A DNA stretch of 64,000 nt from Solirubrobacteraceae bacterium (GTDB lineage Bacteria; Actinomycetota; Thermoleophilia; Solirubrobacterales; Solirubrobacteraceae): the NCBI GenBank assembly GCA_029263125.1, contig JAJCYD010000034.1, positions 1 to 64,000 on the forward strand, written 5' to 3'. Of the stretch, positions 1 to 64,000 are shown piece after piece. The translations under genes were made by a program, and so were the position numbers. Each line of letters starts with the position of its first letter. The stretch's first letter is position 1. Under the pieces are notes generated by a model. That model saw nothing but the letters and a program-made list of their open reading frames with translations, was not told the DNA's origin and did no database searches.

Positions 1-2893
1 CGGGCGCGGCGCCGCTCGTGCCGCGTGTTTCTGTCGAGCCGAGGGACCGGTCTTGATCGGATGTCGACCCTGCGGCCGCTCCGCCTTCGTCGATCGCACG
101 TTTCTCTGCTGCGCTCCCGACGAAGCCTGGCGACTCCTCTCGCGATCCAGGCGGCACGCCCAGCGGCGATCCCGGCGACGTCCCTGCGGATCGCCCCCTC
201 TCGGCGCCCGCCGCGCCGCGCCGCGCAGCCCGACGCCGTGCCCGACCCGCCAGCGGCGCCGCGATCACCGCGCGGAGCGCGTTCATCGCGGCCGCGCGGT
301 CGATGCGTAGGCGCCGCGCGGCAATGTCCGCGGGCAGCAGGAGGGCGGCCAGCGCGACGAGCGCGGGCCAGAGCGCCAAGGGCCGGGTGACCCCGTCGAC
401 GCGCTCGAAGGCGGAGCGCTCCAGATCCTCCATGGCCAGGACGCGGCCACCCGTCTCCGTGGCGAGCCGGGCCAGACGCGGGTCGACCGGTTCGGCGCTG
501 GGGTCCGCGTACTCGGGCGAGTAGGGCACCACGAGACCGGCCGTGCGAGCGCCGGCCGTGCGGCCCTCCGCGTCGAGAGCCGTGACGCGCAGGAGCCAGC
601 TACCCTCCGCGGGCAACTCGACATCGACCTCGTATCGGCCGGCGCCGGCCGGTGCGAGCGCGACCTCGATACGGCGGTCATCCGGACCCGAGAGTACAGC
701 GCGGGTGTCGAGCACGCTGGACGGGCTGCCGTCCGCGTCCACCGCGGTGAGCGCGATGCGCGCCCGGCCGGCGTTCACGCTCGCCTCCAGCCCGAGGCGT
801 TCGTCCTCCGGCGGCGGGGTCACCCAGTCGACCAACTGCACCGCGAACGTGCCGAAGGCGTCCGAATCGACCCAATCCATCGCCCACTGCCGCTTCAGGT
901 CCGACATCCATGCGGCGGAGCGACCCAAGCCGTACTGGCCGTGGGCCAGGACCGGATCTTCCAAGTGCGACCACAGCGCCACGGTGGCGCTGTCCCGCGC
1001 CTCGACGCCGTTGTAGCCATGCAGCGGCGGCAGGGCGCTTGGCTCCAGGCCCGCCAACACCGGGCTACGCGCACCCGGAACGGGCCGGAAGCTCTCCTCG
1101 ATCACGAAGGTCCCCAGCGCCGTCATCGTGTCCTCGACGAAGATGCTCGGCAGGTCGCGATGATCGAGGACCGGGTAGTAACGTCCGCCACCCGCTTGGG
1201 CGAGCTGCTCCATCTCGATCGACGCGCCCGCGCCGATGGCCACGGAGGTCAGGGTGATGCGCTCTTCGGCCATGCGCTTCAACAACGTGTCGTAGCCGCT
1301 GCTGTCGCTCTGCCCGTCGGATAGCAACAAGAGGTGTCTCAGCGGCGCATCGTCCGAGGACAGCTCCTTGAGTCCCGCTTCGAGACCCGCCTGGATGTTC
1401 GTGCCACCGCCGATCTGAAGCCCAAGCACGGCGCGGTCAAAGTCTTGGGGCTGCGCGTGGGGCTGCATGGGCCAGACCAGATGGCTCGATCCATCGAAGG
1501 CCACGATTCCCGCGCGATCCTGGGCTTGGAGCAACGAGGCGCTGAGCATCGTGGCCTGCTTGGCTAGTTCCAGCTTCTGCTCCAATCCCCCACCGCTGTT
1601 GCCCATGCCCATGGGATCCGCCGCCCCGCTGCTCATGCTGCCCGACTTGTCGATCACGTAGGCGATCGCGATCTCCGGGCGGCGCTCCTTGTCACGCACC
1701 TCCATGACGACGGGCAAGGCCTTCTCGACGGCCGTGTGCCGCCAGCCGCCCGAGCCGAAGCTGTTCTCGCCGCCGATCATCACCAGGCCACCGCCGCCGT
1801 CGCGCACGTAGGCAAGCAACGCGTCCTCGGCGTCGTCCGCGACCTCGCGCGCCGCCACGTCGACCAACACCACGGCGTCGTAGCCGGCCAGCGTGAGCAA
1901 GCTCGACGGTGTGTCTTCGGGTGCGCGTACCTCGGGCGATCGTCCCGCCGCACGAAGCGCCGACGTCAGCGGCGCAGCGCGATCCGCCTCGCTCGTCACG
2001 ATCAGCACGCGGGGCGGTCCGGCGACGAGGGTGTAGGCCGCGGACACGTTGTTCTCAGCGTGCTGGTCCTCGTCGGGCGTCAGCAGCGCGCGGAAGCGGC
2101 GGAAGCCCGGCTCGTCGACTTCGATCGTCGTGCCGACCACGGCTGGCGCACCTCCGTCGGTCACGCGCACTTGTTGATCCACCACCACCTTGTCGCCATC
2201 GAAGATCTGCAGCCGGCCCCCTCCGCCACGGGGCGCCCGGACCACGGCTTCGACGCGCACGTTCTGCCCGACCCGCGCCACCGCGGGCGCGTTCAAGGCG
2301 CTGATGAGCACCTCGCGCTCGCCGAGCGCAGCACGGAAGGGCACGACGTCGATCGCGATGTTGCGCGCGCGGGCCAGCCGGATGGGGTCCTCGAGGTCGC
2401 CGATGTTGGAGCGACCGTCCGAGAGCACCACCAGGCGGCCGCCCGCGTCGGCCGGCAACGCGGTCTGGCCCAGCCGGAGCGCGCCGGCCAAGTTGCTTCG
2501 GCCCCCGCCGGGATTCGAGCGAATGGGCACGGCCTCGCCCTCCCGCGCCGCCCGATCGAGCAGGGCGTCCTCGCCGAACACGACCACGGCCGCCCGATCG
2601 CCCTCCGGCATCGCCCCGATCGCGCTCGCGACCAGCGTATCGGCCCGCGTCCGCTCGGCCGGCGGCATGCTGTTGGAGTGATCGATCACGAAGCTCACCG
2701 CGACGCGGCGCACCGGACGCGGCAATCGGGGCTCGGCCAGGGCCAGGATCAAGGCGCTCATGCCCACCGCCCGTAGCGCCGCCGCCCAACGTCGTCGCCG
2801 CTGCCCTCTGCGCCGTTCCCGCAGCGCCAGCCACGCCGCGATCGGCGGCAGCACGAGCGCGAAGAGCGCGAGCGGGCGCGCGAATTCCGGCAT
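1..2893 (-). CDS. VWA/glutamine-amidotransferase-like membrane protein (partial, C-terminus off the left edge)
   Basis: I read this frame by hand; it is open from an ATG at 2893 to base 1, so about 964 residues are present and the C-terminal end is missing. Two N-terminal membrane segments (about residues 6-22 and 38-54) precede a first VWA-like segment with a MIDAS motif DHSNS (71-75). The middle part resembles the class I glutamine-amidotransferase-like fold of such proteins and has a Gly-rich turn but no clear catalytic Cys. A second VWA domain carries DKSGS at about 415-419. A further membrane segment lies near 840-857, then a charged, Gly/Ser-rich tail. The start overlaps the stop of the upstream BatA-like gene by one base (TGATG), so translation is probably coupled. 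It is the last visible gene of the 1-12.3 kb operon. The partner bound by the two VWA domains is unknown. Confidence 0.85.
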   Translation of the reverse strand, partial: MPEFARPLALFALVLPPIAAWLALRERRRGQRRRRWAAALRAVGMSALILALAEPRLPRPVRRVAVSFVIDHSNSMPPAERTRADTLVASAIGAMPEGDRAAVVVFGEDALLDRAAREGEAVPIRSNPGGGRSNLAGALRLGQTALPADAGGRLVVLSDGRSNIGDLEDPIRLARARNIAIDVVPFRAALGEREVLISALNAPAVARVGQNVRVEAVVRAPRGGGGRLQIFDGDKVVVDQQVRVTDGGAPAVVGTTIEVDEPGFRRFRALLTPDEDQHAENNVSAAYTLVAGPPRVLIVTSEADRAAPLTSALRAAGRSPEVRAPEDTPSSLLTLAGYDAVVLVDVAAREVADDAEDALLAYVRDGGGGLVMIGGENSFGSGGWRHTAVEKALPVVMEVRDKERRPEIAIAYVIDKSGSMSSGAADPMGMGNSGGGLEQKLELAKQATMLSASLLQAQDRAGIVAFDGSSHLVWPMQPHAQPQDFDRAVLGLQIGGGTNIQAGLEAGLKELSSDDAPLRHLLLLSDGQSDSSGYDTLLKRMAEERITLTSVAIGAGASIEMEQLAQAGGGRYYPVLDHRDLPSIFVEDTMTALGTFVIEESFRPVPGARSPVLAGLEPSALPPLHGYNGVEARDSATVALWSHLEDPVLAHGQYGLGRSAAWMSDLKRQWAMDWVDSDAFGTFAVQLVDWVTPPPEDERLGLEASVNAGRARIALTAVDADGSPSSVLDTRAVLSGPDDRRIEVALAPAGAGRYEVDVELPAEGSWLLRVTALDAEGRTAGARTAGLVVPYSPEYADPSAEPVDPRLARLATETGGRVLAMEDLERSAFERVDGVTRPLALWPALVALAALLLPADIAARRLRIDRAAAMNALRAVIAAPLAGRARRRAARRGAAGAERGRSAGTSPGSPLGVPPGSREESPGFVGSAAEKRAIDEGGAAAGSTSDQDRSLGSTETRGTSGAAP

Positions 2894-4851
2894 CACGTCC
2901 GACCGCCGTCATGCCGGTCGACGCGGCGTGTTCGTTCGGCCTCGCGACCGGAGGCATCCCCACCGAAAAGGCCCGCGATGCGGCGCAGCGCACCGGCCGC
3001 GCTCCGACGGTGATCGAGCCACCATTCGGCGCTGCCGAGCACAAGCGCCAGGCCGACCAACCAGCGCCACATCTCGCGCCGTCCGCGACGCTCATCGTCG
3101 GACGCGATGGCCTCCGCCGCCGGCGCCGCAAGCACGACGGGCCGGCCGCGCACATCGCTGCCGGCTCCAAGCGCGTGGTTGACCGCCAGCGGCACGACCA
3201 GCGGCGGCTCGTCCTGCCCGGCGTGCAACGTAAGGTGATGGACGCCCACGGCCTCGGGCACCCACAGGACCTCGCTTTGCGCGGGATCGAGGCTCAGGAC
3301 ATCGCCATTGGGCGCCAGCACGGCGGCGCTCGTCACGCGCGGCGGCAAGCGCAGCGCGAGCGGCACGCCCGGCGCCGCGGAGGCTGGCAGCCCGAGCGCG
3401 GTCGTGGGCGCCAGGTGATCGAGCGTGGCTGCAACCCACAAGGGGAAGGCCGGTCGCAGGGGCAGGTCGCTGCGCCCCAAATCGAAGGCGACCACGATGG
3501 CCGGCCGGCCGTCGATCTGCCCTTCTGCCATCAACGGCCACGTACGCCCCTCGACCTCCGCGACGAGCAACGGCAGCCAGCCTTCCCCCAGACCGAGCGC
3601 CGCGGCATCGAGGATCGCCGTCTCGTCGAGGCCCGGCACGGCCAGGGGATGGTCGGGCGCGACGATGATCGGCACGGGCGCATCGAGCTGCCCGAGCACC
3701 TCGATGCCTGCCAGTGAGGCCGTGGGGTGAACCAGCAGGAGCGGCGCGGCCAGCTGCGGCGGCGGTGCGCCATCGGCCACTACGACGTCGGCGCGCCCAA
3801 GCAGCGTGACGCCGTCGGCCGGGACGGTGGTGAGGGCGTCGACGCCGGGAAGCAGCGAGAGGGCGGTCTCGAGGAAGCGGTTGCCGTTGGTCACCAGCGA
3901 GACGCGAGCCCCGTCGCCGCGCGCTGCGACCGCGTAGGCCGCATCGTCCATCGCGAGCAGGTCGTCGCCCGCGAGCCGGGCCGTCAGGGCACCGTCCGCG
4001 CCGCGGGCCAACGGCACGACGTAGGCGGCGTCGCCGCCGGGCGGCAAGCTCAGGTCGCGCGCATCGACCAGCTGCCCGGACGATTCGAGCAGCACGCGGC
4101 GGCGCGCGGTCGTTCGGGCGTGGTTGGCCACGCGCACGAAGGCCTCGCTGCTGCCGTCCGGGCGCGGATCGATGCTGAGCGCCACCACGCTCTGGTTATC
4201 GTCGCCGGTGCCGACCAGCAGCCAATCGAGCGGTGTGGTAGGCGGGCGCGCGCCTTCAGCGTCCAGCGCGCCGTCCGTCACCACCAGCATCCGCGCGTCG
4301 TCCTGACCCTCCGCCAAGGCGCTGGCCAGGCCGAGCGCATCGGCGAGGCGCCCGTGGCTGGGTTGCGGGCGCAGCCCAGCCAGCGCGCGCCGGATGGTGG
4401 CCGGATCATCGCTGCTGGAGAGCAGGACCTCGGTATCGTCCGCGAAGGCAACGAGCGTCACGAGCGCACCCGCGGAGATCGCCTCTTCTGCCCGCTCCTG
4501 CACGACGCGGCGTGCCTCGGTCATACGGTCCGGCTCGACGTCCGTCGCGGCCATGCTGGCCGATTGGTCGAGCAGCACGACCAAGGACGTGCCCACGCTC
4601 CGGTCGGTAAAGAAGAACGGTCGCGCGAACGCGGCCGCGAGCAGCGCGACGGTGGCGATCTGCAACGCGAGCAGCCAGGACGGCGGTGGTCGCCGCCACG
4701 GTCGGCTGGCGGGTGGATCCAGCTCCAGCCGCTGCCAGAGCCACGTGCTCGGCACGCGTTGTTCGCGCCGGTCCACCCGCAGCATATGCAGCACCACGAC
4801 GACGCCGACCAGCGCCATCATCGCAAGCCCAATGGGCCGGATCAGGCCCAC
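2893..4851 (-). CDS. BatA-like VWA-domain membrane protein
   Basis: 652 residues from a GTG at 4851; an in-frame ATG pair about ten codons in is the alternative start. It shows the architecture of BatA/aerotolerance-type proteins: two N-terminal membrane segments (about 8-25 and 58-80) around a short cytoplasmic loop, then a VWA domain with MIDAS DQSAS (95-99), a long extracytoplasmic beta-rich region, and a C-terminal membrane segment near residue 605 ending in a basic tail. VWA domains of this family bind a metal and a protein ligand and act with MoxR AAA+ ATPases; the ligand here is not known. The start lies 7 bases beyond the DUF58 stop, and the stop overlaps the next gene by one base, so it is part of the operon. 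Confidence 0.85.
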   Translation of the reverse strand: MGLIRPIGLAMMALVGVVVVLHMLRVDRREQRVPSTWLWQRLELDPPASRPWRRPPPSWLLALQIATVALLAAAFARPFFFTDRSVGTSLVVLLDQSASMAATDVEPDRMTEARRVVQERAEEAISAGALVTLVAFADDTEVLLSSSDDPATIRRALAGLRPQPSHGRLADALGLASALAEGQDDARMLVVTDGALDAEGARPPTTPLDWLLVGTGDDNQSVVALSIDPRPDGSSEAFVRVANHARTTARRRVLLESSGQLVDARDLSLPPGGDAAYVVPLARGADGALTARLAGDDLLAMDDAAYAVAARGDGARVSLVTNGNRFLETALSLLPGVDALTTVPADGVTLLGRADVVVADGAPPPQLAAPLLLVHPTASLAGIEVLGQLDAPVPIIVAPDHPLAVPGLDETAILDAAALGLGEGWLPLLVAEVEGRTWPLMAEGQIDGRPAIVVAFDLGRSDLPLRPAFPLWVAATLDHLAPTTALGLPASAAPGVPLALRLPPRVTSAAVLAPNGDVLSLDPAQSEVLWVPEAVGVHHLTLHAGQDEPPLVVPLAVNHALGAGSDVRGRPVVLAAPAAEAIASDDERRGRREMWRWLVGLALVLGSAEWWLDHRRSAAGALRRIAGLFGGDASGREAERTRRVDRHDGGRT

Positions 4852-4858
4852 GGCGCCC

Positions 4859-5936
4859 TCATCCGACGAGCCCGCGGCGGCGCAGGAGGCCGAGCACGAT
4901 CTCTTCCACGTCCAGGTCCGTCGAGACGGGAACGAAGGGAATACCGCGGCGCACGCAGAACGCTGCCAAGCCCGTTCGCCACGTGTCCAATGCTTCCTGG
5001 TATGCGCCGAGCGCCGCCTCGTCGATGCTGATCGGCAGGCGCTCGCCGGTCTCGTCGTCTCGCAGGTCCAGGTCGCCGCGCACGCTCGGCTGCAACTCCT
5101 CGCGGTCGAGAATGTGCACGATGGTGGGCTCGTAGCCGGCCATGAGCAGGGCATCGAGACCGTCCTGCCAGCCATCCCCGTAGAGATCCGACAAGAGCAC
5201 CAACGGCCCTGGCCGCCCCGCCGCCGCCGCATATTGCACGAGGCTGCGCCGCGGCGCCGTGCCGCCGGCCGCCTCCTGCGCCGCGAGCCCTGCGAGCAAG
5301 CGCGGCAGTCCCGCCCGCCCGCGCACGATCCGCGGCGCGGACGACGCCCCCTCGGCAAAGGCCAGCGACGCCACCCATTCCTGGCGCCCCAGCGCGACGT
5401 AGCCCAGCGCCGCGGCCAGCCGCTTGGCCAACGCCAGCTTCGACGGCGTCCCCCATGCCATCGACTGGCTCCCGTCCAGCAACAGGTGCAGCGTCGCGTC
5501 CTCCTCCAGCACGTAGAGCTTGACGAAGAGCCGCTCCATCCGGGCATAGGCGCGCCAGTCGATCAGGCGCGGATCATCGCCCTCGGCGTAGGGCCGAAAG
5601 TCGCTGAGCTCGACGCTGCTGCCCTTACGCGGCCCCCTGCGCTCCCCATGCATGACCCCGCGCCGCGGCGCCCGCACGAGCAAGCGCAAGCGATCGAGCC
5701 GCTTCGCGAGCTCGGGCGGCAGCAGTTCGCGGGCGACGGCGGCGTGGGCCGCAGCGGGGAGCGCCGCATCGCTCGTCGCGCTGCCGATCGCATCACCCGT
5801 CGCGCCGACGTCCGATCCGCCGATCGACGTCGATCGCGCCGGCGTGCCGGACGCAGGTCCGGTCGCCCGCGACGTCGACCCGGCCGCATCGACCGAGCCT
5901 GCGCCGCGCGCGTCGGCGTCGCCCGCGCTCGCCTCC

Positions 5937-5944
<8 letters not shown>
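4859..5944 (-). CDS. DUF58 domain protein (MoxR-associated, VWA-like)
   Basis: 361 residues, GTG start at 5944. The first 65 residues are Ala/Gly/Ser/Thr-rich and look disordered. The DUF58 core follows, with HGERRGPRKGSSVELSDF spanning 99-116 and the family hallmark FRPYxxGDDPRxIDW at 116-130. A VWA-like MIDAS DGSQS sits at 157-161. There is no membrane segment, so it should be cytosolic or peripherally bound. DUF58 proteins are almost always encoded beside moxR and bat-type genes; their biochemical role is unresolved. It overlaps the moxR stop by 8 bases and is followed after 7 bases by the BatA-like gene. Confidence 0.9.
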
Positions 5945-7160
<1,216 letters not shown>

Positions 7161-7174
7161 GATGTCGTCTCCCG

Positions 7175-9439
7175 CTATCGCGGCTCGAGCTGCTCGAAGT
7201 ACTGTCGCACGTAGTCGCGCAAACCAGGCGGCACCCCGCGCTGCGATTGGGCCGCACCCGCCGCGTCCCGGTAGCGCGCAAAGACCTGCTCGTAGGGCAC
7301 GATCGCCGGTCCCGCCGCACCCGTGCCGCGGGTCTCCTTGCGCCGCGCCGGCCCCGAAGCCTGATCGGCCCCTTCCCGTGCCGGTACAAAGCTCGAGGTC
7401 CCCTGCGCCCGAGCGCCATCGTCCGGAGCGAACACCCCGCCGGCCGCGGCGCCCTCCACCCCGTGCTGCACCGCCCCGTCCCAGCGCCATGTCTTATCGC
7501 TGCCGGCCGTGACGGCTCCGCCGTCGCCCCAGCCCGACCCACTCGGACCGTAGCCTCCTCCCGACCCGCTACCGGACCCGCCGCTCGATCCTTGGCCCTG
7601 ACCTTGACCTTGGCCAGAGCCAGCACCTTGTCCTTGTCCCTGACCTTGGCCCGAGCCCGAGCCCTGGCCTTGGCCTTGTCCCGAGCCTTGCCCTTGGCCG
7701 GAGCGCTCTCCTTGTCCGGCACCTTGGCCTTGTCCTTCGCCTTGGCCTTGGCCGTCTCCCTGGCCCTGCCCTTGCCCGCTTCCTTGCCCTTCGCCCTGGC
7801 CCTGTCCTTGCCCTTGCCCCTGCCCCTGTCCTTGCGAGGAGCCTTGCTGACCGCCTTGCCCGGCATCTTGGGACGAGCCTGGCTGCGCGCCTGGTTGCCC
7901 ACCGGGCTGCGATCCCGTTCCCGATTGCGAGCCCTGGTTCCCGCCCTGCGAAGATCCTTGCGAAGAGCCTTGCTCGGGACTGCCCGGCGCACCGCTTCGG
8001 GCGCTCGCCAGCGCTCCCTCGCCGCGATTGGACGCGGCGCTCGCTACAGCGCCGCGTGCAGCACCGGTCACGGACTGCGCCTCGCCCAGCACCTCGTCCC
8101 GCTTGCCGCCCTGTTCCGCCGCGCGCAACGCCTCCGCCACGTTCTCGGCCGCGGCGCGCGCCGACGCCGCGTCTGCGCCGGCCACCGCACGCCCCATCTG
8201 CTCCAATGCTTCGGAGGCCCCCGGCACGGCGCCACGCGCCTCCTGGGCCGCCGCGGCCAACGCGGCCGCCAGTTCGGCCCGCGCCGCGTCGTCCATGCCC
8301 TCGACCTCGGCCGCCATCGCCTCCAAGGCCGCGGCGGCCGCCTGCGCATCTGCCGCGCCGCCCTCGCCCTCGCCGTCGCCGGCTCCGTCGCCCTCCGGTT
8401 GCGCCTGTTCTCCGGCCTGCGAGCCGGCCGCGAGCGCGGCCATCGCGGACGCCAAACGTTGACCGGACTCCGCGCGACCCGCGGCCGCGGGATCGCGCAA
8501 CGGCGTTACCGCGCGCTCGGCTTCGGCGATGGCCGCCATCGCGTCGTCCGGTCGGCCGTAGCTTGCGCGCAGTGCCTCGCCGAGGCGTGCCAGGGCCGCG
8601 TCGAGCGCGGCGCGATCCTCGTCGCTCAGCTCCGGCTCTTCGGGCAGGCTCTCGCGCAAGGTCTCGACGGCCTTCACCTGTTCGGCAACCGCATCCTTCA
8701 CGGCCTCCCGAGTGCGCAGCACGTCCCGCTGCGGGTTCGGCGTCACGAGGAGGGCGATCACGGCCACCGTGGGCAGCAAGGCCCATTGCAGCCGTCGCCG
8801 GTCCACCGAGAGCGGGATCGCGGCGACCAGGTCGAGCGCCGCCACGCGCTCCGCGGCGGCCACGCCCAGCCGCGCGAGGAGGGCGCGCGCGGCGTCGGGG
8901 GTGGCGTAGGAGGTGGTGTTGGCGACGGCGGGGGCGACGTCGGGGGCGACGGCGGGGGCGACGTCCGACCCGAGTCGGCGCGCCCCATCTTCCGCCGACG
9001 AGCCCACGGACGCCGCACTGCCGAGGAGGTCGCGCAACCCGAGCTCACGGTCGAGGCGGCGTGCGATCGCGATCGGCGAGCGCCGGCGCCGTAACGCGCG
9101 CAGGGCCACGGCCAGCATGGGCAGGACGAGCAGCGCGGCGGCTACCGCGCGATCCGCGGGGACGGGACGCAGGCGCGCGAACGCGAGGAGCACGAGGGCC
9201 GCGACCGGCCCGACCCACGCGATCCGCGAGGCGGCGTAGATCGCATCGCGGCGCCGGAATCGGCGAGCCGCGACGGCAAGCGCGGCTTCGAGCGTCGACG
9301 TATGGTCGGCGACCGACGCCGAATCGCCCCGACGCCTGTCCCGGGCGTCTTCGCCCCGATCTACGGCGTCCCGATCTAATTCGTCTCGCTCCCTCTCTTC
9401 CGCCTCCATACGCTCCCGCTCCTTCCCTGGCTCAGCCAT
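7175..9439 (-). CDS. DUF4175-like membrane protein with long Gly/Gln/Ser-rich region
   Basis: 754 residues. The ATG at 9439 has a strong GGAGG seven bases upstream. A very charged Glu/Arg/Asp-rich N-terminus (1-45) is followed by membrane segments near 74-90, 97-115 and 212-230, then an Ala/Glu-rich helical, probably coiled-coil region (about 240-480). A low-complexity stretch of mostly Gly-Gln and Gly-Ser follows, encoded by roughly 7,560-7,980. The last 45 residues are ordered again and match the VPYEQVFARYRDAA...LRDYVRQYF tail seen in proteins of MoxR/VWA clusters. That tail and its position between the ABC permeases and moxR suggest a structural or scaffold role in the same machine. The DUF4175 label is tentative. 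Confidence 0.75.
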   Translation of the reverse strand: MAEPGKERERMEAEERERDELDRDAVDRGEDARDRRRGDSASVADHTSTLEAALAVAARRFRRRDAIYAASRIAWVGPVAALVLLAFARLRPVPADRAVAAALLVLPMLAVALRALRRRRSPIAIARRLDRELGLRDLLGSAASVGSSAEDGARRLGSDVAPAVAPDVAPAVANTTSYATPDAARALLARLGVAAAERVAALDLVAAIPLSVDRRRLQWALLPTVAVIALLVTPNPQRDVLRTREAVKDAVAEQVKAVETLRESLPEEPELSDEDRAALDAALARLGEALRASYGRPDDAMAAIAEAERAVTPLRDPAAAGRAESGQRLASAMAALAAGSQAGEQAQPEGDGAGDGEGEGGAADAQAAAAALEAMAAEVEGMDDAARAELAAALAAAAQEARGAVPGASEALEQMGRAVAGADAASARAAAENVAEALRAAEQGGKRDEVLGEAQSVTGAARGAVASAASNRGEGALASARSGAPGSPEQGSSQGSSQGGNQGSQSGTGSQPGGQPGAQPGSSQDAGQGGQQGSSQGQGQGQGQGQGQGEGQGSGQGQGQGDGQGQGEGQGQGAGQGERSGQGQGSGQGQGQGSGSGQGQGQGQGAGSGQGQGQGQGSSGGSGSGSGGGYGPSGSGWGDGGAVTAGSDKTWRWDGAVQHGVEGAAAGGVFAPDDGARAQGTSSFVPAREGADQASGPARRKETRGTGAAGPAIVPYEQVFARYRDAAGAAQSQRGVPPGLRDYVRQYFEQLEPR
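7560..7980 (-). repeat. Low-complexity Gly-Gln/Gly-Ser coding repeat
   Basis: Inside the DUF4175-like gene about 140 codons are built from short imperfect units coding Gly-Gln and Gly-Ser. On the plus strand this appears as many copies of CTTGGCC, CTTGTCC and close variants. Both synonymous and amino-acid variation occur among units, so it is an old diverged repeat rather than a fresh expansion. The unit is six bases, so copy-number changes would keep the reading frame. Confidence 0.85.
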
Positions 9440-9457
9440 ATCGTCGCCTCCTACCGA

Positions 9458-10264
9458 TCACGCTCCAACCCCACCGACCGGACCGCGCACTGCGGACCGC
9501 GTCGAGCGCACCATATTCGCCGTCGCGAGAAATAGGCCGAAGCTGATGCCGAGCGGCAGCAGGTTGCCGAACAACGAAACACCCAATGTCTGGTACAGAT
9601 CCATGTTGGCGGATTGCAAGGTTCCGAAGGCCGATAGCACCCCGATCACGAGCATGCTTCCACAGGAGCGCACCGAGCCAACGATCAACAATGTCAAGTA
9701 GCTGGCGACGAGCGCCCTGCTCGACGAGCGGGTGAGCATCGAGAAGAACAGGCCGAGCGTCGCGCCGCTCAAACCCGTAGCGAACGCGTCGAACCAGGTA
9801 AGCGCGATCCGCCACGGCGCCACGCCGCCGAACACGAAGCCGAGGCTCATCACGGGCAGGCCAGCAAAGAGCAGCAGCGCCACGAATGCCATGGCGCTGC
9901 CCAGCTTGCCCGCGACGATGCGATAGCCGCTCAGCGGCGTGGCCAGTAGGAGGTCCCAGCTGCGCCGCTCCATCTCGCCGCTGATCGATGTGGCTGTCAA
10001 CGCGGGCGCAAGCAGCCACACGAGCAAGCGCTGCGCCGATCCCACGGCGATCACCAAGGTGCTGCCGACGTCTGCCCCGACGCCCCCGAATCCGCCTCGC
10101 GAGGAAAGACCCGCAACCGTCGTCCCGCCGACCGCGGCGACCACAACGAGCATCGCGGTCAGCACCAGGAAGGCGCGTGCGCCGCGGAAGCGTTGACGCA
10201 GCTCGCGCACAAGGACGGGATTCCAGTCCCGTCGCCGGCCCTGGCTACGTCCGAAGATGCTCAA
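9458..10264 (-). CDS. ABC-2 type transporter permease (second of two)
   Basis: 268 residues. The best start is the TTG at 10264, whose TTGA overlaps the stop of the first permease by four bases; no ATG or GTG fits as well. The protein begins with a basic segment containing WNPVLVRELRQRFRG, then has about six hydrophobic segments. Between the second and third is the NosY/ABC-2-type motif EMERRSWDLLLATPLSGY, the loop thought to contact the ATPase. It is clearly a paralogue of the next permease upstream (WELLLATPLSGW in the same place), so the two probably form a heterodimer with the ATPase encoded at 11,187-12,311. The transported substrate is unknown. Confidence 0.85.
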   Translation of the reverse strand: MSIFGRSQGRRRDWNPVLVRELRQRFRGARAFLVLTAMLVVVAAVGGTTVAGLSSRGGFGGVGADVGSTLVIAVGSAQRLLVWLLAPALTATSISGEMERRSWDLLLATPLSGYRIVAGKLGSAMAFVALLLFAGLPVMSLGFVFGGVAPWRIALTWFDAFATGLSGATLGLFFSMLTRSSSRALVASYLTLLIVGSVRSCGSMLVIGVLSAFGTLQSANMDLYQTLGVSLFGNLLPLGISFGLFLATANMVRSTRSAVRGPVGGVGA

Positions 10265-11190
10265 AACGGGGACACGGTCTCGGCCGCCCGCCAGATGGCC
10301 CATGAGAGCATGCCCAGTAGGAGAAGGGTGGCCGATAGGAGGCCGCCGCGTTTGGGCACAGATCCACGGACCCTCGCAGTCGCGAAGAAGAGGAACCAGC
10401 CGGTGATGACCGTCTGCAGCAAGACTTGCTGACCGATCCATTGGGCCTGGTCCCAGGATCCGTAGTCCATCAGGAGCGTCGGCGTGAGCAGCATCATGAC
10501 GGGCGAAAACTGAAGTGCGGTGCTAACGAATATCTCAAGTCCGGAGCCGTTGGATGCATAGGACCAGGGAAGCATTTCGACGACGACCAGGAGGATGAAA
10601 GGGCCCGCAATGAAGAGGGCGGCGCCCAAGTACGCCAAGGAGGCGGCGCGACTCGTCGTTCGTGCAATGGCCGACGCCCCAAGGCCGATCGCGGCCAACA
10701 TCGCGGCGCCGCTCAGGATGGCGATCTGCGACAGCAAGACCGATCCCGGGGAGACACCCCCCAACACGAAGGCCATGCCGAGCATCGGGAGCACACCGGC
10801 CATCAGCAGGAGTCCGAACGCGGTCACCGCGCCCATCTTGCCCGCAATGATCCGCCAGCCGGAGAGCGGCGTCGCAAGCAAGAGCTCCCACGTTCCACGA
10901 TCGCGTTCACCGGACAACAAGCCGAAGGTAAACGCGGGCGCCATCAGGCCCAAGAGGATGCCTTGGAAGAGGACCACGACCGTGAATACGGTATCTCCAA
11001 AGTCCGTTTGATTATAGTAGGGCCTGGCGGTGCTGGAGACGTAGCCGATCCCGTAAGTCACCATCGTGACCACCGTCATGACTGCGAGGAACAAGGTGAG
11101 CGCGATGAAGGCACGCGGTCCGCGGAAACGGGCACGCATTTCGCGCACGAGCACGGGGTTGAGGGTCGGCCGTTGGATCGCTCGCTTCAT
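10261..11190 (-). CDS. ABC-2 type transporter permease (first of two)
   Basis: 309 residues, ATG at 11190 overlapping the ATPase stop (ATGA). The N-terminal NPVLVREMRARFRG element is followed by about six membrane helices. The loop GERDRGTWELLLATPLSGW is typical of NosY/CcmB-like ABC-2 permeases that work with a separate ATPase. The C-terminal helix ends close to the stop, which overlaps the TTG start of the second permease. Tight overlaps on both sides indicate a stoichiometric complex. Confidence 0.9.
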   Translation of the reverse strand: MKRAIQRPTLNPVLVREMRARFRGPRAFIALTLFLAVMTVVTMVTYGIGYVSSTARPYYNQTDFGDTVFTVVVLFQGILLGLMAPAFTFGLLSGERDRGTWELLLATPLSGWRIIAGKMGAVTAFGLLLMAGVLPMLGMAFVLGGVSPGSVLLSQIAILSGAAMLAAIGLGASAIARTTSRAASLAYLGAALFIAGPFILLVVVEMLPWSYASNGSGLEIFVSTALQFSPVMMLLTPTLLMDYGSWDQAQWIGQQVLLQTVITGWFLFFATARVRGSVPKRGGLLSATLLLLGMLSWAIWRAAETVSPF

Positions 11191-12311
11191 GCGTCCGTCC
11201 CTCCGCGGGTGATCTCCATGAAGAGATCTTCGAGTCCGCTCTCCAGGGGCCGTAGGCCCGCCACCGCCACACCGGCGCCGACGAGCGCGGCGACCATCGC
11301 CGCCCGCTGCGTGGCGTCGCCGTCGAGGGCGAGCACAACGGTGGCGTGCGCGGCCGGTGCGGCAAGGAGGTCGTCGGTAGCGTGTGCCTCCTCCGATTCG
11401 GGAGCGTCGTCCGCGACCGGGAGCGGGAGCAAGCCGCCACCGGAGTCCGCGGCGCCGTCCTCCGTGGACGCACCGAGCTGTTCCACGGCGGCATCGACCA
11501 CCGCTTCCTCGACGACATCGACCTCCTCGATCGAGCCGAGCACCGCCACCGCCTGCGCGCGATCGGACACGACGGTCAGCTCCCACAGCCCGCGCGGTCG
11601 GCGTCGGCGTTGCAAGTCCTCTACGGAGCCGTGGTCCAGCAGCTCGCCGCGCTCCATGACCGCGATCCCGTCGCAGACCTCCGCCAGCTCGCTGAGGATG
11701 TGGCTGCTGATGATGATCGTCTTGCCCATCGCGCTCAGTTCGCGCAACAGCTCCCGCATCTCCAAGCGCGCGCGGGGATCGAGCCCCGAGGCGGGTTCGT
11801 CGAGCAGGAGCACCGCCGGATCGTGGACGAGGGACTGGGCCAGGCAGAGCCGCTGCTTCATGCCGCGGCTGAGCGTGTCGACCTGTGCGTCACGCTTCGC
11901 GCTGAGATCCACAAGATCCAGCAGTTGCGTGACGGCTTCGTCCCTGCGCTCCGGGCTCAGGTCGTGGCAACGCGCGAAGAAATCGAGGTACTCCCAGGCC
12001 AGCATGTCCTCGTAGACCCCGAAGAAATCGGGCATGTAGCCCACGGACCGGTGCACGCCGTGGGTGCCGGCAACACCGAGGATCGACTCGCCCAGGATCT
12101 CTACCTCGCCGGCGCTGGGTGCCAGCAGCCCCGCCAACATGCGCAGGGTGGTCGTCTTGCCCGCACCGTTGGGGCCGATGATCGCCAGCAGCTCACCGCG
12201 GGCGACCTGAAAGCTCACGTCCCGCACGGCCTGGCGATCACCGAAGCGCTTGCCGACGCCCTCGACGACGAGCGTGGGAGCGTCGGCGGTCGCGGTCTGC
12301 GGTGACGTCAC
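11187..12311 (-). CDS. ABC transporter ATP-binding protein
   Basis: 374 residues from a GTG at 12311. The nucleotide-binding domain carries Walker A GPNGAGKT (46-53), signature LSRGMKQR (147-154) and Walker B LLLDEP (168-173), followed by a D-loop and a switch His in SSHILSE. This is the DrrA/NatA-like exporter type. After about residue 225 there is an extra C-terminal domain split by an acidic Ala/Asp/Glu/Gly-rich linker of roughly 60 residues, as in ATPases whose permeases are ABC-2 type. It is the first gene of the operon that continues to the left edge. Its GTG begins only 2 bases beyond the stop of the lipoprotein gene, inside a 16-bp palindrome where the two compositional blocks meet; the start could therefore be artificial if the join is not real. 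Confidence 0.9.
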   Translation of the reverse strand: MTSPQTATADAPTLVVEGVGKRFGDRQAVRDVSFQVARGELLAIIGPNGAGKTTTLRMLAGLLAPSAGEVEILGESILGVAGTHGVHRSVGYMPDFFGVYEDMLAWEYLDFFARCHDLSPERRDEAVTQLLDLVDLSAKRDAQVDTLSRGMKQRLCLAQSLVHDPAVLLLDEPASGLDPRARLEMRELLRELSAMGKTIIISSHILSELAEVCDGIAVMERGELLDHGSVEDLQRRRRPRGLWELTVVSDRAQAVAVLGSIEEVDVVEEAVVDAAVEQLGASTEDGAADSGGGLLPLPVADDAPESEEAHATDDLLAAPAAHATVVLALDGDATQRAAMVAALVGAGVAVAGLRPLESGLEDLFMEITRGGTDA

Positions 12312-12314
12312 CGC
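12299..12314. repeat. 16-bp perfect palindrome at the block boundary
   Basis: GCGGTGACGTCACCGC reads the same on both strands. It covers the GTG start of the ABC ATPase gene and touches the stop codon of the lipoprotein gene. It sits exactly where gene content and codon style change. A regulatory operator is possible, but no promoter-like sequence flanks it. Confidence 0.8.
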
Positions 12315-13297
12315 TACTTGCCTGCGAGTTCGCGGCGAATCGCTTCGCCGAGCGCGTCGAGGGCGAGCTGCAGGTCGGCGTAGGAGCCCAGCTGCTTGGG
12401 CGCGCTGATGTCCTGGTCCTCGCCGACCCTCGAGATGTTGATCTCGGCCGCGAGCGTGGCGCTCTTCAGACCGCCGAGGATCGCCTGGTCCTTCTTGGCG
12501 ACCTTCAGCGTCCCCTTCAGGCTCGCCTTGCGCGGGACGTGATCGTCCTTGCCGACGTAGATGTCGCCCCGCGCCGACGTCACGGACCGCACGAGCGCGG
12601 CGCGTGCGCGCGGCCCGATCGCCAGTGGCAGCCCGACGGCCTCGGTGACCCGCAGCTTGGTCAGCAGGCGAACGAGGCGGCTGATGTCGGTGAAGAACAC
12701 GTCGGCCTTGATGCCGGCGACCGCGTGTTCGGTCTCGACGCCCTCGACGTCCTCCAAGCCGACGATCCGCCCGTCCTTCTGCCAGCGATCGGGGCGGATG
12801 AAGAGCATCCCGGCCGACTTGATCAGCCCGTTGTCCAGCGCGGCCGCGGGAGCGATCACCGAGGAGTTGATGTCGTCGGGCAGCGTATAGCCGGTGGTGC
12901 CCAGCTGGATGAAGGACTTGCTGTCGGCGATCACGAGCGCTCCGCCGATCGCCTTCTCGTTGAGCGACAGGCCGACATCGATCTTGACGTCGGGCACGTC
13001 GGCGCCGTCGGGCAGCTCGAAGGCGCCGTTGGCCGTCACCTGGATCGGGCTCGTGTAGCGCGGGACGCCCTTGACGGTGATGTCGACCGTGGCGTCGACG
13101 CGACCCGACCGTGCCGCCTTGTTGGGCCCGGTCGCCTGCTTGATGAGCCGCGCCATGTCCTTGCGATCCTGGGCCTTGTCGCTCGCCGACGGAGAGTCGC
13201 CGCTGGAGGAGGAATCGTCGCTGCCGCAGGCGGCGAGCGTCAGGGCGGCGATCAGCGCGACGAACGTCAGGAGCTTCGGATGAACGTGAGTGATCAT
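12314..13297 (-). CDS. LppX/LprAFG-like lipoprotein
   Basis: 327 residues from the ATG at 13297; an upstream in-frame ATG would add 28 residues ahead of the signal peptide and is unlikely. The N-terminus is a lipoprotein signal (short basic n-region, hydrophobic core, lipobox LAAC with the Cys near residue 24), then a Ser/Asp linker. The mature part has the repeated beta-strand pattern of LppX/LprG-type lipid carriers (VDATVDITVKG, FIQLGTTGYTLPD), so it probably sits on the outer face of the membrane and binds lipids. It lies downstream of fumC on the same strand with a 13-base gap, so co-transcription is plausible. The call rests on the signal and fold-like pattern. Confidence 0.75.
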   Translation of the reverse strand: MITHVHPKLLTFVALIAALTLAACGSDDSSSSGDSPSASDKAQDRKDMARLIKQATGPNKAARSGRVDATVDITVKGVPRYTSPIQVTANGAFELPDGADVPDVKIDVGLSLNEKAIGGALVIADSKSFIQLGTTGYTLPDDINSSVIAPAAALDNGLIKSAGMLFIRPDRWQKDGRIVGLEDVEGVETEHAVAGIKADVFFTDISRLVRLLTKLRVTEAVGLPLAIGPRARAALVRSVTSARGDIYVGKDDHVPRKASLKGTLKVAKKDQAILGGLKSATLAAEINISRVGEDQDISAPKQLGSYADLQLALDALGEAIRRELAGK

Positions 13298-13310
13298 TGG
13301 GCGCGAATCC

Positions 13311-14636
13311 TTAGGCTGACGATCCACGCGCCATCTTGCGCAGGTCCATCGCCTCGTCGTAGGTTGCCGGGTCGACGCCATGCTCCAGCGCGACGTCGCG
13401 GAGCATACGCCCCGAAGCCGCGGCCTCCTTGACGATGGCCGCGCCCGTGTCGTAGCCGATGAAGGGATTCAGTGCCGTCGCGGCGGCGAGCGTCGACTGC
13501 GACGAGCGCTCGCAGCCATCGCGGTTGGCCTCGATGCCCTCCACGCAGCGTTCGGCGAACAGGACGCACGTGGTCGTCAGCAGATGCAGCGAGCCGAGCA
13601 GGTTGCGAGCGATCAGCGGGATGCGCACGTTGAGCTCGAAGTTGCCCTGCATCCCGCCGATCGTGATCGCGGTGTCGTTGCCGATCACCTGCGCCGCAAC
13701 CTGCAGCACGACCTCGGGGATCACCGGGTTGACCTTGCCGGGCATGATCGACGAGCCCTTCTGCAGCTCGGGCAGCAGGATCTCGCCGATGCCCGCTCGC
13801 GGGCCCGAGCCCATCAGCGCGAGATCGCCTGCGATCTTCGTCAGCGAGACCGCGACGACCTTGAGCGCCCCAGACAGCTCGACGAGCGCGTCGCGGTTGG
13901 CCTGCGCCTCGAAGGGATCCTCGGGCGCGGCGATCTGCAGGCCGCTGCGCTCGGCCAGCGCGGAGCGCATGCGCGCCGCGAAGTCCGGGTGGGTGTTGAG
14001 CCCGTTGCCGACGGCCGTGCCGCCGAGCGGGATCTGCGCGACCTGCGGCAGGGCGTTGCGCACGCGCCGGCCGCCGAGCCGGATCTGCGCGGCGTATCCG
14101 CCGAACTCCTGGCCGAGCGTCACGGGCACCGCGTCCATGAGATGCGTGCGGCCGGCCTTGACGACGTCCTCGAACTCGCCGGCCTTCGCCGCGAACGCCG
14201 CCTCCAGGCGGTGCAGCGCGGGCAGCAGGCGATTGGTCGCCTCGTCGAGCGCCGCGAGGTGCACCGCGCTCGGGAAGACGTCGTTTGAGGATTGGCCCAT
14301 GTTCACGTGGTCATTGGGGTGGGCGCCCCCGCCGGCCAGCGCGGCGATGACCTCGTTGGCGTTCATGTTCGTCGACGTCCCCGAGCCCGTCTGAAAGACG
14401 TCGATCGGGAACTGGTCATCGTGATCGCCGGCCGCGACGGCATCGGCGGCGGTCGCGATCGCATCGGCGAGCTTCGGATCGAGCTTGTCCAGGTCGGCGT
14501 TCACGCGCGCGGCGGCGCCCTTGATGGCGGCCAGCCAGCGCACGACCGCGACCGGCACCCGCTCGCCTGAGACCGGGAAGTTCGCGATCGCCTTGTCGGT
14601 CTCGCCGCCCCACAGCTGTCCATCGGCCACGCTCAT
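13311..14636 (-). CDS. fumC: Fumarate hydratase class II
   Basis: 441 residues, close to the usual length. Class II (iron-independent) fumarase interconverts fumarate and malate in the TCA cycle. The superfamily signature GSSIMPGKVNP is present, with GSGTSTNMNANEV (substrate site) and TGSGT region near 88-100 and HPNDHVNMGQSSND near 110-125, which distinguishes it from argininosuccinate lyase and aspartase-like relatives. The ATG at 14636 gives the normal N-terminus. A possible -10 element (TACCGT) lies upstream on the minus strand. It is followed by the lipoprotein gene. Confidence 0.95.
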   Translation of the reverse strand: MSVADGQLWGGETDKAIANFPVSGERVPVAVVRWLAAIKGAAARVNADLDKLDPKLADAIATAADAVAAGDHDDQFPIDVFQTGSGTSTNMNANEVIAALAGGGAHPNDHVNMGQSSNDVFPSAVHLAALDEATNRLLPALHRLEAAFAAKAGEFEDVVKAGRTHLMDAVPVTLGQEFGGYAAQIRLGGRRVRNALPQVAQIPLGGTAVGNGLNTHPDFAARMRSALAERSGLQIAAPEDPFEAQANRDALVELSGALKVVAVSLTKIAGDLALMGSGPRAGIGEILLPELQKGSSIMPGKVNPVIPEVVLQVAAQVIGNDTAITIGGMQGNFELNVRIPLIARNLLGSLHLLTTTCVLFAERCVEGIEANRDGCERSSQSTLAAATALNPFIGYDTGAAIVKEAAASGRMLRDVALEHGVDPATYDEAMDLRKMARGSSA

Positions 14637-14770
14637 CTCACACGCCCTTCGCCTCGTCGCTCACCGTGGACGCCCAACGGTATCTGTACGGCGACCCCGG
14701 CGACCGCGAGGGAAGCCGTCGCATGAGGCGCCGCTTGCGCCACAGCGCGGCAGGCTCGGCGCCCGACCCG

Positions 14771-15610
14771 TCACCCGCAGAACGCGGTCAGCTCGCGGGC
14801 GACGCCGACCGGATCGTCGTAGGCGATGAGAAAGCCGGTGCCGGCGAGGACGCGCAGCAGCGCGTCGGGGATCAGGTCGCGCGCCTCCTCGGCACCGGCG
14901 AGCGGGTGGTAGCGATCGCTGTCGGCCCACAGCAGCAGCACCCCGCTGTCCAGGCGCGGATAGGCATCCAGCAGGTCGACCTGGGCGCCCGACGGCCAGC
15001 GACGCATCCAGCGCGACCAGGATCGCGCGAGGTTGGCGTTGCCGGCCACGTCGGCGGTGGCGTGGCGCACGAGATCTCGGGCGGCCGGGTTGCCGCGCGC
15101 GGTGAGCTTCATCCCGTGCTCGGGCCGGTAGGCGAGGCGCACGGCGCGCGCGGCCACGCGGTCCAGCCCGGGCAGCGCCGCCAGCGGCGCGACCGCGCGG
15201 GGTCCCACTCCCAGGCGCGAGCGCTCCGGGGCACGATGCAGGCGGTTGGGCATCAGGACGAGCTTGGACGGCGCGAGCTGCCCGGTGACGACGGCCCGCA
15301 GCAGGATCTCCGCGCCGGCGCCGTGCCCACCCACGAGCGGATGCGTGCCGCACGTCTCGCGACAGAAGGCCGCCATGACCTCCGCGAGCCAATCGATCGT
15401 GTACGGCAGGCGGGGGCGGTCCTCTGAGTCGCCGTGCAGCGGCAGGTCGGGGAGCACGAGCCGGAAGCGGTCGCCGAGATGCTCGACGAGCGGCGCGAAC
15501 TCGCGATGCGACAACGCGGCGCTGTGGATCAGGCACAGGCTCGGTCCGACCCCCGTCTCGCGGTAGGCGATCCGCGCACCGTCGCGGTGGTGGTACAGGC
15601 GCAGCTTCAC
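14771..15610 (-). CDS. Alpha/beta-hydrolase-fold protein lacking the catalytic Ser and His
   Basis: 279 residues; GTG start overlapping the upstream lipoprotein stop by four bases (GTGA). The fold is recognisable: an N-terminal beta-strand pair, GPSLCLIHSAALSHREF oxyanion region, LPDLPLHGDSED, and the late strand LLLWADSDRYHPL. At the nucleophile elbow, where GxSxG is expected, the sequence is GHGAG (95-99), so the Ser position is Gly97. The C-terminal position that usually holds the catalytic His reads AGTGFLIAYDDP, also without His. It is probably a non-catalytic member used as a binding or regulatory protein, or a decaying enzyme. Confidence 0.8.
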   Translation of the reverse strand: MKLRLYHHRDGARIAYRETGVGPSLCLIHSAALSHREFAPLVEHLGDRFRLVLPDLPLHGDSEDRPRLPYTIDWLAEVMAAFCRETCGTHPLVGGHGAGAEILLRAVVTGQLAPSKLVLMPNRLHRAPERSRLGVGPRAVAPLAALPGLDRVAARAVRLAYRPEHGMKLTARGNPAARDLVRHATADVAGNANLARSWSRWMRRWPSGAQVDLLDAYPRLDSGVLLLWADSDRYHPLAGAEEARDLIPDALLRVLAGTGFLIAYDDPVGVARELTAFCG

Positions 15611-16059
15611 CCGGTCGCCTCGCCGAGGCGCTCACCTCGCCGCTGCGCGTCGCGCGAGCGTTCGGATTCGATCACCGGTCCGCTGGCCTGCTGCACCCGC
15701 CGAGCGAGCTGGGCCGCGATCCCCGGCGTTTGCGCGGCGCCGCGCCGGACCGCGCCCACGAGGTACCCAAGCCGCAGGGCCGCGACAGGATCGGAGCTCG
15801 AGCGCGCCCGAAGCGCATCGGCCGCTCGCGTCAGGGTGACCCCGAGCGCCTGCAGGTCGGCGTCACCGGCGCGGCTGACGCACTGCGAGATCGGCGTGTC
15901 GCCGGCGAGCCGCACGGCCTGCGGCGCGCGCTGCAGCGCAGCCAGCACGTCGGCCGAGTCGCCGAGGCAGGCAGCAGACAGCGGTGCTGGCGTCGTGGCG
16001 CCGCAGGAGACGAGAAGGAGGCAGCCGAGCCCCGCGACGATCACTGCTCGGGTCCTCAC
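15607..16059 (-). CDS. Small predicted lipoprotein
   Basis: 150 residues with a lipoprotein signal peptide: MRTR, a hydrophobic core, and LLVSC with the acylated Cys at 19. The mature part is Ala/Arg-rich and helical and contains two further Cys residues (near 31 and 60) that might form a disulfide. I do not recognise a domain. It overlaps the pseudo-hydrolase start by four bases, so both are likely made from one mRNA. It is divergent from the MarR gene at 16,172. Confidence 0.7.
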   Translation of the reverse strand: MRTRAVIVAGLGCLLLVSCGATTPAPLSAACLGDSADVLAALQRAPQAVRLAGDTPISQCVSRAGDADLQALGVTLTRAADALRARSSSDPVAALRLGYLVGAVRRGAAQTPGIAAQLARRVQQASGPVIESERSRDAQRRGERLGEATG

Positions 16060-16171
16060 CCCGGTGTGAGGACCTTCGCCACCAGGACGGCGGCGGCGCG
16101 AGACGTCAACGATGCAACGACTGTCACGGGGAGACCCTACCGTCCGGGACGCAAGCTACGGTTCGGCTTCG

Positions 16172-16603
16172 ATGACACTCGTGCCCGGGGACCCGCTCGC
16201 TCATCGTGCCCTGGAATCGCTGCTGCGCGCCGAGTCCTCCGTGCGACGCCGCCTGAGCGCCGATCTCGAACGCGAGGGGCTGTCGGCGACGGGCTTCTCC
16301 CTGCTGGTGATCTTGACGACCGCCGGCGGCGAGCTGGAGCTGCGGATCCTGCGAGCTCGTCTGCGCACGTCCAAGGCCAACGCCACGGAGGTGGTCACGA
16401 CGCTCGAGCAGCGCGGGCTCGTCCACCGCCGCCGCATGCTCAGTGACCGCAGGGCGGCGACGGTCGCGATCACGCCGCAGGGCAGTGAGATCGTCGACCG
16501 GCTGTTCCCCGAGCACTCCGAGCGGGTCGCGCAGGCATTCGCGATGCTCGACGAGGCCGAGAAGCGCAGTCTCGCGCAGATCTGCCGCAAGCTCGCGGCC
16601 TGA
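16172..16603 (+). CDS. MarR-family transcriptional regulator
   Basis: 143 residues from the ATG at 16172; an upstream in-frame ATG at 16112 would add 20 residues without family character. A winged-helix MarR domain is visible: helices around ALESLLRAESSVRRRLSADL, a recognition helix region TSKANATEVVTTLEQRGLV and the wing RRRMLSDRRAATVAITPQG with the conserved Asp-Arg pair. A TACGGT -10-like element ends 9 bases before the start. MarR proteins usually repress a neighbouring gene in response to small phenolic or oxidising compounds; the divergent lipoprotein/pseudo-hydrolase pair is the natural target candidate. Confidence 0.88.
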   Translation: MTLVPGDPLAHRALESLLRAESSVRRRLSADLEREGLSATGFSLLVILTTAGGELELRILRARLRTSKANATEVVTTLEQRGLVHRRRMLSDRRAATVAITPQGSEIVDRLFPEHSERVAQAFAMLDEAEKRSLAQICRKLAA

Positions 16604-16609
16604 CGGCGT

Positions 16610-17899
16610 TCAGCTGGCCGGCCGGCGTGCGGCGCGCACCCGCCGCAGGTCTGCGGTCCGCCAGGCCACCACCGCATCGCCGCGAGCGCCAACCGCGAGG
16701 TCGATGCCGCGCGCGGTCTCCCCGCGGCGGGTCAACCGCTGGCGCGTGCCGAGCCTGCCCGACGACGTGACCGCCCGAGCGTAGATCGCGCCGCCGAAGG
16801 AGTTGCCGGTGCGGCGCGTCCAGGCGAGCGTCACCCCACCGCGCCCATCGCCGTTGAACCCGAACTCGATGGCTCGCTGCGAGCCGGCCGTCACCGTCGC
16901 GCCGGGGCCGTCGAGCGACACGAGCCGCAGCCGCCCGGCCTGCGAGCCGCGGTCGTTGCCTGGCGGCGTGGAGAGATAGGCGATGCGAACGGCGCCACGG
17001 CTGGTCACGACGACTCGTGGCTTGATCGCGCGCTCGCCGGTAGCGGAGACCGCGACCGGGGCGCTGAACGTTCCGCCGGGAGCGAGCACCGACGCGAACA
17101 ATCGATACGTCGAGCCCGTGAAGTGCCGCCAGACGACCGCGACCGTGCCATCGGCTCCGACCGACACGTCGGGTTCGCGGAAGCGCCCGACGCCCGCGTC
17201 GAGCGTCTGTGTTCGAGCGAAGGTGAAGCCCGGCGCTCGCACCGCGACGACGATGCTGTTGCGCGTCGTCGTCGCGCCGACGACGGTGCCGTCGCTCGCC
17301 TGCGCGTAGCGTGCGTCGAACGCGCTTGCGATCGTGTCGTTCTCGGACGCCAGCAGGCGTCCATTGACGGCGCGTGCAAGCTGCACGCGCGTCGGCGGCA
17401 GGCCGGCAGGATTGTTGCGTCGCGACCAGATCAGCGTCGGACGCGCCGCGAGCGTGCCGGCGGCCGGCGCCGCGAAGGCCGGGTCGTATGCGGAGCTCCC
17501 CGGTCCGCTGAGGCTGATCGTGCCCACGCGCCGGCCGTCGGGGCGCAGCGTCGAGCTTGCGATGCGGTGGTTGCGCTCGAGCAGCCGGCGGAAGCCGAAC
17601 AGCGCATTGCCGGAGGCGTCGAACGCGACGGTCGCGTCGCTGACGGCGCGGCGCTGCTTGAACAGGGCAAACGGCTCGCCGAAGCCGCGCGAGGACGTGC
17701 GCCGCGAGCCGTAGGCGGCGTTGTTCGCCGTCCAGGCCACGACGGCGCGGCCGCTCGGCCCGATCGCGACGCTGGGCAGGCCGGGCGCGCGGCTGACGGT
17801 CTCCGCCGCGACCCATGGCTTGGCGGCGGGCGCGGTGGCGGGAACGAGCAACGCGGTGAGGATCGCCGCGGGGGTGATGAGCTGGCGCATGCTGCCCAT
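16610..17899 (-). CDS. Secreted protein of unknown function, propeller-like repeats
   Basis: 429 residues with a cleavable signal peptide (hydrophobic core about 9-24, likely cut after ATAPAA). The mature protein repeats a pattern of SVAIGPSGRAVVAWT, VAFDASGNALFGF, VSVGADGTVAVVW and VTSRGAVRIAYL, spaced roughly 50-70 residues apart, as in beta-propeller or sialidase-like surface proteins. No catalytic motif is recognisable. A second start at 17890 is possible. It converges with the MarR gene (7-base gap) and is divergent from ileS, whose promoter region it shares. Confidence 0.7.
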   Translation of the reverse strand: MGSMRQLITPAAILTALLVPATAPAAKPWVAAETVSRAPGLPSVAIGPSGRAVVAWTANNAAYGSRRTSSRGFGEPFALFKQRRAVSDATVAFDASGNALFGFRRLLERNHRIASSTLRPDGRRVGTISLSGPGSSAYDPAFAAPAAGTLAARPTLIWSRRNNPAGLPPTRVQLARAVNGRLLASENDTIASAFDARYAQASDGTVVGATTTRNSIVVAVRAPGFTFARTQTLDAGVGRFREPDVSVGADGTVAVVWRHFTGSTYRLFASVLAPGGTFSAPVAVSATGERAIKPRVVVTSRGAVRIAYLSTPPGNDRGSQAGRLRLVSLDGPGATVTAGSQRAIEFGFNGDGRGGVTLAWTRRTGNSFGGAIYARAVTSSGRLGTRQRLTRRGETARGIDLAVGARGDAVVAWRTADLRRVRAARRPAS

Positions 17900-17945
17900 A
17901 ACGAGCGCGGGTCCGCGGAGGTTGCGCTCCTACACTGCTGCGCTT

Positions 17946-20900
17946 ATGGCGTCGCGACCCGTCGATCCCCAGCAGTCCTTCCCCGACCTCGAGCGCGACG
18001 TGCTCAAGCGCTGGGGCGAGCGCGACGTCTTCCGCGCGTCGCTGCGCCTGCGTGAGGGCGCCCCTCCGTGGGTCTTCTGGGAGGGTCCGCCGACCGCGAA
18101 CGGCCCGCCGGGCGTGCATCACGTGCTCAGCCGCGCCTTCAAGGACATCTTCCCGCGCTACCGCACGATGCGCGGCTACCTCGTCGAGCGCCGCGGCGGC
18201 TGGGACTGCCACGGCCTGCCCGTCGAGATCGCCGTCGAGAAGCAGCTCGGGATCTCCTCCAAGGAGCAGATCGAGGAATACGGGATCGCGGAGTTCAACG
18301 CGCGCTGCCGCGAGTCGGTGTTCGCGTTCCTGGCCGACTGGAACAAGCTGACCGAGCGGATCGGCTTCTGGCTGGATCTCGACGGCGCGTATCGCACGCT
18401 CGACGCGAGCTACGTCGAGTCGGTGTGGTGGGCGCTGAAGCAGATCGCCGACAAGGACCTGCTCTACGAGGGCCACAAGGTCGTCCCCTACTGCCCGCGC
18501 TGCGGCACGGCGCTGTCCAGCCACGAGGTCGCCCTCGGCTATCAGGATGTCGTCGACCCATCCGTGTACGTGCGCCTGCGCGTCGTCCACGACGGCGGCC
18601 CGCTGCAGGCCGGCGACGAGCTGCTGGTCTGGACGACGACGCCGTGGACGCTCGTCTCAAACGCCGCGGTCGCCGTCGATCCGGAGTTGACCTACGTGCG
18701 CGCGAAGACCGGCACGCTGGATGCCCCGGTCGTGCTCGCCGAGGCGCTCGTCGAGCGGGTGCTCGGCGATCCGGGCGCCGTGCAGATCCTCGAGCGCTTC
18801 CCCGGCGCGGCGATCGACGGCGTGCACTACGAGCCGCCGTTCGGCTACCTGCCCTCAAGCGCCTACGGCGAGCGCGGGCACACGGTCCTGCTGGCCGACT
18901 TCGTCACCGCCCAGGACGGCACCGGCCTCGTCCACACGGCGATCGCCTTCGGCGAGGACGACTTCCGCCTCGGCGCCCAGTACGGCCTCGATGTCGTCAA
19001 CCCCGTCAAGCTCGACGGCACCTACGACGAGCGCATCGGCCGCTACGCCGGGCGCTTCGTCAAGGACGCCGATGCCGACCTGATCGAGGATCTGCGAAGT
19101 CGCGGGCGGCTGCTGCGCGCCGAGGACTACGAGCACTCCTATCCGCATTGCTGGCGCTGCTCGACGCCGCTGCTCTACTACGCCAAGCCGTCGTGGTACA
19201 TCGCGACGACGCAGGTCGACCTGTTGGCCGCCAACGAGCAGGTCACCTGGCACCCCGAGCACATCAAGCAGGGGCGCTTCGGGCGCTGGCTGGAGAACAA
19301 CGTCGACTGGGCGCTCTCGCGCGAGCGCTACTGGGGCACGCCGCTGCCGGTATGGCGCTGCGAGCAGGGTCACGTCACCGTGATCGGCTCCTTCGAGGAG
19401 CTGCGCGAGCGCTCCGGCGTGCTGCTTGAGGACCCTCACCGCCCCTACGTCGACGACGTGACGTTCGACTGCGAGGCGTGCGGCGAGACCGCGACGCGCG
19501 TCCCCGAGGTCATCGACGTCTGGTTTGACTCGGGCGCGATGCCCTTCGCCCAGCGCCACGAGCCGTTCGCGGGCGAGCTGGCGCTCGACGAGATCTACCC
19601 CGCGGACTTCATCTGCGAGGCGCTGGACCAGACGCGCGGCTGGTTCTACTCGCTGCTGGCCGTCTCGGCGCTGCTGCGCGGCCCCGACAAGCCCTATGAC
19701 CACGTCGTCTGCCTCGGCCTGATCCTCGACGAGCACGGCCAGAAGATGTCCAAGTCCAAGGGCAACGTCGTCGGCCCGTGGGAGGTCATCGACGAGTTCG
19801 GCGCCGACGCGCTGCGGTGGTACTTCTTCACCTCCAAGCAGCCGTGGGACGGCTACCTGTTCTCGCCGGAGGCGATCGGCGAGGGCGTGCGCCTGTTCCT
19901 GCGCCAGCTGTGGAACACCTACGCCTTCTCGACGCTGTACGAGCCCGAGGCGGCGCTCGCCGACGCACCGGCGACCGACCTCGATCGCTGGGCGCGCTCG
20001 CGCCTGAGCGCGACGATCCAGACGGTCACCGACCGGCTCGACGCCTACGACGCCACCGCCGCCGGCCGAGCGGTCGCCGCCTTCGTCGACGACATGTCCA
20101 ACTGGTACGTGCGGCGCTCGCGACGGCGCTTCTGGGAGGGCGACGGGGCGGCACACGACACGCTGCGCCACTGCCTGGTGACGGTGTCACAGCTGCTCGC
20201 GCCGTTCGTGCCGTTCGTCGCCGACGAGATCTACGACAACCTCGACGGCTCGTCGCCGAGCGTGCACCTCACCGACTGGCCCGAGGCCGGTGAACGAGAT
20301 CTGGAGCTCGAGCGCGCGATGACCGTGGCACGCGAGACGGTGCGCCTCGGCCTGGCCGCTCGCGGCGCGGCGAAGATCAAGGTGCGCCAGCCGCTGCACG
20401 AGGCCGTCGTCGTCGCCGCGGGTCCCGAGCGCGACGCGATCGAGCGGCTTGCCGACGTCGTGCGCGAGGAGCTCAACGTCCGGGCGCTGCGCTTCGTGGC
20501 CGAGGCGGGCGAGCTCGGCTCCTACTCGCTGAAGCCCAACTACCGCACGCTCGGGCCGCGCTTCGGCAAGGCGATGCCGCAGGTCGCCGCCGCGGTGGCC
20601 TCGTTGGACGCGGGCCATGTCGCCGACGCGCTTCGCGACGCCCGGCCCGTCGGCATTCACCTCGACGGCCACGACCATGACCTCGGGGCCGACGACATCC
20701 AGCTCGTGATGGCGCCGCTTGAGGGCTACCAGCTCGAGCGAGAGGGATCGCACGCGGTGGCGCTGGATCTCGAGCTCGACGACGGCCTGCGCCGCGAGGG
20801 TCTCGCCCGCGAGGTCGTCCACGCCGTGCAGGGCGCGCGCCGCGACGCCGGCCTGGACATCACCGACCGCATCGTCCTGACGCTCGCCGGCGACGACGAG

Positions 20901-21041
20901 CTGCTCGCCGCCGCCCGCGCCCACGAGCGCTACCTCGCGGGCGAGGTGCTCGCCGTCGGCGTGCACTTCGACGGCGACGGCGACGGCGAACCGGCGAGCA
21001 TCGAGGGCCGCGAGCTGCGGATCTCGGTCGTGCGCGGCTGA
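17946..21041 (+). CDS. ileS: Isoleucyl-tRNA synthetase
   Basis: 1,031 residues. Class Ia aminoacyl-tRNA synthetase that charges tRNA-Ile, with an editing domain. The ATP-binding motif appears as PPTANGPPGVHHV (48-60) and KMSKS at about residue 600. WDCHGLPVE and the WTTTPWTL editing-domain motif are present, and the C-terminal anticodon-binding region follows. Length and motif forms match the eukaryote-like (IleS2) class rather than the E. coli type; members of that class are often naturally mupirocin-tolerant. Upstream in-frame extension is possible, but the ATG at 17946 is the natural start, with TACACT 9 bases ahead as a -10 candidate. Confidence 0.96.
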   Translation: MASRPVDPQQSFPDLERDVLKRWGERDVFRASLRLREGAPPWVFWEGPPTANGPPGVHHVLSRAFKDIFPRYRTMRGYLVERRGGWDCHGLPVEIAVEKQLGISSKEQIEEYGIAEFNARCRESVFAFLADWNKLTERIGFWLDLDGAYRTLDASYVESVWWALKQIADKDLLYEGHKVVPYCPRCGTALSSHEVALGYQDVVDPSVYVRLRVVHDGGPLQAGDELLVWTTTPWTLVSNAAVAVDPELTYVRAKTGTLDAPVVLAEALVERVLGDPGAVQILERFPGAAIDGVHYEPPFGYLPSSAYGERGHTVLLADFVTAQDGTGLVHTAIAFGEDDFRLGAQYGLDVVNPVKLDGTYDERIGRYAGRFVKDADADLIEDLRSRGRLLRAEDYEHSYPHCWRCSTPLLYYAKPSWYIATTQVDLLAANEQVTWHPEHIKQGRFGRWLENNVDWALSRERYWGTPLPVWRCEQGHVTVIGSFEELRERSGVLLEDPHRPYVDDVTFDCEACGETATRVPEVIDVWFDSGAMPFAQRHEPFAGELALDEIYPADFICEALDQTRGWFYSLLAVSALLRGPDKPYDHVVCLGLILDEHGQKMSKSKGNVVGPWEVIDEFGADALRWYFFTSKQPWDGYLFSPEAIGEGVRLFLRQLWNTYAFSTLYEPEAALADAPATDLDRWARSRLSATIQTVTDRLDAYDATAAGRAVAAFVDDMSNWYVRRSRRRFWEGDGAAHDTLRHCLVTVSQLLAPFVPFVADEIYDNLDGSSPSVHLTDWPEAGERDLELERAMTVARETVRLGLAARGAAKIKVRQPLHEAVVVAAGPERDAIERLADVVREELNVRALRFVAEAGELGSYSLKPNYRTLGPRFGKAMPQVAAAVASLDAGHVADALRDARPVGIHLDGHDHDLGADDIQLVMAPLEGYQLEREGSHAVALDLELDDGLRREGLAREVVHAVQGARRDAGLDITDRIVLTLAGDDELLAAARAHERYLAGEVLAVGVHFDGDGDGEPASIEGRELRISVVRG

Positions 21042-21319
21042 GCGCCGAGCCGAGCTCCGAACGACAGGAGGAGCCGACGCGGCGGCGATCGTCTCTGCCG
21101 ACGCAGCGTTCGTGGAATCAGACTTCGCGCACGTGTTGCGGATGCCGGGGCGTAGCAGGACTGCTGGCGGGCTGACCCCAGCTCGGCCACCACGCGATCG
21201 GACACGCGCCCTGGCTGCTGCCCGGTGACGATTGCGGGTATCGCGGTTGACGAGGCGGGCGCCACGCTCCGTGGCGTCAGTCGCGCTTGCCCGGCCACCG
21301 ATCAACCAAGGGGATGTCC
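21042..21319. other. Intergenic region, ileS to catalase
   Basis: 278 bases without a credible gene. It holds a perfect 7-bp hairpin with a 3-base loop (CGCCACG-CTC-CGTGGCG, 21,260-21,276) and a TTGACG at 21,247 that could be a -35 element, but no convincing -10 at the right distance. A clean AAGGGG ribosome-binding site at 21,308-21,313 serves the catalase gene. Confidence 0.5.
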
Positions 21320-22807
21320 ATGAGCGAGAAGACTCCGCCGCCGACCACGACCGACGCGGGCATTCCTGCTCCGAGCGACTCGCACTCGCTGAGCGTTGGC
21401 CCCAACGGCCCGCTGCTACTGCAGGACCACTACGTCATCCAGAAGATGGCCCAGTTCAACCGCGAGCGCGTCCCGGAGCGCGTCGTCCACGCCAAAGGCT
21501 CGGGCGCGCACGGCTTCTTCGAGGTCACAGAGGACGTCTCGCAGTTCACGAAGGCCGACCTCTTCAACGGCGTCGGCAAGACGACGCCGATGTTCGCCCG
21601 CTTCTCGACGGTCGCCGGCGAGCTGGGCTCGGCTGACACCGCGCGCGACCCGCGCGGCTTCGCGCTGAAGTTCTACACGCAGGAGGGCAACTACGACCTC
21701 GTCGGCAACAACACGCCCGTCTTCTTCGTGCGCGACCCATCCAACTTCCAGGACTTCATCCACTCCCAGAAGCGCCGCGCGGACACCGACCGGCGTGACA
21801 ACAACATGCAGTGGGACTTCTGGACCTGTAAGCCCGAGTCCGCCCACCAGGTCGCGATCCTCATGAGCGACCGTGGCACGCCGAAGACCCTGCGCCACAT
21901 GAACGGCTACGGCAGCCACACGTTCATGTGGATCAACGCCGGCGGCGAGAAGTTCTGGATCAAGTACCACTTCAAGACCGATCAGGGCATCGAGAACTTC
22001 ACCGACGCCGAAGCCGGGGCGATGGCCGCCGAGGACCCCGACTACCACCGCGCCGACCTGTGGAACGCGATCGGCGACGGCGACGAGCCGGTCTGGAACC
22101 TCGAGGTCCAGGTCATGCCCTTCGAGGACGCCGCGGACTACCGCTTCAACCCCTTCGACCTGACGAAGGTCTGGCCGCACTCCGACTACCCGCCGATCCA
22201 GGTCGGGCGAATGGTCCTGGACCGCAATCCCTCCAACTACTTCGCCGAGGTCGAGCAGGCCGCCTTCGAGCCGGCCAACATGCCGCCCGGCATCGGCCCG
22301 TCACCGGACAAGATGCTGCTCGGACGGCTGTTCAGCTACCCCGACACGCACCGCCACCGCATCGGGCCCAACTACCTGCAGCTGCCGATCAATCAGCCGC
22401 AGTGCCCGTTTCACAGCTACAACAAGGACGGGGCGATGCGCTACTCCAACCCCGGCGACCCGGTGTACGCGCCCAACACGGCCGGCGGACCCGTCGCCGA
22501 CGAGGAGCGCTACGGCGAGGAGGCGACGTGGGACGTCAGCGGCGAGATGGTGCGCACCGCCTACGCGCTGCACGCCGAGGACGACGACGTCGGCCAGGCG
22601 GGGACGCTCGTGCGCGAGATCATGTCGCAGAGCGACCGCGAGCATCTCGTGACGAACATCCTCGGCCATGCGAGCGATCCCGACGTGACGGCCGAGATGA
22701 AGCCGCGCATCGTCGAGTACTGGGTCAACATCGACCCCGACGTCGGCGCCGCGGTTGCCGAGGGTCTCGGCGTGCCGGCTCCCGCCACGGCGGGTACGGC
22801 CGGCTGA
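21320..22807 (+). CDS. Catalase (monofunctional heme, small-subunit clade)
   Basis: 495 residues from the ATG at 21320, six bases after AAGGGG; another ATG two codons earlier is possible. It decomposes hydrogen peroxide. Catalytic His57 lies in RVVHAKGSGAHGFF, the distal Asn in NNTPVFFVRDP, and the proximal Tyr in RLFSYPDTHRHRIGPN, the full catalase signature. Length indicates the small-subunit (clade 3, KatA-like) type without the C-terminal flavodoxin-like domain. It is cytosolic, with no signal peptide. A strong hairpin follows 12 bases after the stop. Confidence 0.95.
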   Translation: MSEKTPPPTTTDAGIPAPSDSHSLSVGPNGPLLLQDHYVIQKMAQFNRERVPERVVHAKGSGAHGFFEVTEDVSQFTKADLFNGVGKTTPMFARFSTVAGELGSADTARDPRGFALKFYTQEGNYDLVGNNTPVFFVRDPSNFQDFIHSQKRRADTDRRDNNMQWDFWTCKPESAHQVAILMSDRGTPKTLRHMNGYGSHTFMWINAGGEKFWIKYHFKTDQGIENFTDAEAGAMAAEDPDYHRADLWNAIGDGDEPVWNLEVQVMPFEDAADYRFNPFDLTKVWPHSDYPPIQVGRMVLDRNPSNYFAEVEQAAFEPANMPPGIGPSPDKMLLGRLFSYPDTHRHRIGPNYLQLPINQPQCPFHSYNKDGAMRYSNPGDPVYAPNTAGGPVADEERYGEEATWDVSGEMVRTAYALHAEDDDVGQAGTLVREIMSQSDREHLVTNILGHASDPDVTAEMKPRIVEYWVNIDPDVGAAVAEGLGVPAPATAGTAG

Positions 22808-22818
22808 ACACAGACGGC

Positions 22819-22859
22819 TGTGGCAGGTTGACCCCGGCAATCGGGGTCGATCCGCCACA
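22819..22859 (+). terminator. Hairpin terminator after the catalase gene
   Basis: A 7-bp GC core (GACCCCG at 22,830-22,836 and CGGGGTC at 22,842-22,848, loop GCAAT) is extended outward by ten further positions with one mismatch and wobble pairs. It starts 12 bases after the catalase stop. There is no T tract, as is common for actinobacterial terminators. Confidence 0.6.
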
Positions 22860-22920
22860 CGCGAGGGAAGCTTCCTCACAGGTCATGGATCCTGGTCTGC
22901 GGTTGCGGGAGTCTGCGGGC

Positions 22921-23247
22921 ATGCCAACCACAAGCGACGTTGCAGCCACGGTCGACACCGACCGCTCGTTCCCGCGCAGGGTTTCGCTGCGCAGTGCGCT
23001 CCAGCTCGACGCGGGGGTCTCGGGCGCCAACGGCGCCGCCTACCTGCTGGCCGCGGGACCGCTCGGCGATCTACTCGGCCTGTCCGCGCCACTGCTGCGC
23101 GTGCTGGGCCTCGTGCTGATCGCCTTCTCGGCGCTCGTCTGGCTGACGGCGACGCACCGCGGTTCAGCCGGGACCCGGCGCTCGGCGCCCTGCACGACGA
23201 GCTCGCCGGCTATCCGGGCGGCGAGCTCGTTCCGCGACCGGATCTGA
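22921..23247 (+). pseudogene. Truncated integral membrane protein
   Basis: An ATG at 22921 opens 108 codons. About the first 85 resemble the start of a small four-helix membrane protein (ALQLDAGVSGANGAAYLLA, then a helix containing LRVLGLVLIAFSALVWLTA). After ATHRG the sequence turns into out-of-frame Ser/Arg/Pro-rich residues, because the DNA here encodes the end of a different protein in another frame (23,157-23,432). The last two helices expected for this family are missing. This looks like a deletion that joined two genes. Confidence 0.6.
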
Positions 23248-23432
23248 CGGCCGGCACGATCGCGGTCCCGCTGCGTCTGCGACACGACGAAGGAGAGCTG
23301 TCGTTCATCAGCACCGTCACCGCGTTCGGCTCCGCCCTGGACGTCACTGTCGCCGAGCTCTCGATCGAGGCGTTCCTTCCTGCCCACGAGGCGACCGCGC
23401 GGTATCTGCACGCACTCGTCGCCGCCGCCTGA
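23157..23432 (+). pseudogene. C-terminal remnant of an XRE/MmyB-like regulator
   Basis: This frame encodes RFSRDPALGALHDELAGYP and then VPLRLRHDEGELSFIS and VAELSIEAFLPAHEATA. That pattern is typical of the C-terminal ligand-binding (MmyB-like) part of XRE-type regulators. There is no helix-turn-helix part in any frame upstream: the sequence in front belongs to a membrane protein in a different frame. The gene has thus lost its N-terminal two thirds. Recognition is from family pattern memory, not a search. Confidence 0.55.
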
Positions 23433-23442
23433 CACGCGGCCG

Positions 23443-23769
23443 TCAGGCGACCGGCTCGAGCTCCAGCTGCTCGAGGATCTTCTTCTTCGGGAAGGCCCCG
23501 ATGATCGTCTTGACGGGGGCGCCGGCCTTGAACAGGATCATCGTGGGAATTGACAGCACCTGGTACTGAGCGGCCGTCTGCTGGTTGTCGTCGACGTTGA
23601 GCTTGACGATCTTCACGTCGTCGCGCTCCTCTGCGATCTCCTCAAGCACGGGGCCGACGACGCGGCACGGACCGCACCACGGCGCCCAGAAGTCGACGAG
23701 CGTCGCCTGGTCGGCCTCGAGGACCTCGGCCTGGAAATTGCTGTCGGTGACCTCTGATAGTTGACCCAT
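23443..23769 (-). CDS. trxA: Thioredoxin
   Basis: 108 residues, standard length. The ATG at 23769 has GAAGGAG eight bases upstream; an upstream in-frame ATG lacks this support. The active site WCGPC is at 31-35, the cis-Pro loop is SIPTMILF, and DFWAPWCG is fully conserved. It reduces disulfides of cytosolic proteins using thioredoxin reductase and NADPH. The stop lies 10 bases from the regulator remnant that points toward it. Confidence 0.95.
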   Translation of the reverse strand: MGQLSEVTDSNFQAEVLEADQATLVDFWAPWCGPCRVVGPVLEEIAEERDDVKIVKLNVDDNQQTAAQYQVLSIPTMILFKAGAPVKTIIGAFPKKKILEQLELEPVA

Positions 23770-23824
23770 GTCTCGGACTCCTTCGAAGTTGGAGGGCCCA
23801 CTATACAAAGTGAAGCGGTGTCGC

Positions 23825-24562
23825 TCAGCCGGCGACCCAGCGCAGCACCTGCGGTGTGACGTACACCTCGACGAAGGCCACGGCCACGAGGATCGGAACG
23901 GCGAGCACGACGGTCACGACGGTGGCGGCCAGCAGCTGGTGCCAGTCGCCGTTGCGACTGGCGATGATCCATGCGGCGAGCGGCAGGAACAGTGCGACGA
24001 GCTCGGGAAGCGCGTGCGGCAGCAGCGCCACCAGCAGCAGCCCGGGCGAGACGTCCAGCTGCGTGGCGAGCGTGCTCGTGCCCATTCCCAGGACGAGCGA
24101 CTGCGTCAGCAGCGAGAACGCGGTGGCGGCGCTGACGAAGAGGATCGCCAGCGGGCCGGCCTGCTCGTGGATCCATCGCCACGCGCCGCGGTGACGCTGA
24201 GCTTCGGCCGGCAGTGAGCTGCCGGCGATGAATCCCGCGACGCACGCCATCGCGTGGAGCGCGAGCACGAGGCCGTTGCGCAGCAAGACCCCGAGCACCT
24301 GGCCGTTGCTCGGATCGGTATGCAGGCCCGGGAACGTGAACGGCGTGGAGTCCGCGGGGGTGGCCGACGCGACGATCAGCACCGAGGACAGCAGCACGCC
24401 TGAGATCGCCAGTGAGCCGGCGAACCAGCGGCCGAGCACGGGACCAGGGCGGTCATTCCATGTGTCCAGCGTCTCACGCGTGTGAGCGATCCCCTGGACG
24501 AGCGCGAGTTCCGACGCGGGCACCCCTCGGGCATCGGCGTGGCGGTCGCGCCCCCGCTTCAC
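23825..24562 (-). CDS. SpoIIM/DUF95-like integral membrane protein
   Basis: 245 residues, GTG start overlapping the upstream glycosyltransferase stop by four bases. A charged cytosolic N-terminus (1-40) precedes five or six membrane helices. The segment LLPHALPELVALFLPLAAW is the stage II sporulation protein M/DUF95 hallmark (normally PHGxxELPA). In non-sporulating actinobacteria these proteins are membrane proteins of unknown function, often near RDD or glycosyltransferase genes. The overlap suggests co-expression with the DPM1-like enzyme. Confidence 0.75.
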   Translation of the reverse strand: MKRGRDRHADARGVPASELALVQGIAHTRETLDTWNDRPGPVLGRWFAGSLAISGVLLSSVLIVASATPADSTPFTFPGLHTDPSNGQVLGVLLRNGLVLALHAMACVAGFIAGSSLPAEAQRHRGAWRWIHEQAGPLAILFVSAATAFSLLTQSLVLGMGTSTLATQLDVSPGLLLVALLPHALPELVALFLPLAAWIIASRNGDWHQLLAATVVTVVLAVPILVAVAFVEVYVTPQVLRWVAG

Positions 24563-25314
24563 GATCGCTCAGGCTGGCCGGATGTGCGATGGCGGCGCGC
24601 GTCCAGGCGCAAGCGGGGCACGAGCACGGCGGCCTCCCCCGCGATCCGCCAGGTCATCTTCGAGCTGCCGTGCACGCGGTCGCGGAAGACGATCGGCAGC
24701 TCGACGATCGTAAAGCCGGCGCGCTGCGCGCGATGGGTCAGCTCGACCTGGAAGGCGTAGCCGCGCGAGCGGATCGTCGGCAGGTCGATCGCCTCCAGCA
24801 CCTCGCGGCGAAAGCACTTGAAGCCCCCGGTGAGGTCACGCACGTCGAGTCCCAGCACCATCCGCGCGTACCACGAGCCGCCGCGGCTGACCAGCCGCCG
24901 GATGCGCCCCCAGTCCGATACTCCTCCCCCCGCGACGTAGCGCGAGCCGAGCACGAGATCGGCGTCCTCGACGGCCGCCAGCAGCCGTGCGAGGTCGGCC
25001 GGATCGTGTGAGAAGTCGGCGTCCATCTCCAGCACGAACGCGGCTCCACGCCGCAGCGCATGGGCGAATCCGGCGAGGTACGCCGGCCCAAGGCCCTCGC
25101 GCACGTCGCGATGCAGGACCTCGACGGCGTCGAGCTCGGCGGCGAGCCGATCCGCGATCCGACCCGTCCCGTCGGGGGAGCCGTCGTCGACGACGAGGAT
25201 CCGGTGCGCGCCCGGCGCCGCCACCTCGAGCACGGCCAGCGCCGCCCGCACGATCGCCTCGACGTTCTCGGCTTCGTCGTAAGTCGGGAGGATGAGCCAG
25301 GCGTGGTCGGGCAT
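24559..25314 (-). CDS. Polyprenol monophosphomannose synthase-like glycosyltransferase (GT2)
   Basis: 251 residues, family GT2, DPM1/Ppm1 type. Visible motifs are LPTYDEAENV (9-18), VVDDGSPDGT (nucleotide site), MDADFSHDP (DxD metal site), and DLTGGFKCFRREVLEAID plus RGYAFQVEL, which are characteristic of dolichyl- or polyprenyl-phosphate mannosyl/glucosyl transferases. There is no C-terminal membrane domain, so it works at the cytosolic membrane face. It would transfer a hexose from a GDP- or UDP-sugar onto polyprenyl phosphate. It is divergent from polX and leads the SpoIIM-like gene. Confidence 0.9.
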   Translation of the reverse strand: MPDHAWLILPTYDEAENVEAIVRAALAVLEVAAPGAHRILVVDDGSPDGTGRIADRLAAELDAVEVLHRDVREGLGPAYLAGFAHALRRGAAFVLEMDADFSHDPADLARLLAAVEDADLVLGSRYVAGGGVSDWGRIRRLVSRGGSWYARMVLGLDVRDLTGGFKCFRREVLEAIDLPTIRSRGYAFQVELTHRAQRAGFTIVELPIVFRDRVHGSSKMTWRIAGEAAVLVPRLRLDARRHRTSGQPERS

Positions 25315-25340
25315 CGGCCGCGCGTACCCTACGGATCGGC

Positions 25341-27074
25341 GTGACAGCGGACCCCTCGAATCTCGTGATCGCCGCGGCCTTCGACGAGCTCGCCGACCTC
25401 TACGAGCTCGACGGGGCGGTCGTGCACCGCGTGCTCGCCTACCGCTCCGCCGCCAAGACGGCCCGCGACGCGACGGTGTCGGTTGCCGGCATGACGCGCA
25501 AGGGCACCGTCACGTCGCTGCCGGGGATCGGCAAGACGCTGGAGGAGAAGCTCGTCGCGCTGCTGGACACGGGCACGATCCCGGCGGCCGAGAAGCTGCG
25601 CGCGACGTACCCGCCGGGCCTGCTGGAGATGACGCGCCTGCCCGGCCTCGGTCCCAAGCGCGCGCGCAAGCTCTTCGACGAGCTGGGGATCGACTCGCTG
25701 GAGATGCTGCGGGCCGCGGCCGAAACGCAGAAGCTGCGCGACGCCAGGGGCTTTGGGCCGAAGTTCGAGGCCTCGGTGCTGTCGTCGATCGCCGCCGGCA
25801 TCGGCGATCGCCCCGCGCAGCGCGTCTTGTTGCACCGTGCCCTGGAGATCGGCGAGGCGATCGTGCAGGCGCTGCGAGCGCATCCGGCATCCCAGCGCGT
25901 CGAGCTCGCCGGCTCGGCTCGGCGCCGGGCCGACTCGGTCAAGGACCTCGACATCATCGCGACCGCCAGCGATCCCGGCGCCCTGGCGCGCGCTCTCGGC
26001 GAGCTGGAGGAGATCGAGTCGGCCTCGGCGCCCAACGAGCACGCCGCCCGCGGGCTGACGCACACCGGCCTGCCCGTCGACCTGCGTGTCGTCGAGCCGG
26101 AGAACTTCGGCAACCTCCTGCAGCACTTCACCGGCTCGCGGGCGCACAACGTCGCGTTGCGCGAGGCGGCGGTGCGGCGCGGGCTGCATGTCTCCGAGTA
26201 CGGGATCCTCGACGACGAGACCGGCGAGACGCTGCGCTGCGCGACCGAGGAGGAGGTCTACGAGCGCCTCGGCCTGACCTATCCCGAGCCCGAGCTGCGC
26301 GAGGACCGCGGCGAGCTGGCGGCGGATTTCGCGCCGCCACGGCTGGTCGCGCTCGGCGACATCCGCGGTGACCTGCACATGCACACGACCGCCTCCGACG
26401 GGCACGCCTCGATCGAGGAGATGGCGCTCGCGGCGCGCGATCGCGGCTATGCGTACATCGCGATCACCGACCACTCGGCCACCCACGGCTTCGGCAACCA
26501 CGTCACACCCGAGCAGCTCGAACGCCAGATCGAGCTCGTCGCGCAGGCCAACGAGCGCGTCGACGGCATCCAGATCCTCGCCGGCACCGAGACGAACATC
26601 CTGCCAAGCGGATCGCCGGACTACGACGACGACCTGCTGTCGCGGCTGGACTGGGTGGTCGGCTCGATCCACACGGCCTTCGGAACCCCCGAGAACGAGA
26701 TGACCAAGCGCATGATCGCGGCGATCGAGCATCCCTGGATCGATGCGATCGGCCACCCGACCGGTCGCAAGATCTCCACGCGCGGGCCCTACGCGCTGGA
26801 CATCGACGCGGTCATCGAGGCCGCCGCGCGGACGCACACGATGCTCGAGATCAACGCCGCGCCCGATCGGCGCGACCTCGACGACGTCCACGCGCGTGCC
26901 GCGGCGCAGGCGGGCGCGATGATCCTCATCGACTCCGACGCGCATCGCGTCGCGACGCTGGCGAACATGCGCTGGGGCATCGCGACGGCCCGCCGCGCGT
27001 GGCTGGAGCCCAAGCACGTCGCGAACACGCGGCCGTGGCCGCAGTTCGCCGCACTGCGCAAGCGCGCGCGCTGA
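25341..27074 (+). CDS. polX: Family X DNA polymerase/3'-5' exonuclease PolX
   Basis: 577 residues, GTG start. An N-terminal helix-hairpin-helix region (LPGIGKTLEEKL and LPGLGPKRARKL, about 55-110) is followed by the pol X palm with GSARRR and the metal ligands in KDLDIIAT, a third Asp in VDLRVV, then a C-terminal PHP domain starting with GDLHMHT near residue 344 and ITDHS, ending with the metal-binding DSDAH. Bacterial PolX fills gaps in base-excision repair and has PHP nuclease activity. The gene ends 23 bases before the 15-bp stem hairpin at 27,098. Confidence 0.94.
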   Translation: MTADPSNLVIAAAFDELADLYELDGAVVHRVLAYRSAAKTARDATVSVAGMTRKGTVTSLPGIGKTLEEKLVALLDTGTIPAAEKLRATYPPGLLEMTRLPGLGPKRARKLFDELGIDSLEMLRAAAETQKLRDARGFGPKFEASVLSSIAAGIGDRPAQRVLLHRALEIGEAIVQALRAHPASQRVELAGSARRRADSVKDLDIIATASDPGALARALGELEEIESASAPNEHAARGLTHTGLPVDLRVVEPENFGNLLQHFTGSRAHNVALREAAVRRGLHVSEYGILDDETGETLRCATEEEVYERLGLTYPEPELREDRGELAADFAPPRLVALGDIRGDLHMHTTASDGHASIEEMALAARDRGYAYIAITDHSATHGFGNHVTPEQLERQIELVAQANERVDGIQILAGTETNILPSGSPDYDDDLLSRLDWVVGSIHTAFGTPENEMTKRMIAAIEHPWIDAIGHPTGRKISTRGPYALDIDAVIEAAARTHTMLEINAAPDRRDLDDVHARAAAQAGAMILIDSDAHRVATLANMRWGIATARRAWLEPKHVANTRPWPQFAALRKRAR

Positions 27075-27097
27075 AGCCATCGACAGCGAGGCAACCG

Positions 27098-27148
27098 GGG
27101 GGTGTGCCGTTCCAAGAACGCCTGGGTGTCCCAGAACGGCACACCCCC
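27098..27148. repeat. 15-bp inverted repeat hairpin, copy 1 of a covarying pair
   Basis: Perfect 15-bp arms GGGGGTGTGCCGTTC (27,098-27,112) and its complement (27,134-27,148) around a 21-base loop. The inner sequence can form CTGGG-TGT-CCCAG. It sits between the convergent polX and anti-sigma genes and could terminate both. A second hairpin of identical geometry lies at 52,153-52,203. Confidence 0.85.
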
Positions 27149-27167
27149 TCGCCGGAGTTGACGAGGC

Positions 27168-27905
27168 TCAGCCCACGCGATGCGCCACGCCCAACGCGGT
27201 TGCCTTCGAGGTCGCGCCCTCCAGTCGCAGCGTGAGCGGGCCGCGCTGCCACAGCAGCGTGTTGCCGGCCAGCTTCAGGCTGTCGGTCTGAACCCGCCCG
27301 CGCGCGTCGAGGAAGGCGACCTGGTGCGGGCGGCCGGAGAGCCACACGGCGGGCTCGCCGTTGACGCTCACCCGCTCCGCCGATGTGCCGCGGCCCAGCC
27401 CCTTGAAGATGAACTCCGTGGCCTGCGTCCCGCGGAACTCGGTGAGCAGCAGCCGCTCGCCGGCGCGCGTCCCATAGACCAAGGTCAGCGCGCCTCCGGG
27501 CGGGGACGACCGCACGTAGGTCGCTCCCGGCGGTCCCAGCTGCGCATCGGCGGTGACGACACCGAAGTCGACGAGGTCGGCGGCTCGCTGCGCCGAGACG
27601 CGGCGGCCGAGATCAAGCTCGGCGCCCGGAGGGACCCGAACCGGCGCGGGTATCCGCTGCGCCTTCACGCCCGCGATGCCCAGCGCGTCGAGAACGGCGT
27701 CGCGGACCGGCCCGACGGCCGCGAACGCGCCCGCCGGCAGCACGAGCGCCAGGACGATGACGAGCGCGATCCGGCGGGTGCGTTGGGGCGTCCGGCGCGG
27801 TGGCACGGCGCGAAGACGTGCGGCGACTGCGTTCGCCAGGTCGGGCGTCGGCGGGTGCTCGAGCTCGCTTGAGAGCTCGCCGAGCGCGCGTCGCAGGTCA
27901 GTCAT
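27168..27905 (-). CDS. Putative membrane-anchored anti-sigma factor
   Basis: 245 residues. A cytosolic N-terminus of about 45 residues (MTDLRRALGELSSELEHPP...) is followed by one membrane helix (about 46-65) and a 180-residue extracytoplasmic domain with a VPPGAELDLG region. This topology and its 8-base overlap with the ECF sigma gene indicate an anti-sigma factor that holds the sigma factor at the membrane. The HxxxCxxC zinc motif of ZAS anti-sigma factors is absent. The outer domain carries no family I recognise, so the inducing signal is unknown. Confidence 0.7.
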   Translation of the reverse strand: MTDLRRALGELSSELEHPPTPDLANAVAARLRAVPPRRTPQRTRRIALVIVLALVLPAGAFAAVGPVRDAVLDALGIAGVKAQRIPAPVRVPPGAELDLGRRVSAQRAADLVDFGVVTADAQLGPPGATYVRSSPPGGALTLVYGTRAGERLLLTEFRGTQATEFIFKGLGRGTSAERVSVNGEPAVWLSGRPHQVAFLDARGRVQTDSLKLAGNTLLWQRGPLTLRLEGATSKATALGVAHRVG

Positions 27906-28461
27906 CGCCGACCACCAGGCGAAGCTGCGCGAGCGCGCGCGAGACGCGCGACTTCACCGTGCCGAGGCGGCAGCCGAGCACGGCCGCGGTCTCCGCCTCG
28001 GAGAGCTCGAGCAGGTAGCGGCACGCGATCGCCAGGCGCTGCGGCTCGGCCAGCGCGTTCACCGCGCCCAGCACGGTGGCACGGCGTTCTGCGGCCAGGA
28101 CGGTGGCCTCGGGGGACGGGGCCGCGTCCCCCGAGACCGGTCGCTCGCCAGCCCGCCGTGCGAGCCCGGCGCGGCGGCTCGCCGAGCGGCGCTGGTTGTG
28201 GGACTCGTTGGCGACGATGCGCAGCAGCCACGGCCGAAACGGTGCGCCGGACCGAAAGCGCCACAGCGCGTTGTAGGCCTTGACGCACGCCTCCTGGGCG
28301 GCGTCCTGCGCGTCGGCGGCGTTGCCGGTGATGAGATGGGCTGTGCGGAAGGCGATCTGCTGATGCATGGCGACGAGCTCGGCGTAGGCGTCCACGTCCC
28401 CGCGCCTGGCGCGTTCGACGAGGTCCTGCTCTGCGAGTGGCCGGCCCACCACCGCCCGCAT
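27898..28461 (-). CDS. RNA polymerase ECF sigma factor
   Basis: 187 residues from the ATG at 28461; GTG at 28452 is a serious alternative because a promoter -10-like TGTAAT overlaps the ATG and would put a leaderless start at that GTG. Region 2 (YAELVAMHQQIAFRTAHLITGNAADAQD... FRPWLLRIVANES) and region 4 (LAEPQRLAIACRYLLELSE, then an HTH with GCRLGTVKSRVSRAL) are both clear. No extra C-terminal domain. It lies directly upstream of the anti-sigma gene and shares a symmetric promoter with the divergent secreted protein, implying autoregulation. Confidence 0.92.
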   Translation of the reverse strand: MRAVVGRPLAEQDLVERARRGDVDAYAELVAMHQQIAFRTAHLITGNAADAQDAAQEACVKAYNALWRFRSGAPFRPWLLRIVANESHNQRRSASRRAGLARRAGERPVSGDAAPSPEATVLAAERRATVLGAVNALAEPQRLAIACRYLLELSEAETAAVLGCRLGTVKSRVSRALAQLRLVVGDD

Positions 28462-28515
28462 TACACCGTGGACCGCCGATCCGTTCCATGGAACCCGCCG
28501 GACGCCTGCGGTGTA
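28462..28515. promoter_or_regulatory. Symmetric bidirectional ECF-type promoter
   Basis: The 12-bp palindrome GTTCCATGGAAC (28,483-28,494) supplies a GGAAC -35 element on each strand. On both sides exactly 17 bases follow and then TGTA (28,512-28,515 forward; 28,465-28,462 reverse), each preceded by CGG. GGAAC is the classic ECF -35 motif. The arrangement would let one sigma factor drive its own operon and the divergent gene at once. Confidence 0.7.
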
Positions 28516-28525
28516 GAGGTCGGTG

Positions 28526-29527
28526 ATGAGGCTGCGCTGGATCGCCCCGCTCGTCCTCGCCGCCGCCGCCGTCATGGCCGGCGTCCTGCTCGCCTCCTCT
28601 CGCGAGACCTCGGCGCCGGCGGCCGCTGCGACGCGGCTCGGCTGCGCGCGGCAGTCCAGCTTTGACTTCCGCGACGCCTTTGGCGATCGTCGCAACCGCG
28701 TCGTGGGGCCGCTCGTGCTTGTCGGCGGGGCGACGTTCACCGATGCCGCGACGGCCCGCGACTTCGGTGGCAACACGTTCCAGCTGCTGGTGCGAGCGGG
28801 TCACACGGTGACGGTGAGCGCGCGCGGAAGCGCGGCCATCGCGTACGGGCCGCTGACCGAGCGTCGCGCGATCACGTTCGTCGCGTGCTCCGCGAAGCGC
28901 TCTGCGAGCAGCGCGCCCGAGCCGGTCACGTTGTGGTCGGGCTTCGTGACGACGCCTGATCCAGCCTGCGTTCGACTCGACGTCCGCGTCGACGACGAGC
29001 CGGCGTCGCGGCCCGTGACGCTCGAGCTCGGTCGTCGCTGCGCCAAGCCGCCACCGTTGCGTGGCTGCGCCGAGCATGTCGAGGGCCCCAAGCCGTCCAC
29101 CACGACAGCAGTTCCTGGGGACGTCGCGGTCGGCCCGCTGCGCTTCCGCGGCCTCGCGGACATCGCCAGCCGGCGGAGCTTCGAGATCGATAACACCGGC
29201 GCCTACTACGGCGTCAAGTCCGGAGTCGGGGTGCCTGCCGGCATGCGCGCGACGCTCTCGATCGGCCGTAGCGCGCGGAGCTGGGCGTCGCTGACCTATG
29301 GGCCCCGCCGCCCGGGCCAGCCTGATCGCGTCGACAACGCGGTGCGCTTCCAGGCCTGCGCGGCAGGGCACCCGGCGTTCAGCTACGACGGCCCCGTCGG
29401 TCCGGTCACCGGCTTCTCCGGCGGCTTCAGGCTGAAGCGTGCCGGCTGCGTACCGCTGGAGGTGCGCGTCGCAGGCCGTCCAACCGTGCGCAAGACGATC
29501 GCCTTCGGCGTGCGGCGCTGCGACTAG
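28526..29527 (+). CDS. Exported protein with a duplicated domain
   Basis: 333 residues from the ATG at 28526 (a GTG one codon earlier is possible). An N-terminal hydrophobic segment (about 7-24) is a signal peptide or anchor. The rest is two copies of a roughly 145-residue unit. Each contains GPLxxxG...F near its start, a central YGP(L/R) then FxACxA, a CVxLxVRV-type strand and a terminal RRC. Conserved Cys pairs suggest disulfides, in keeping with export. No known family is recognised. Its promoter is the mirror image of the ECF sigma promoter, so it is a probable member of that regulon. Confidence 0.75.
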   Translation: MRLRWIAPLVLAAAAVMAGVLLASSRETSAPAAAATRLGCARQSSFDFRDAFGDRRNRVVGPLVLVGGATFTDAATARDFGGNTFQLLVRAGHTVTVSARGSAAIAYGPLTERRAITFVACSAKRSASSAPEPVTLWSGFVTTPDPACVRLDVRVDDEPASRPVTLELGRRCAKPPPLRGCAEHVEGPKPSTTTAVPGDVAVGPLRFRGLADIASRRSFEIDNTGAYYGVKSGVGVPAGMRATLSIGRSARSWASLTYGPRRPGQPDRVDNAVRFQACAAGHPAFSYDGPVGPVTGFSGGFRLKRAGCVPLEVRVAGRPTVRKTIAFGVRRCD

Positions 29528-30504
29528 CCCAGCAGGCGCGGCAGCAACTCCTCGCGGACAACGCGGTCAACCGCCTCGCGACGAAACGGCGCGATCGCGG
29601 TAGCGGCCCGCCTCGCGTAGTCGGGCTCGGGCGTGTCGAGCGCCAACCGCAGGGCCGCGCCGAGCGCGCCGGGGTGCTCGACGACGAGACGCTCGTCCAG
29701 CGCGCAGGCAAGCGGCAGGGCAGCGTAGGGGCCGGGCGCGGCCGTCGTGACGAGCACGCATCCGTCGGCCAGCGCCTCCAGCTGGGCGATCCCGTAGTCC
29801 TCGCGCCGGGGCGCGCAGACGAAGACGCGCGAGCGGCGCAGCAGCGCGCGGTAGGCGCCCGGATCCAGGCGTCCGACGACCCGCACGCCGGGGGCGTCAA
29901 GGCGCAGGTCGGCGCCGGCCACGACGAGCTCCTCCCCTTCGCGTCGCGCGCGCGACCATGCCTGCAGGACGACGTCCAGGCCCTTCTTCTCGGGATTGGC
30001 GGCATACGTCAGCGCGGTGATGTCGCGCGGCTCCTCGCCGGACCCCGACGGCTCGACGGGGATCGGGACGACGAGCGCATCGGCGTGCGGCCGCGGCGTC
30101 TCGTCCAGCGTGCCGGGATCGACGGGCACCAGCAGCGATGCGCCCGCCAGGCGCCGGCGTTCCAGCGGACGCTGCCAGAGACCGTGGCGCCCGGGCCGGT
30201 TCGCCGCGGCGGGCGCGTCGTAGCGGATGGCTCCCGGCCGCGGCCACAGGAGCGCGGCCGTCACCGTGCAGTACAACACCACGCGTGGTCGGTGCTCGGC
30301 GATGGCGGGCACCGTCGCGGCCCGCGCCGCACGCGCCCACGCCAGGTCGGTGAGCGCGAACGTGCGCACCTCGCGAGGCGGGACGGCCGCCACGACCTCG
30401 ACGGCCGCGCCGGCACGGCGCATCGCCCCCACCAGCTCGGCGTCGGAGGCGCGCAGCCCGGGCGTCGAGCCGAGCGAGACGAGCAGGATGTCGGCCGCGG
30501 GCAT
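29524..30504 (-). CDS. Glycosyltransferase (GT4-like)
   Basis: 326 residues; ATG at 30504 with GGGAGG about 11 bases upstream (an ATG at 30525 is possible). The N-terminal half is a divergent Rossmann-like region with LLVSLGSTPG, and the C-terminal half has the GT-B features YAANPEKKGLDVVLQAW, VVGRLDPGAYRALLRRSRVFVCAPRREDYGIAQLEALADG, where the Glu-rich acidic loop is EDYGIAQLEALA. It is expected to use a nucleotide sugar, acceptor unknown. It converges with the duplicated-domain gene (4-base overlap) and is divergent from the DUF554 gene. Confidence 0.8.
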   Translation of the reverse strand: MPAADILLVSLGSTPGLRASDAELVGAMRRAGAAVEVVAAVPPREVRTFALTDLAWARAARAATVPAIAEHRPRVVLYCTVTAALLWPRPGAIRYDAPAAANRPGRHGLWQRPLERRRLAGASLLVPVDPGTLDETPRPHADALVVPIPVEPSGSGEEPRDITALTYAANPEKKGLDVVLQAWSRARREGEELVVAGADLRLDAPGVRVVGRLDPGAYRALLRRSRVFVCAPRREDYGIAQLEALADGCVLVTTAAPGPYAALPLACALDERLVVEHPGALGAALRLALDTPEPDYARRAATAIAPFRREAVDRVVREELLPRLLG

Positions 30505-30528
30505 CGGGCTGGCATCCTCCCGCATCGC

Positions 30529-31224
30529 ATGATGGGCACGTGGATCAACGTTGGCGCCATCCTCGCCGGCACGGCGATCGGCGTCGGCCTGGGCGTCCGG
30601 CTGCCCGCCTCGCTGCAGCAGCGGGTGCTCGCCGGTCTGGGGCTCGTGACCGCGGTCATCGGGATCGACCTGGCACTGGCATGGCGCGCGACGAGCCCGC
30701 TGTACGTGCTCGGAGCCATCCTGCTGGGAGGCTTGATCGGCGAGGCGCTGGACATCGAAGGACGCCTTGCCAGGCTCGGCGAGCGCTTGCAGGCCCGGTT
30801 TCAGCCGGACGGCTCGACATCGACGATCGGCGAGGCGTTCTTCACCGCGAGCCTGCTGTTCTGCGTCGGCCCGCTGGCGGTGATCGGCTCCTTCGAGGAC
30901 GGCCTGCGAGGCAATCTGGAGCCGCTGGCGACGAAGTCCCTGCTCGACGGCTTCGCCGCGATCGCGCTGTCCTGCACGCTCGGACTCGGCGTCGCGTTCG
31001 CCGCCGCCAGCGTGCTGGTCGTGCAGGGCGCGCTCACGCTGGGCGCCGGGCTCTTCGACGGCCTCCTGCAAGGCGAGGCACTCGACGCGATGACCTCGAC
31101 CGGGGGCGTGCTGATCATCGCGATCTCGCTGAAGCTGCTGGAGCTCAAGGACGTCAGGGTCGGCAACTTCCTGCCGGCGCTCGTGCTCGCTCCGCTGCTC
31201 GTGGGCTTCGTCGGACTGCTCTAA
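30529..31224 (+). CDS. DUF554 family membrane protein
   Basis: 231 residues, ATG-ATG start at 30529/30532. Six to seven hydrophobic segments with the DUF554 pattern: GTWINVGAILAGTAIGVGLG at the N-terminus, LLGGLIGEALDIEGRL, and FFTASLLFCVGPLAVIGSFEDG in the middle. The family is a conserved integral membrane protein (YdfK-like) of unknown role, possibly transport. No ribosome-binding site is evident ahead of the start. Confidence 0.88.
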   Translation: MMGTWINVGAILAGTAIGVGLGVRLPASLQQRVLAGLGLVTAVIGIDLALAWRATSPLYVLGAILLGGLIGEALDIEGRLARLGERLQARFQPDGSTSTIGEAFFTASLLFCVGPLAVIGSFEDGLRGNLEPLATKSLLDGFAAIALSCTLGLGVAFAAASVLVVQGALTLGAGLFDGLLQGEALDAMTSTGGVLIIAISLKLLELKDVRVGNFLPALVLAPLLVGFVGLL

Positions 31225-31230
31225 GTGGGA

Positions 31231-31761
31231 TTAGCGAGCCGTCCCGTTCACCGACGCCAGGTCACGGCGAAGACCGGGAGCGCGGACGAGCTTTATCGGC
31301 TTCAACGGTGACGTCGGCTCGACGTAGAAGGCGACGCCGTCGCGCTCTTCGATGGCCGTCACGGCCGCCTCCTGGCGGCGCCACGCCAGCGCGCCGATGA
31401 TCGCGAATCCCGTGCCGATGCCCGGGATCTGCGGCGCGATCAACCCCAGCCCGACGGCCAGGACGGTCGACAGCAGCAGCGGCCACAGGCGGTTGAGCAG
31501 CATCGCTCCCGGACGCTGCTCGGGGAGCGAGGTCGTCGACTTGGCGCTGGCCAGCAGGGTCGCGATCGGCGAGTTGGTCTGCTGAGGACGCCCGAGCCAG
31601 GCGCCGATCAGCATCGCGATCACCCACCAGCCGACGATGATGACGACGCGCACCTCGCCGGCTTGGGTCGTCCCCGAAGCGAACACCGTCACGGCGGCCA
31701 GCGCCGTCGCCGCGGCGGCGCACAGCAGCACCGCCGAGCGTAGGAAGTCGACGAAGCGCAC
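31231..31761 (-). CDS. Membrane protein of unknown function
   Basis: 176 residues from a GTG at 31761 preceded by GAGGA five bases upstream. The protein has four membrane helices: about 5-24, 33-52, 86-101 and 104-122, and a soluble C-terminal stretch ending in basic residues. I do not recognise a family. It starts 13 bases after the trehalose-phosphatase stop on the same strand and probably shares its transcript. Confidence 0.65.
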   Translation of the reverse strand: MRFVDFLRSAVLLCAAAATALAAVTVFASGTTQAGEVRVVIIVGWWVIAMLIGAWLGRPQQTNSPIATLLASAKSTTSLPEQRPGAMLLNRLWPLLLSTVLAVGLGLIAPQIPGIGTGFAIIGALAWRRQEAAVTAIEERDGVAFYVEPTSPLKPIKLVRAPGLRRDLASVNGTAR

Positions 31762-31774
31762 CGCGGTCCTCGCG

Positions 31775-32578
31775 CTACAGCAGCGCCGTGAGCAGCTCGC
31801 GAACGCCGACCGGTCCGTCGACGAGCAGATCGGCTCGGTCCTGGAGCTGGGACGGGGTCTCGTCGGAGCGCACGCCCACGCAGATCGCGGCGCCGAGCCG
31901 TCCCTCCCCGACGAGCTCGTGCAGGCCGTCGAAGGCATCGAGGTCGGTCATGTCGTCGCCGACGTAGAGGGCGGCGTCCAAGCCCGCGGACTCCAGCAGC
32001 CTGCGCACGCCGCGGCCCTTGTTCATGACGACGGGCGGGCGGATCTCCAGGACCTTGCGCCCCCAGTGGGTGAACAGGCCCTCGGCCTCGGCGCGCTCTG
32101 CGACGACCCGCACCGCGTCCTCGGCGGCCTGCTCGTCGGGCGCGCCGCGCCAGTGAAATGCCGCGATCGCCTGCTTGTCCTCCGAGCGCACCCGCAGGCG
32201 CTGCAGGTCGGTCGTATACGCGTCGTGGGCGAAGCGCCGCACCGCCGGCTCGTGCGCGGCGATCTCGGGGTCGATCTGCACCTCGGTGCCACCGGGCGCC
32301 AGCAGCTCGGAGCCGTGGTTGCCGACATAGGCGATCGAGCCAAGCGAGACGATGCGCCGCGCGATCGACGCCTGGCGTCCGCTGACGCATCCGACGACGC
32401 GGTAGCGCTTGGCGACGGCGATCAGCCGAGCACGCGTCGGCTCGGGGACATGCGCGTCATCGGCATGGCGCACGATCGGCGCCAGCGTTCCGTCGATATC
32501 GAGCAGGATCGCCGCGCGCGACGGATCGGCGCGCAACGGGGCGAGCGCTTCGACGAGCGCTGGAGCAGCGGCTGACAT
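31775..32578 (-). CDS. otsB: Trehalose-6-phosphate phosphatase
   Basis: 267 residues from the ATG at 32578. HAD-superfamily motif I ILLDIDGTLAPI is near residue 25, motif II GCVSGR follows, and motif IV is VGDDMTDLDAF near 220. The YVGNHGSELL block is diagnostic of OtsB. It removes phosphate from trehalose-6-phosphate in trehalose synthesis. No otsA is seen nearby. The gene is expressed from a shared divergent promoter (32,579-32,597) and may be leaderless. Confidence 0.92.
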   Translation of the reverse strand: MSAAAPALVEALAPLRADPSRAAILLDIDGTLAPIVRHADDAHVPEPTRARLIAVAKRYRVVGCVSGRQASIARRIVSLGSIAYVGNHGSELLAPGGTEVQIDPEIAAHEPAVRRFAHDAYTTDLQRLRVRSEDKQAIAAFHWRGAPDEQAAEDAVRVVAERAEAEGLFTHWGRKVLEIRPPVVMNKGRGVRRLLESAGLDAALYVGDDMTDLDAFDGLHELVGEGRLGAAICVGVRSDETPSQLQDRADLLVDGPVGVRELLTALL

Positions 32579-32600
32579 GACTTCTAGTATGCCGCGCATG
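32576..32600. promoter_or_regulatory. Overlapping divergent -10 elements with leaderless starts
   Basis: The 7-mer TAGTATG carries TAGTAT on the plus strand (32,585-32,590), 7 bases before the ATG at 32,598, and CATACT on the minus strand (32,591-32,586), 7 bases before the otsB ATG at 32,578. With transcription starting at the A of each ATG, both mRNAs would be leaderless. Confidence 0.6.
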
Positions 32601-32972
32601 CGGCCCCGCCGAACGCAGAGCCGCCGACTGATGCTCGCGGCGATCGGGACGGCGGCGGGACTCTTCAGCGGACTGTTCGGCGTCGGCGGCGGAGTGATCA
32701 TCGTGCCGCTGCTGATCCTCTGGCTGGGCTTCGGCGCGCGCGAGGCGACCGGCACGTCGCTCGCCGCGATCGTGCTCATCGCCGCGGTCGCCGCGATCAC
32801 CCACGGGGCCTACGGCAACGTGCACCTGCGCGAGGGCCTGCTCGTCGGCGTGCCCGCCGTCGCAGGGGTCATCGCCGGCACCCATCTGCAGCGGCACATC
32901 TCCACGCGGGCGATCTCGCTGATCTTCGCCGCGTTGCTCGTCGTGGTCGCCATCGATCTGCTGCTCGCGTGA
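32598..32972 (+). CDS. TauE/SafE family half-transporter, first subunit
   Basis: 124 residues from the ATG at 32598 (an ATG at 32589 would overlap the -10 element). About four membrane helices; the first contains GLFSGLFGVGGGVIIVPLLI, the TauE/SafE signature. TauE/SafE (DUF81) proteins export sulfonates or organic anions and are normally about 250 residues with the motif in each half. This gene covers only one half, and its stop overlaps the start of the second half-gene, so the functional unit is probably a heterodimer. Confidence 0.85.
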   Translation: MRPRRTQSRRLMLAAIGTAAGLFSGLFGVGGGVIIVPLLILWLGFGAREATGTSLAAIVLIAAVAAITHGAYGNVHLREGLLVGVPAVAGVIAGTHLQRHISTRAISLIFAALLVVVAIDLLLA

Positions 32973-33322
32973 TCGAGGCGATGCTCATCGGTCTGACGGC
33001 CGGCGTGATCGCCGGGCTGCTCGGGGTCGGCGGCGGCGTCCTGTTCGTGCCCGCCCTGACGATCGGGCTGGGCCTCAGTCAGATCGACGCCGAGGCGACC
33101 TCCCTGCTGGCGATCATCCCGGTCGCGCTGGTCGGCGCGTGGCGCCAGAACGCGCGCGGCGACGTCGACCTGCCGACCGCCGGCGCGATCGGGCTGCTCG
33201 CGGTCGCCGGGGCGGCGGCCGGGGCGGTCCTGGCCAACGCCCTGCCCGAACGCGCACTACAGATCGGCTTTGCGCTGCTGATCCTCGCCATCGCCGCGCA
33301 GCTCGTGCGGCGCGCTATCTGA
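32969..33322 (+). CDS. TauE/SafE family half-transporter, second subunit
   Basis: 117 residues, GTG start overlapping the previous stop (GTGA). About four membrane helices with the same signature, LTAGVIAGLLGVGGGVLFVPAL, near residue 10. It is the natural partner of the preceding half-protein. Its last 8 bases overlap the convergent YhaM-like gene. Confidence 0.85.
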   Translation: MIEAMLIGLTAGVIAGLLGVGGGVLFVPALTIGLGLSQIDAEATSLLAIIPVALVGAWRQNARGDVDLPTAGAIGLLAVAGAAAGAVLANALPERALQIGFALLILAIAAQLVRRAI

Positions 33323-34181
33323 TTCCGTGCTCCAGGGCCTCCTTGATCGACGCGTCAAGCCCGTTGAGGCGGTGCAGCGCGAGCGCCTCGGCGGATCCGA
33401 AGCGCCGGCCCGGCGCCGCGTCGGGGCCGTGATGACACAGCACGCAGTGCGCGAGCGCGATGAAGCGAGCGTTGTCCAGCGGCGCGACGGCGGTCGCGCG
33501 GTCGCGCAGCATCGCCAGGCCGAGCTCGACGTGCCCCAGCAGCCGGCCCGCCTCCGTCAGGCCGATCTCGGCGCCGTAGGTGAACTCGCGGGTCTTGCCG
33601 ATGTCGTGGACGAGCGCGGCGGTGACGAGCAGGTCGGAGTCCAGCCGCGGATGCAGCTGGCAGGCCTCCAGCGCCAGTGTCCCGACCGCGACCGTGTGCT
33701 CGAGCAGCCCGCCCAGGTAGGCGTGGTGGCCGCTGCGCGTGCAGGGCGCGCGGCGCCACTGCTCGCGTAGTCGGCCATCCTCGAGCAGGTCCGCGAGCAG
33801 CGCGCTCAGGCCCGCGTCGTGGACCTCGCGCGCGAGGTGCTCGAGGAAGCCGTCGAGCTCGTCGAGGTCGCGGTAGGCCGCCGGCAGGAAGGCGGCCGGA
33901 TCGGCCTCGCCGTCCGCCGCGCGGCCGATCGTGCGCAGGTCGACCTGCAGCTCGTCGCGGAAGCGCTCGACGCGGCCGGCGACGCGCACGAGGTCGCCGC
34001 GCTCGAAGCGCCCGGCCAGCACGTCGGCATCGCGAAAGGCGCGGCCCTGGACGGCGCCGGTGCGATCGCGCAGCTCGACCGCGAGGTACGGCGTGCCGGC
34101 GCGCGAGAGCAGGCGGTCCTTGCGGGTGCAGGCGAAGATGCCGTCGACCTCCTGGCCGGCGCGCAGCGTGGCGATCGTCAT
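33315..34181 (-). CDS. YhaM-like 3'-5' exoribonuclease (OB fold plus HD domain)
   Basis: 288 residues from the ATG at 34181. The first 85 residues form an OB-fold nucleic-acid-binding domain (YLAVELRDRTGAVQGRAFRD, GDLVRVAGRVERF). An HD hydrolase domain follows: GHHAYLGGLLEHTVAVG, then the metal-binding doublet in ALVHDIGKTREF, and LAHCVLCHHG. This domain order is that of YhaM/CBF1, which degrades RNA or DNA from the 3' end. It converges with the second half-transporter gene and is divergent from the PAC2 gene across 51 bases. Confidence 0.88.
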   Translation of the reverse strand: MTIATLRAGQEVDGIFACTRKDRLLSRAGTPYLAVELRDRTGAVQGRAFRDADVLAGRFERGDLVRVAGRVERFRDELQVDLRTIGRAADGEADPAAFLPAAYRDLDELDGFLEHLAREVHDAGLSALLADLLEDGRLREQWRRAPCTRSGHHAYLGGLLEHTVAVGTLALEACQLHPRLDSDLLVTAALVHDIGKTREFTYGAEIGLTEAGRLLGHVELGLAMLRDRATAVAPLDNARFIALAHCVLCHHGPDAAPGRRFGSAEALALHRLNGLDASIKEALEHGIR

Positions 34182-34219
34182 GGTGCGCTGAACGGGGCTG
34201 ACCGCATCCACCCATGATG

Positions 34220-34235
34220 TACCGTCAATCGGATG
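34220..34235 (+). promoter_or_regulatory. Leaderless-type -10 element of the PAC2 gene
   Basis: TACCGT at 34,220-34,225, seven bases, then ATG at 34,233. No Shine-Dalgarno sequence is present between them. Confidence 0.5.
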
Positions 34236-35105
34236 CAGCCGTTGATCTGGGAACACCGCCCCGACGGGCTGCGTGCGCCCGCGATCATCTGCGCCTTCAG
34301 CGGCTGGAACGACGCCGGCGACGCCGCGTCGGCGGCCCTGACCTTCATCGGCGAATCGCTGAACGCCGAGCGCTTCGCACGCATCGATCCAGAGGACTTC
34401 TACGACTTTCAGTCCACGCGCCCGCAGATCGGCTTCACCGAGGACCGCACGCGCGAGGTCACGTGGCCCGGTATCGAGATCTACGCCGCGCGGGTGCCGC
34501 GCGCTCCTCGCGACCTGATCCTCGTCCAAGGGCCCGAGCCGTCGATGCGCTGGCGCTCCTTCTGCCAGCACATCATCGATCTCGCCGAGGCGCTCGGCAC
34601 CCAGCTCGTCGTGACGATGGGAGCCCTGCTCGCCGACGTTCCGCACTCCCATCCGGTGTCGATCACCGGCCTGGCGTCCGATGCGGCGCTCGTCGAGAAG
34701 CTCGCGATGGCCGAGACGACCTACGAGGGGCCGACGGGCATCGTCGGCGTCCTGCACACCGCCTGCTGCGACGCCGGCCTGCCGTCGGCGAGCCTGTGGG
34801 CGGCCGTTCCCCACTACGTCGCGGCGGCGCCGAACCCGAAGGCCGCGCTCGCCCTCGTGCGCAAGATCGAGAGCCTCGTGGCGGTGTCCGTCGACGCGAC
34901 CGAGCTCGAGAACGCGACCGGCGACTACGAGCGCCAGGTCGGGCGCGCCGTGCAGTCTGACCCCGAGGTGCAGGCCTTCGTCGAGCGCCTCGAGGAGGCC
35001 GCCGGCCAGGACACCTCCGCGCTCGGCCCCGGCGACCTGCCCTCCGGCGACGCGATCGCGTCGGAGTTCCAGCGCTTTCTCAAGCAGCAGGGCCCCGAGC
35101 GCTGA
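34233..35105 (+). CDS. PAC2 family protein
   Basis: 290 residues. The N-terminal AIICAFSGWNDAGDAASAAL is the PAC2 (proteasome assembly chaperone 2-like) signature; RDLILVQGPEPSMRWRSF and VVTMGALLADVPHSHPV follow. Bacterial members are common in proteasome- and non-proteasome-containing actinobacteria; function is unproven, though a protein-complex assembly role is often suggested. No proteasome genes are in the window. Start chosen by the -10/ATG spacing. Confidence 0.88.
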   Translation: MQPLIWEHRPDGLRAPAIICAFSGWNDAGDAASAALTFIGESLNAERFARIDPEDFYDFQSTRPQIGFTEDRTREVTWPGIEIYAARVPRAPRDLILVQGPEPSMRWRSFCQHIIDLAEALGTQLVVTMGALLADVPHSHPVSITGLASDAALVEKLAMAETTYEGPTGIVGVLHTACCDAGLPSASLWAAVPHYVAAAPNPKAALALVRKIESLVAVSVDATELENATGDYERQVGRAVQSDPEVQAFVERLEEAAGQDTSALGPGDLPSGDAIASEFQRFLKQQGPER

Positions 35106-35514
35106 TCCTGCGCGGCGGCTGCGATCCGCAGACGCTGACCGCTCGGTGTGCCTCGGGTCGAGGAGGCCGCCGCCCTGCGCCGATCGGCGTGCATAACTGC
35201 CGGATCGATCCCTCACCGCTTCAGATCCGTCAATACAACATCACAGTGATGCATGAGCGCCGCTTCGCTCAGCGGACGACCTCGATCCGGCAGTTGTGCA
35301 TCATGGTCTTGAGGGTCCCCCGCCGAGCAGTCCGCCGGTCAGTGCGCGATGCAGCCTTAGGGCCGAGCATGAGAACCTGCGGTGTCTGGCCACCGTCTCG
35401 CGGCGCCAGACGACACACGCGATGCTCGACGGGCCGGCGCCCGCCTGCGCTCGCGCGTCGCCTGGCATCCACGATCCGGCAGCCAGACCCGCGCACGTAT
35501 TCCTGCTCGGACCC
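35106..35514. other. 409-base intergenic region with long inverted repeat
   Basis: No coding sequence is convincing on either strand. It contains a 20-bp inverted repeat (35,189-35,208 with 35,282-35,301), a perfect CATCAC-A-GTGATG hairpin inside it, and a GTCTGGC...GCCAGAC hairpin further right. The sequence GATCCGGCAG of the right arm recurs near 35,472. It lies between convergent genes (PAC2 forward, helicase-nuclease reverse), so termination or a small RNA are the two readings. Confidence 0.5.
35189..35301. repeat. 20-bp inverted repeat enclosing 73 bases
   Basis: Left arm GTGCATAACTGCCGGATCGA pairs over its whole length with the right arm 35,282-35,301 when two G-U wobbles are allowed. 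The 73-base interior contains the 6-bp hairpin CATCAC-A-GTGATG and a CCGC...GCGG stem. As RNA this would be a long branched stem. Confidence 0.7.
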
Positions 35515-38500
35515 TTACCGCTCCGACGCCGGGCAGGCGATGCGGAAGTCGCACATCGAGCAGGCGGCGTGCGAGGGGGTCGGCTCGAAGTCCTGGGCGA
35601 GGATGCCGGCGGCGGCCTCGTCGACGACGTCGGCGATCCAGGCCGCGTCGATCGCCTCGCTGGGGACGCGGACCTTCTGGTCGTCGAGCACGTAGAGGTA
35701 GGACTGCTCGGACGCCTCCAGCTGCCACGCCTCGCGTGCGGCGACCGCGTAGAGCGAGAGCTGGACGTCCTCCTTCAGCGCCGCCACCGAGCGCGGACGG
35801 CCCGTCTTGTAGTCGATCAGCTCGTGGCCTCCGCCGTGGAGCCGGTCGACGCGGTCGACGCGGCCGCGCAGCGTGTGCGCGCCCATCCGGAAGGCGAAGG
35901 ACCTCTCAAACCAGACCGGCTCGACGGGCTCGGCGTCGAGGCGCTCCTCGTAGCGGCGCAGCGCAGTCACGGCCTTGGCGCGAAGCTGGCGCTCCTCGTC
36001 GGAGTCGCCGAAGCCGTGCTTGGGCCATGCCCCTTCGAGGAGCCCGAGGATGTCCGAGGGGTCGCGGTGATAGCGCTCGAGCACCTGATGCACGAGGATC
36101 CCGAAGCGCTGGTTGAGCGTCGGCTCCTGCGGCACGCGCAGCACGCGGGCGAACTTGTAGCGCAGCGGGCAGGCGCGGTAGGTCTCGATGTCCGACGCCG
36201 ACAGCGCGAGGCCCTCGCCGCGGCGCGGCAGGAAGGCGATCAGGGACGGCTCGCTGCGAGCGGCGCGCGCGGCAGCGCGGGCACGGTCGTGGCGCTCGGA
36301 TTCCAGCAGCAGCTCGTCGAGCGTCGAGGTCTGCAGCACGTCGCGCTGAGCCGGCGACACCGCCGCTGACAGGCGCGCGTTGACGGGCGCCAGCGCGTCG
36401 GCGATCGACTGTCCCGCCGGGCGCTCCAGCAGCGCCGCGATCTTCACGAGCTCCAGGTAGCGCGCGACCGCGTGCGTGACGTCGAGCTCGGTGTCCAGGC
36501 GCAGGTCGCCAAGGCCCTTGCCGACCCGCGCGACGTCCGCGAGCAGCTCGTCGCGCAGCGCCTGGTAGGTCGCGTGCAGCGCCTCCTCGGGCCCGAACAG
36601 CTCCTCCTCGGAGTCCTCCCAGACGCCGCCGACCGCGGACCTGGCCTCCTCGACGAACGGCGAGGGTTGCTGCACCGCCCCGTTCACCGCGAGGGCGGGG
36701 TAGGCGAGCACGAGCCCGCGCCGCGCCCGGGTCATCGCCACGTACAGCAGCCGCCGCATCCCGGCGACATGGGCGCCCCGGCCGTCGGGACCAAGCGTCT
36801 CGCGCAGCAGCTCGTCGGGGATCGGCTCGCTGGAGCGCCGGCGGGCGCCGGGCATCCGCGCGGAGCTCAGCCCGAGCACGAAGACCCAGTCCAGATCACG
36901 CCCGGCGGCGACGTCCAGCGCCATGACCTGCACGGCGCCCATGCGGGCGGGCGCGCCGTCCTCGTCGCGCAGCTCGGTCTCGGCGACGGCCGCGACGTAG
37001 CGGGCGAAGTCGCGCGGAGTGGACTGCGGCGCGTGGTGGGCGTAGGAGCCGGCCAGCTCGCCGAAGCGCGCGAGGTGCACCAGACGCTCGACGACGTCGG
37101 CGCGGGCGCTGAAGACCTGCTGGCGGCGCAGGCCGAGGCGCTCGATCAGCCGATGCACGAAGAGGTCGGGACGATCGGAGTCCAGCGTCTGTGCCGACTC
37201 GCGGTACAGGCGCAGGAACGCGTGGATGCGCTCGCGCGCCTCGGGCGGAAGCTGCGGCGACTCGGTGGCGGCGTGCAGCGCTGCGACCATGTCCAGCTTG
37301 CGCCGGCGCGCGATCTGCACGCAGCGCGCGAGATCGGCCGAGCCCAGGCCCACGGGAGGCCGACCCAGGGCCCGCACCACCGCGCCGGCGTCGTTGGGGT
37401 CGGCCAGCAGGCGCAGCCAGGCCAGGACGTCGCGCACCTCGGCCTGGGCGAAGTACTCGGTCTCGCCGACGCTGCGAAAGCCGATCGCGCGCTCGTCGAG
37501 GGCGACGCCGACGTCGCGGCCCTCGTCGCGCAGCGAGCGCACGAGCACGCCGATGCGCTCGGCCGGCACGCCGTCGCGCACGAGCCGCTCGACCTCGGCC
37601 GCCACGGCCTGCGCCTGCGAGCGTTCGTCGGCGGCGCGCCAGAAGCGCACGCTCCCGCCGGGTGCCGCGGTGGCGGGCGTGCCGAGCCGATCGGCGATCG
37701 GCTCGACCACGGCGCGCGCGGCATCGAGGACCTGCTGCGGGCAGCGCTGCGAGCGCTCCAGTCTCACGATCTCGGCGTCCGGGTGGACACGCTGGAAGTC
37801 GCGCACGTTCTTCGTCGCGGCGGCGCGCAGGCGCCGCGCGGCCTGGTCGTCGTCGGTCGCCGCGGTCAGGTTGCCATGCTCGGCGGCGAGCAGCTCGACG
37901 AGCAGCGCCGGCGCGAAGCCGAGATCGGCGAGGTCGTCGACGAGCACGTGGCGGTAGCGCTGGGCGACGCGCGCCCGCACGTGCGGGTGCCCGCGCAGCA
38001 GCGCGATCGCGCGCAGGACGAGCTCTCCGGCGTCGAGCGCGCCCTCGGCCGCCAGCAGCCGGTCGTGGTCGAGGTACAGCCGTGCGAACTCGACCTCGCG
38101 CGCCGCACGGGCGCGCCCGACGTCGTCCTCGGCCGGCAGCGCGTCCGCCCAGGCGACGTAGTCCGCCGCGCTGACGAGCTCGTCCTTGAGGCGGTCGATG
38201 CGATCCAGCACGCCCGCCAGCAGCACCGCCGGGCGCCCACCGATGTCGTGGCGGCGCAGGTGCAGCTCGTCGATGCGGTCCAGCAGCAGGGCCAGCCGGT
38301 CGGCTCGCGTGACCGCAGCGAAGAACGGATCGACGCCCGCCTCGGCGATCTCGTCGCGCAGCAGGCGAGCGCAGACGTCGCGCACGCTGTGCACCGCGAG
38401 CTCCTCGTAGGGGCGATCCAGCGCGTCCTCGACGCGGCGGCGCAACTCGGCGGCGGCGGCGCTCGACGGGCTCAGGACGAGGATCGATTCCGGTCGCGCC

Positions 38501-38658
38501 CCCTGCTCGCAGAGCCAGCGCAGGCGCTGCACGAGCACCGTCGTCTTGCCCGTGCCGGCGGCGCCGAGCACCAGCAGCGGGCCCCGAGCGTGGGTGATCG
38601 CGCGCTCCTGGGCTGCGGTGAGGTCCGCATGCGCGACGCAGGCCTGGGGGGTGGGCAC
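35515..38658 (-). CDS. UvrD-type helicase fused to RecB-like nuclease with Fe-S cysteines
   Basis: 1,047 residues, GTG start at 38658. N-terminal SF1A helicase: Q motif (TAAQERAI), Walker A GAAGTGKTT (32-40), helicase motif near AMTRARRGLVLAYP. The C-terminal PD-(D/E)xK nuclease has ELIDYKTGRP with Asp949 and Lys951. Four Cys (830, 1033, 1036, 1042) bracket the nuclease as in AddB-like [4Fe-4S] nucleases. It belongs with the AdnA/AdnB or AddAB-type machines that process double-strand breaks for recombination. No partner subunit is adjacent. Motif II at the Walker B position reads VLVDDLADLG, with Glu not at the usual DExx place, so ATPase competence is uncertain. Confidence 0.88.
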   Translation of the reverse strand: MPTPQACVAHADLTAAQERAITHARGPLLVLGAAGTGKTTVLVQRLRWLCEQGARPESILVLSPSSAAAAELRRRVEDALDRPYEELAVHSVRDVCARLLRDEIAEAGVDPFFAAVTRADRLALLLDRIDELHLRRHDIGGRPAVLLAGVLDRIDRLKDELVSAADYVAWADALPAEDDVGRARAAREVEFARLYLDHDRLLAAEGALDAGELVLRAIALLRGHPHVRARVAQRYRHVLVDDLADLGFAPALLVELLAAEHGNLTAATDDDQAARRLRAAATKNVRDFQRVHPDAEIVRLERSQRCPQQVLDAARAVVEPIADRLGTPATAAPGGSVRFWRAADERSQAQAVAAEVERLVRDGVPAERIGVLVRSLRDEGRDVGVALDERAIGFRSVGETEYFAQAEVRDVLAWLRLLADPNDAGAVVRALGRPPVGLGSADLARCVQIARRRKLDMVAALHAATESPQLPPEARERIHAFLRLYRESAQTLDSDRPDLFVHRLIERLGLRRQQVFSARADVVERLVHLARFGELAGSYAHHAPQSTPRDFARYVAAVAETELRDEDGAPARMGAVQVMALDVAAGRDLDWVFVLGLSSARMPGARRRSSEPIPDELLRETLGPDGRGAHVAGMRRLLYVAMTRARRGLVLAYPALAVNGAVQQPSPFVEEARSAVGGVWEDSEEELFGPEEALHATYQALRDELLADVARVGKGLGDLRLDTELDVTHAVARYLELVKIAALLERPAGQSIADALAPVNARLSAAVSPAQRDVLQTSTLDELLLESERHDRARAAARAARSEPSLIAFLPRRGEGLALSASDIETYRACPLRYKFARVLRVPQEPTLNQRFGILVHQVLERYHRDPSDILGLLEGAWPKHGFGDSDEERQLRAKAVTALRRYEERLDAEPVEPVWFERSFAFRMGAHTLRGRVDRVDRLHGGGHELIDYKTGRPRSVAALKEDVQLSLYAVAAREAWQLEASEQSYLYVLDDQKVRVPSEAIDAAWIADVVDEAAAGILAQDFEPTPSHAACSMCDFRIACPASER

Positions 38659-38679
38659 TCGCCTAGTATGCCCGCGATG
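38656..38679. promoter_or_regulatory. Overlapping divergent -10 elements with leaderless starts
   Basis: TAGTAT at 38,664-38,669 stands 7 bases before the ATG at 38,677. On the other strand CATACT (38,670-38,665) stands 6 bases before the helicase-nuclease GTG at 38,658. The layout is nearly identical to 32,576-32,600. Confidence 0.6.
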
Positions 38680-39522
38680 TCGCTCACCCCCACCGCGCTG
38701 CAGGCCGACTGGCTGATGGCGTGCCGCACCGCCACCGCGGGTCTGCGCGAGGTCCTTCAGGCCCACCCGACCAGCCGCGAGCGCGTGGTCGAGACCGGGG
38801 AGCGCGGCGAGGGCGGCGACCGCACGCTCGTCATCGACCAGCTGGCCGAGGACGCGGTCTTCGGCCAGCTCGACGCGCTGCACGCCGGCGGCGCGCGGTT
38901 TCAGGCGATCAGCGAGGAGCGCGGCGTCGTCGACTACGGCGGCGAGGACGTGCGCGTCGTCATCGATCCGCTCGACGGCTCGCTGAACGCCAAGCGCGGC
39001 ATGCGCAGCTTCGCGCTGTCGATCGCGGTCGCCGACGGTCCGACGATGGCCGACGTCGATTTCGCCTACGTCTATGACTTCGGCGTCGGCGAGGAGTGGA
39101 CGGCGCGCCGGGGCGAGGGCACCTACCTCGACGCCCGCCGGATCGTCGACCCACCGCCCGAGCGACGCATGAGCGACGGGCGCCTGGAGCTGATCACCTT
39201 CGAATCCGCCGATCCTCGGTGGATCACTCCGGCGGTCGCCGGCCTCGAGGAGCATGTGCACCGCGTGCGCGCGCTCGGATCGATCGCGATCTCGATGTGC
39301 CAGGTCGCGCCGGCGCGCGTGGACGGGATGCTCACCCTGTGGCGCACGCGTGCGGTCGACATCGCCGCCGCTCAGCTGATCGTTCGCGAGGCCGGCGGCC
39401 TGGTCGCCTTCCCCGCCTTCGAGGATCCGCTCGGCGCGCCGCTTGACCTGCAGCCGCATTCGCCAGTCGTCGGCGCGCGAACGCCCGACGGCCTGCGGCG
39501 GCTCATCGCCATCGTGTCCTGA
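38677..39522 (+). CDS. Inositol monophosphatase family protein
   Basis: 281 residues from the ATG at 38677. Metal ligands of the family are in place: Glu80 (SEE), Asp97 and Asp100 in VVIDPLDGSLN (94-104), and the C-terminal RAVDIAAAQLIVREAGG. The family hydrolyses inositol-1-phosphate, fructose-1,6-bisphosphate or PAP; the substrate cannot be told from sequence. It is followed 46 bases later by the DUF2342 gene. Confidence 0.9.
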   Translation: MSLTPTALQADWLMACRTATAGLREVLQAHPTSRERVVETGERGEGGDRTLVIDQLAEDAVFGQLDALHAGGARFQAISEERGVVDYGGEDVRVVIDPLDGSLNAKRGMRSFALSIAVADGPTMADVDFAYVYDFGVGEEWTARRGEGTYLDARRIVDPPPERRMSDGRLELITFESADPRWITPAVAGLEEHVHRVRALGSIAISMCQVAPARVDGMLTLWRTRAVDIAAAQLIVREAGGLVAFPAFEDPLGAPLDLQPHSPVVGARTPDGLRRLIAIVS

Positions 39523-39556
39523 CGCCCGGCACGGCAGGCCGGACCGCCGCATTCGC

Positions 39557-39571
39557 CATGATGGGTGGGTG
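39557..39571 (+). promoter_or_regulatory. Leaderless-type -10 element of the DUF2342 gene
   Basis: CATGAT (39,557-39,562), six bases, then the GTG start at 39,569. Confidence 0.4.
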
Positions 39572-40630
39572 ATCGATCGAGCGCTGACGCAACGCATCGC
39601 CAACGCCGTCGAGCGCGGAAGCTCACGTGCCGCCCAGGATGCGAGCGTCCCCGCGAAGGTGCCCGGCGACCTCGTCGCGATCTGCACCGACGCCCAGCTG
39701 CGGATCGTGACCTACACGGGCCTCAAGCCGCCGGTCGCGTTGCCCGTGCCCGAGGCCGTCGCGCGCTCGGAGTGGATCGCCGCGAACGTCGCCTCGATGA
39801 GCGCGCTGCTGGATCCCGTCAGCGAGCGCCTGGCGAGCGGCGGACTGCTGCGCGGGCCGATGCGCAGCGCGGCGAGCGCGGTGGTGTCGGCAGAGGCCGG
39901 CGCGCTGACCGGGTACCTGTCCCAGCGCGTGATGGGCCAGTTCGAGTTCACGATCGTCGACCCGGAGGCTCCCGCCAGGCTGCTGTTCGTCGAGCCGAAC
40001 ATCGCCAGAGCCGCGGTGCGCCTGGAGGCTGATCCCGAGGAGCTGCTGACCTGGATCGCCTTTCACGAGGTCACCCACGCCGTGCAGTTCACGGCCGTGG
40101 ACTGGCTGCGACCGCATCTGGCGGGTCTCGTGGGTGAGCTGCTGGACTCGCTGGAGATGAACGTCGATCCCCGCGCCCTGCTCAAGCTCCCCTCCCTCGA
40201 CGACGTGCGCGGGCTCGCCGGCGCGTTCAAGGAGGGTGGGATCGTCGCGGTGGTCGGCGGCGAGCATCAGCGCGACCTGCTCGAGCGCATCCAGAGCGTC
40301 ATGGGCGTCATCGAGGGCCATGCAGAGCACGTCATGGACGTCGTCGGCGCCGACGCGCTGGCGTCGCTGGCCGATCTGCGCGCGGCGCTGGATCGCCGTC
40401 GCCGCGAGCGTCCGCCGCTGCTGGCGCTGCTGGAGCGCCTGATCGGCATGGACGCCAAGATGCGCCAGTACGAGGACGGCAAGCGCTTCTGCGACGCGGT
40501 CGCGCAGGCGGCCGGACCGGCCGCGCTGCACCGCGTCTTCGATGGCCCCGAGCAGCTGCCCCGAGGCCGGGAGCTGCACGATCCGCAGGCGTGGATGCAG
40601 CGCACGTCGGTCGCCGCGGTGACCTCGTAG
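39569..40630 (+). CDS. DUF2342 zinc-dependent metalloprotease-like protein
   Basis: 353 residues from GTG at 39569. Zincin motif HEVTH at 166-170 (FHEVTHAVQF). The long helical DUF2342 (coenzyme F420 biosynthesis-associated) fold continues with EMNVDPRALLKLPSLDDVRGLAGAF and VMGVIEGHAEHVMD, whose second His-Glu site completes the zinc ligands. This family is found mainly in actinobacteria; its substrate is unknown. A CATGAT -10-like element lies 6 bases before the GTG. Confidence 0.88.
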   Translation: MIDRALTQRIANAVERGSSRAAQDASVPAKVPGDLVAICTDAQLRIVTYTGLKPPVALPVPEAVARSEWIAANVASMSALLDPVSERLASGGLLRGPMRSAASAVVSAEAGALTGYLSQRVMGQFEFTIVDPEAPARLLFVEPNIARAAVRLEADPEELLTWIAFHEVTHAVQFTAVDWLRPHLAGLVGELLDSLEMNVDPRALLKLPSLDDVRGLAGAFKEGGIVAVVGGEHQRDLLERIQSVMGVIEGHAEHVMDVVGADALASLADLRAALDRRRRERPPLLALLERLIGMDAKMRQYEDGKRFCDAVAQAAGPAALHRVFDGPEQLPRGRELHDPQAWMQRTSVAAVTS

Positions 40631-40640
40631 GAGACCGGGG

Positions 40641-40669
40641 TTTACAAACACGTGTTCGGGTAGTACGGT
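40641..40669 (+). promoter_or_regulatory. Sigma-70-type promoter of the histone-like gene
   Basis: TTTACA (40,641-40,646), exactly 17 bases, then TACGGT (40,664-40,669). The spacer contains the palindrome AACACGTGTT, a possible operator. This is the best housekeeping-type promoter in the window. Confidence 0.7.
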
Positions 40670-40723
40670 CGTCTAGTACTTAGAAGTAAGGACCTTAGTC
40701 CAGCCCTGAGAAGGAGACCCAAC

Positions 40724-41359
40724 ATGGCCGACCCCGTCGTCCCCACCACTCCAGCCGAGAAGGCGAACGCAACGCGCAAGACCAACGCGGCGAAGCGCTC
40801 GACGACCGCCAAGAAGGCCGCGCAGACGCGCGCCGCCAACCACGGCGCGGCCGCGCGCAAGACCGCCGCCCGCAAGACGAAGGCGACCGCGTCGCGCAGC
40901 CAGACCACCGCCGCCCAGAAGGCAGCGGAGGCCAAGGGCACCGCGAAGTCCCGCATCGAGCGCGCGGGCGACATCGCCGAGACCGCCGTGCTCGTGCCGG
41001 TCGGCGCCGCGCTGGTCACACGCGACCGCGTCAACGCCGCGATCGACGAGCTGCGCACGACGTACTCCACGCGCAAGAAGACCGAGAACGAGCTGCGCCG
41101 CTTCGAGCGCCGCGGCTCCAGCGCGCTGAAGTCGATCGAGCGCGACGCCCGCAAGGCGCGCGAGCGCTTCGAGGCGCCGCTGCGCGACGGGCGCACGCGG
41201 ATCGAGAAGGCCTTCAAGGACGTCGAAGGTCGCTCGGAGCCGGTCAAGAAGACCGTCGACCTCGCGAGTGCCCGCGTCGAGAACGCCGTGCAGGGCGGCA
41301 AGACCGCCGCCACCAAGGCGTCGACCACCGTGCAGGAGCGCATCGCGGCACTCGTCTGA
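40724..41359 (+). CDS. Lys/Ala-rich histone-like protein
   Basis: 211 residues. AAGGAG lies seven bases before the ATG. Residues 1-75 are almost entirely Lys, Arg, Ala and Thr with repeated AAKKA/ARKTAA patterns, like the tails of HupB, Hc1 or histone H1-type nucleoid proteins. Residues 76-211 form a charged amphipathic helix region with many Arg/Glu pairs, probably a coiled coil. It likely binds DNA or another polyanion. It has its own strong promoter and a perfect terminator hairpin (41,408-41,435), so it is a single-gene unit. Confidence 0.75.
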   Translation: MADPVVPTTPAEKANATRKTNAAKRSTTAKKAAQTRAANHGAAARKTAARKTKATASRSQTTAAQKAAEAKGTAKSRIERAGDIAETAVLVPVGAALVTRDRVNAAIDELRTTYSTRKKTENELRRFERRGSSALKSIERDARKARERFEAPLRDGRTRIEKAFKDVEGRSEPVKKTVDLASARVENAVQGGKTAATKASTTVQERIAALV

Positions 41360-41407
41360 GCGCCGCTCGGCCTCCTGCGGTGATCGATGGGCGCGCTCGC
41401 CCCACCT

Positions 41408-41435
41408 ATGCCGCGCCCGCATCCGGGCGCGGCAT
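41408..41435. terminator. Perfect 12-bp hairpin terminator
   Basis: ATGCCGCGCCCG, loop CATC, then its exact complement. It lies 49 bases after the histone-like stop and ahead of the mrp promoter. No T tract. Confidence 0.65.
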
Positions 41436-41453
41436 CGGCGCGTTCGGGGCTTC

Positions 41454-41469
41454 TAGACTGAGGACGATG
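41454..41469 (+). promoter_or_regulatory. Leaderless-type -10 element of mrp
   Basis: TAGACT (41,454-41,459), seven bases, then ATG at 41,467. GAGGA lies between but is too near the ATG for a ribosome-binding site. Confidence 0.5.
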
Positions 41470-42588
41470 GCCACAGAAGACGAGATTCGCAGCGCACTGC
41501 AGCGCGTCATCGATCCCGAGCTGGGCAAGTCGATCGTCGAGCTCGGCATGGTCCGCTCGGTGACGATCGCCGACGACGGCACGGTCGACGTGACCGTGTC
41601 GCTGACGACAGCCGGCTGCCCGATCCGCAACCACTTCGTCGAGGCCGTCACGCGCGAGGCGCGCACGGTGGAGGGCGTCGAGGCCGTCAACGTCGACTTC
41701 GACGTGCTGTCAGACGCCGAGAAGGGCACGCTCAAGCAGACCCTCGGCCGCGGCTCGCTTCCGGCGGGCGCGCTCGCACAGGTGTCAAACGTCCTGTGCA
41801 TCGGCTCGGGCAAGGGCGGCGTCGGCAAGTCGACGCTCACCAGCAACCTCGCGGCCGCGCTGACCGAGCAGGGGAAGTCCGTCGGGATCCTTGACGCCGA
41901 CGTGTGGGGCTACTCGATTCCGCGCATGTTCGGCCTCGGCGGCGATCGCCCGCCCGTCTCGCCGGAGCGCAAGATCATCCCGATGCAGGCGCACGGCGTG
42001 AAGGTCATGTCGATCGGCTTCTTCGTCGAGGAGGACGCCGCCGTCGTCTGGCGCGGCCCGATGTTGCACAAGGCGCTGACGCAGTTTCTCGAGGATGTCG
42101 CGTGGGGCGAGCTGGACTACCTGCTCGTCGACCTGCCCCCGGGGACAGGCGACGTCTCGATGACGCTCGCCCAGCTGCTGCCGCAGGCGAAGTTCGTGAT
42201 CGTCACGACGCCGCAGCCGACGGCGCAGAAGGTCGCCCGCCGCGCCGCGCAGATGGCGGGCAAGGTCTCCCTCGAGATCGCCGGCGTGATCGAGAACATG
42301 GCCGGCTTCACGACGCCGGCCGGCGAGCGATACGCGATCTTCGGCGAGGGCGGCGGCCAGGAGCTCGCTGACGAGCTTGACGTGCCGTTGCTGGGCAAGG
42401 TCCCGCTGACGATGCCGCTGCGCGAGCAGGCCGATGCTGGCACGCCGCTCGTGCTCAGCGACCCCGACGATCCGGCGGCGCAGGCCATTCGTCAGGCCGC
42501 TCGTGGGATTGTCGCGCTGTCGCCGGTCGAGCTCCCCGTCCTTCAGGCCCCGGAGCCGACGGGGATCAGCCTGCCGATGGCAGGCTGA
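41467..42588 (+). CDS. mrp: Mrp/NBP35 family iron-sulfur carrier ATPase
   Basis: 373 residues. An N-terminal MIP18/DUF59 domain (1-85, with IDPELGKSIVELGMV) precedes a ParA-like P-loop ATPase with deviant Walker A GKGGVGKS (115-122) and DLPPGTGDVSMT. These proteins carry Fe-S clusters to apoproteins. The C-terminal CxxC that binds the bridging cluster in many Mrp proteins is replaced by TTPAGERYAIFG; actinobacterial Mrp often lacks it. It may leave a leaderless transcript. Confidence 0.93.
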   Translation: MATEDEIRSALQRVIDPELGKSIVELGMVRSVTIADDGTVDVTVSLTTAGCPIRNHFVEAVTREARTVEGVEAVNVDFDVLSDAEKGTLKQTLGRGSLPAGALAQVSNVLCIGSGKGGVGKSTLTSNLAAALTEQGKSVGILDADVWGYSIPRMFGLGGDRPPVSPERKIIPMQAHGVKVMSIGFFVEEDAAVVWRGPMLHKALTQFLEDVAWGELDYLLVDLPPGTGDVSMTLAQLLPQAKFVIVTTPQPTAQKVARRAAQMAGKVSLEIAGVIENMAGFTTPAGERYAIFGEGGGQELADELDVPLLGKVPLTMPLREQADAGTPLVLSDPDDPAAQAIRQAARGIVALSPVELPVLQAPEPTGISLPMAG

Positions 42589-42606
42589 TGCCGCGCCGAC
42601 TCGGCG

Positions 42607-43101
42607 TCATGAGACCTCGCGAAGCTTGCCCGTCTCGACCTCGTAGACGAAGCCTCTCACGGAGTCCTTGTTGGGGATGAACGGGCTGGCGTGGATGCGC
42701 TTGAGCGACTGGCGCACGTCGGCGTCGAGATCGGAGAAGGCCTCCGCGGCCCACTCGGGCTTGATGCCCGTGTCCTCGTGGATCGAGGCCTTGAACTCAT
42801 CGTCGGTGAACGTGAGCATGCCGCAGTCGGTGTGGTGGATGAGGATGATCTCCTCGGTTCCCAGCAGCCGCTGGGAGATCGCCAGCGAGCGGATCTCGTC
42901 GTCGGTGACGACGCCGCCGGCGTTGCGGATGACGTGGGCGTCGCCCTCCTCGAGGCCCAGCAGGCCGTAGGGGTTCAACCGGGCGTCCATGCAGGCGACG
43001 ATCGCGACCTTGCGCCCGGGAGGCATCGGCAGGTCGGCCTTGTCCCCGAAGGACGCCGTGTAGGCCTCAACGTTGCCCAGCAGCTCGTCGGTCGTGCTCA
43101 T
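42607..43101 (-). CDS. Beta-carbonic anhydrase
   Basis: 164 residues; ATG at 43101 with GGAGG four bases upstream. Zinc ligands Cys37 (CMDAR with the Asp39-Arg41 dyad), His90 and Cys93 (HTDCG). It interconverts CO2 and bicarbonate. The short form and its sequence match the clade common in actinobacteria. It converges with mrp (18-base gap) and lies behind the ferredoxin gene on the same strand. Confidence 0.94.
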   Translation of the reverse strand: MSTTDELLGNVEAYTASFGDKADLPMPPGRKVAIVACMDARLNPYGLLGLEEGDAHVIRNAGGVVTDDEIRSLAISQRLLGTEEIILIHHTDCGMLTFTDDEFKASIHEDTGIKPEWAAEAFSDLDADVRQSLKRIHASPFIPNKDSVRGFVYEVETGKLREVS

Positions 43102-43151
43102 GTGGCCTCCAAAGTAGGGATACCCGACCGAGAATACCCCAATAAGGTGGG

Positions 43152-43171
43152 CCGGTGCATGAGCGCACCGG
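43152..43171 (-). terminator. Hairpin after the ferredoxin gene
   Basis: CCGGTGC, loop ATGAGC, GCACCGG: a perfect 7-bp stem 35 bases past the ferredoxin stop, before the carbonic anhydrase gene. Confidence 0.4.
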
Positions 43172-43205
43172 AGCGGCGCGCCGGACGCGGCAGCGAGCGC
43201 CTGCT

Positions 43206-43472
43206 TCAGGCGCCCGAGGCGAAGTAGTCGGAGTTGATCTTCACGTACTGCGACCACTCGTCCGGGAGCTGGTCCTCGGCGAAGCAGGCATCCACGGGGC
43301 ACGCTTCGACGCACGCATCGCAGTCGATGCACTCCTCCGGATCGATGTAGAGCATCTCGACCTTGTCGTAGTCGGGCTCGTCGGTGGTCGGGTGGATGCA
43401 GTCGACGGGGCACACCTCGACACACGAGTTGTCCTTCGTGCCGATGCAGGGCTCCGCGATGACGTAGGCCAT
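43206..43472 (-). CDS. fdxA: 7Fe-type ferredoxin
   Basis: 88 residues. Two clusters of cysteines: C9, C17, C21 and C25 (3Fe-4S plus shared ligand; CxxxxxxxC then CxxxC) and C48, C51, C54, C58 (CxxCxxCxxxCP). Spacing is that of actinobacterial FdxA, carrying one [3Fe-4S] and one [4Fe-4S] cluster. It is a low-potential cytosolic electron carrier, for example for cytochromes P450. It is divergent from the SDR-like gene. Confidence 0.94.
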   Translation of the reverse strand: MAYVIAEPCIGTKDNSCVEVCPVDCIHPTTDEPDYDKVEMLYIDPEECIDCDACVEACPVDACFAEDQLPDEWSQYVKINSDYFASGA

Positions 43473-43520
43473 GAAAAGTCGGTTTCCTTCGCTCGTAGGC
43501 TGGGTGGGGCCGGCCGGACA

Positions 43521-43535
43521 TAGTATCCAGGCGTG
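43521..43535 (+). promoter_or_regulatory. Leaderless-type -10 element of the SDR-like gene
   Basis: TAGTAT (43,521-43,526), six bases, then GTG at 43,533. Confidence 0.5.
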
Positions 43536-44432
43536 CTTCTGCTGACCGGTGCCACGGGCCTCGTCGGCAGCGCGCTGCTGCGCCGTCTGACCGCGGCCGG
43601 GACGCCCGTTCGCTGCCTCGTGCGCGACCCGCGGCGACTGGGATCAGATCGCGTGCGCGTGCAGATCGCCCTCGGCGATCTGTCCGACCCGCCATCCTTT
43701 CGCAACGCGCTGCGAGGGGTGCGGACGGTCGTGCACCTGGCGGCGGTGATCCGTGACCAGCCCGGCGGCTCGATCGAGGAGCTCAACGGCATCGCGACCT
43801 GGCGCATGGTGCAGGCGGCGGAGCGCGCGGGCGTCGAGCACTTCGTCTTCTTCAGCGCGCTCGGGGCGACCAGCCACGACCGCACCCGGGTGCTGCGCGC
43901 CAAGGCGGTGGCCGAGCAGGCCGTGCTGGCATCGGACATCCGCCATACGGTCTTCGCGCCGTCGCTCGTCTACGCGCCCGGCGACCGCCTCATCACGCTG
44001 CTCTCGCGCCTGGCGATGATCCTGCCGGTGATGCCGACCAGCGGGCGTGGCGAGGCCGTGTACCAGCCGATCTGGGCCGAGGACGTCGCCGACTGCGTCA
44101 TCAACCAGCTCGGCCTCGCCGCCGGGGTGACCGGGCATCACCACGAACGCTTCGAGCTGGCCGGACCGCAGACGCTCTCGCACCGTGAGATCGTCGAGCT
44201 CGTGCTGCATGCCGCGGGCCGACCGCGCCGGATCGCCGCGGTCCCGGCCCCGCTCGTGCGCCGCGCACTGCGCGCCGGCGAGCTGCTGATGAAGTCCCGC
44301 ACCCCGATCACCTGGGACGAGGCCGAGCTGCTGGAGGTGTCGATGACCAGCCGGCTCGGAACGGCCGACGTCAACGGCCTGGGGGTCACCCCGCAGCAGA
44401 TGGGCGCGGTACTCGGCCTGACATCTGCCTGA
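43533..44432 (+). CDS. NAD(P)-binding atypical SDR (NDUFA9/NmrA-like)
   Basis: 299 residues, GTG start. Rossmann motif LLTGATGLVGSALLRRL at 3-19, HLAAVIRD, FFSALGAT, then a basic region. The Tyr-x-x-x-Lys catalytic pair of classical SDRs is missing, so it belongs to the atypical group related to complex I NDUFA9 and NmrA regulators, which can bind NAD(P)H without catalysis. The gene ends at a strong bidirectional terminator shared with groEL. Confidence 0.85.
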   Translation: MLLLTGATGLVGSALLRRLTAAGTPVRCLVRDPRRLGSDRVRVQIALGDLSDPPSFRNALRGVRTVVHLAAVIRDQPGGSIEELNGIATWRMVQAAERAGVEHFVFFSALGATSHDRTRVLRAKAVAEQAVLASDIRHTVFAPSLVYAPGDRLITLLSRLAMILPVMPTSGRGEAVYQPIWAEDVADCVINQLGLAAGVTGHHHERFELAGPQTLSHREIVELVLHAAGRPRRIAAVPAPLVRRALRAGELLMKSRTPITWDEAELLEVSMTSRLGTADVNGLGVTPQQMGAVLGLTSA

Positions 44433-44445
44433 CTGCCCACGACGA

Positions 44446-44478
44446 CGAAGGGCCCGCGCTCGTGGCACGGGCCCTTCG
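44446..44478. terminator. Bidirectional hairpin terminator between SDR-like gene and groEL
   Basis: Perfect 11-bp stem CGAAGGGCCCG (44,446-44,456) with its complement at 44,468-44,478, 11-base loop. It lies 13 bases after the forward stop and 42 bases beyond the groEL stop on the reverse strand. A second, smaller hairpin CTCGCC-CAGT-GGCGAG lies at 44,495-44,510. Confidence 0.75.
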
Positions 44479-44519
44479 AAACGACTGGCAGTGACTCGCC
44501 CAGTGGCGAGGCCGCCTGG

Positions 44520-46157
44520 CTACATCATGCCGCCCATGCCGCCCATGCCGCCGTCCCCGCCGCCCATGCCGGGGATCGACATCTCCTTGCCCTCGATCTC
44601 ACACACGATGGCCTCCGTGGTGAGGATGTTCTTCGCGATCGAGGCGGCGTTCTGCAGCGCCGAGCGCGTGACCATCGCGGGATCGATGATGCCGGCGGCG
44701 ATGAGATCCTCGATCTCGTTCGTCGCGGCGTTCAGGCCGTGACCCTTCTTGGCCTTGCGGACGTCGTTGATGACGACCGAGCCCTCGAGGCCGGCGTTGT
44801 GCGCGATCTGCCGCAGCGGCTCCTCGAGCGCGCGCAGGACGATCTTCGCCCCGGTCTGCTCGTCGTCCTCGAACTTGTCGAGGTCGATCGCGCCCTCGGC
44901 CTGCAGCAGCGCGACGCCGCCGCCGGGGACGATGCCCTCTTCCAGCGCGGCGCGCGTGGCCTGCAGCGCGTCCTCGACGCGGTGCTTCTTCTCCTTCATC
45001 TCCGTCTCGGTGGCCGCGCCGACCTTGACGACGGCGACGCCGCCCGACAGCTTGGCCAGGCGCTCCTGGAGCTTCTCGCGATCGAAGTCCGAGTCGGTGG
45101 TCTCGATCTCGTTCTTGATCTGGTTGATGCGGCCCTTGATGGCGGCCGGATCGCCCGATCCGTCGACGATCGTCGTCGAGTCCTTGCCGACGACGACGCG
45201 GCGTGCGCGACCGAGCTGCGCGAGCGTGGTGTTCTCGAGCTTGAGGCCCATGTCCTCGGTGATGACCTCGGCGTTGGTGAGGATCGCGATGTCCTCGAGC
45301 ATCCGCTTGCGGCGGTCGCCGAATCCGGGGGCCTTGACGGCGACGCCCGTGAACGTGCCGCGCAGCTTGTTGACGACGAGCGTCGCGAGGGACTCACCCT
45401 CGACGTCCTCGGCGATGATCAGCAGCGGCTTGCCCGACTGGATGACGGCCTCGAGGACCGGCAGCACGTCGCGCACCGAGGTGATCTTGGAGTTGGCGAT
45501 CAGCAGGTAGGGGTCGTCCAGGACGGCCTCCATGCGCTCCTGGTCGGTGACCATGTAGGGCGAGATGTAGCCCTTGTCGAAGAGCATGCCCTCGGTGAAC
45601 TCGAGGTCCATGCCGAAGGTCTGGCCCTCCTCGACGTTGACGACGCCGTCCTTGCCGACCTTCTCGATGGCGTCGGCGATGACGTCGCCGATCTCCTCGT
45701 CACCGGCGGAGATCGTCGCCACGCGGGCGATCTGATCCTTGCCTGCGACGTCCTTGGACTGCTTGGCGATGTTGTTGACGACATCGTCGACGGCACGCTC
45801 GATGCCGCGCTTGAGCGCGAGCGGGTTGGCGCCGGCCGTGACGTTCTTCAGGCCTGAGCGCACGATCTGCTGTGCGAGGACCGTGGCCGTCGTCGTGCCG
45901 TCGCCGGCGACGTCGTTGGTCGCCGTGGCGACCTCGCGGACGAGCTGAGCGCCCTGGTTCTGGAAGACGTCCTCGACCTCGATCTCACGAGCGATCGTGA
46001 CGCCGTCGTTGGTGATGGTCGGAGCGCCGAACTTCTTGTCGAGGACGACGTAGCGGCCCTTGGGACCGAGCGTGACCTTGACGGCGTTGGCGACCGAGTC
46101 GACACCGGCCTGCAGTGCGTTGCGGGCGTCGACGTCGTACAGGATTTCCTTGTGCAT
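44520..46157 (-). CDS. groEL: Chaperonin GroEL (60 kDa)
   Basis: 545 residues from the ATG at 46157 with AGGAG five bases upstream. [14 protein letters not shown], the ATPase motif [10 protein letters not shown], and the C-terminal Gly-Gly-Met tail ([16 protein letters not shown]) are all present; the Met-Gly tail marks the true folding type rather than a His-rich actinobacterial second copy. It folds proteins in an ATP-driven double ring with GroES. Second gene of the CIRCE-controlled operon, 16 bases after groES. Confidence 0.97.
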
Positions 46158-46173
46158 GAAGTCTCCTAGTTCC

Positions 46174-46464
46174 TTAGACGATCTTGGCGAGAACGTCGGA
46201 CTCGCGGAGCACGAGCAGCTCCTCGCCATCGACCTTGATTTCGGTGCCGCCGTACTTGGAGTACAGGACCTCGTCGCCCTCGGCGACGTCGAGCGGAATG
46301 CGCTTGCCGCCGTCCTCGTCGAACTTGCCGTCGCCGACTGCAATGACGAGGCCCTTCTGCGGCTTCTCCTTCGCGGTGTCGGGGAGAACGAGGCCACTCG
46401 CGGTGAGCTCCTCCTCCTCGATCGCCCGCACGATGAGCCGGTCGCCCAGGGGCTTGAGCTTCAT
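46174..46464 (-). CDS. groES: Co-chaperonin GroES (10 kDa)
   Basis: 96 residues from the ATG at 46464 (GGAGG nine bases upstream). [18 protein letters not shown] and the mobile loop [18 protein letters not shown] are typical, then [31 protein letters not shown]. It caps the GroEL ring. Transcription is controlled by two CIRCE operators immediately upstream. Confidence 0.97.
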
Positions 46465-46501
46465 GTTGTGTTGACCTCCAGAGTGGGGTGTGAGAACCGG
46501 A

Positions 46502-46528
46502 TTGGCACTCCCACGGGGAGAGTGCCAA
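46502..46528. promoter_or_regulatory. CIRCE operator 1 (proximal to groES)
   Basis: TTGGCACTC, nine bases, GAGTGCCAA: the full 9-9-9 CIRCE layout bound by the heat-shock repressor HrcA. It differs from the consensus by a G for A at position 3 of each arm, symmetric on both sides. Confidence 0.92.
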
Positions 46529-46549
46529 GCTGGTGGCACTCTAGCGCAC

Positions 46550-46576
46550 TTGGCACTCCTCTTGGGAGAGTGCCAA
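46550..46576. promoter_or_regulatory. CIRCE operator 2 (distal)
   Basis: TTGGCACTC, nine bases, GAGTGCCAA again, 48 bp centre to centre from operator 1. A lone half-site GGCACTC lies between them (46,536-46,542). Confidence 0.92.
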
Positions 46577-46629
46577 CAGGATCTTTACGTCCGTGTGAGC
46601 CGAGGCGACCGCTCAGCCGCGAACGAGAC

Positions 46630-47028
46630 TCAGTTCTGGGCGCCGCCGATGCCGTGCAGGCGCTCGGTCATCGTCGGCGGGTTCTCCACGATCTGCGAGA
46701 AGCGCACGACCGTGACGGTGTCCTCGAGCGTCACGTCGCGCCCGTAGATCTGCTCGAGGAAGTGGATCATCTCCTCGGTGCGGCGGAACTCGGGGTTGTC
46801 GTGCTCGATGTCGCGCGGGGAGAGCTCCTTGACGCGCTTGACCTCGACGGTGTCGATGACCGCCGTGAAGACCTTCTCGCGCGGGGAGTGCTGATAGCCG
46901 ATCGTCACCAGCACCGCCTGGTTCTTGCGGTACTTGTGGGACTTGTCGCCGAGGCGGATCGTCGCCGTCTTGCGGCCACGCTTGAGCTGGTCGGCGAAGA
47001 TCGTCGAGTAGAAGTTCAGGACCTGCAC
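46630..47028 (-). CDS. ASCH-domain protein
   Basis: 132 residues. The N-terminal NFYSTIFADQLKRGRKTATIRLGDKSHKY matches the ASCH fold (PUA-like), where the basic GRKTATIR patch forms the ligand cleft. ASCH proteins are thought to bind RNA or modified nucleosides; some hydrolyse N4-acetylcytidine. The C-terminal half is charged and has no further domain. The gene follows 11 bases after... the NUDIX gene lies on its upstream side in the same strand order reversed: ASCH is downstream of nothing else, and its upstream neighbour (47,040-47,465) ends 11 bases before its start, so they are probably co-transcribed. Confidence 0.8.
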   Translation of the reverse strand: MQVLNFYSTIFADQLKRGRKTATIRLGDKSHKYRKNQAVLVTIGYQHSPREKVFTAVIDTVEVKRVKELSPRDIEHDNPEFRRTEEMIHFLEQIYGRDVTLEDTVTVVRFSQIVENPPTMTERLHGIGGAQN

Positions 47029-47039
47029 AGGACCGCAGA

Positions 47040-47465
47040 CTACTGCGCGCGCTGGACCTGCGACAGCGCGCGCCGCACCATGTCGCGCTCGCCCGCGTAG
47101 GTCAGCGTCTCGACGGCCTCCGTCGCGGGAACCCAGCGGGCCTGCTCGACCTCGTGGTCGTGATCTTCGACATCGCCCGAGACATAGTTGAGCAGGAAGA
47201 ACTCGACGACCTTGGCGATCCGCCGGCCGCCGCGTTGATACCAGTAGCGCACCTCCCCCAGCGAGTCGACGAGCTCGGCCCGCACCCCGGCCTCCTCGCG
47301 CACTTCGCGCAGCGCAGCTTCAAGCGGCGACTCCTCGCCGTCGGGGTGGCCCTTGGGCAGCGCGAGCACTCTCGCACCGTTGGCCGCGCGCCGGGTGGGG
47401 ACGATGACGACGACCTCAAGGTCTGAGTTCATCACGACGCCGCCGGCGGAGAACTCCGATGCCAT
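47040..47465 (-). CDS. NUDIX hydrolase
   Basis: 141 residues; its ATG shares one base with the stop of the Crp/Fnr gene (TGATG). The NUDIX box is complete in KGHPDGEESPLEAALREVREEAGV (Gly-x5-Glu-x7-Arg-Glu-x-x-Glu-Glu-x-Gly). It hydrolyses a nucleoside diphosphate linked to another moiety; the AxxFS start SAGGVVM suggests the Ap4A/MutT-like group. Part of a Crp-NUDIX-ASCH gene row. Confidence 0.9.
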   Translation of the reverse strand: MASEFSAGGVVMNSDLEVVVIVPTRRAANGARVLALPKGHPDGEESPLEAALREVREEAGVRAELVDSLGEVRYWYQRGGRRIAKVVEFFLLNYVSGDVEDHDHEVEQARWVPATEAVETLTYAGERDMVRRALSQVQRAQ

Positions 47466-48160
47466 CAGAAGACGTAGCGCTTCAGCGACTCGGGATCGTG
47501 GACGGTCACGCGGCCGCGCCCCTGGCTGACGACGCCGGCACGCTCGAGGACGGCGAGGAAGCGGCTGGCCGACTCGCGCGAGGATCCGGCGAGCTGCGCG
47601 ATGTCCGCCTGCGTCACGATGACCAGCACGTCCTCCGCGCCGGCGCCCTCCTCCCGGGCCTGGATGACGAGCTGGGCGAGCACCCCCGCGACACGGCTCT
47701 GGACGGTCTGAAAGGACTGACGGGAGATGCGCGCGTTGGCCTCGCGCAGGCGCCGCCCGAGCGAGATCACGAGCTTGACCGCGATGTCGGAGTGCTCGCG
47801 CAGCAGCCGGCGCATGTCGGAGCCGAGCACCGCGATGGCCTCCAGCCGGTCGAGCGCCTCGACGGTCGCCGAGCGGCGCTCGTCGTCGAACATCGCCAGC
47901 TCGCCGAAGATGTCGCCCGGACCGAAGTGCGCCAGCGTCAGCGTGCGGCCGTCGCCGTGCTTGCGTACGGCGCGCGCGTGCCCGCTGCGCACGATGTAGC
48001 ACGTGTCGCTCGCATCGCCCTCACGGAAGATGACATGGCCGGCATCGAACACCCGCGGCACCGCGACCGACGCGATCTGTGCCAGCTCGCGTGGAGCGAG
48101 CGCCTCGAATACCGGGACCCGCGTGAGCAGCGCGGTCTCCGGCTGGGCCTGTGTCTCCAT
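47465..48160 (-). CDS. Crp/Fnr family transcriptional regulator
   Basis: 231 residues. A cyclic-nucleotide-binding domain (about 10-125, with GDIFGELAMFDDERRSATVEA and the phosphate-binding RS pair) is followed by a dimerisation helix and a C-terminal winged helix (TQADIAQLAGSSRESASRFLAVLERAGVV, 180-208). No Fnr-type cysteines near the N-terminus, so it is CRP-like and may bind cAMP. It leads the NUDIX and ASCH genes. Confidence 0.92.
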   Translation of the reverse strand: METQAQPETALLTRVPVFEALAPRELAQIASVAVPRVFDAGHVIFREGDASDTCYIVRSGHARAVRKHGDGRTLTLAHFGPGDIFGELAMFDDERRSATVEALDRLEAIAVLGSDMRRLLREHSDIAVKLVISLGRRLREANARISRQSFQTVQSRVAGVLAQLVIQAREEGAGAEDVLVIVTQADIAQLAGSSRESASRFLAVLERAGVVSQGRGRVTVHDPESLKRYVF

Positions 48161-48233
48161 GCGTCAGCAATACCACACCGCGCCAGCCCGCCCGTCGCGG
48201 ATCGCACCCGGTCGGGCTCCCCGTCATCGCCGG

Positions 48234-49445
48234 TCACACCGTATCCAGCGTGCTCTCGCGCCGGCGCCTGCGGCCCGCGCGCAGGCCCACGGCGCCCAGC
48301 GCGCCGAGCAGCGCGAGCGGCGCGAGCACGGCGAGCGCGATCAGCGCGACGCCGGCGACGACCTCGAGAACCCGCAGCGCATCGCCCGCGGCGTCACCGG
48401 GGGTCCAGTGCCCACCTGTGGCGCCGCCATCGTCCGACGTATCGGCGTCGCCGCGAACCGTGAGACCCACCGTCGCGAGATTCGCGCGGCGGCGCAGGGC
48501 CTCGAGGTCGCCCTTCAGGCGCGAGACCCGGCTCGTGGCACCGCGAAGGCGTGACTTGAGGCTGTCGATCTGCGCCTGGGAGCTCGCGCGGCCAAGCGCC
48601 CGCTGCAGGCCCTTGCGCTCACTGCGCGCGTCGGAGAGACGGTCGCTCACGGAGGTGAGCGAGCCGGTGATGTCGGCGAGCTCCTGCCGGCGTTCGGCGA
48701 CGTGCCCGAGCTTTGACAGGGCGGCGAGCGCCTCGTCGAGGCGAGCGGTGGGGATCCGCAGATCAAAGCTCGCCGTGCTCGTGGTCTCGTCGCCCGTGCC
48801 GATCGAGGAGGAGGCGACGATTCCGCCGAAGCGGTCAACCGTGCCGACGACGTCGTCGGCGGTCGACTGCACGTCGTCTTCGGCGACGCTGAGCGCGAGC
48901 GTGACGCTGCGCTGGACCTTTCGCGGCGACGTCGAGGGAGCGATCGGCCCCCCTGGGATGGGGACCGGGGGCGCCGGAGCGATCGAGCGATCCGCGCTCT
49001 CGGAGGCGCCCTGGTCAGGCGCGGCGAGGGCGTTCGGAGCCGCTTCTCGCGCCACGGTCTCGCCGCCGTCGTCGCGGGCGATCGACCCCGACGGTGACGT
49101 CGACGACCCCGACGGTGACGTGGACGTCTCACGCGAGTCGCCGCCGAGCACGACGACGAGCGCGGCGAGCGCCGCGACCAGGGTGCCGGCGGCGGGGAGC
49201 AGCATCCAGCGCCTGCGACGTCGTCGCACCGGCGGGCGCTCCTGGGAGGCGGGGAAGCCCTCCGCGGCCTGATGTTCGAGGCGAGCGGCAAAGCCCGGGG
49301 ACATCTGCGGCGCATCGGCGCGGACGTCGTGGACGAGCCGTGCCAGCTCGAGCAGGTCGTCGTCGACGCGCTCGCCCGCAAGCGCGAGGTCGAGCGCCTC
49401 CAGCTCGCGGTGCTCGTCGGCGGTCAGGGGATCACGCTGGCGCAT
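48234..49445 (-). CDS. DUF4349 membrane protein, likely partner of the ECF sigma factor
   Basis: 403 residues. The first 75 residues resemble a cytosolic anti-sigma-like helix bundle (LTADEHRELEALDLALAGERV...). A membrane helix (about 80-102) follows, then a Ser/Thr/Pro/Gly linker with a tandem TSPSGS, and the extracytoplasmic DUF4349 domain (VQRSVTLALSVAEDDVQSTADDV... RIPTARLDEALAALSKLG) with a long coiled coil (ITGSLTSVSDRLSDARSERKGLQ). A second membrane helix (about 358-385) ends in a basic tail. It overlaps the sigma gene by 14 bases, so it probably regulates that sigma factor. Confidence 0.82.
   Translation of the reverse strand: MRQRDPLTADEHRELEALDLALAGERVDDDLLELARLVHDVRADAPQMSPGFAARLEHQAAEGFPASQERPPVRRRRRRWMLLPAAGTLVAALAALVVVLGGDSRETSTSPSGSSTSPSGSIARDDGGETVAREAAPNALAAPDQGASESADRSIAPAPPVPIPGGPIAPSTSPRKVQRSVTLALSVAEDDVQSTADDVVGTVDRFGGIVASSSIGTGDETTSTASFDLRIPTARLDEALAALSKLGHVAERRQELADITGSLTSVSDRLSDARSERKGLQRALGRASSQAQIDSLKSRLRGATSRVSRLKGDLEALRRRANLATVGLTVRGDADTSDDGGATGGHWTPGDAAGDALRVLEVVAGVALIALAVLAPLALLGALGAVGLRAGRRRRRESTLDTV
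49089..49124. repeat. 18-base tandem direct repeat in the DUF4349 gene
   Basis: Two adjacent copies of an 18-base unit (GACCCCGACGGTGACGTC, then the same with a final G) encode SerThrSerProSerGly twice in the extracellular linker. Frame is kept. Confidence 0.7.
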
Positions 49446-49944
49446 GGCAGGCCTTTCTCAGCTTCGTGACGGCGCGGTGGACGCGAGTGCCGGCGTTCGT
49501 CTCGCTGCAGCCCAGCACGACCGCGAGCTCGGCGTTGCTCAGTCCTCCGTGGAACTTCAGGGCGACGAGCTCGCGGTCGCGCGGCGCCAGCGCGGCGAGC
49601 GCGACGCGCACGGTGCTGCGTCGCAGGGCGGCGTCGGCGTCCTCCTGCGGCGCGGCCGTGAGCTCATCGGGCAGCTCGCCGATCAGCGGAGCCGTCCGGC
49701 TGCGACGGCGCAGCTCGTCCAGCGCCGCGTTGCGCGCGATGCCGAACAGCCATCCGCGGCGGCTGCCCCGGCGCTCGTCGAAGCTCTCGCGGCGCCGGTA
49801 GGCGCGCTCGAAGGCCAGAGCGGTGACGTCCTCGGCGCTCGCGTCGTCGCCCAGCAGCGTGCGCACATAGGCGTACAGATCCCGTGCGCAATCGCGGTAC
49901 AGCGCATCGAAGCTCTCGGTCGACGTGTTCAGGGGTTCATCCAT
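49432..49944 (-). CDS. RNA polymerase ECF sigma factor
   Basis: 170 residues from the ATG at 49944 (49962 is an alternative). Region 2 (FDALYRDCARDLYAYVRTLLGDDASAEDVTALAFERAYRR, RRGWLFGIARNAALDELRRR) and region 4 (LAALAPRDRELVALKFHGGLSNAELAVVLGCSETNAGTRVHRAVTKL) are complete. It precedes and overlaps the DUF4349 gene, forming the window's second sigma/regulator pair. It is divergent from the secreted protein at 50,063. Unlike the first pair, no symmetric GGAAC promoter is seen here. Confidence 0.92.
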   Translation of the reverse strand: MDEPLNTSTESFDALYRDCARDLYAYVRTLLGDDASAEDVTALAFERAYRRRESFDERRGSRRGWLFGIARNAALDELRRRSRTAPLIGELPDELTAAPQEDADAALRRSTVRVALAALAPRDRELVALKFHGGLSNAELAVVLGCSETNAGTRVHRAVTKLRKACHAPA

Positions 49945-50050
49945 GGTCAGAACTCCGCTCATGCAGCTACTACGACGCTGCGCCCAGATCATCACGCGCC
50001 GTCTGAACGACAACTCGACGCATCCGGCGCGACCGGCCGCCTCCGCGCGT

Positions 50051-50065
50051 TACCGTGGCCGCATG
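50051..50065 (+). promoter_or_regulatory. Leaderless-type -10 element
   Basis: TACCGT (50,051-50,056), six bases, then ATG at 50,063. Confidence 0.5.
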
Positions 50066-50611
50066 TCGCCACGGATAACCATCGTCGCCGGCCTGCTGCT
50101 GACGACGATCGCGTGGCCAAGCGTCACGTCGGGAGCCGAGAAGCGTGATTCCAAGCGAGTGCCGACGGTCGAGAAGTCCCGCCACCTGTGGGCGACCGTC
50201 AACGTCTGCGACCCCGACGACCCGCCGCATGCGATCGGACCGGACACGATCGGCATCCGCGCCTCGATGCCCGGTTCGCGCGACGGCCGCGAGCTCATGT
50301 ACATGCGCTTCCGCGTGCAGTACCTCAGCGACCGCGACGACCGCTGGCACAACGTCACCAAGGGCGGAGACTCGGGGTGGAAGAAGGTCGGCAGGGCGCG
50401 CTACAAGGCCCGCCAGGCGGGCCGGAACTTCCGCCTCTCGCCCCCGAAGGGCCGCGATTCGATCGAGCTGCGCGGCAAGGTGAACTACCTGTGGCGACTG
50501 CGCGGCAAGACCGTGCGCAAGGCGGTGGTGCTGACGACGAAGGGGCACAGGTCCCGCGCCGGGACCTACCCCAAGAACTTCTCGGCGGCGACCTGCACGA
50601 TCAAGTCCTAG
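50063..50611 (+). CDS. Secreted protein of unknown function
   Basis: 182 residues with a signal peptide (core about 5-22, likely cleaved after VTSGA). The mature part is basic and beta-rich with two Cys (near residues 49 and 178) that could form a disulfide, a VNVCDPDDPPHAIG segment near the N-terminus, and MYMRFRVQYL. I do not recognise the family. It converges with the glycerophosphodiesterase gene, overlapping it by 11 bases. Confidence 0.7.
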   Translation: MSPRITIVAGLLLTTIAWPSVTSGAEKRDSKRVPTVEKSRHLWATVNVCDPDDPPHAIGPDTIGIRASMPGSRDGRELMYMRFRVQYLSDRDDRWHNVTKGGDSGWKKVGRARYKARQAGRNFRLSPPKGRDSIELRGKVNYLWRLRGKTVRKAVVLTTKGHRSRAGTYPKNFSAATCTIKS

Positions 50612-51311
50612 CGGGTGCGAACAGCCGGGGGTCGTTGGAGATCACCCCGCTGACGCCCATCCGCTCCAGGCCGGCGATCCGCGTGCGATCGTCGACCGTC
50701 CACACGTAGAGCTCGCCGTCCTGCGCCCGGATGCTGCGGGCCAGCCGCGGCGTCGCCAGCCGCCAGTGGGCCATCAGCGCGTCGATCTCCCCACGCCGGA
50801 TGCGGTTCGCGGCGACCGACGGCAGCGCGCCGCGCATGTACTGCAGCAGGACGACGGCGGGCAACGCCACGACCGGGTTGCGCAGGGGGTCGCGCTGTAG
50901 CCGGGGGACCGACCAGCCGAGCCGGATGTGCGGGTGATGCTCGCGCAGGTGCGCCAGCGACGCCTCCTCCATCGTGGAGATCAGGCTGCGCCCGACGAGG
51001 CCGTGCTCCTGCAGCGCGGCGGCAACACGGTCCTCGTAGCCGGCGAGCTTGAGGTCGACGATCAGGTCGACGTTCGCATAGGCGGCGCCGGCGAAGTGGG
51101 CCAGGCCCTCGTGCAGGGTGTGGGGGCTGCGCCGCTGCGCGTCGGCGAAGTCGTGGGCGAGCAGCAGCTCGCCGCTGCCGTCGGGGTGCTCGGCGATGAC
51201 GTCGAACTCGATGGCCTCGACGCCGGCGTCGAGCGCCGCCTGGAAGGAGGCGAACGTGTTGCCCGGGGCGATGTGGTCGGCGCCCTTGTGCCCGACGCGG
51301 CGCATGCTCAT
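50601..51311 (-). CDS. Glycerophosphodiester phosphodiesterase
   Basis: 236 residues; ATG at 51311 overlapping the Nei stop (ATGA). GDPD TIM barrel: RVGHKGADHIAPGNTFASF near the N-terminus (catalytic His-Arg/Lys pair region), IEFDVIAEHPDGSGELLLAHDF (metal-binding Glu-Asp and catalytic His), VDLIVDLK, and VWTVDDRTR near the end. It releases glycerol-3-phosphate from glycerophosphodiesters. No signal peptide, so cytosolic. Confidence 0.9.
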   Translation of the reverse strand: MSMRRVGHKGADHIAPGNTFASFQAALDAGVEAIEFDVIAEHPDGSGELLLAHDFADAQRRSPHTLHEGLAHFAGAAYANVDLIVDLKLAGYEDRVAAALQEHGLVGRSLISTMEEASLAHLREHHPHIRLGWSVPRLQRDPLRNPVVALPAVVLLQYMRGALPSVAANRIRRGEIDALMAHWRLATPRLARSIRAQDGELYVWTVDDRTRIAGLERMGVSGVISNDPRLFAPART

Positions 51312-52081
51312 CGCTGACACCAGGGGCACCAGTAGGTGATGCGGTTGTCCTCACCCTGGCCGCGGCTACAGATCGCTTCGCCGCAGCGCGGGCACGGCCG
51401 GCCGGCGTTGGCGTAGACGACGCGGTGGTCGTCCTGCTTGCCGTCCAGCGCGGACTGCTGCATGCGCGGGCGGGTCTCGCTGACGATCCGCAGCGCCTCC
51501 TCGTCGCTGACCTCTCCCGTGACGCGCCACGGGTCGATTCCGGCCGCGAAGCAGCCCTCGCATTTCCACAGGTTGCCGATTCCGGCGATCGTCTGCTGGC
51601 GCAGCAGCGCGTCACCGATCGGCCGGGTTTGGTCGTCGGCACGCAGGCGGGCGAGAAATCGCAGCTCGTCGAGCTCGTCGGCGAGGATGTCCGGGCCAAG
51701 GTCGGCGATGCGCCGATCTGAGCGCGTGCGCGCGTCGGTCATCAGCTCGAGCACGGGGCCGTCGAACTGCACGACCTCGCCACGCTCGGTGCGCAGAACC
51801 AGCCACGCGCGGCGACTGGCGCGCCGCCAGCGCTGGCCGTCGCGGTAGGCGCCCCACGAGCCGGTCATGCGCAGATGCGAGTGGACGGTGAGCCCGCCAT
51901 CGAAGCGCAGGAGCAGGTGCTTGCCGTGGACGTCGACGCTCGTCAGCGTCCGCCCTGCGAGCTTCTGCGCCCAGCGCTCGCCGCGCAGGCGCGGGCAGGG
52001 GTGCTCGATCTCGGGCACGAGGCCCTCGACGAGCGGGCGGATGCGCCGCGCCGCGTAGTGGATCGTGTCGCCCTCGGGCAT
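51308..52081 (-). CDS. Endonuclease VIII-like DNA glycosylase (Fpg/Nei family, Nei2 type)
   Basis: 257 residues from ATG at 52081. The catalytic N-terminus is MPEGDTIHY with Pro2 and Glu3, and the beta-clamp Lys lies in HGKHLLLRF. A helix-two-turn-helix region (LLRQQTIAGIGNLWKCEG) and a C-terminal zinc finger, CPRCGEAICSRGQGEDNRITYWCPWC with four Cys, complete the family. The actinobacterial Nei2 group removes oxidised pyrimidines in base-excision repair. It precedes the glycerophosphodiesterase gene on the same strand. Confidence 0.92.
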   Translation of the reverse strand: MPEGDTIHYAARRIRPLVEGLVPEIEHPCPRLRGERWAQKLAGRTLTSVDVHGKHLLLRFDGGLTVHSHLRMTGSWGAYRDGQRWRRASRRAWLVLRTERGEVVQFDGPVLELMTDARTRSDRRIADLGPDILADELDELRFLARLRADDQTRPIGDALLRQQTIAGIGNLWKCEGCFAAGIDPWRVTGEVSDEEALRIVSETRPRMQQSALDGKQDDHRVVYANAGRPCPRCGEAICSRGQGEDNRITYWCPWCQR

Positions 52082-52341
52082 CGCCCGTCCAGCGTAGGGC
52101 TCACGCGGGATCGCCCGCCGGGCGCGATCCGGCCCGTAGGGAACACCGGTACGGGGGTGTGTCGAATACCCCTCGGCCCGCGCGTACCATTCGACACACC
52201 CCCGGCTCGGAGGCCGGGGAGCGGGATCCAGGTGGAGAACGTTCGAGCAGATTCGCCTGACGCGACAGGGGACCGCAGCCCGATCAACGCTCACCGGGAC
52301 TGTTCGCACCGATGCTCCTCACGGCCGATCCCGCGACGAGA
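52082..52341. other. Intergenic region with hairpin repeat copy 2
   Basis: 260 bases without a gene. It contains a GGATCGC...GCGATCC hairpin (52,107-52,129) and the 15-bp-stem repeat at 52,153-52,203. It is upstream of the Nei gene and downstream of the VOC gene, both on the minus strand. Confidence 0.6.
52153..52203. repeat. 15-bp inverted repeat hairpin, copy 2
   Basis: Arms GGGGGTGTGTCGAAT (52,153-52,167) and its complement (52,189-52,203), loop of exactly 21 bases. The stem can extend one pair more (C52152-G52204). Geometry is identical to 27,098-27,148; four stem positions differ and each change is matched on the other arm. Confidence 0.85.
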
Positions 52342-52701
52342 TCAGGCCTGGGGCGCGTAGCGGCCGTGGAGCATGAGGTCGTTGCCGTCGGGATCGTTGA
52401 AGAAGGCCATCTTGCAGACCCCCGTATCCAACGTGTCGCCGAAGAACTCGACGCCCTTGGCCTCAAGCTCGGTGCGGGCGGCATCGACGTCGTCGACGTG
52501 CAGCGCCAGGTGGCCGTTCTTCTGCGGCGCGAACGGCATCCCGAACTTCTCCGGCTCCCAGATCCCACAGCAGGTATCGCCGATCCAGAACTCGGCGGTT
52601 GCGTGCTCGTCGGGGCGCAGCCCGAGCGTGTCGACGTAGAACGTGCGTGAGCGCTCGGCATCCTGGGATGGGACGCCGACGAAGTCCAGCTTGGTGATCA
52701 T
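52342..52701 (-). CDS. VOC/glyoxalase-like protein
   Basis: 119 residues; ATG at 52701 with AGGAG six bases upstream. Two beta-alpha-beta-beta-beta units of the vicinal oxygen chelate fold: KLDFVGVPSQDAERSRTFYVDTLGL, then HLALHVDDVDAARTELEAKGVEF and FFNDPDGNDLMLHGRY. Metal ligand positions (His, Glu) are only partly kept, so it may be a binding protein rather than an enzyme. Substrate unknown. Confidence 0.88.
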   Translation of the reverse strand: MITKLDFVGVPSQDAERSRTFYVDTLGLRPDEHATAEFWIGDTCCGIWEPEKFGMPFAPQKNGHLALHVDDVDAARTELEAKGVEFFGDTLDTGVCKMAFFNDPDGNDLMLHGRYAPQA

Positions 52702-52977
52702 CGTGTGCTCCTGGCTTGGTGGGGTCGGTTCGCCTGGCACCCTGACAGTGGTTTAGGCCAGCTCGTGACCGGGATTGCCGGACGTGACCGCCAAGGCAGG
52801 AGGATGGCCATCAGCGCCGCTGGGCGATGTCGTCGCTGGGCGATGTCGTCGCTGTCCAGTCGCTCTTCTTGACCGGCTGGCGTACTCGGGTGAGATCGCC
52901 GCGGTCAGCGCGTTACGTGGCGGTACGGTGTGAGGCGAGATTTGCGTGGCGGCCGCCGTAGTCGCGAAGATGGGCGC
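52702..52977. other. Intergenic region with tandem 16-base repeat
   Basis: 276 bases with no gene I can support. A 16-base unit, GCTGGGCGATGTCGTC, occurs twice in direct tandem (52,819-52,850). TACGGT at 52,924 could be a -10 element. Confidence 0.5.
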
Positions 52978-53442
52978 ATGGACACCGGGCCATTTGTCGG
53001 TCGCGCTGCCGAGATGCGCGCGTGGAAGAGCATCCTGACCGCGTCACTGGACGCCGCTAAGGACGATCAAGGCACCGGTTCGTTCGTCGTGCTTGTCCAC
53101 GGGATCGGAGGGATGGGCAAGTCGACGCTGTTGCGTCACATCGTCGACGAGATCAAAAAGGGCGCGCAGACCAGGCGGCGCCGCGCGCCGATGTCGATTC
53201 TGATCGACCTCGAGGACGAGCGCCGGCGCGTGCCCGATCGGTACCCGGCACTTGAGGGCCCGAGCGTCGGAACGTTGCTGTACGCCGTGGAGCGGGCCGT
53301 TTGCGCGTGCGGCTGGGCGGGCGCGCGGGGTGGGACTTCAGCCAGATCGTGGCACGCGCCGTGGACCACGCGCACCCGGAGGCGGCGTGGCTGCCCGTGC
53401 TCGCCGATGTCGTCAGCGACCGTCAGGCCGCCGACGTTCTAG
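52978..53442 (+). pseudogene. Truncated STAND-type P-loop NTPase
   Basis: From the ATG at 52978: FVGRAAEMRAWKSIL (typical start of STAND/AAA_16 ATPases), then Walker A HGIGGMGKSTLLRH, and ILIDLED, resembling Walker B. After about residue 115 the frame becomes Arg/Trp/Cys-rich nonsense to 53,442. Normal members are over 300 residues with a helical and repeat C-terminus. The protein is therefore broken soon after the Walker B segment. Confidence 0.65.
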
Positions 53443-53471
53443 CTGCTTGGCCCGCGTGGCACATCGGCTAG
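53307..53471 (+). pseudogene. C-terminal fragment of an unrelated gene in another frame
   Basis: In a different frame of the same stretch a natural-looking peptide runs to a TAG at 53,469: WDFSQIVARAVDHAHPE, VLADVVSDRQAADVLAAWP, HIG. I do not recognise it, but its composition is protein-like while the STAND frame is not. A deletion that joined two genes out of frame explains both. Confidence 0.45.
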
Positions 53472-53499
53472 GTCGGGTTCTGACGTTGCCTGGGTGCGT

Positions 53500-53952
53500 C
53501 TACCCCGGCGCGGGTTCGGGTCCGTCGGGGCCGGGGAGCCGGTCCAGGAGCTTCCACAGCGCCGCGCGCTGCGCCTTGCCTTCGGCGATGATCTCGTCGG
53601 TGCGACGATCGAGGCGATCGAGGTGGCGGTCGATGCGCTCGCCGTGGCGGTCGACACTCTGGGTGTTCCGGGCGAGCGACTGCGAGATCTCGCCGAGGAT
53701 CCGCTCGTTGCGCAGGCTGTCCTGACGCCCCGCGAACCGCCAGTCCTCATACGTGCGGACCGACGCTTCGACAGCTTCGGTGCTGCGCTCGAGGTGCTCG
53801 TCGAGCTGTGCCGCGAACTCCGCGCCGCGCGCGAGATGCTCGGGCGAGAAATCCTGGATGCCCCGTTCGAGGTGCTCGTCGATCCGCGCCAGCAGCTCGT
53901 TGCCGCGCAGCACCTGGGCCTCGATCCGGGCCAGCCTGTCGTCATCGGACAT
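53500..53952 (-). CDS. Coiled-coil protein of unknown function
   Basis: 150 residues from the ATG at 53952 (an upstream in-frame ATG at 54021 is less likely). Nearly all helical with heptads of Leu/Ile and many Arg, Asp and Glu (LARIEAQVLRGNELLARIDEHLER, then LDEHLERSTEAVEASVR, RIDRHLDRLDRRTDEII), so a coiled coil. No membrane segment. Not recognised further. It lies between the broken STAND gene and lhr. Confidence 0.6.
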   Translation of the reverse strand: MSDDDRLARIEAQVLRGNELLARIDEHLERGIQDFSPEHLARGAEFAAQLDEHLERSTEAVEASVRTYEDWRFAGRQDSLRNERILGEISQSLARNTQSVDRHGERIDRHLDRLDRRTDEIIAEGKAQRAALWKLLDRLPGPDGPEPAPG

Positions 53953-54027
53953 CGGCGGATTGTCGCAGACCACTTGTGACAGATGCAACGCGAAGCGCCA
54001 CAGAACTGCGCTGTCTGGCACCCGGAT

Positions 54028-57000
54028 CTACGCGCTGAGCGTGAGCTTGCTTGGGCCGGCACGGAAGCCCAGCTCGACCAGCATCGGCTCGTGGCCGGAG
54101 CCCACGACCGGCTCGCCGTCGATGCGCTCCAGCGAGAGCTTGCGGCCGCGACCGCCCGCGGTGATGAACTGCGCCAGCGCTTCGAAGGAGGGGCGCAGTC
54201 GTGGGTCGCCGGGGTCGACTAGCGTCGCGATCCCGCGTCCACCCTTCTCGACGTAGAGCACGGGCTCGGCGCCGCACAGCACGACGTAGGAGCCACGCAC
54301 CCGCGCGGCGCGGCGCGACGGCGGCCGCGCGGAGCTCTCGCCGGCCGCGGAGTCGTCTCGCTTGGGCCACGGCAGCGCGGCGCCGTAGGGCTGCGCTGGG
54401 TCTGTCGCGGCGAGCACGACCGGCGGCGCCTCCGCCACGTCACGCTGCGCGCGCAGGCGCTCGACGGCGCCCGGGAGCGCGAACTGCGCGCCTCCGAGAC
54501 CTTCGACGAAGTAGCCGCGGCGGCAGACGCCGAGCGTTTCCAGCTGCGAGAGGGCGTCGTAGAGGATCGAGAAGCCTCCGGGGACGCCCTCGGCGAGCAC
54601 CTGCTCGCGGGTGACGATGCCGTAGCGCTCGAGTAGCAGCTCGGCGAGCGTGCGGCGGTGCTGGCCGGGCTCAGGTTGGACGCGGAAGAGTGTGTCGGTC
54701 AGCGCCCAGCGGCCCTGGACGGTGGCCTGCGCACCGCTGCGTCGCGCGCCGAAGCGGCGGGCCGAGCCTTGGCGCGGCGCCCGTTGCGCTCGCGCCAGCG
54801 CTAGGCGGGGCGCGCGCAAGGGCGCGAACGCGTCGTTGGTGACCTCGCCCGCCCACACGAGATCCCACAGCGCCTCCTGCAGTTGCTCGGGCGCGAGCTG
54901 CACCTCGGCGAGCAGGTCGGTGAAGAAGCAGGGCGACTGCGTCAGGCGCTCGCGCAGCAGGTCGTGCTCGGGCTCGGCGGGCGGCGCCGATCCGCGGGGC
55001 GGTGCGACGCGGCCGATCGCCTCGGCGTCCTCGCGGAAGTACAGCGCGACGCGGCCAGTGCTGCGCCCGAGCGTTCCGGCCCCGACCCACACGACCTCGC
55101 CGGAGGCGCAGAGCTGGTCCAGCCAGGTCGGCGAGTAGGCGCCGCTGCGGCGCGGCAGCACGTCGCGCTCCCAGACCTCCGCAGGCAGAGCGAGACCCTG
55201 AAGCGGCACGAGCACCTCACGCAGCCGGTCGATCCCGGCACCCGCGCTCGGATGGCGGTCGACGCCCTGCCAGGAGGGCAGGAAGGCCGCGAGCGCGCGC
55301 TGGTCGGCGGGCTCGATCTCCTTGCGCAGCGCCGCCAGCGAGGCGCGGCGCAGTCGGCGCAGGACCTCGGTGTCACACCACTCGGGCTCGCCCGGCCGCC
55401 CGCCGGGGCGCAGCTCGCCGCGAACCAGCCCGCCGTCGCGTTCGAGCGCCGTGAGCACCGCCGTCGGGTCGACGCCGTAGCGGGCGCGCAGCTCGCCGGT
55501 CGTGAACGGGCCGTGGGTGCGCGCGTAGCGGGCCACCAGCCGCGACAGCGCGTCGGGCACGTCGGCGGTGAAGGCGTCGGGCAGGCCGCCGGGCGGCACG
55601 GCGCCGAGCGCGTCGCGGTACAGGCCGGCGTCGTCGGCGGCGACCCAGCGCGGCTCGCCGCCGACGCGCAGGCGCACGGCGCGGCGCTCGGCGGCCAGCG
55701 CGTCGAGCATGGCGCCGGCTTCCTCGGGAGCGATGACGCGGTCGCGGACCTCCGCGGGCGTGAGATCGCCGAGGCGGCGCAGGACGTCGGCGAGCGCGTC
55801 GCGCGTCTCGGCCCGCGTGCGATCGGAGCGATGCTGCAGGTCCGCTTCGACCATCTCCAGCGCGCCGGGGTCGATGAGCTCGCGCAGCTCCTCCTGGCCG
55901 AGCAGCTCGCGCAAGAGATCGCGGTCAAGCGACAGCGCGGCGGCACGGCGCTCGGCGTTGGGCGCGTCGCCCTCGTACATGTAGGTCGCGACGTAGTCGA
56001 AGAGCAGCGAGGAGGCAAACGGCGAGGCGGTCTGCGTCTCGACCTCGACGAGCGACAGCTCGCGCGCGTGCAGGCCGCGCAGCAGCTCCTGCAGACCCGG
56101 CACGTCGAGCACGTCGCGCAGGCACTCACGGTAGGTCTCGAGGATGATCGGGAAGTCGGGGTAGCGCTTGGCGACCTCCAGCAGGTTCTGGGCCTTCAGG
56201 CGCTGCTGCCACAGCGGGGTGCGCCTGCCGGGGTAGGCGCGCGGGATCAGCAGCGCGCGGCCCGCGTTCTCTCTGAAGCGCGCGCCGAACAGGGCGCTGG
56301 CGGACAGCTCGGCGACGACGGCCTCCTGCACCTCGTCGGCTTCGAGCATGACGAGCTCGGCGCCCGGAGGGTCGTCGGCGTCGGGGAGGTGGACGATGAT
56401 CCCGTCATCCGACCAGATCGCGTCGGACTCCAGGCCGTAGCGCTCGCGGATGCGCCTCGAGAGCGCCAGGCCCCACGCCGCGTGCACGCGGCCGCCGTAC
56501 GGCGACAGGACGCACAGCCGCCAGTCGCCGATCTCGTCGCGGAAGCGCTCCACGACGATCGTCCGATCCGACGGGATCACGCGCGTGGCGGCCTGCTGCT
56601 CGGCGAGGTAGTCGAGCAGGTTCTTCGCCGCGAAGGCGTCGAGGTCGTAGTCGTCCTGGAGGGTCTGGGCGTCCTGGTCGACGGCCCAGCGGCTGAACGC
56701 GCCGATCGCCTTGCCGAGCTCCTTGGGACGCCCGACGCCATCCCCGCGCCAGAACGGCACCGCGCCCGGCGCGCCGGGCGCGGGCGTGACGATCACGCGG
56801 TCGCGGCCGATCTCCTCGATGCGCCAGGTCGACGCGCCGAGCAGGAACGTCTGGCCCGCGCGCGCCTCGTAGACCATCTCCTCATCCAGCTCGCCGACGC
56901 GGCGGCCGTCGGGCAGCACGACGCTGAACAGCCCGCGGTCGGGGATCGTCCCGGCGTTCGTGACGACGAGCTGGCGGGCGCCCTTGCGCGGGCGGATCGT

Positions 57001-58494
57001 GCCGGCGACGCGATCCCAGACGATCCGGGCGCGCAGCTCGCCGAACTCCGCCGACGGGTAGCGGCCGTCGAGCATGTCGAGCACGTTCTCAAGCAGCGCG
57101 CGCGACAGCTCGGCGTAGGAGTGCGTGCGCGTGACGAGCGCGTACAGGTCGTCGACGGATACGGCCCCGCCCACCCCGTCGTCGGGCGCGGACGTCGCGA
57201 TCGCGACGATCTGCTGGGCGAGCACGTCCAGGGCGTTGCGCGGCACGACCGTCGGCTCGATCTCGCCGCCGCGCATGAGCTTGCAGACGACGGCGCACTC
57301 GAGCAGGTCGGCGCGGAACTTCGGGAAGATGGCGCCCTTGCTCGTGTCGCCGACGTTGTGGCCGGCGCGGCCGATGCGCTGCAGCCCGCGCGCGACGGAC
57401 TTCGGCGACTCGACCTGCAGCACGAGGTCGACGGCGCCCATGTCGATGCCGAGCTCAAGCGACGACGTCGCGACGAGGCACGGCAGCTCGCCGGCCTTGA
57501 GCATCTCCTCGACGACGAGGCGCTCCTCGTGGGCCAGCGAACCGTGGTGCGCGCGGGCGATGTCGCGCGGGGGCTGATCCTCGGGCAGGTCGGCATTGGC
57601 GAGCTCGTTGAGGCGGATCGCGAGGCGCTCGGCGCCGCGGCGCGCGTTGACGAAGACGATCGTCGAGCGGTGCTCGCGGACGAGCTTGAGGATCTCCGGG
57701 TAGATCGCCGGCCAGATCGAGCGGCGCGTGGCCTCGCCGGAGATCAGCGGCTCCAGCGGATCGGTGGTCTGCGCGCCGGGCGCGGCCTGGTCGGGCTCGA
57801 CCATCGATTCGACCGGAACGTGGATCTGCAGGTCCAGCGGCTTGCGGATGCCGGCGTCGACGATCCTGCAGGTCCGGCGCGGGCCGACCATGAAGCGCCC
57901 GACCTCTTCGAGCGGGTTCTGCGTGGCGGACAGCCCGATGCGCTGGGGCTCTCGGCCGTCGAGCTGCAGCGCCGCGAGCCGTTCGAGCGTCAGCGCGAGA
58001 TGGGCGCCGCGCTTGGTCGCGGCGACCGCGTGGATCTCGTCGACGATCACCGCCTCGACGCCGGTCAGGATCTCGCGCGCGCCGCTTGAGAGCATGAGGT
58101 ACAGCGACTCGGGCGTCGTGATGAGGATGTCGGGCGCCTTGCGGCGCATCGCGGCGCGGTCGCGCTGCGGGGTGTCGCCGGTGCGCACGCCGACCGTCAG
58201 ATCCGAGCCGATGCCGCGCAGCGGCGCGCGCAGGTTGCGGTCGATGTCGTAGGCCAGCGCCTTCAGCGGCGAGACGTAGACCAGTCGAACGCTCCCGGTC
58301 GCAGGCTCGCGCGCGAGACGATCAAGCGCCCACAGGAACGCCGCCAGCGTCTTGCCCGAGCCCGTCGGCGCCGAGATCAGCGTGTGCTCGCCGGTCGCGA
58401 TCGCCGGCCAGGCCTGCGCCTGGACCTCGGTGGGACCCTCGAAGGCGCGGTTGAACCACTCGCGAACCGTCGGGGTGAAGTGCGACAGCGGCAC
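54028..58494 (-). CDS. lhr: Lhr superfamily 2 DNA helicase
   Basis: 1,488 residues, GTG start. Motif I APTGSGKT (42-49), motif II DEIH (152-155), and motif VI RGLQRIGRAGH are all present, followed by the winged-helix and Lhr-specific core and a long C-terminal region with HTH-like and beta-barrel parts seen in full-length bacterial Lhr. It is a 3'-5' DNA/RNA-DNA helicase tied to DNA repair. TAGCCT lies seven bases before the GTG, again a leaderless layout. It converges with nothing; the coiled-coil gene is downstream. Confidence 0.95.
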   Translation of the reverse strand: MPLSHFTPTVREWFNRAFEGPTEVQAQAWPAIATGEHTLISAPTGSGKTLAAFLWALDRLAREPATGSVRLVYVSPLKALAYDIDRNLRAPLRGIGSDLTVGVRTGDTPQRDRAAMRRKAPDILITTPESLYLMLSSGAREILTGVEAVIVDEIHAVAATKRGAHLALTLERLAALQLDGREPQRIGLSATQNPLEEVGRFMVGPRRTCRIVDAGIRKPLDLQIHVPVESMVEPDQAAPGAQTTDPLEPLISGEATRRSIWPAIYPEILKLVREHRSTIVFVNARRGAERLAIRLNELANADLPEDQPPRDIARAHHGSLAHEERLVVEEMLKAGELPCLVATSSLELGIDMGAVDLVLQVESPKSVARGLQRIGRAGHNVGDTSKGAIFPKFRADLLECAVVCKLMRGGEIEPTVVPRNALDVLAQQIVAIATSAPDDGVGGAVSVDDLYALVTRTHSYAELSRALLENVLDMLDGRYPSAEFGELRARIVWDRVAGTIRPRKGARQLVVTNAGTIPDRGLFSVVLPDGRRVGELDEEMVYEARAGQTFLLGASTWRIEEIGRDRVIVTPAPGAPGAVPFWRGDGVGRPKELGKAIGAFSRWAVDQDAQTLQDDYDLDAFAAKNLLDYLAEQQAATRVIPSDRTIVVERFRDEIGDWRLCVLSPYGGRVHAAWGLALSRRIRERYGLESDAIWSDDGIIVHLPDADDPPGAELVMLEADEVQEAVVAELSASALFGARFRENAGRALLIPRAYPGRRTPLWQQRLKAQNLLEVAKRYPDFPIILETYRECLRDVLDVPGLQELLRGLHARELSLVEVETQTASPFASSLLFDYVATYMYEGDAPNAERRAAALSLDRDLLRELLGQEELRELIDPGALEMVEADLQHRSDRTRAETRDALADVLRRLGDLTPAEVRDRVIAPEEAGAMLDALAAERRAVRLRVGGEPRWVAADDAGLYRDALGAVPPGGLPDAFTADVPDALSRLVARYARTHGPFTTGELRARYGVDPTAVLTALERDGGLVRGELRPGGRPGEPEWCDTEVLRRLRRASLAALRKEIEPADQRALAAFLPSWQGVDRHPSAGAGIDRLREVLVPLQGLALPAEVWERDVLPRRSGAYSPTWLDQLCASGEVVWVGAGTLGRSTGRVALYFREDAEAIGRVAPPRGSAPPAEPEHDLLRERLTQSPCFFTDLLAEVQLAPEQLQEALWDLVWAGEVTNDAFAPLRAPRLALARAQRAPRQGSARRFGARRSGAQATVQGRWALTDTLFRVQPEPGQHRRTLAELLLERYGIVTREQVLAEGVPGGFSILYDALSQLETLGVCRRGYFVEGLGGAQFALPGAVERLRAQRDVAEAPPVVLAATDPAQPYGAALPWPKRDDSAAGESSARPPSRRAARVRGSYVVLCGAEPVLYVEKGGRGIATLVDPGDPRLRPSFEALAQFITAGGRGRKLSLERIDGEPVVGSGHEPMLVELGFRAGPSKLTLSA

Positions 58495-58507
58495 GCCGCT
58501 CAGGCTA
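58492..58507 (-). promoter_or_regulatory. Leaderless-type -10 element of lhr
   Basis: On the minus strand TAGCCT (58,507-58,502), seven bases, then GTG at 58,494. Confidence 0.5.
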
Positions 58508-58622
58508 GACGCTGGCGACCCCGCGGTCGCCTTGCGGGGCGCGAGGGTTTCCTGCCGAGAATGCGGGGAGGAGCGCCGATCGGACTTGCGCGCCGACCCC
58601 GTTTCGGTGTGACATCCGATGC

Positions 58623-58802
58623 ATGGTCGATGATCGCATCGTGCAGCCGCGGCAGATCTACGCGAGCACGCTCACCCGGCGCGAGCGCCGGGCTCGTTGT
58701 CGTCCTCGCTCACACCGTTCGCTGAACCTCGCGTTGAGAACCGCTGCGGCGCTGTGCGCGGCGCTGTCGGTGCTGGCGATCGTCGTCCCCGGCCTGGCCT
58801 GA
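58623..58802 (+). CDS. Small single-span membrane protein
   Basis: 59 residues, read by hand. A basic, cytosolic N-terminus (MVDDRIVQPRQIYASTLTRR...) and a C-terminal membrane helix (LALRTAAALCAALSVLAIVV) ending three residues from the stop, which would make it tail-anchored. Codon use is the host's. It sits between divergent lhr and heme A synthase genes and ends 16 bases from the latter's stop. Function unknown. Confidence 0.5.
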   Translation: MVDDRIVQPRQIYASTLTRRERRARCRPRSHRSLNLALRTAAALCAALSVLAIVVPGLA

Positions 58803-58817
58803 CTCCGCCCACCTGAC

Positions 58818-59822
58818 TCAGCCCACGGGCGCGGCCTCGCCACTGCGGGTCACGGGCTCGGCGCGCACGCCGCGCGGCAGCGGCCGTCCGAGCGACGCCA
58901 CCGTCCACAGGACCGCCAGCCACGTCACGGCCGCCAGCGCGACGTGCACCCAGACGATCTCCGCCGGCAGCTCGAGCGCGTACTGCACGCCGCCGACGAC
59001 GCCCTGCAGTCCCAGCATCGCGCACAGCACGGTCAGCGGCTTGCGCTGGCGATCGGTGACACCTCGCCGCCGAGCCATGACCCACAGCACGACGGCGACG
59101 ACGCCCAGCAGCGTCGCCAGGCGCGCGTGCTGCTCGACCATGAAGCGCAGCGTGTCGGCGCCCTTGAACGTCAGGCGCTTGATGATGTCGCCGGTACCGG
59201 CGCCACCGGCGTGCGGTCCCGCGGCGCTCGCCGCCGTGCCGGCGACGATCGTGACCGCGCCGATCGGAACGAGCAGCCAGGAGCCGAACGCGACGGCGCG
59301 ATCGGTGGCCACGCGCGGCTCACGCGCGGGCGGCTCACGATGCGCGCGCCAGTCCAGCGCGACGCAGCCGACGAGGATCAGCATCGACAGGATGTAGTGG
59401 CTCATGACAAAGCCCGGCGCGAGGTCGTAGAGCACCGTGAAGCCGCCGAGCACCGCCTGGCCGACGACGCCCAGCGGCAGCAGCAACCCCAGCAGCGCGA
59501 GGTCCCGCCGAAACGGCTTGCGCAGGAAGGCGCCGAGGAACGCCCCGATCGCGGCGAAGCCGACGAGGAACGTCAGCAGGCGGTTGCCGAACTCGATCAG
59601 CCCATGGATGTTCAGCTCGGTGTACAGCGAGGCCTCGGTGCACTTCGGCCAGGTCGGGCAGCCCAGGCCCGAACCCGTCACGCGAACCGCGGCGCCGGTG
59701 AGGACGATCAGCGTCAGCATCACCAGCGCGACGCGCGCGACGAGCGCGTAGCGCTGCGGGCCGATCGCGAAGCGGTCACGCAACGGGCGCAGGCGCTCTC
59801 TGAAACGTGGGCGGGAGCTCAT
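58818..59822 (-). CDS. ctaA: Heme A synthase (COX15/CtaA)
   Basis: 334 residues with eight membrane helices in two similar four-helix halves. VRVTGSGLGCPTWPKC, IEFGNRLLTFLVG, and the second-half EQHARLATLLG and HVALAAVTWLA give the conserved His residues that bind heme. The CPTWPKC cysteine pair is the regulatory disulfide found in gram-positive CtaA. It converts heme O to heme A for cytochrome aa3 oxidase. No ctaB is visible in the window. Confidence 0.93.
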   Translation of the reverse strand: MSSRPRFRERLRPLRDRFAIGPQRYALVARVALVMLTLIVLTGAAVRVTGSGLGCPTWPKCTEASLYTELNIHGLIEFGNRLLTFLVGFAAIGAFLGAFLRKPFRRDLALLGLLLPLGVVGQAVLGGFTVLYDLAPGFVMSHYILSMLILVGCVALDWRAHREPPAREPRVATDRAVAFGSWLLVPIGAVTIVAGTAASAAGPHAGGAGTGDIIKRLTFKGADTLRFMVEQHARLATLLGVVAVVLWVMARRRGVTDRQRKPLTVLCAMLGLQGVVGGVQYALELPAEIVWVHVALAAVTWLAVLWTVASLGRPLPRGVRAEPVTRSGEAAPVG

Positions 59823-59835
59823 CGGTCGCGAAAGG

Positions 59836-61371
59836 TTAGGCGGACGAGGCGGCCGGCTGCGGCGCCGGGCCGGGCTCGTCCCGGCGCGGGTTCTGGATGC
59901 CGACCGCCGCGACGAGGCCGCCGGCGATCATCAGCAGCCCCGAGACGATCATCCCTGCGCGAAACGCCTGCACGGCGGATGCCTGCACCCCGGCGCGCAC
60001 CGACGTCTCAACGCGCCCCTCCGGCGCCGACAGGGGCCGGGTCTTCGCCTCGCTGACGTACGCGGCCGCCGATCCGTCGAGTCTGTCGACCGGCAGGCGG
60101 TCCGCCACGGAGGCCGAGAACTGCGCCGAGACGACCGCGCCGACGGCGGCGATCGCCAAGAGTCCGGCGACGCGCGCGATCGCGTTGTTGACGCCCGATG
60201 CCAGGCCCGCGTGGCGACGGTCGGCGGCCTGAAGGACCGTCGCGGTCAGCGGCGCGACCGTGATCGCCAGGCCCAGTCCGAACAGCAGCGATGCCGGTAG
60301 GACGTGCGCGACGAAGTCACCGCCGTCGTCCAGGCGCGCGAACGCCAGCAGGCCGGCGCCGCCGATCAGCGGGCCGGCGGTCATCGGCAGTCGCGGGCCG
60401 ATGCGGACCGACAGCGCGCCGAAGCGCCGCGCGAAGGTGACGAGGATCAGCGTGATCGGCGTCAGCGCGAGCCCCGCTTGAAACGCGGAGTAGCCCGCGA
60501 CCTGCTGCAAGAACAGCGCGACGAAGAACGTCGCGGCCCCGAGGCCCGCGTAGACGGCGAACGTCACGCCGTTGCCGATCGCGAAGTTGCGCGAGCGGAA
60601 GATCGACAGCGGCAGCATCGGATCGGGGGCGCGGCGCTCGTAGGCGAAGAACGCGCCCAGAGCGCCGATCCCGGCGATCATCGGGATCCAGACCGACGGG
60701 TCGCTCCAGCCGAGGGTCGGCTGCTGGATCAGGGCGTAGACCGGGCCTGCCAGGCCCAGCGCGCAGAGCACCGCCCCGGGCACGTCAACGCGATGGGTTC
60801 GGTCGCCCGGGCACTCGGGCACCGCGCGCACGATGAGCCACAGGCAGATCAGCACGAGCGGCACGTTCATCGCGAAGATCACCCGCCACGAGAGCGCATC
60901 GACGAGCAGGCCCCCGATCGGCGGCCCGATCGCGATCGCGGCGCTCGTGCCCGCAGTCCACGTGCCGATCGCCGCCGGACGCTCGTCCGGGCCGAAGACC
61001 GACGTGATGATCGCCAGCGAGCTGGGCACGAGCAGCGCACCGAACGCGCCCTGAAGCGCGCGTGCCGCGATCAGCACCTCGATCGACGGCGCCACCGCGC
61101 ACGCCAGCGATGTGGCGCCGAAGCCCGTCACGCCGATGGAGAAGATCCGCCGGCGGCCATGCAGATCGCCGAGCGATCCCCCGACGAGCACCAGCGACGA
61201 CAGCAGCAGCAGGTACGCCTCGACGACCCACTGCTGGTCGGCCAGCGACGCGTCGAGGTCGGCGCGCAGCGCGGGCAGCGCGACGTTGACGATCGTCCCG
61301 TCGACGAAGACGATCGCCGAGCCGAGCACGCACGCGATCAGGGTCAGGCGCTTGACGCGCGCGTCGTCCAT
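59836..61371 (-). CDS. DHA2 family drug exporter (EmrB/QacA type, 14 TM)
   Basis: 511 residues with about 14 hydrophobic segments. Motif A is GSLGDLHGRRRIF, the DHA2 motif D-like VDGTIVNVALP occurs in helix 1 (with the Asp), and motif C lies around GPPIGGLLVDALSWR. It is a proton-driven exporter of drugs or other hydrophobic compounds. It is followed 13 bases later by the heme A synthase gene on the same strand, an unusual pairing without functional link that I can name. Confidence 0.93.
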   Translation of the reverse strand: MDDARVKRLTLIACVLGSAIVFVDGTIVNVALPALRADLDASLADQQWVVEAYLLLLSSLVLVGGSLGDLHGRRRIFSIGVTGFGATSLACAVAPSIEVLIAARALQGAFGALLVPSSLAIITSVFGPDERPAAIGTWTAGTSAAIAIGPPIGGLLVDALSWRVIFAMNVPLVLICLWLIVRAVPECPGDRTHRVDVPGAVLCALGLAGPVYALIQQPTLGWSDPSVWIPMIAGIGALGAFFAYERRAPDPMLPLSIFRSRNFAIGNGVTFAVYAGLGAATFFVALFLQQVAGYSAFQAGLALTPITLILVTFARRFGALSVRIGPRLPMTAGPLIGGAGLLAFARLDDGGDFVAHVLPASLLFGLGLAITVAPLTATVLQAADRRHAGLASGVNNAIARVAGLLAIAAVGAVVSAQFSASVADRLPVDRLDGSAAAYVSEAKTRPLSAPEGRVETSVRAGVQASAVQAFRAGMIVSGLLMIAGGLVAAVGIQNPRRDEPGPAPQPAASSA

Positions 61372-61443
61372 TCCCGCAGACTAGATCGCCGGCTCAGTCA
61401 TCACGTGCCACGCGATACAGGACCATCTAGATTCAGTGACGCG

Positions 61444-61992
61444 ATGCTCCTGCTCGACACTCGCCTCGACGGCCTCGTCCACCTGCAGCCCGACGTCCAC
61501 GGCGACGAGCGCGGGTTCTTCGTCGAGAGCTACCGCGCCGACGTCTGGGAGCAGCACGGCATCGCCGACACGTTCGTGCAGGACAACCACTCGCGCTCGT
61601 CGCGCGGGGTGCTGCGCGGGATGCACTTCTCGATCGGCGCAGGCCAGGCCAAGCTCGTGCGCTGTGCGCGCGGACGGATCCTCGACGTCGTCGTCGACCT
61701 GCGCCGCGCGTCGCCGACCTACGGCGAGTGGGAGAGCTTCGCGCTCGACGACGAGCACGGCCACCAGCTGTACATCCCGGTCGGCTTCGCGCACGGCTTC
61801 TGCGTGCTGTCCGACCTCGCCGACGTGACCTACAAGTGCTCCACGTACTACGACGGCACGGTCGAGCGCGGCTTCGCCTACGACGACCCGGAGGTCGCGA
61901 TCGCGTGGCCGCAGGACATGGCGCTGCTGGTCTCCGAGCGCGACATGCATGCTGCGACGCTGAGCGAGATCAAGGACGATCTGCCCTTCTGA
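61444..61992 (+). CDS. rfbC: dTDP-4-dehydrorhamnose 3,5-epimerase-like protein (RmlC)
   Basis: 182 residues, cupin fold. DERGFFVESYR, the catalytic His61 in RGVLRGMHF, GRILDVVVDLRRASPTYG, IPVGFAHGFCVLSD and Tyr130 in DVTYKCSTYYD match RmlC. It converts dTDP-4-keto-6-deoxyglucose to the L-rhamnose form of dTDP-rhamnose. TAGATT at 61,429-61,434 may be its -10 element. Nearby glycosyltransferase gene suggests a surface polysaccharide locus continuing to the right. Confidence 0.93.
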   Translation: MLLLDTRLDGLVHLQPDVHGDERGFFVESYRADVWEQHGIADTFVQDNHSRSSRGVLRGMHFSIGAGQAKLVRCARGRILDVVVDLRRASPTYGEWESFALDDEHGHQLYIPVGFAHGFCVLSDLADVTYKCSTYYDGTVERGFAYDDPEVAIAWPQDMALLVSERDMHAATLSEIKDDLPF

Positions 61993-62083
61993 GCCCTACC
62001 GGTGAGCGGTGCGCGCCGTCACGGAGCTCCGGCCAGGCTTGCTGGAACATGAGCAGCATGCGCCGGCGTCCAGAGGACTCGGC

Positions 62084-64000
62084 TCAAGAGCGCCGCAAGC
62101 GCATCGCGGCGGCGTAGGCCGCACGCGCCGCCGCAAGCACCGGGCGGCGCAGCCCAGGGCGCGACATCAGCGCCAGCAGCGCCCGCTGGTCGGCGGGCGC
62201 CAACACGCCACCGGGGCCGACGAGGCCGAGCGCATCGCTGCCGATGTGCTCGCGGAAGCCGAGGTGGTTCTGCCACTCGACGGCTCGCAGATGCTCGATC
62301 TCGCGGAGCTGGCCCTCGAGGCGCAGGCGCTCGCGCGCGCCCCGGCGAGCCTCGATGAGGATCGAGTCATAGAGGCTGACCAGGGCGGCTGCGGTGTCGT
62401 CCCAGCGATAGTCCGACGCGGCGCGGCGCAGCATCTCGACATGCGCGTCACGCGCCTTGCCGGGGTGCAGCAGCGCGCCGGCGGCGGCGGCGCTGGCGCT
62501 CGCGTCCCACGGCACGAGCGTGGCCGCCGCGGCGGGGAGCACCTCCGCCAGGGCCGTGTGCGCGGCGAATAGGCACGGCGTGCCGGCGCTGCCGGCCTCG
62601 AACGGGATCAGGCCGAAGCCCTCGTAGAGGGTCGGGTAGACGACCGCCGCCGCGTGGGCCAGCAGCCACTGCTTCTCGTCCTCGTCGACCGGCCCGAGCT
62701 GCAACACCGACGCATCCCGCTCGTCGAGCTCGAACGCCCCGCGGTTGCCGGTCGGGCCGGCGAACACCAGCCGTCCATCCCAGCCGCAGTCACGGCGCAG
62801 CGCCCGGAGCAGCTCGATCGCGAAGCCGTGGTGCTTGTGGGGCAGATCGGCGCCCAGGCACAGCAGGAACGGCGGATCGTCGGACTCGATCGCGGGCGGC
62901 CGCCGCTCCGACGACGACGCGCCGGTTGCGCAGTGGTCGACGCCGATCGGCACGACGCTGGAGCTCGCCGGCAGCACGAGGTGGTCGACGAGCGCGTCCG
63001 CCCGCGCGTGCTCGGAGAAGAACACGACATGGTCGGCCGCGGCGAGCACGTCCCGGGTCGTGCGCCGGTAGCGCACCCAGTGCTCGACCTCGCCGTGGTA
63101 CCCCGGGATGCGATAGGCGACGAGGTCCTGCTGAGTCACGACCAGCCGCCGGCCGAGCGGGGCCAGCAGCATCAGATCGTCGACCGTGAAGACCTGGTTG
63201 GGCCGGTGGACGATGTCGGTGACGGGCACCGCCTCGTGCGCGACGTCCTCGTAGGCGATCGTCGTCAGATCCTCGATCCCGTCGAGCACCTGGCGTGCGA
63301 GCGGATGCAGGTCGGGCGGCGTCACGACGCGCAGGCGCACCGCGCCGGTGCGCCCGAGCGCCGCGATCAGCTCCAGCGCATGCACCTGCGTGCCCGCCCG
63401 TTCGGGTCCCAGCGACCGGCCGTCGATCGTCACCGACAGCTTGCCCAGGGCCCGCGACGCAACCAGCAACGCGTGCTCGGCGGGAGACTCCGGCTCGGCG
63501 TCGAGCGCGCGCGCGACCCGCCGGTGCGGCCAGCGCGCGTCCAGGGCGGCGGATTCCTGATCGGAGATCACCTCGGAGGCCCCGCTGACGAGCAGATCGT
63601 CGGCCAGTACGTGCCCCAGACCGAGCGCGCTGCAACGCTCGGCGAACTCGGCGATCCAGCCCGCGACCGAGGCCGGCGCGTCCTGGGTGACCTCCCCGAC
63701 CACATCCAGCGCAGGCCGGCGCAGCAATACGCAGCCGGCCCGCGGGGCGCCGATTCGAGGGTGCAGACAGCCGGAGTGCTCGGCGACAGACCGCGCGCCG
63801 ACCTCGAGCATGTCCTCATCCAGCGAGCTCGGAGCCCAGTCCCCCCTCGACAGCAGCGCGCTCGCACTGGCGATCACCGAGTCACAGTACGCAGCGGCGA
63901 CCAGACGCGCCAACCACCCATCGAAAACCAGGATCCCGGGCATGACGACGACGAGGTCCCGACGACCCGCCGCCGTCACCGCAGCGGGGGCGCTGGCAGC
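62084..64000 (-). CDS. Two-domain glycosyltransferase (GT2-like plus GT4), N-terminus off the right edge
   Basis: At least 638 residues; the frame stays open to base 64,000, so the start is outside. The first visible 170 residues look like the end of a GT2-type domain (LLRRPALDVVGEV and a following WIAEFAERC). From about residue 180 a GT4 domain follows: DGRSLGPERAGTQVHALELIAAL, HRPNQVFTVDDL, FFSEHARADALVD, LCLGADLPHKHHGFAIELL and the donor site YPTLYEGFGLIPFEAGSAGTP. The C-terminal 80 residues are helical and basic. Such fusions build surface polysaccharides; rmlC is next door. Confidence 0.85.
   Translation of the reverse strand, partial: AASAPAAVTAAGRRDLVVVMPGILVFDGWLARLVAAAYCDSVIASASALLSRGDWAPSSLDEDMLEVGARSVAEHSGCLHPRIGAPRAGCVLLRRPALDVVGEVTQDAPASVAGWIAEFAERCSALGLGHVLADDLLVSGASEVISDQESAALDARWPHRRVARALDAEPESPAEHALLVASRALGKLSVTIDGRSLGPERAGTQVHALELIAALGRTGAVRLRVVTPPDLHPLARQVLDGIEDLTTIAYEDVAHEAVPVTDIVHRPNQVFTVDDLMLLAPLGRRLVVTQQDLVAYRIPGYHGEVEHWVRYRRTTRDVLAAADHVVFFSEHARADALVDHLVLPASSSVVPIGVDHCATGASSSERRPPAIESDDPPFLLCLGADLPHKHHGFAIELLRALRRDCGWDGRLVFAGPTGNRGAFELDERDASVLQLGPVDEDEKQWLLAHAAAVVYPTLYEGFGLIPFEAGSAGTPCLFAAHTALAEVLPAAAATLVPWDASASAAAAGALLHPGKARDAHVEMLRRAASDYRWDDTAAALVSLYDSILIEARRGARERLRLEGQLREIEHLRAVEWQNHLGFREHIGSDALGLVGPGGVLAPADQRALLALMSRPGLRRPVLAAARAAYAAAMRLRRS

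Follow-up and report, generated by a model that had tools for sequence, protein, structure and literature searches.

Features of the locus

The window (the whole 64-kb stretch of DNA analysed here) contains a putative sigma/anti-sigma operon on the minus strand and, divergent from it, a gene for an exported protein with a duplicated domain (Table 1). Between them is a 54-base stretch (28462–28515) in which two copies of GGAAC-N17-TGTA lie back to back on opposite strands, in mirror image. These two sites are the only matches to GGAAC-N17-TGTA in the window. A sequence-only reading had described GGAAC on both strands, each followed by 17 bases and TGTA, and the sequence agrees with that description to the base. 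The TGTA can be extended, with both -10 elements reading GGTGTA. The two -35 elements are separated by 2 bp (GTTCC-AT-GGAAC), and the perfect palindrome at their centre, GTTCCATGGAAC, is joined by outer arms (TACACCG/CGGTGTA) that contribute another 7 bp of perfect dyad. The spacers between the -35 and -10 elements are not symmetric (6/15 positions match), and the symmetry is therefore confined to where a sigma factor would touch the DNA.

Table 1. Coordinates of the genes, domains, and promoter elements at the locus.
Feature	Position	Strand	Basis or detail
Putative membrane anti-sigma factor	27168..27905	-	Conserved second operon gene; predicted structure
ECF sigma factor gene	27898..28452	-	Start GTG 28452 or 28449; Pfam Sigma70_r2 8e-14, Sigma70_r4_2 6e-12
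Candidate ECF promoter, sigma/anti-sigma operon	28462..28487	-	Sequence; identical spacing at 55/57 sigma relatives
-35 (GGAAC), sigma side	28487-28483	-	Followed by 17 bases, then TGTA 28465-28462
-10 (GGTGTA), sigma side	28467-28462	-	
Palindrome GTTCCATGGAAC, 12 bp	28483..28494		Two abutting -35 elements, 2-bp gap
Candidate ECF promoter, exported protein	28490..28515	+	Sequence; same element before homologues elsewhere
-35 (GGAAC), exported side	28490-28494	+	Followed by 17 bases, then TGTA 28512-28515
-10 (GGTGTA), exported side	28510-28515	+	
Exported protein, duplicated Cys-containing domain	28523..29527	+	ORF; start GTG 28523 or ATG 28526
Domain copy 1, exported protein	28628..29047	+	Residues about 36-175; domain-versus-domain match, alignment A2
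Domain copy 2, exported protein	29063..29524	+	Residues about 181-334; domain-versus-domain match, alignment A2

As in ECF (group IV) sigma factors, which are about 180–200 amino acids long, the sigma factor has regions 2 and 4 only: Pfam places Sigma70_r2 at residues 30–98 and Sigma70_r4_2 at residues 131–181, with no match to region 3. It scores above the cut-off of the generic sigma70-ECF model in NCBIfam and, among the matches listed, below that of every specific NCBIfam subgroup. The open frame extends up to an ATG at 28461. The exported protein has a signal-like N-terminus, and its two domain copies match each other with 36 per cent identity over 94 amino acids (E 2e-7), with conserved cysteines in the alignment. 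The Pfam and NCBIfam matches, the conserved operon, and this domain match bear out the earlier assignment of a sigma/anti-sigma operon to one side and a duplicated-domain exported protein to the other. No match to the exported protein was found in Pfam, NCBIfam, or PDB sequences, and a PDB profile search with its domain returned nothing significant. A structure prediction from the single sequence was useless (pLDDT 34).

The putative anti-sigma factor

The anti-sigma gene has an 8-bp overlap with the sigma gene, which many relatives retain. Its predicted structure (pLDDT 82) has two short cytoplasmic helices (2–14 and 23–32), one transmembrane (TM) helix (42–63), and an outer alpha/beta domain. 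The zinc motif Hx3Cx2C is absent from the cytoplasmic part of the thirty aligned members; this motif occurs in about half of class I anti-sigma factors (ASDI) and so is not strictly defining. Checked against the four-helix domain of class I, the model has two helices before the TM helix. Pfam anti-sigma models gave no match, and a PDB profile search with the anti-sigma sequence gave no significant one. In class II anti-sigma factors (CnrY-like), two short cytoplasmic helices wrap the sigma factor (PMC7406223), and the modelled layout fits this two-helix class better than class I. The six best VIA-align neighbours of the outer domain are all RseB/MucB, with Z-scores of 7.2–8.5 that are near background for such models; the best has Z 8.5 and an rmsd of 2.5 Å over 91 residues. 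Sequence identity to RseB/MucB is only 12–15 per cent. Foldseek returned no significant match for this domain. As modelled, the resemblance of the outer domain to the C-terminal domain of RseB/MucB is suggestive.

The promoter in relatives of the sigma factor

Relatives of the sigma factor were collected from species genomes, giving eighty loci in Thermoleophilia, other Actinobacteriota, Chloroflexota, and Dormibacterota, of which fifty-seven had a usable upstream region. At fifty-five of these, GGAAC-N17-TGTA occurs within 120 bp upstream of the sigma gene (shuffled mean 0.016), and spacings of 12–16 and 18–23 gave no matches at the fifty-seven loci. A GGAAC-type -35 at a rigid distance from the -10 is what is expected of an ECF-dependent promoter, and the earlier claim of an ECF-type promoter is thus upheld. 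Of the two exceptions, L046 carries GGCGTA in place of GGTGTA. Most relatives have a single GGAAC, always 17 bp from TGTA, and the consensus is GGAACC-N14-GGTGTA (GGAACC-N17-GTA in ECF terms), often with GAA next. A literature search found no paper describing a GGAACC-N14-GGTGTA promoter. At the level of sequence, the family and its exact promoter are conserved across several bacterial phyla, and this conservation is footprinting evidence for an autoregulation that would not be peculiar to the window. As far as sequence comparison can do so, it confirms that the GGAAC-N17-TGTA pair is no chance palindrome and that both sites serve the adjacent ECF sigma factor as promoters.

We searched the 3.75-Mb genome of the window for GGAAC-N17-TGTA, as the sequence-only reading had suggested. 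The raw count of four matches shows no excess over the roughly seven expected from base composition (a reversed control gave three), and we rejected a genome-wide excess as an argument; the case is therefore carried by position and conservation. The refined motif GGAAC-N15-GGYGTA also has exactly four matches in this genome, all of them at sigma or exported-family genes: the sigma operon, the divergent exported gene, and two exported relatives unlinked to the sigma locus, at C17:93974 and on C45, the latter a broken gene. Sixty-one relatives were compared. Ten sigma-bearing genomes hold twenty-one GGAAC-N15-GGTGTA sites, and the fifty-one without the sigma factor hold at least about fifteen, counted by eye among the matches listed. 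With the sigma factor's own promoters excluded, the rates are about 1.1 versus about 0.3 sites per genome (Poisson ~0.0002, approximate and among the matches listed).

The exported protein family and other partners

Relatives of the exported domain occur in about 9 per cent of genomes of the class (35/399). The strict element GGAAC-N17-[TC]GTA precedes nine of thirty-four homologue loci, solely at spacing 17, with the start codon 6–12 nt downstream (shuffled mean 0.03; none with reversed or complement motifs). Three incomplete assemblies (G366, G364, G292) have a homologue with a strict site and, at E 1e-25, no close sigma factor; exported homologues that lack the site occur in several sigma-bearing genomes. 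Sites of the GGCGTA type could belong to a sister ECF sigma factor. The element stands before the exported gene of the window and before its relatives on C17 and C45, and the family is therefore the core regulon predicted from sequence for this sigma factor. The earlier proposal that the exported protein is a core regulon member gains support here, given that all four matches in its own genome fall at the sigma operon or this family.

The copy on C45 (G000:C45:10350-10967; loci L143 and L003) retains its GGAAC-N17-TGTA promoter intact and carries an early stop and a change of frame, leaving a 29-aa, single-TM reading frame at its start. At two loci (L135, G000:C36; L137, G011:C82), longer exported-family proteins are encoded behind a sister element, GGGACC..CGCGTA, whose distance from the start codon is unchanged. 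This element is perhaps read by another ECF sigma factor; a rough upstream scan of the other ECF genes of the window's genome found no element matching GGGACC/CGCGTA.

In other lineages, a second promoter copy lies behind the anti-sigma gene or divergent from the operon and heads other exported proteins. These partners include fifteen propeller-like lipoproteins, six YtkA-like proteins, three actinomycete proteins, a single plastocyanin-like protein, and others. Because unrelated exported proteins are found under the same promoter, the sigma factor, anti-sigma factor, and promoter appear fixed and the partner exchangeable, which weakens the idea that the exported protein of the window is a sensor. 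The comparison suggests that this protein more probably serves as an output or modulator than as a fixed sensor.

At one Dormibacterota locus (L026:4561-5400), two tandem exported genes lie behind a single sigma operon, each with its own promoter copy. In six Actinobacteriota loci (L053, L061, L062, L008, L145, L210), the exported partners under the same promoter begin with A(K/G)GP..A.I.GPG and have a C-terminal TM helix; they may be one family.

Mirror geometry and alternative explanations

Divergent promoter pairs at sigma loci have a 2-bp gap in the window's genome (G000) and in G004, of the same genus, and a 1-bp gap in G568, from another family in the phylum. Wider gaps were found in G063 (13 bp), G380 (9 bp), L027 (9 bp), and L040 (11 bp). 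G006, a congener with the closest sigma factor and an orthologue of the exported protein, has a gap of 14 bp, with GGCGTA on the exported side. The mirror geometry is rare. A reversed control of the dyad pattern (gap 0–30) had no matches in 399 genomes of the class and 396 of the phylum. At one locus of G004 (L125, G004:C11, 924-977), a 28-aa TM-like frame (MRSLLLALIACAILVNLVVVFIASSLLF) is all that follows the mirrored promoter on its minus arm; near the element, the sigma gene of G004:C11 has no in-frame ATG, GTG, or TTG start.

A perfect 12-bp palindrome between divergent genes is in the usual place of an operator, and a perfect palindrome, GTTCCCGGGAAC, is present in G004 too. The palindrome could thus be the binding site of a dimeric repressor or activator, its likeness to an ECF -35 being incidental. 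Yet G006 keeps both promoters 14 bp apart, most sigma relatives have only a single GGAAC, at a constant 17 bp from TGTA, the central dinucleotide varies, and no other regulator gene adjoins. The gap is not conserved and both promoters are, so we rejected the operator as very improbable. Slightly less probable again is that only the sigma-side site works. A palindromic -35 would automatically place GGAAC on the opposite strand, but it would not supply the GGTGTA of the exported side, which is exact in sequence and in its 17-bp spacing independently of the palindrome. The exported gene moreover starts 7–10 nt past this -10, as its homologues do, and no palindrome accompanies the element at its unlinked relatives (C17, C45, G004:C61, G018:C1). 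We give almost no credence to the inverted repeat acting at the RNA level, as a hairpin or terminator between the two genes. The plus strand does fold across the dyad at -30 kcal/mol, but 34 of 200 dinucleotide shuffles fold as well (z only -1.0, on which we rejected it), the spacers are not complementary (6/15), and divergent genes need no terminator here.

It is highly probable, then, that the stretch consists of two divergent promoters that abut, and that the neighbouring ECF sigma gene encodes the factor that reads both. The sequence-only reading had one palindromic element driving both sides. A promoter on each side stands, and we amended the single shared element to two abutting promoters because the 12-bp palindrome is not conserved, as the gap in G006 demonstrates. 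Since the gap varies while both promoters persist, the palindrome is best read as two abutting -35 elements and not as a separate operator. Very probably, a single sigma factor switches on its own operon and the exported protein of the opposite strand.

Predicted transcript starts

The sigma-H scaffold of M. tuberculosis reads GGAACA-N17-GTT, its final T falling at about -8 in a numbering that we derived from the oligonucleotide in PMC6411747. GGAACC-N17-GTA aligns exactly with this scaffold, and the N17 spacing is the optimum of M. tuberculosis sigma-H (PMC6411747). On this alignment, transcription of the exported gene is predicted to start at about 28523, the GTG of its ORF, with the ATG 3 nt further. 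The predicted start on the sigma side is at about 28454, 2 nt before GTG 28452, and the two starts would be about 69 bp apart. Each predicted start coincides with a GTG or ATG or lies no more than about 5 nt from one, and both transcripts would be leaderless or have only a very short leader. The ATG at 28461-28459 precedes the predicted sigma transcript start, and therefore GTG 28452 or 28449 probably suits the sigma start better, giving an N-terminus of VVGRPL or VGRPL as in relatives.

Comparison with known systems

As in the autoregulated operons of the M. tuberculosis sigma-H type, there is a GGAAC -35 with a rigid 17-bp spacing, and the sigma and putative anti-sigma genes share their own promoter. 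In contrast, the -10 here is GGTGTA (GTA versus the GTT of sigma-H), and the putative anti-sigma factor is membrane-bound and without the zinc motif. The EcfG/PhyR/NepR general stress locus, as described in PMC8103513, likewise has divergent units at a sigma locus with the same ECF-type promoter, and abutting promoters are not described in the portion considered here. The locus in the window differs in that it has no PhyR-like partner and that an exported protein is the product of the divergent gene. The predicted fold of the outer domain of the anti-sigma factor is closest to the C-terminal domain of RseB/MucB, recalling RseA-RseB and MucA-MucB, but RseB/MucB is a separate sensor protein in Proteobacteria, whereas the RseB-like domain here is fused to the anti-sigma factor.

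Bidirectional promoters described by Warman et al. in E. coli and other prokaryotes share a -10, with starts around or within it, and their polymerases compete only when the promoters are active (PMC12825309). The element in the window resembles them in its DNA symmetry, in one short sequence that would give divergent transcripts, and in the steric exclusion to be expected. It differs in having separate -10 elements, in the location of its symmetry at the -35 elements, and in its use of an alternative sigma factor. It is not a bidirectional promoter in the sense of Warman et al., the -10 not being shared, and a -35-abutting pair read by an alternative sigma factor is a design different from the published ones.

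Proposed mechanism and significance

In a resting cell, the membrane anti-sigma factor would hold the sigma factor, and a signal at the envelope would release it. RNA polymerase bearing the sigma factor would then occupy the element facing one way or the other; depending on its orientation, it would transcribe the sigma/anti-sigma operon or the exported-protein gene. Polymerase footprints extend to about -55. With the -35 elements only 2 bp apart, each polymerase would cover the other promoter, and therefore two should not fit at once; mutual exclusion at the element is thus expected from its geometry. Output and autoinduction would rise together across the population and compete on each DNA molecule.

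Tentatively, and with rather more doubt than confidence, we propose a widespread and undescribed ECF module. It would consist of a sigma factor with a GGAACC-N14-GGTGTA promoter, a zinc-less, short-helix anti-sigma factor whose own outer domain is RseB-like, and an exported partner that shares this promoter and is exchangeable. In a few lineages, the sigma and partner promoters would have become joined at their -35 elements, yielding a switch that admits one polymerase at a time and sets how much autoinduction there is relative to output.

These results provide an exact promoter code and a minimal predicted regulon for an ECF sigma family of mostly uncultured Actinobacteriota, Chloroflexota, and Dormibacterota, and they indicate unknown exported proteins as the main product of the family. 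The abutting -35 pair is a clean natural setting in which to test for mutual exclusion between two ECF polymerases, which would link expression of the regulator itself to expression of its target.
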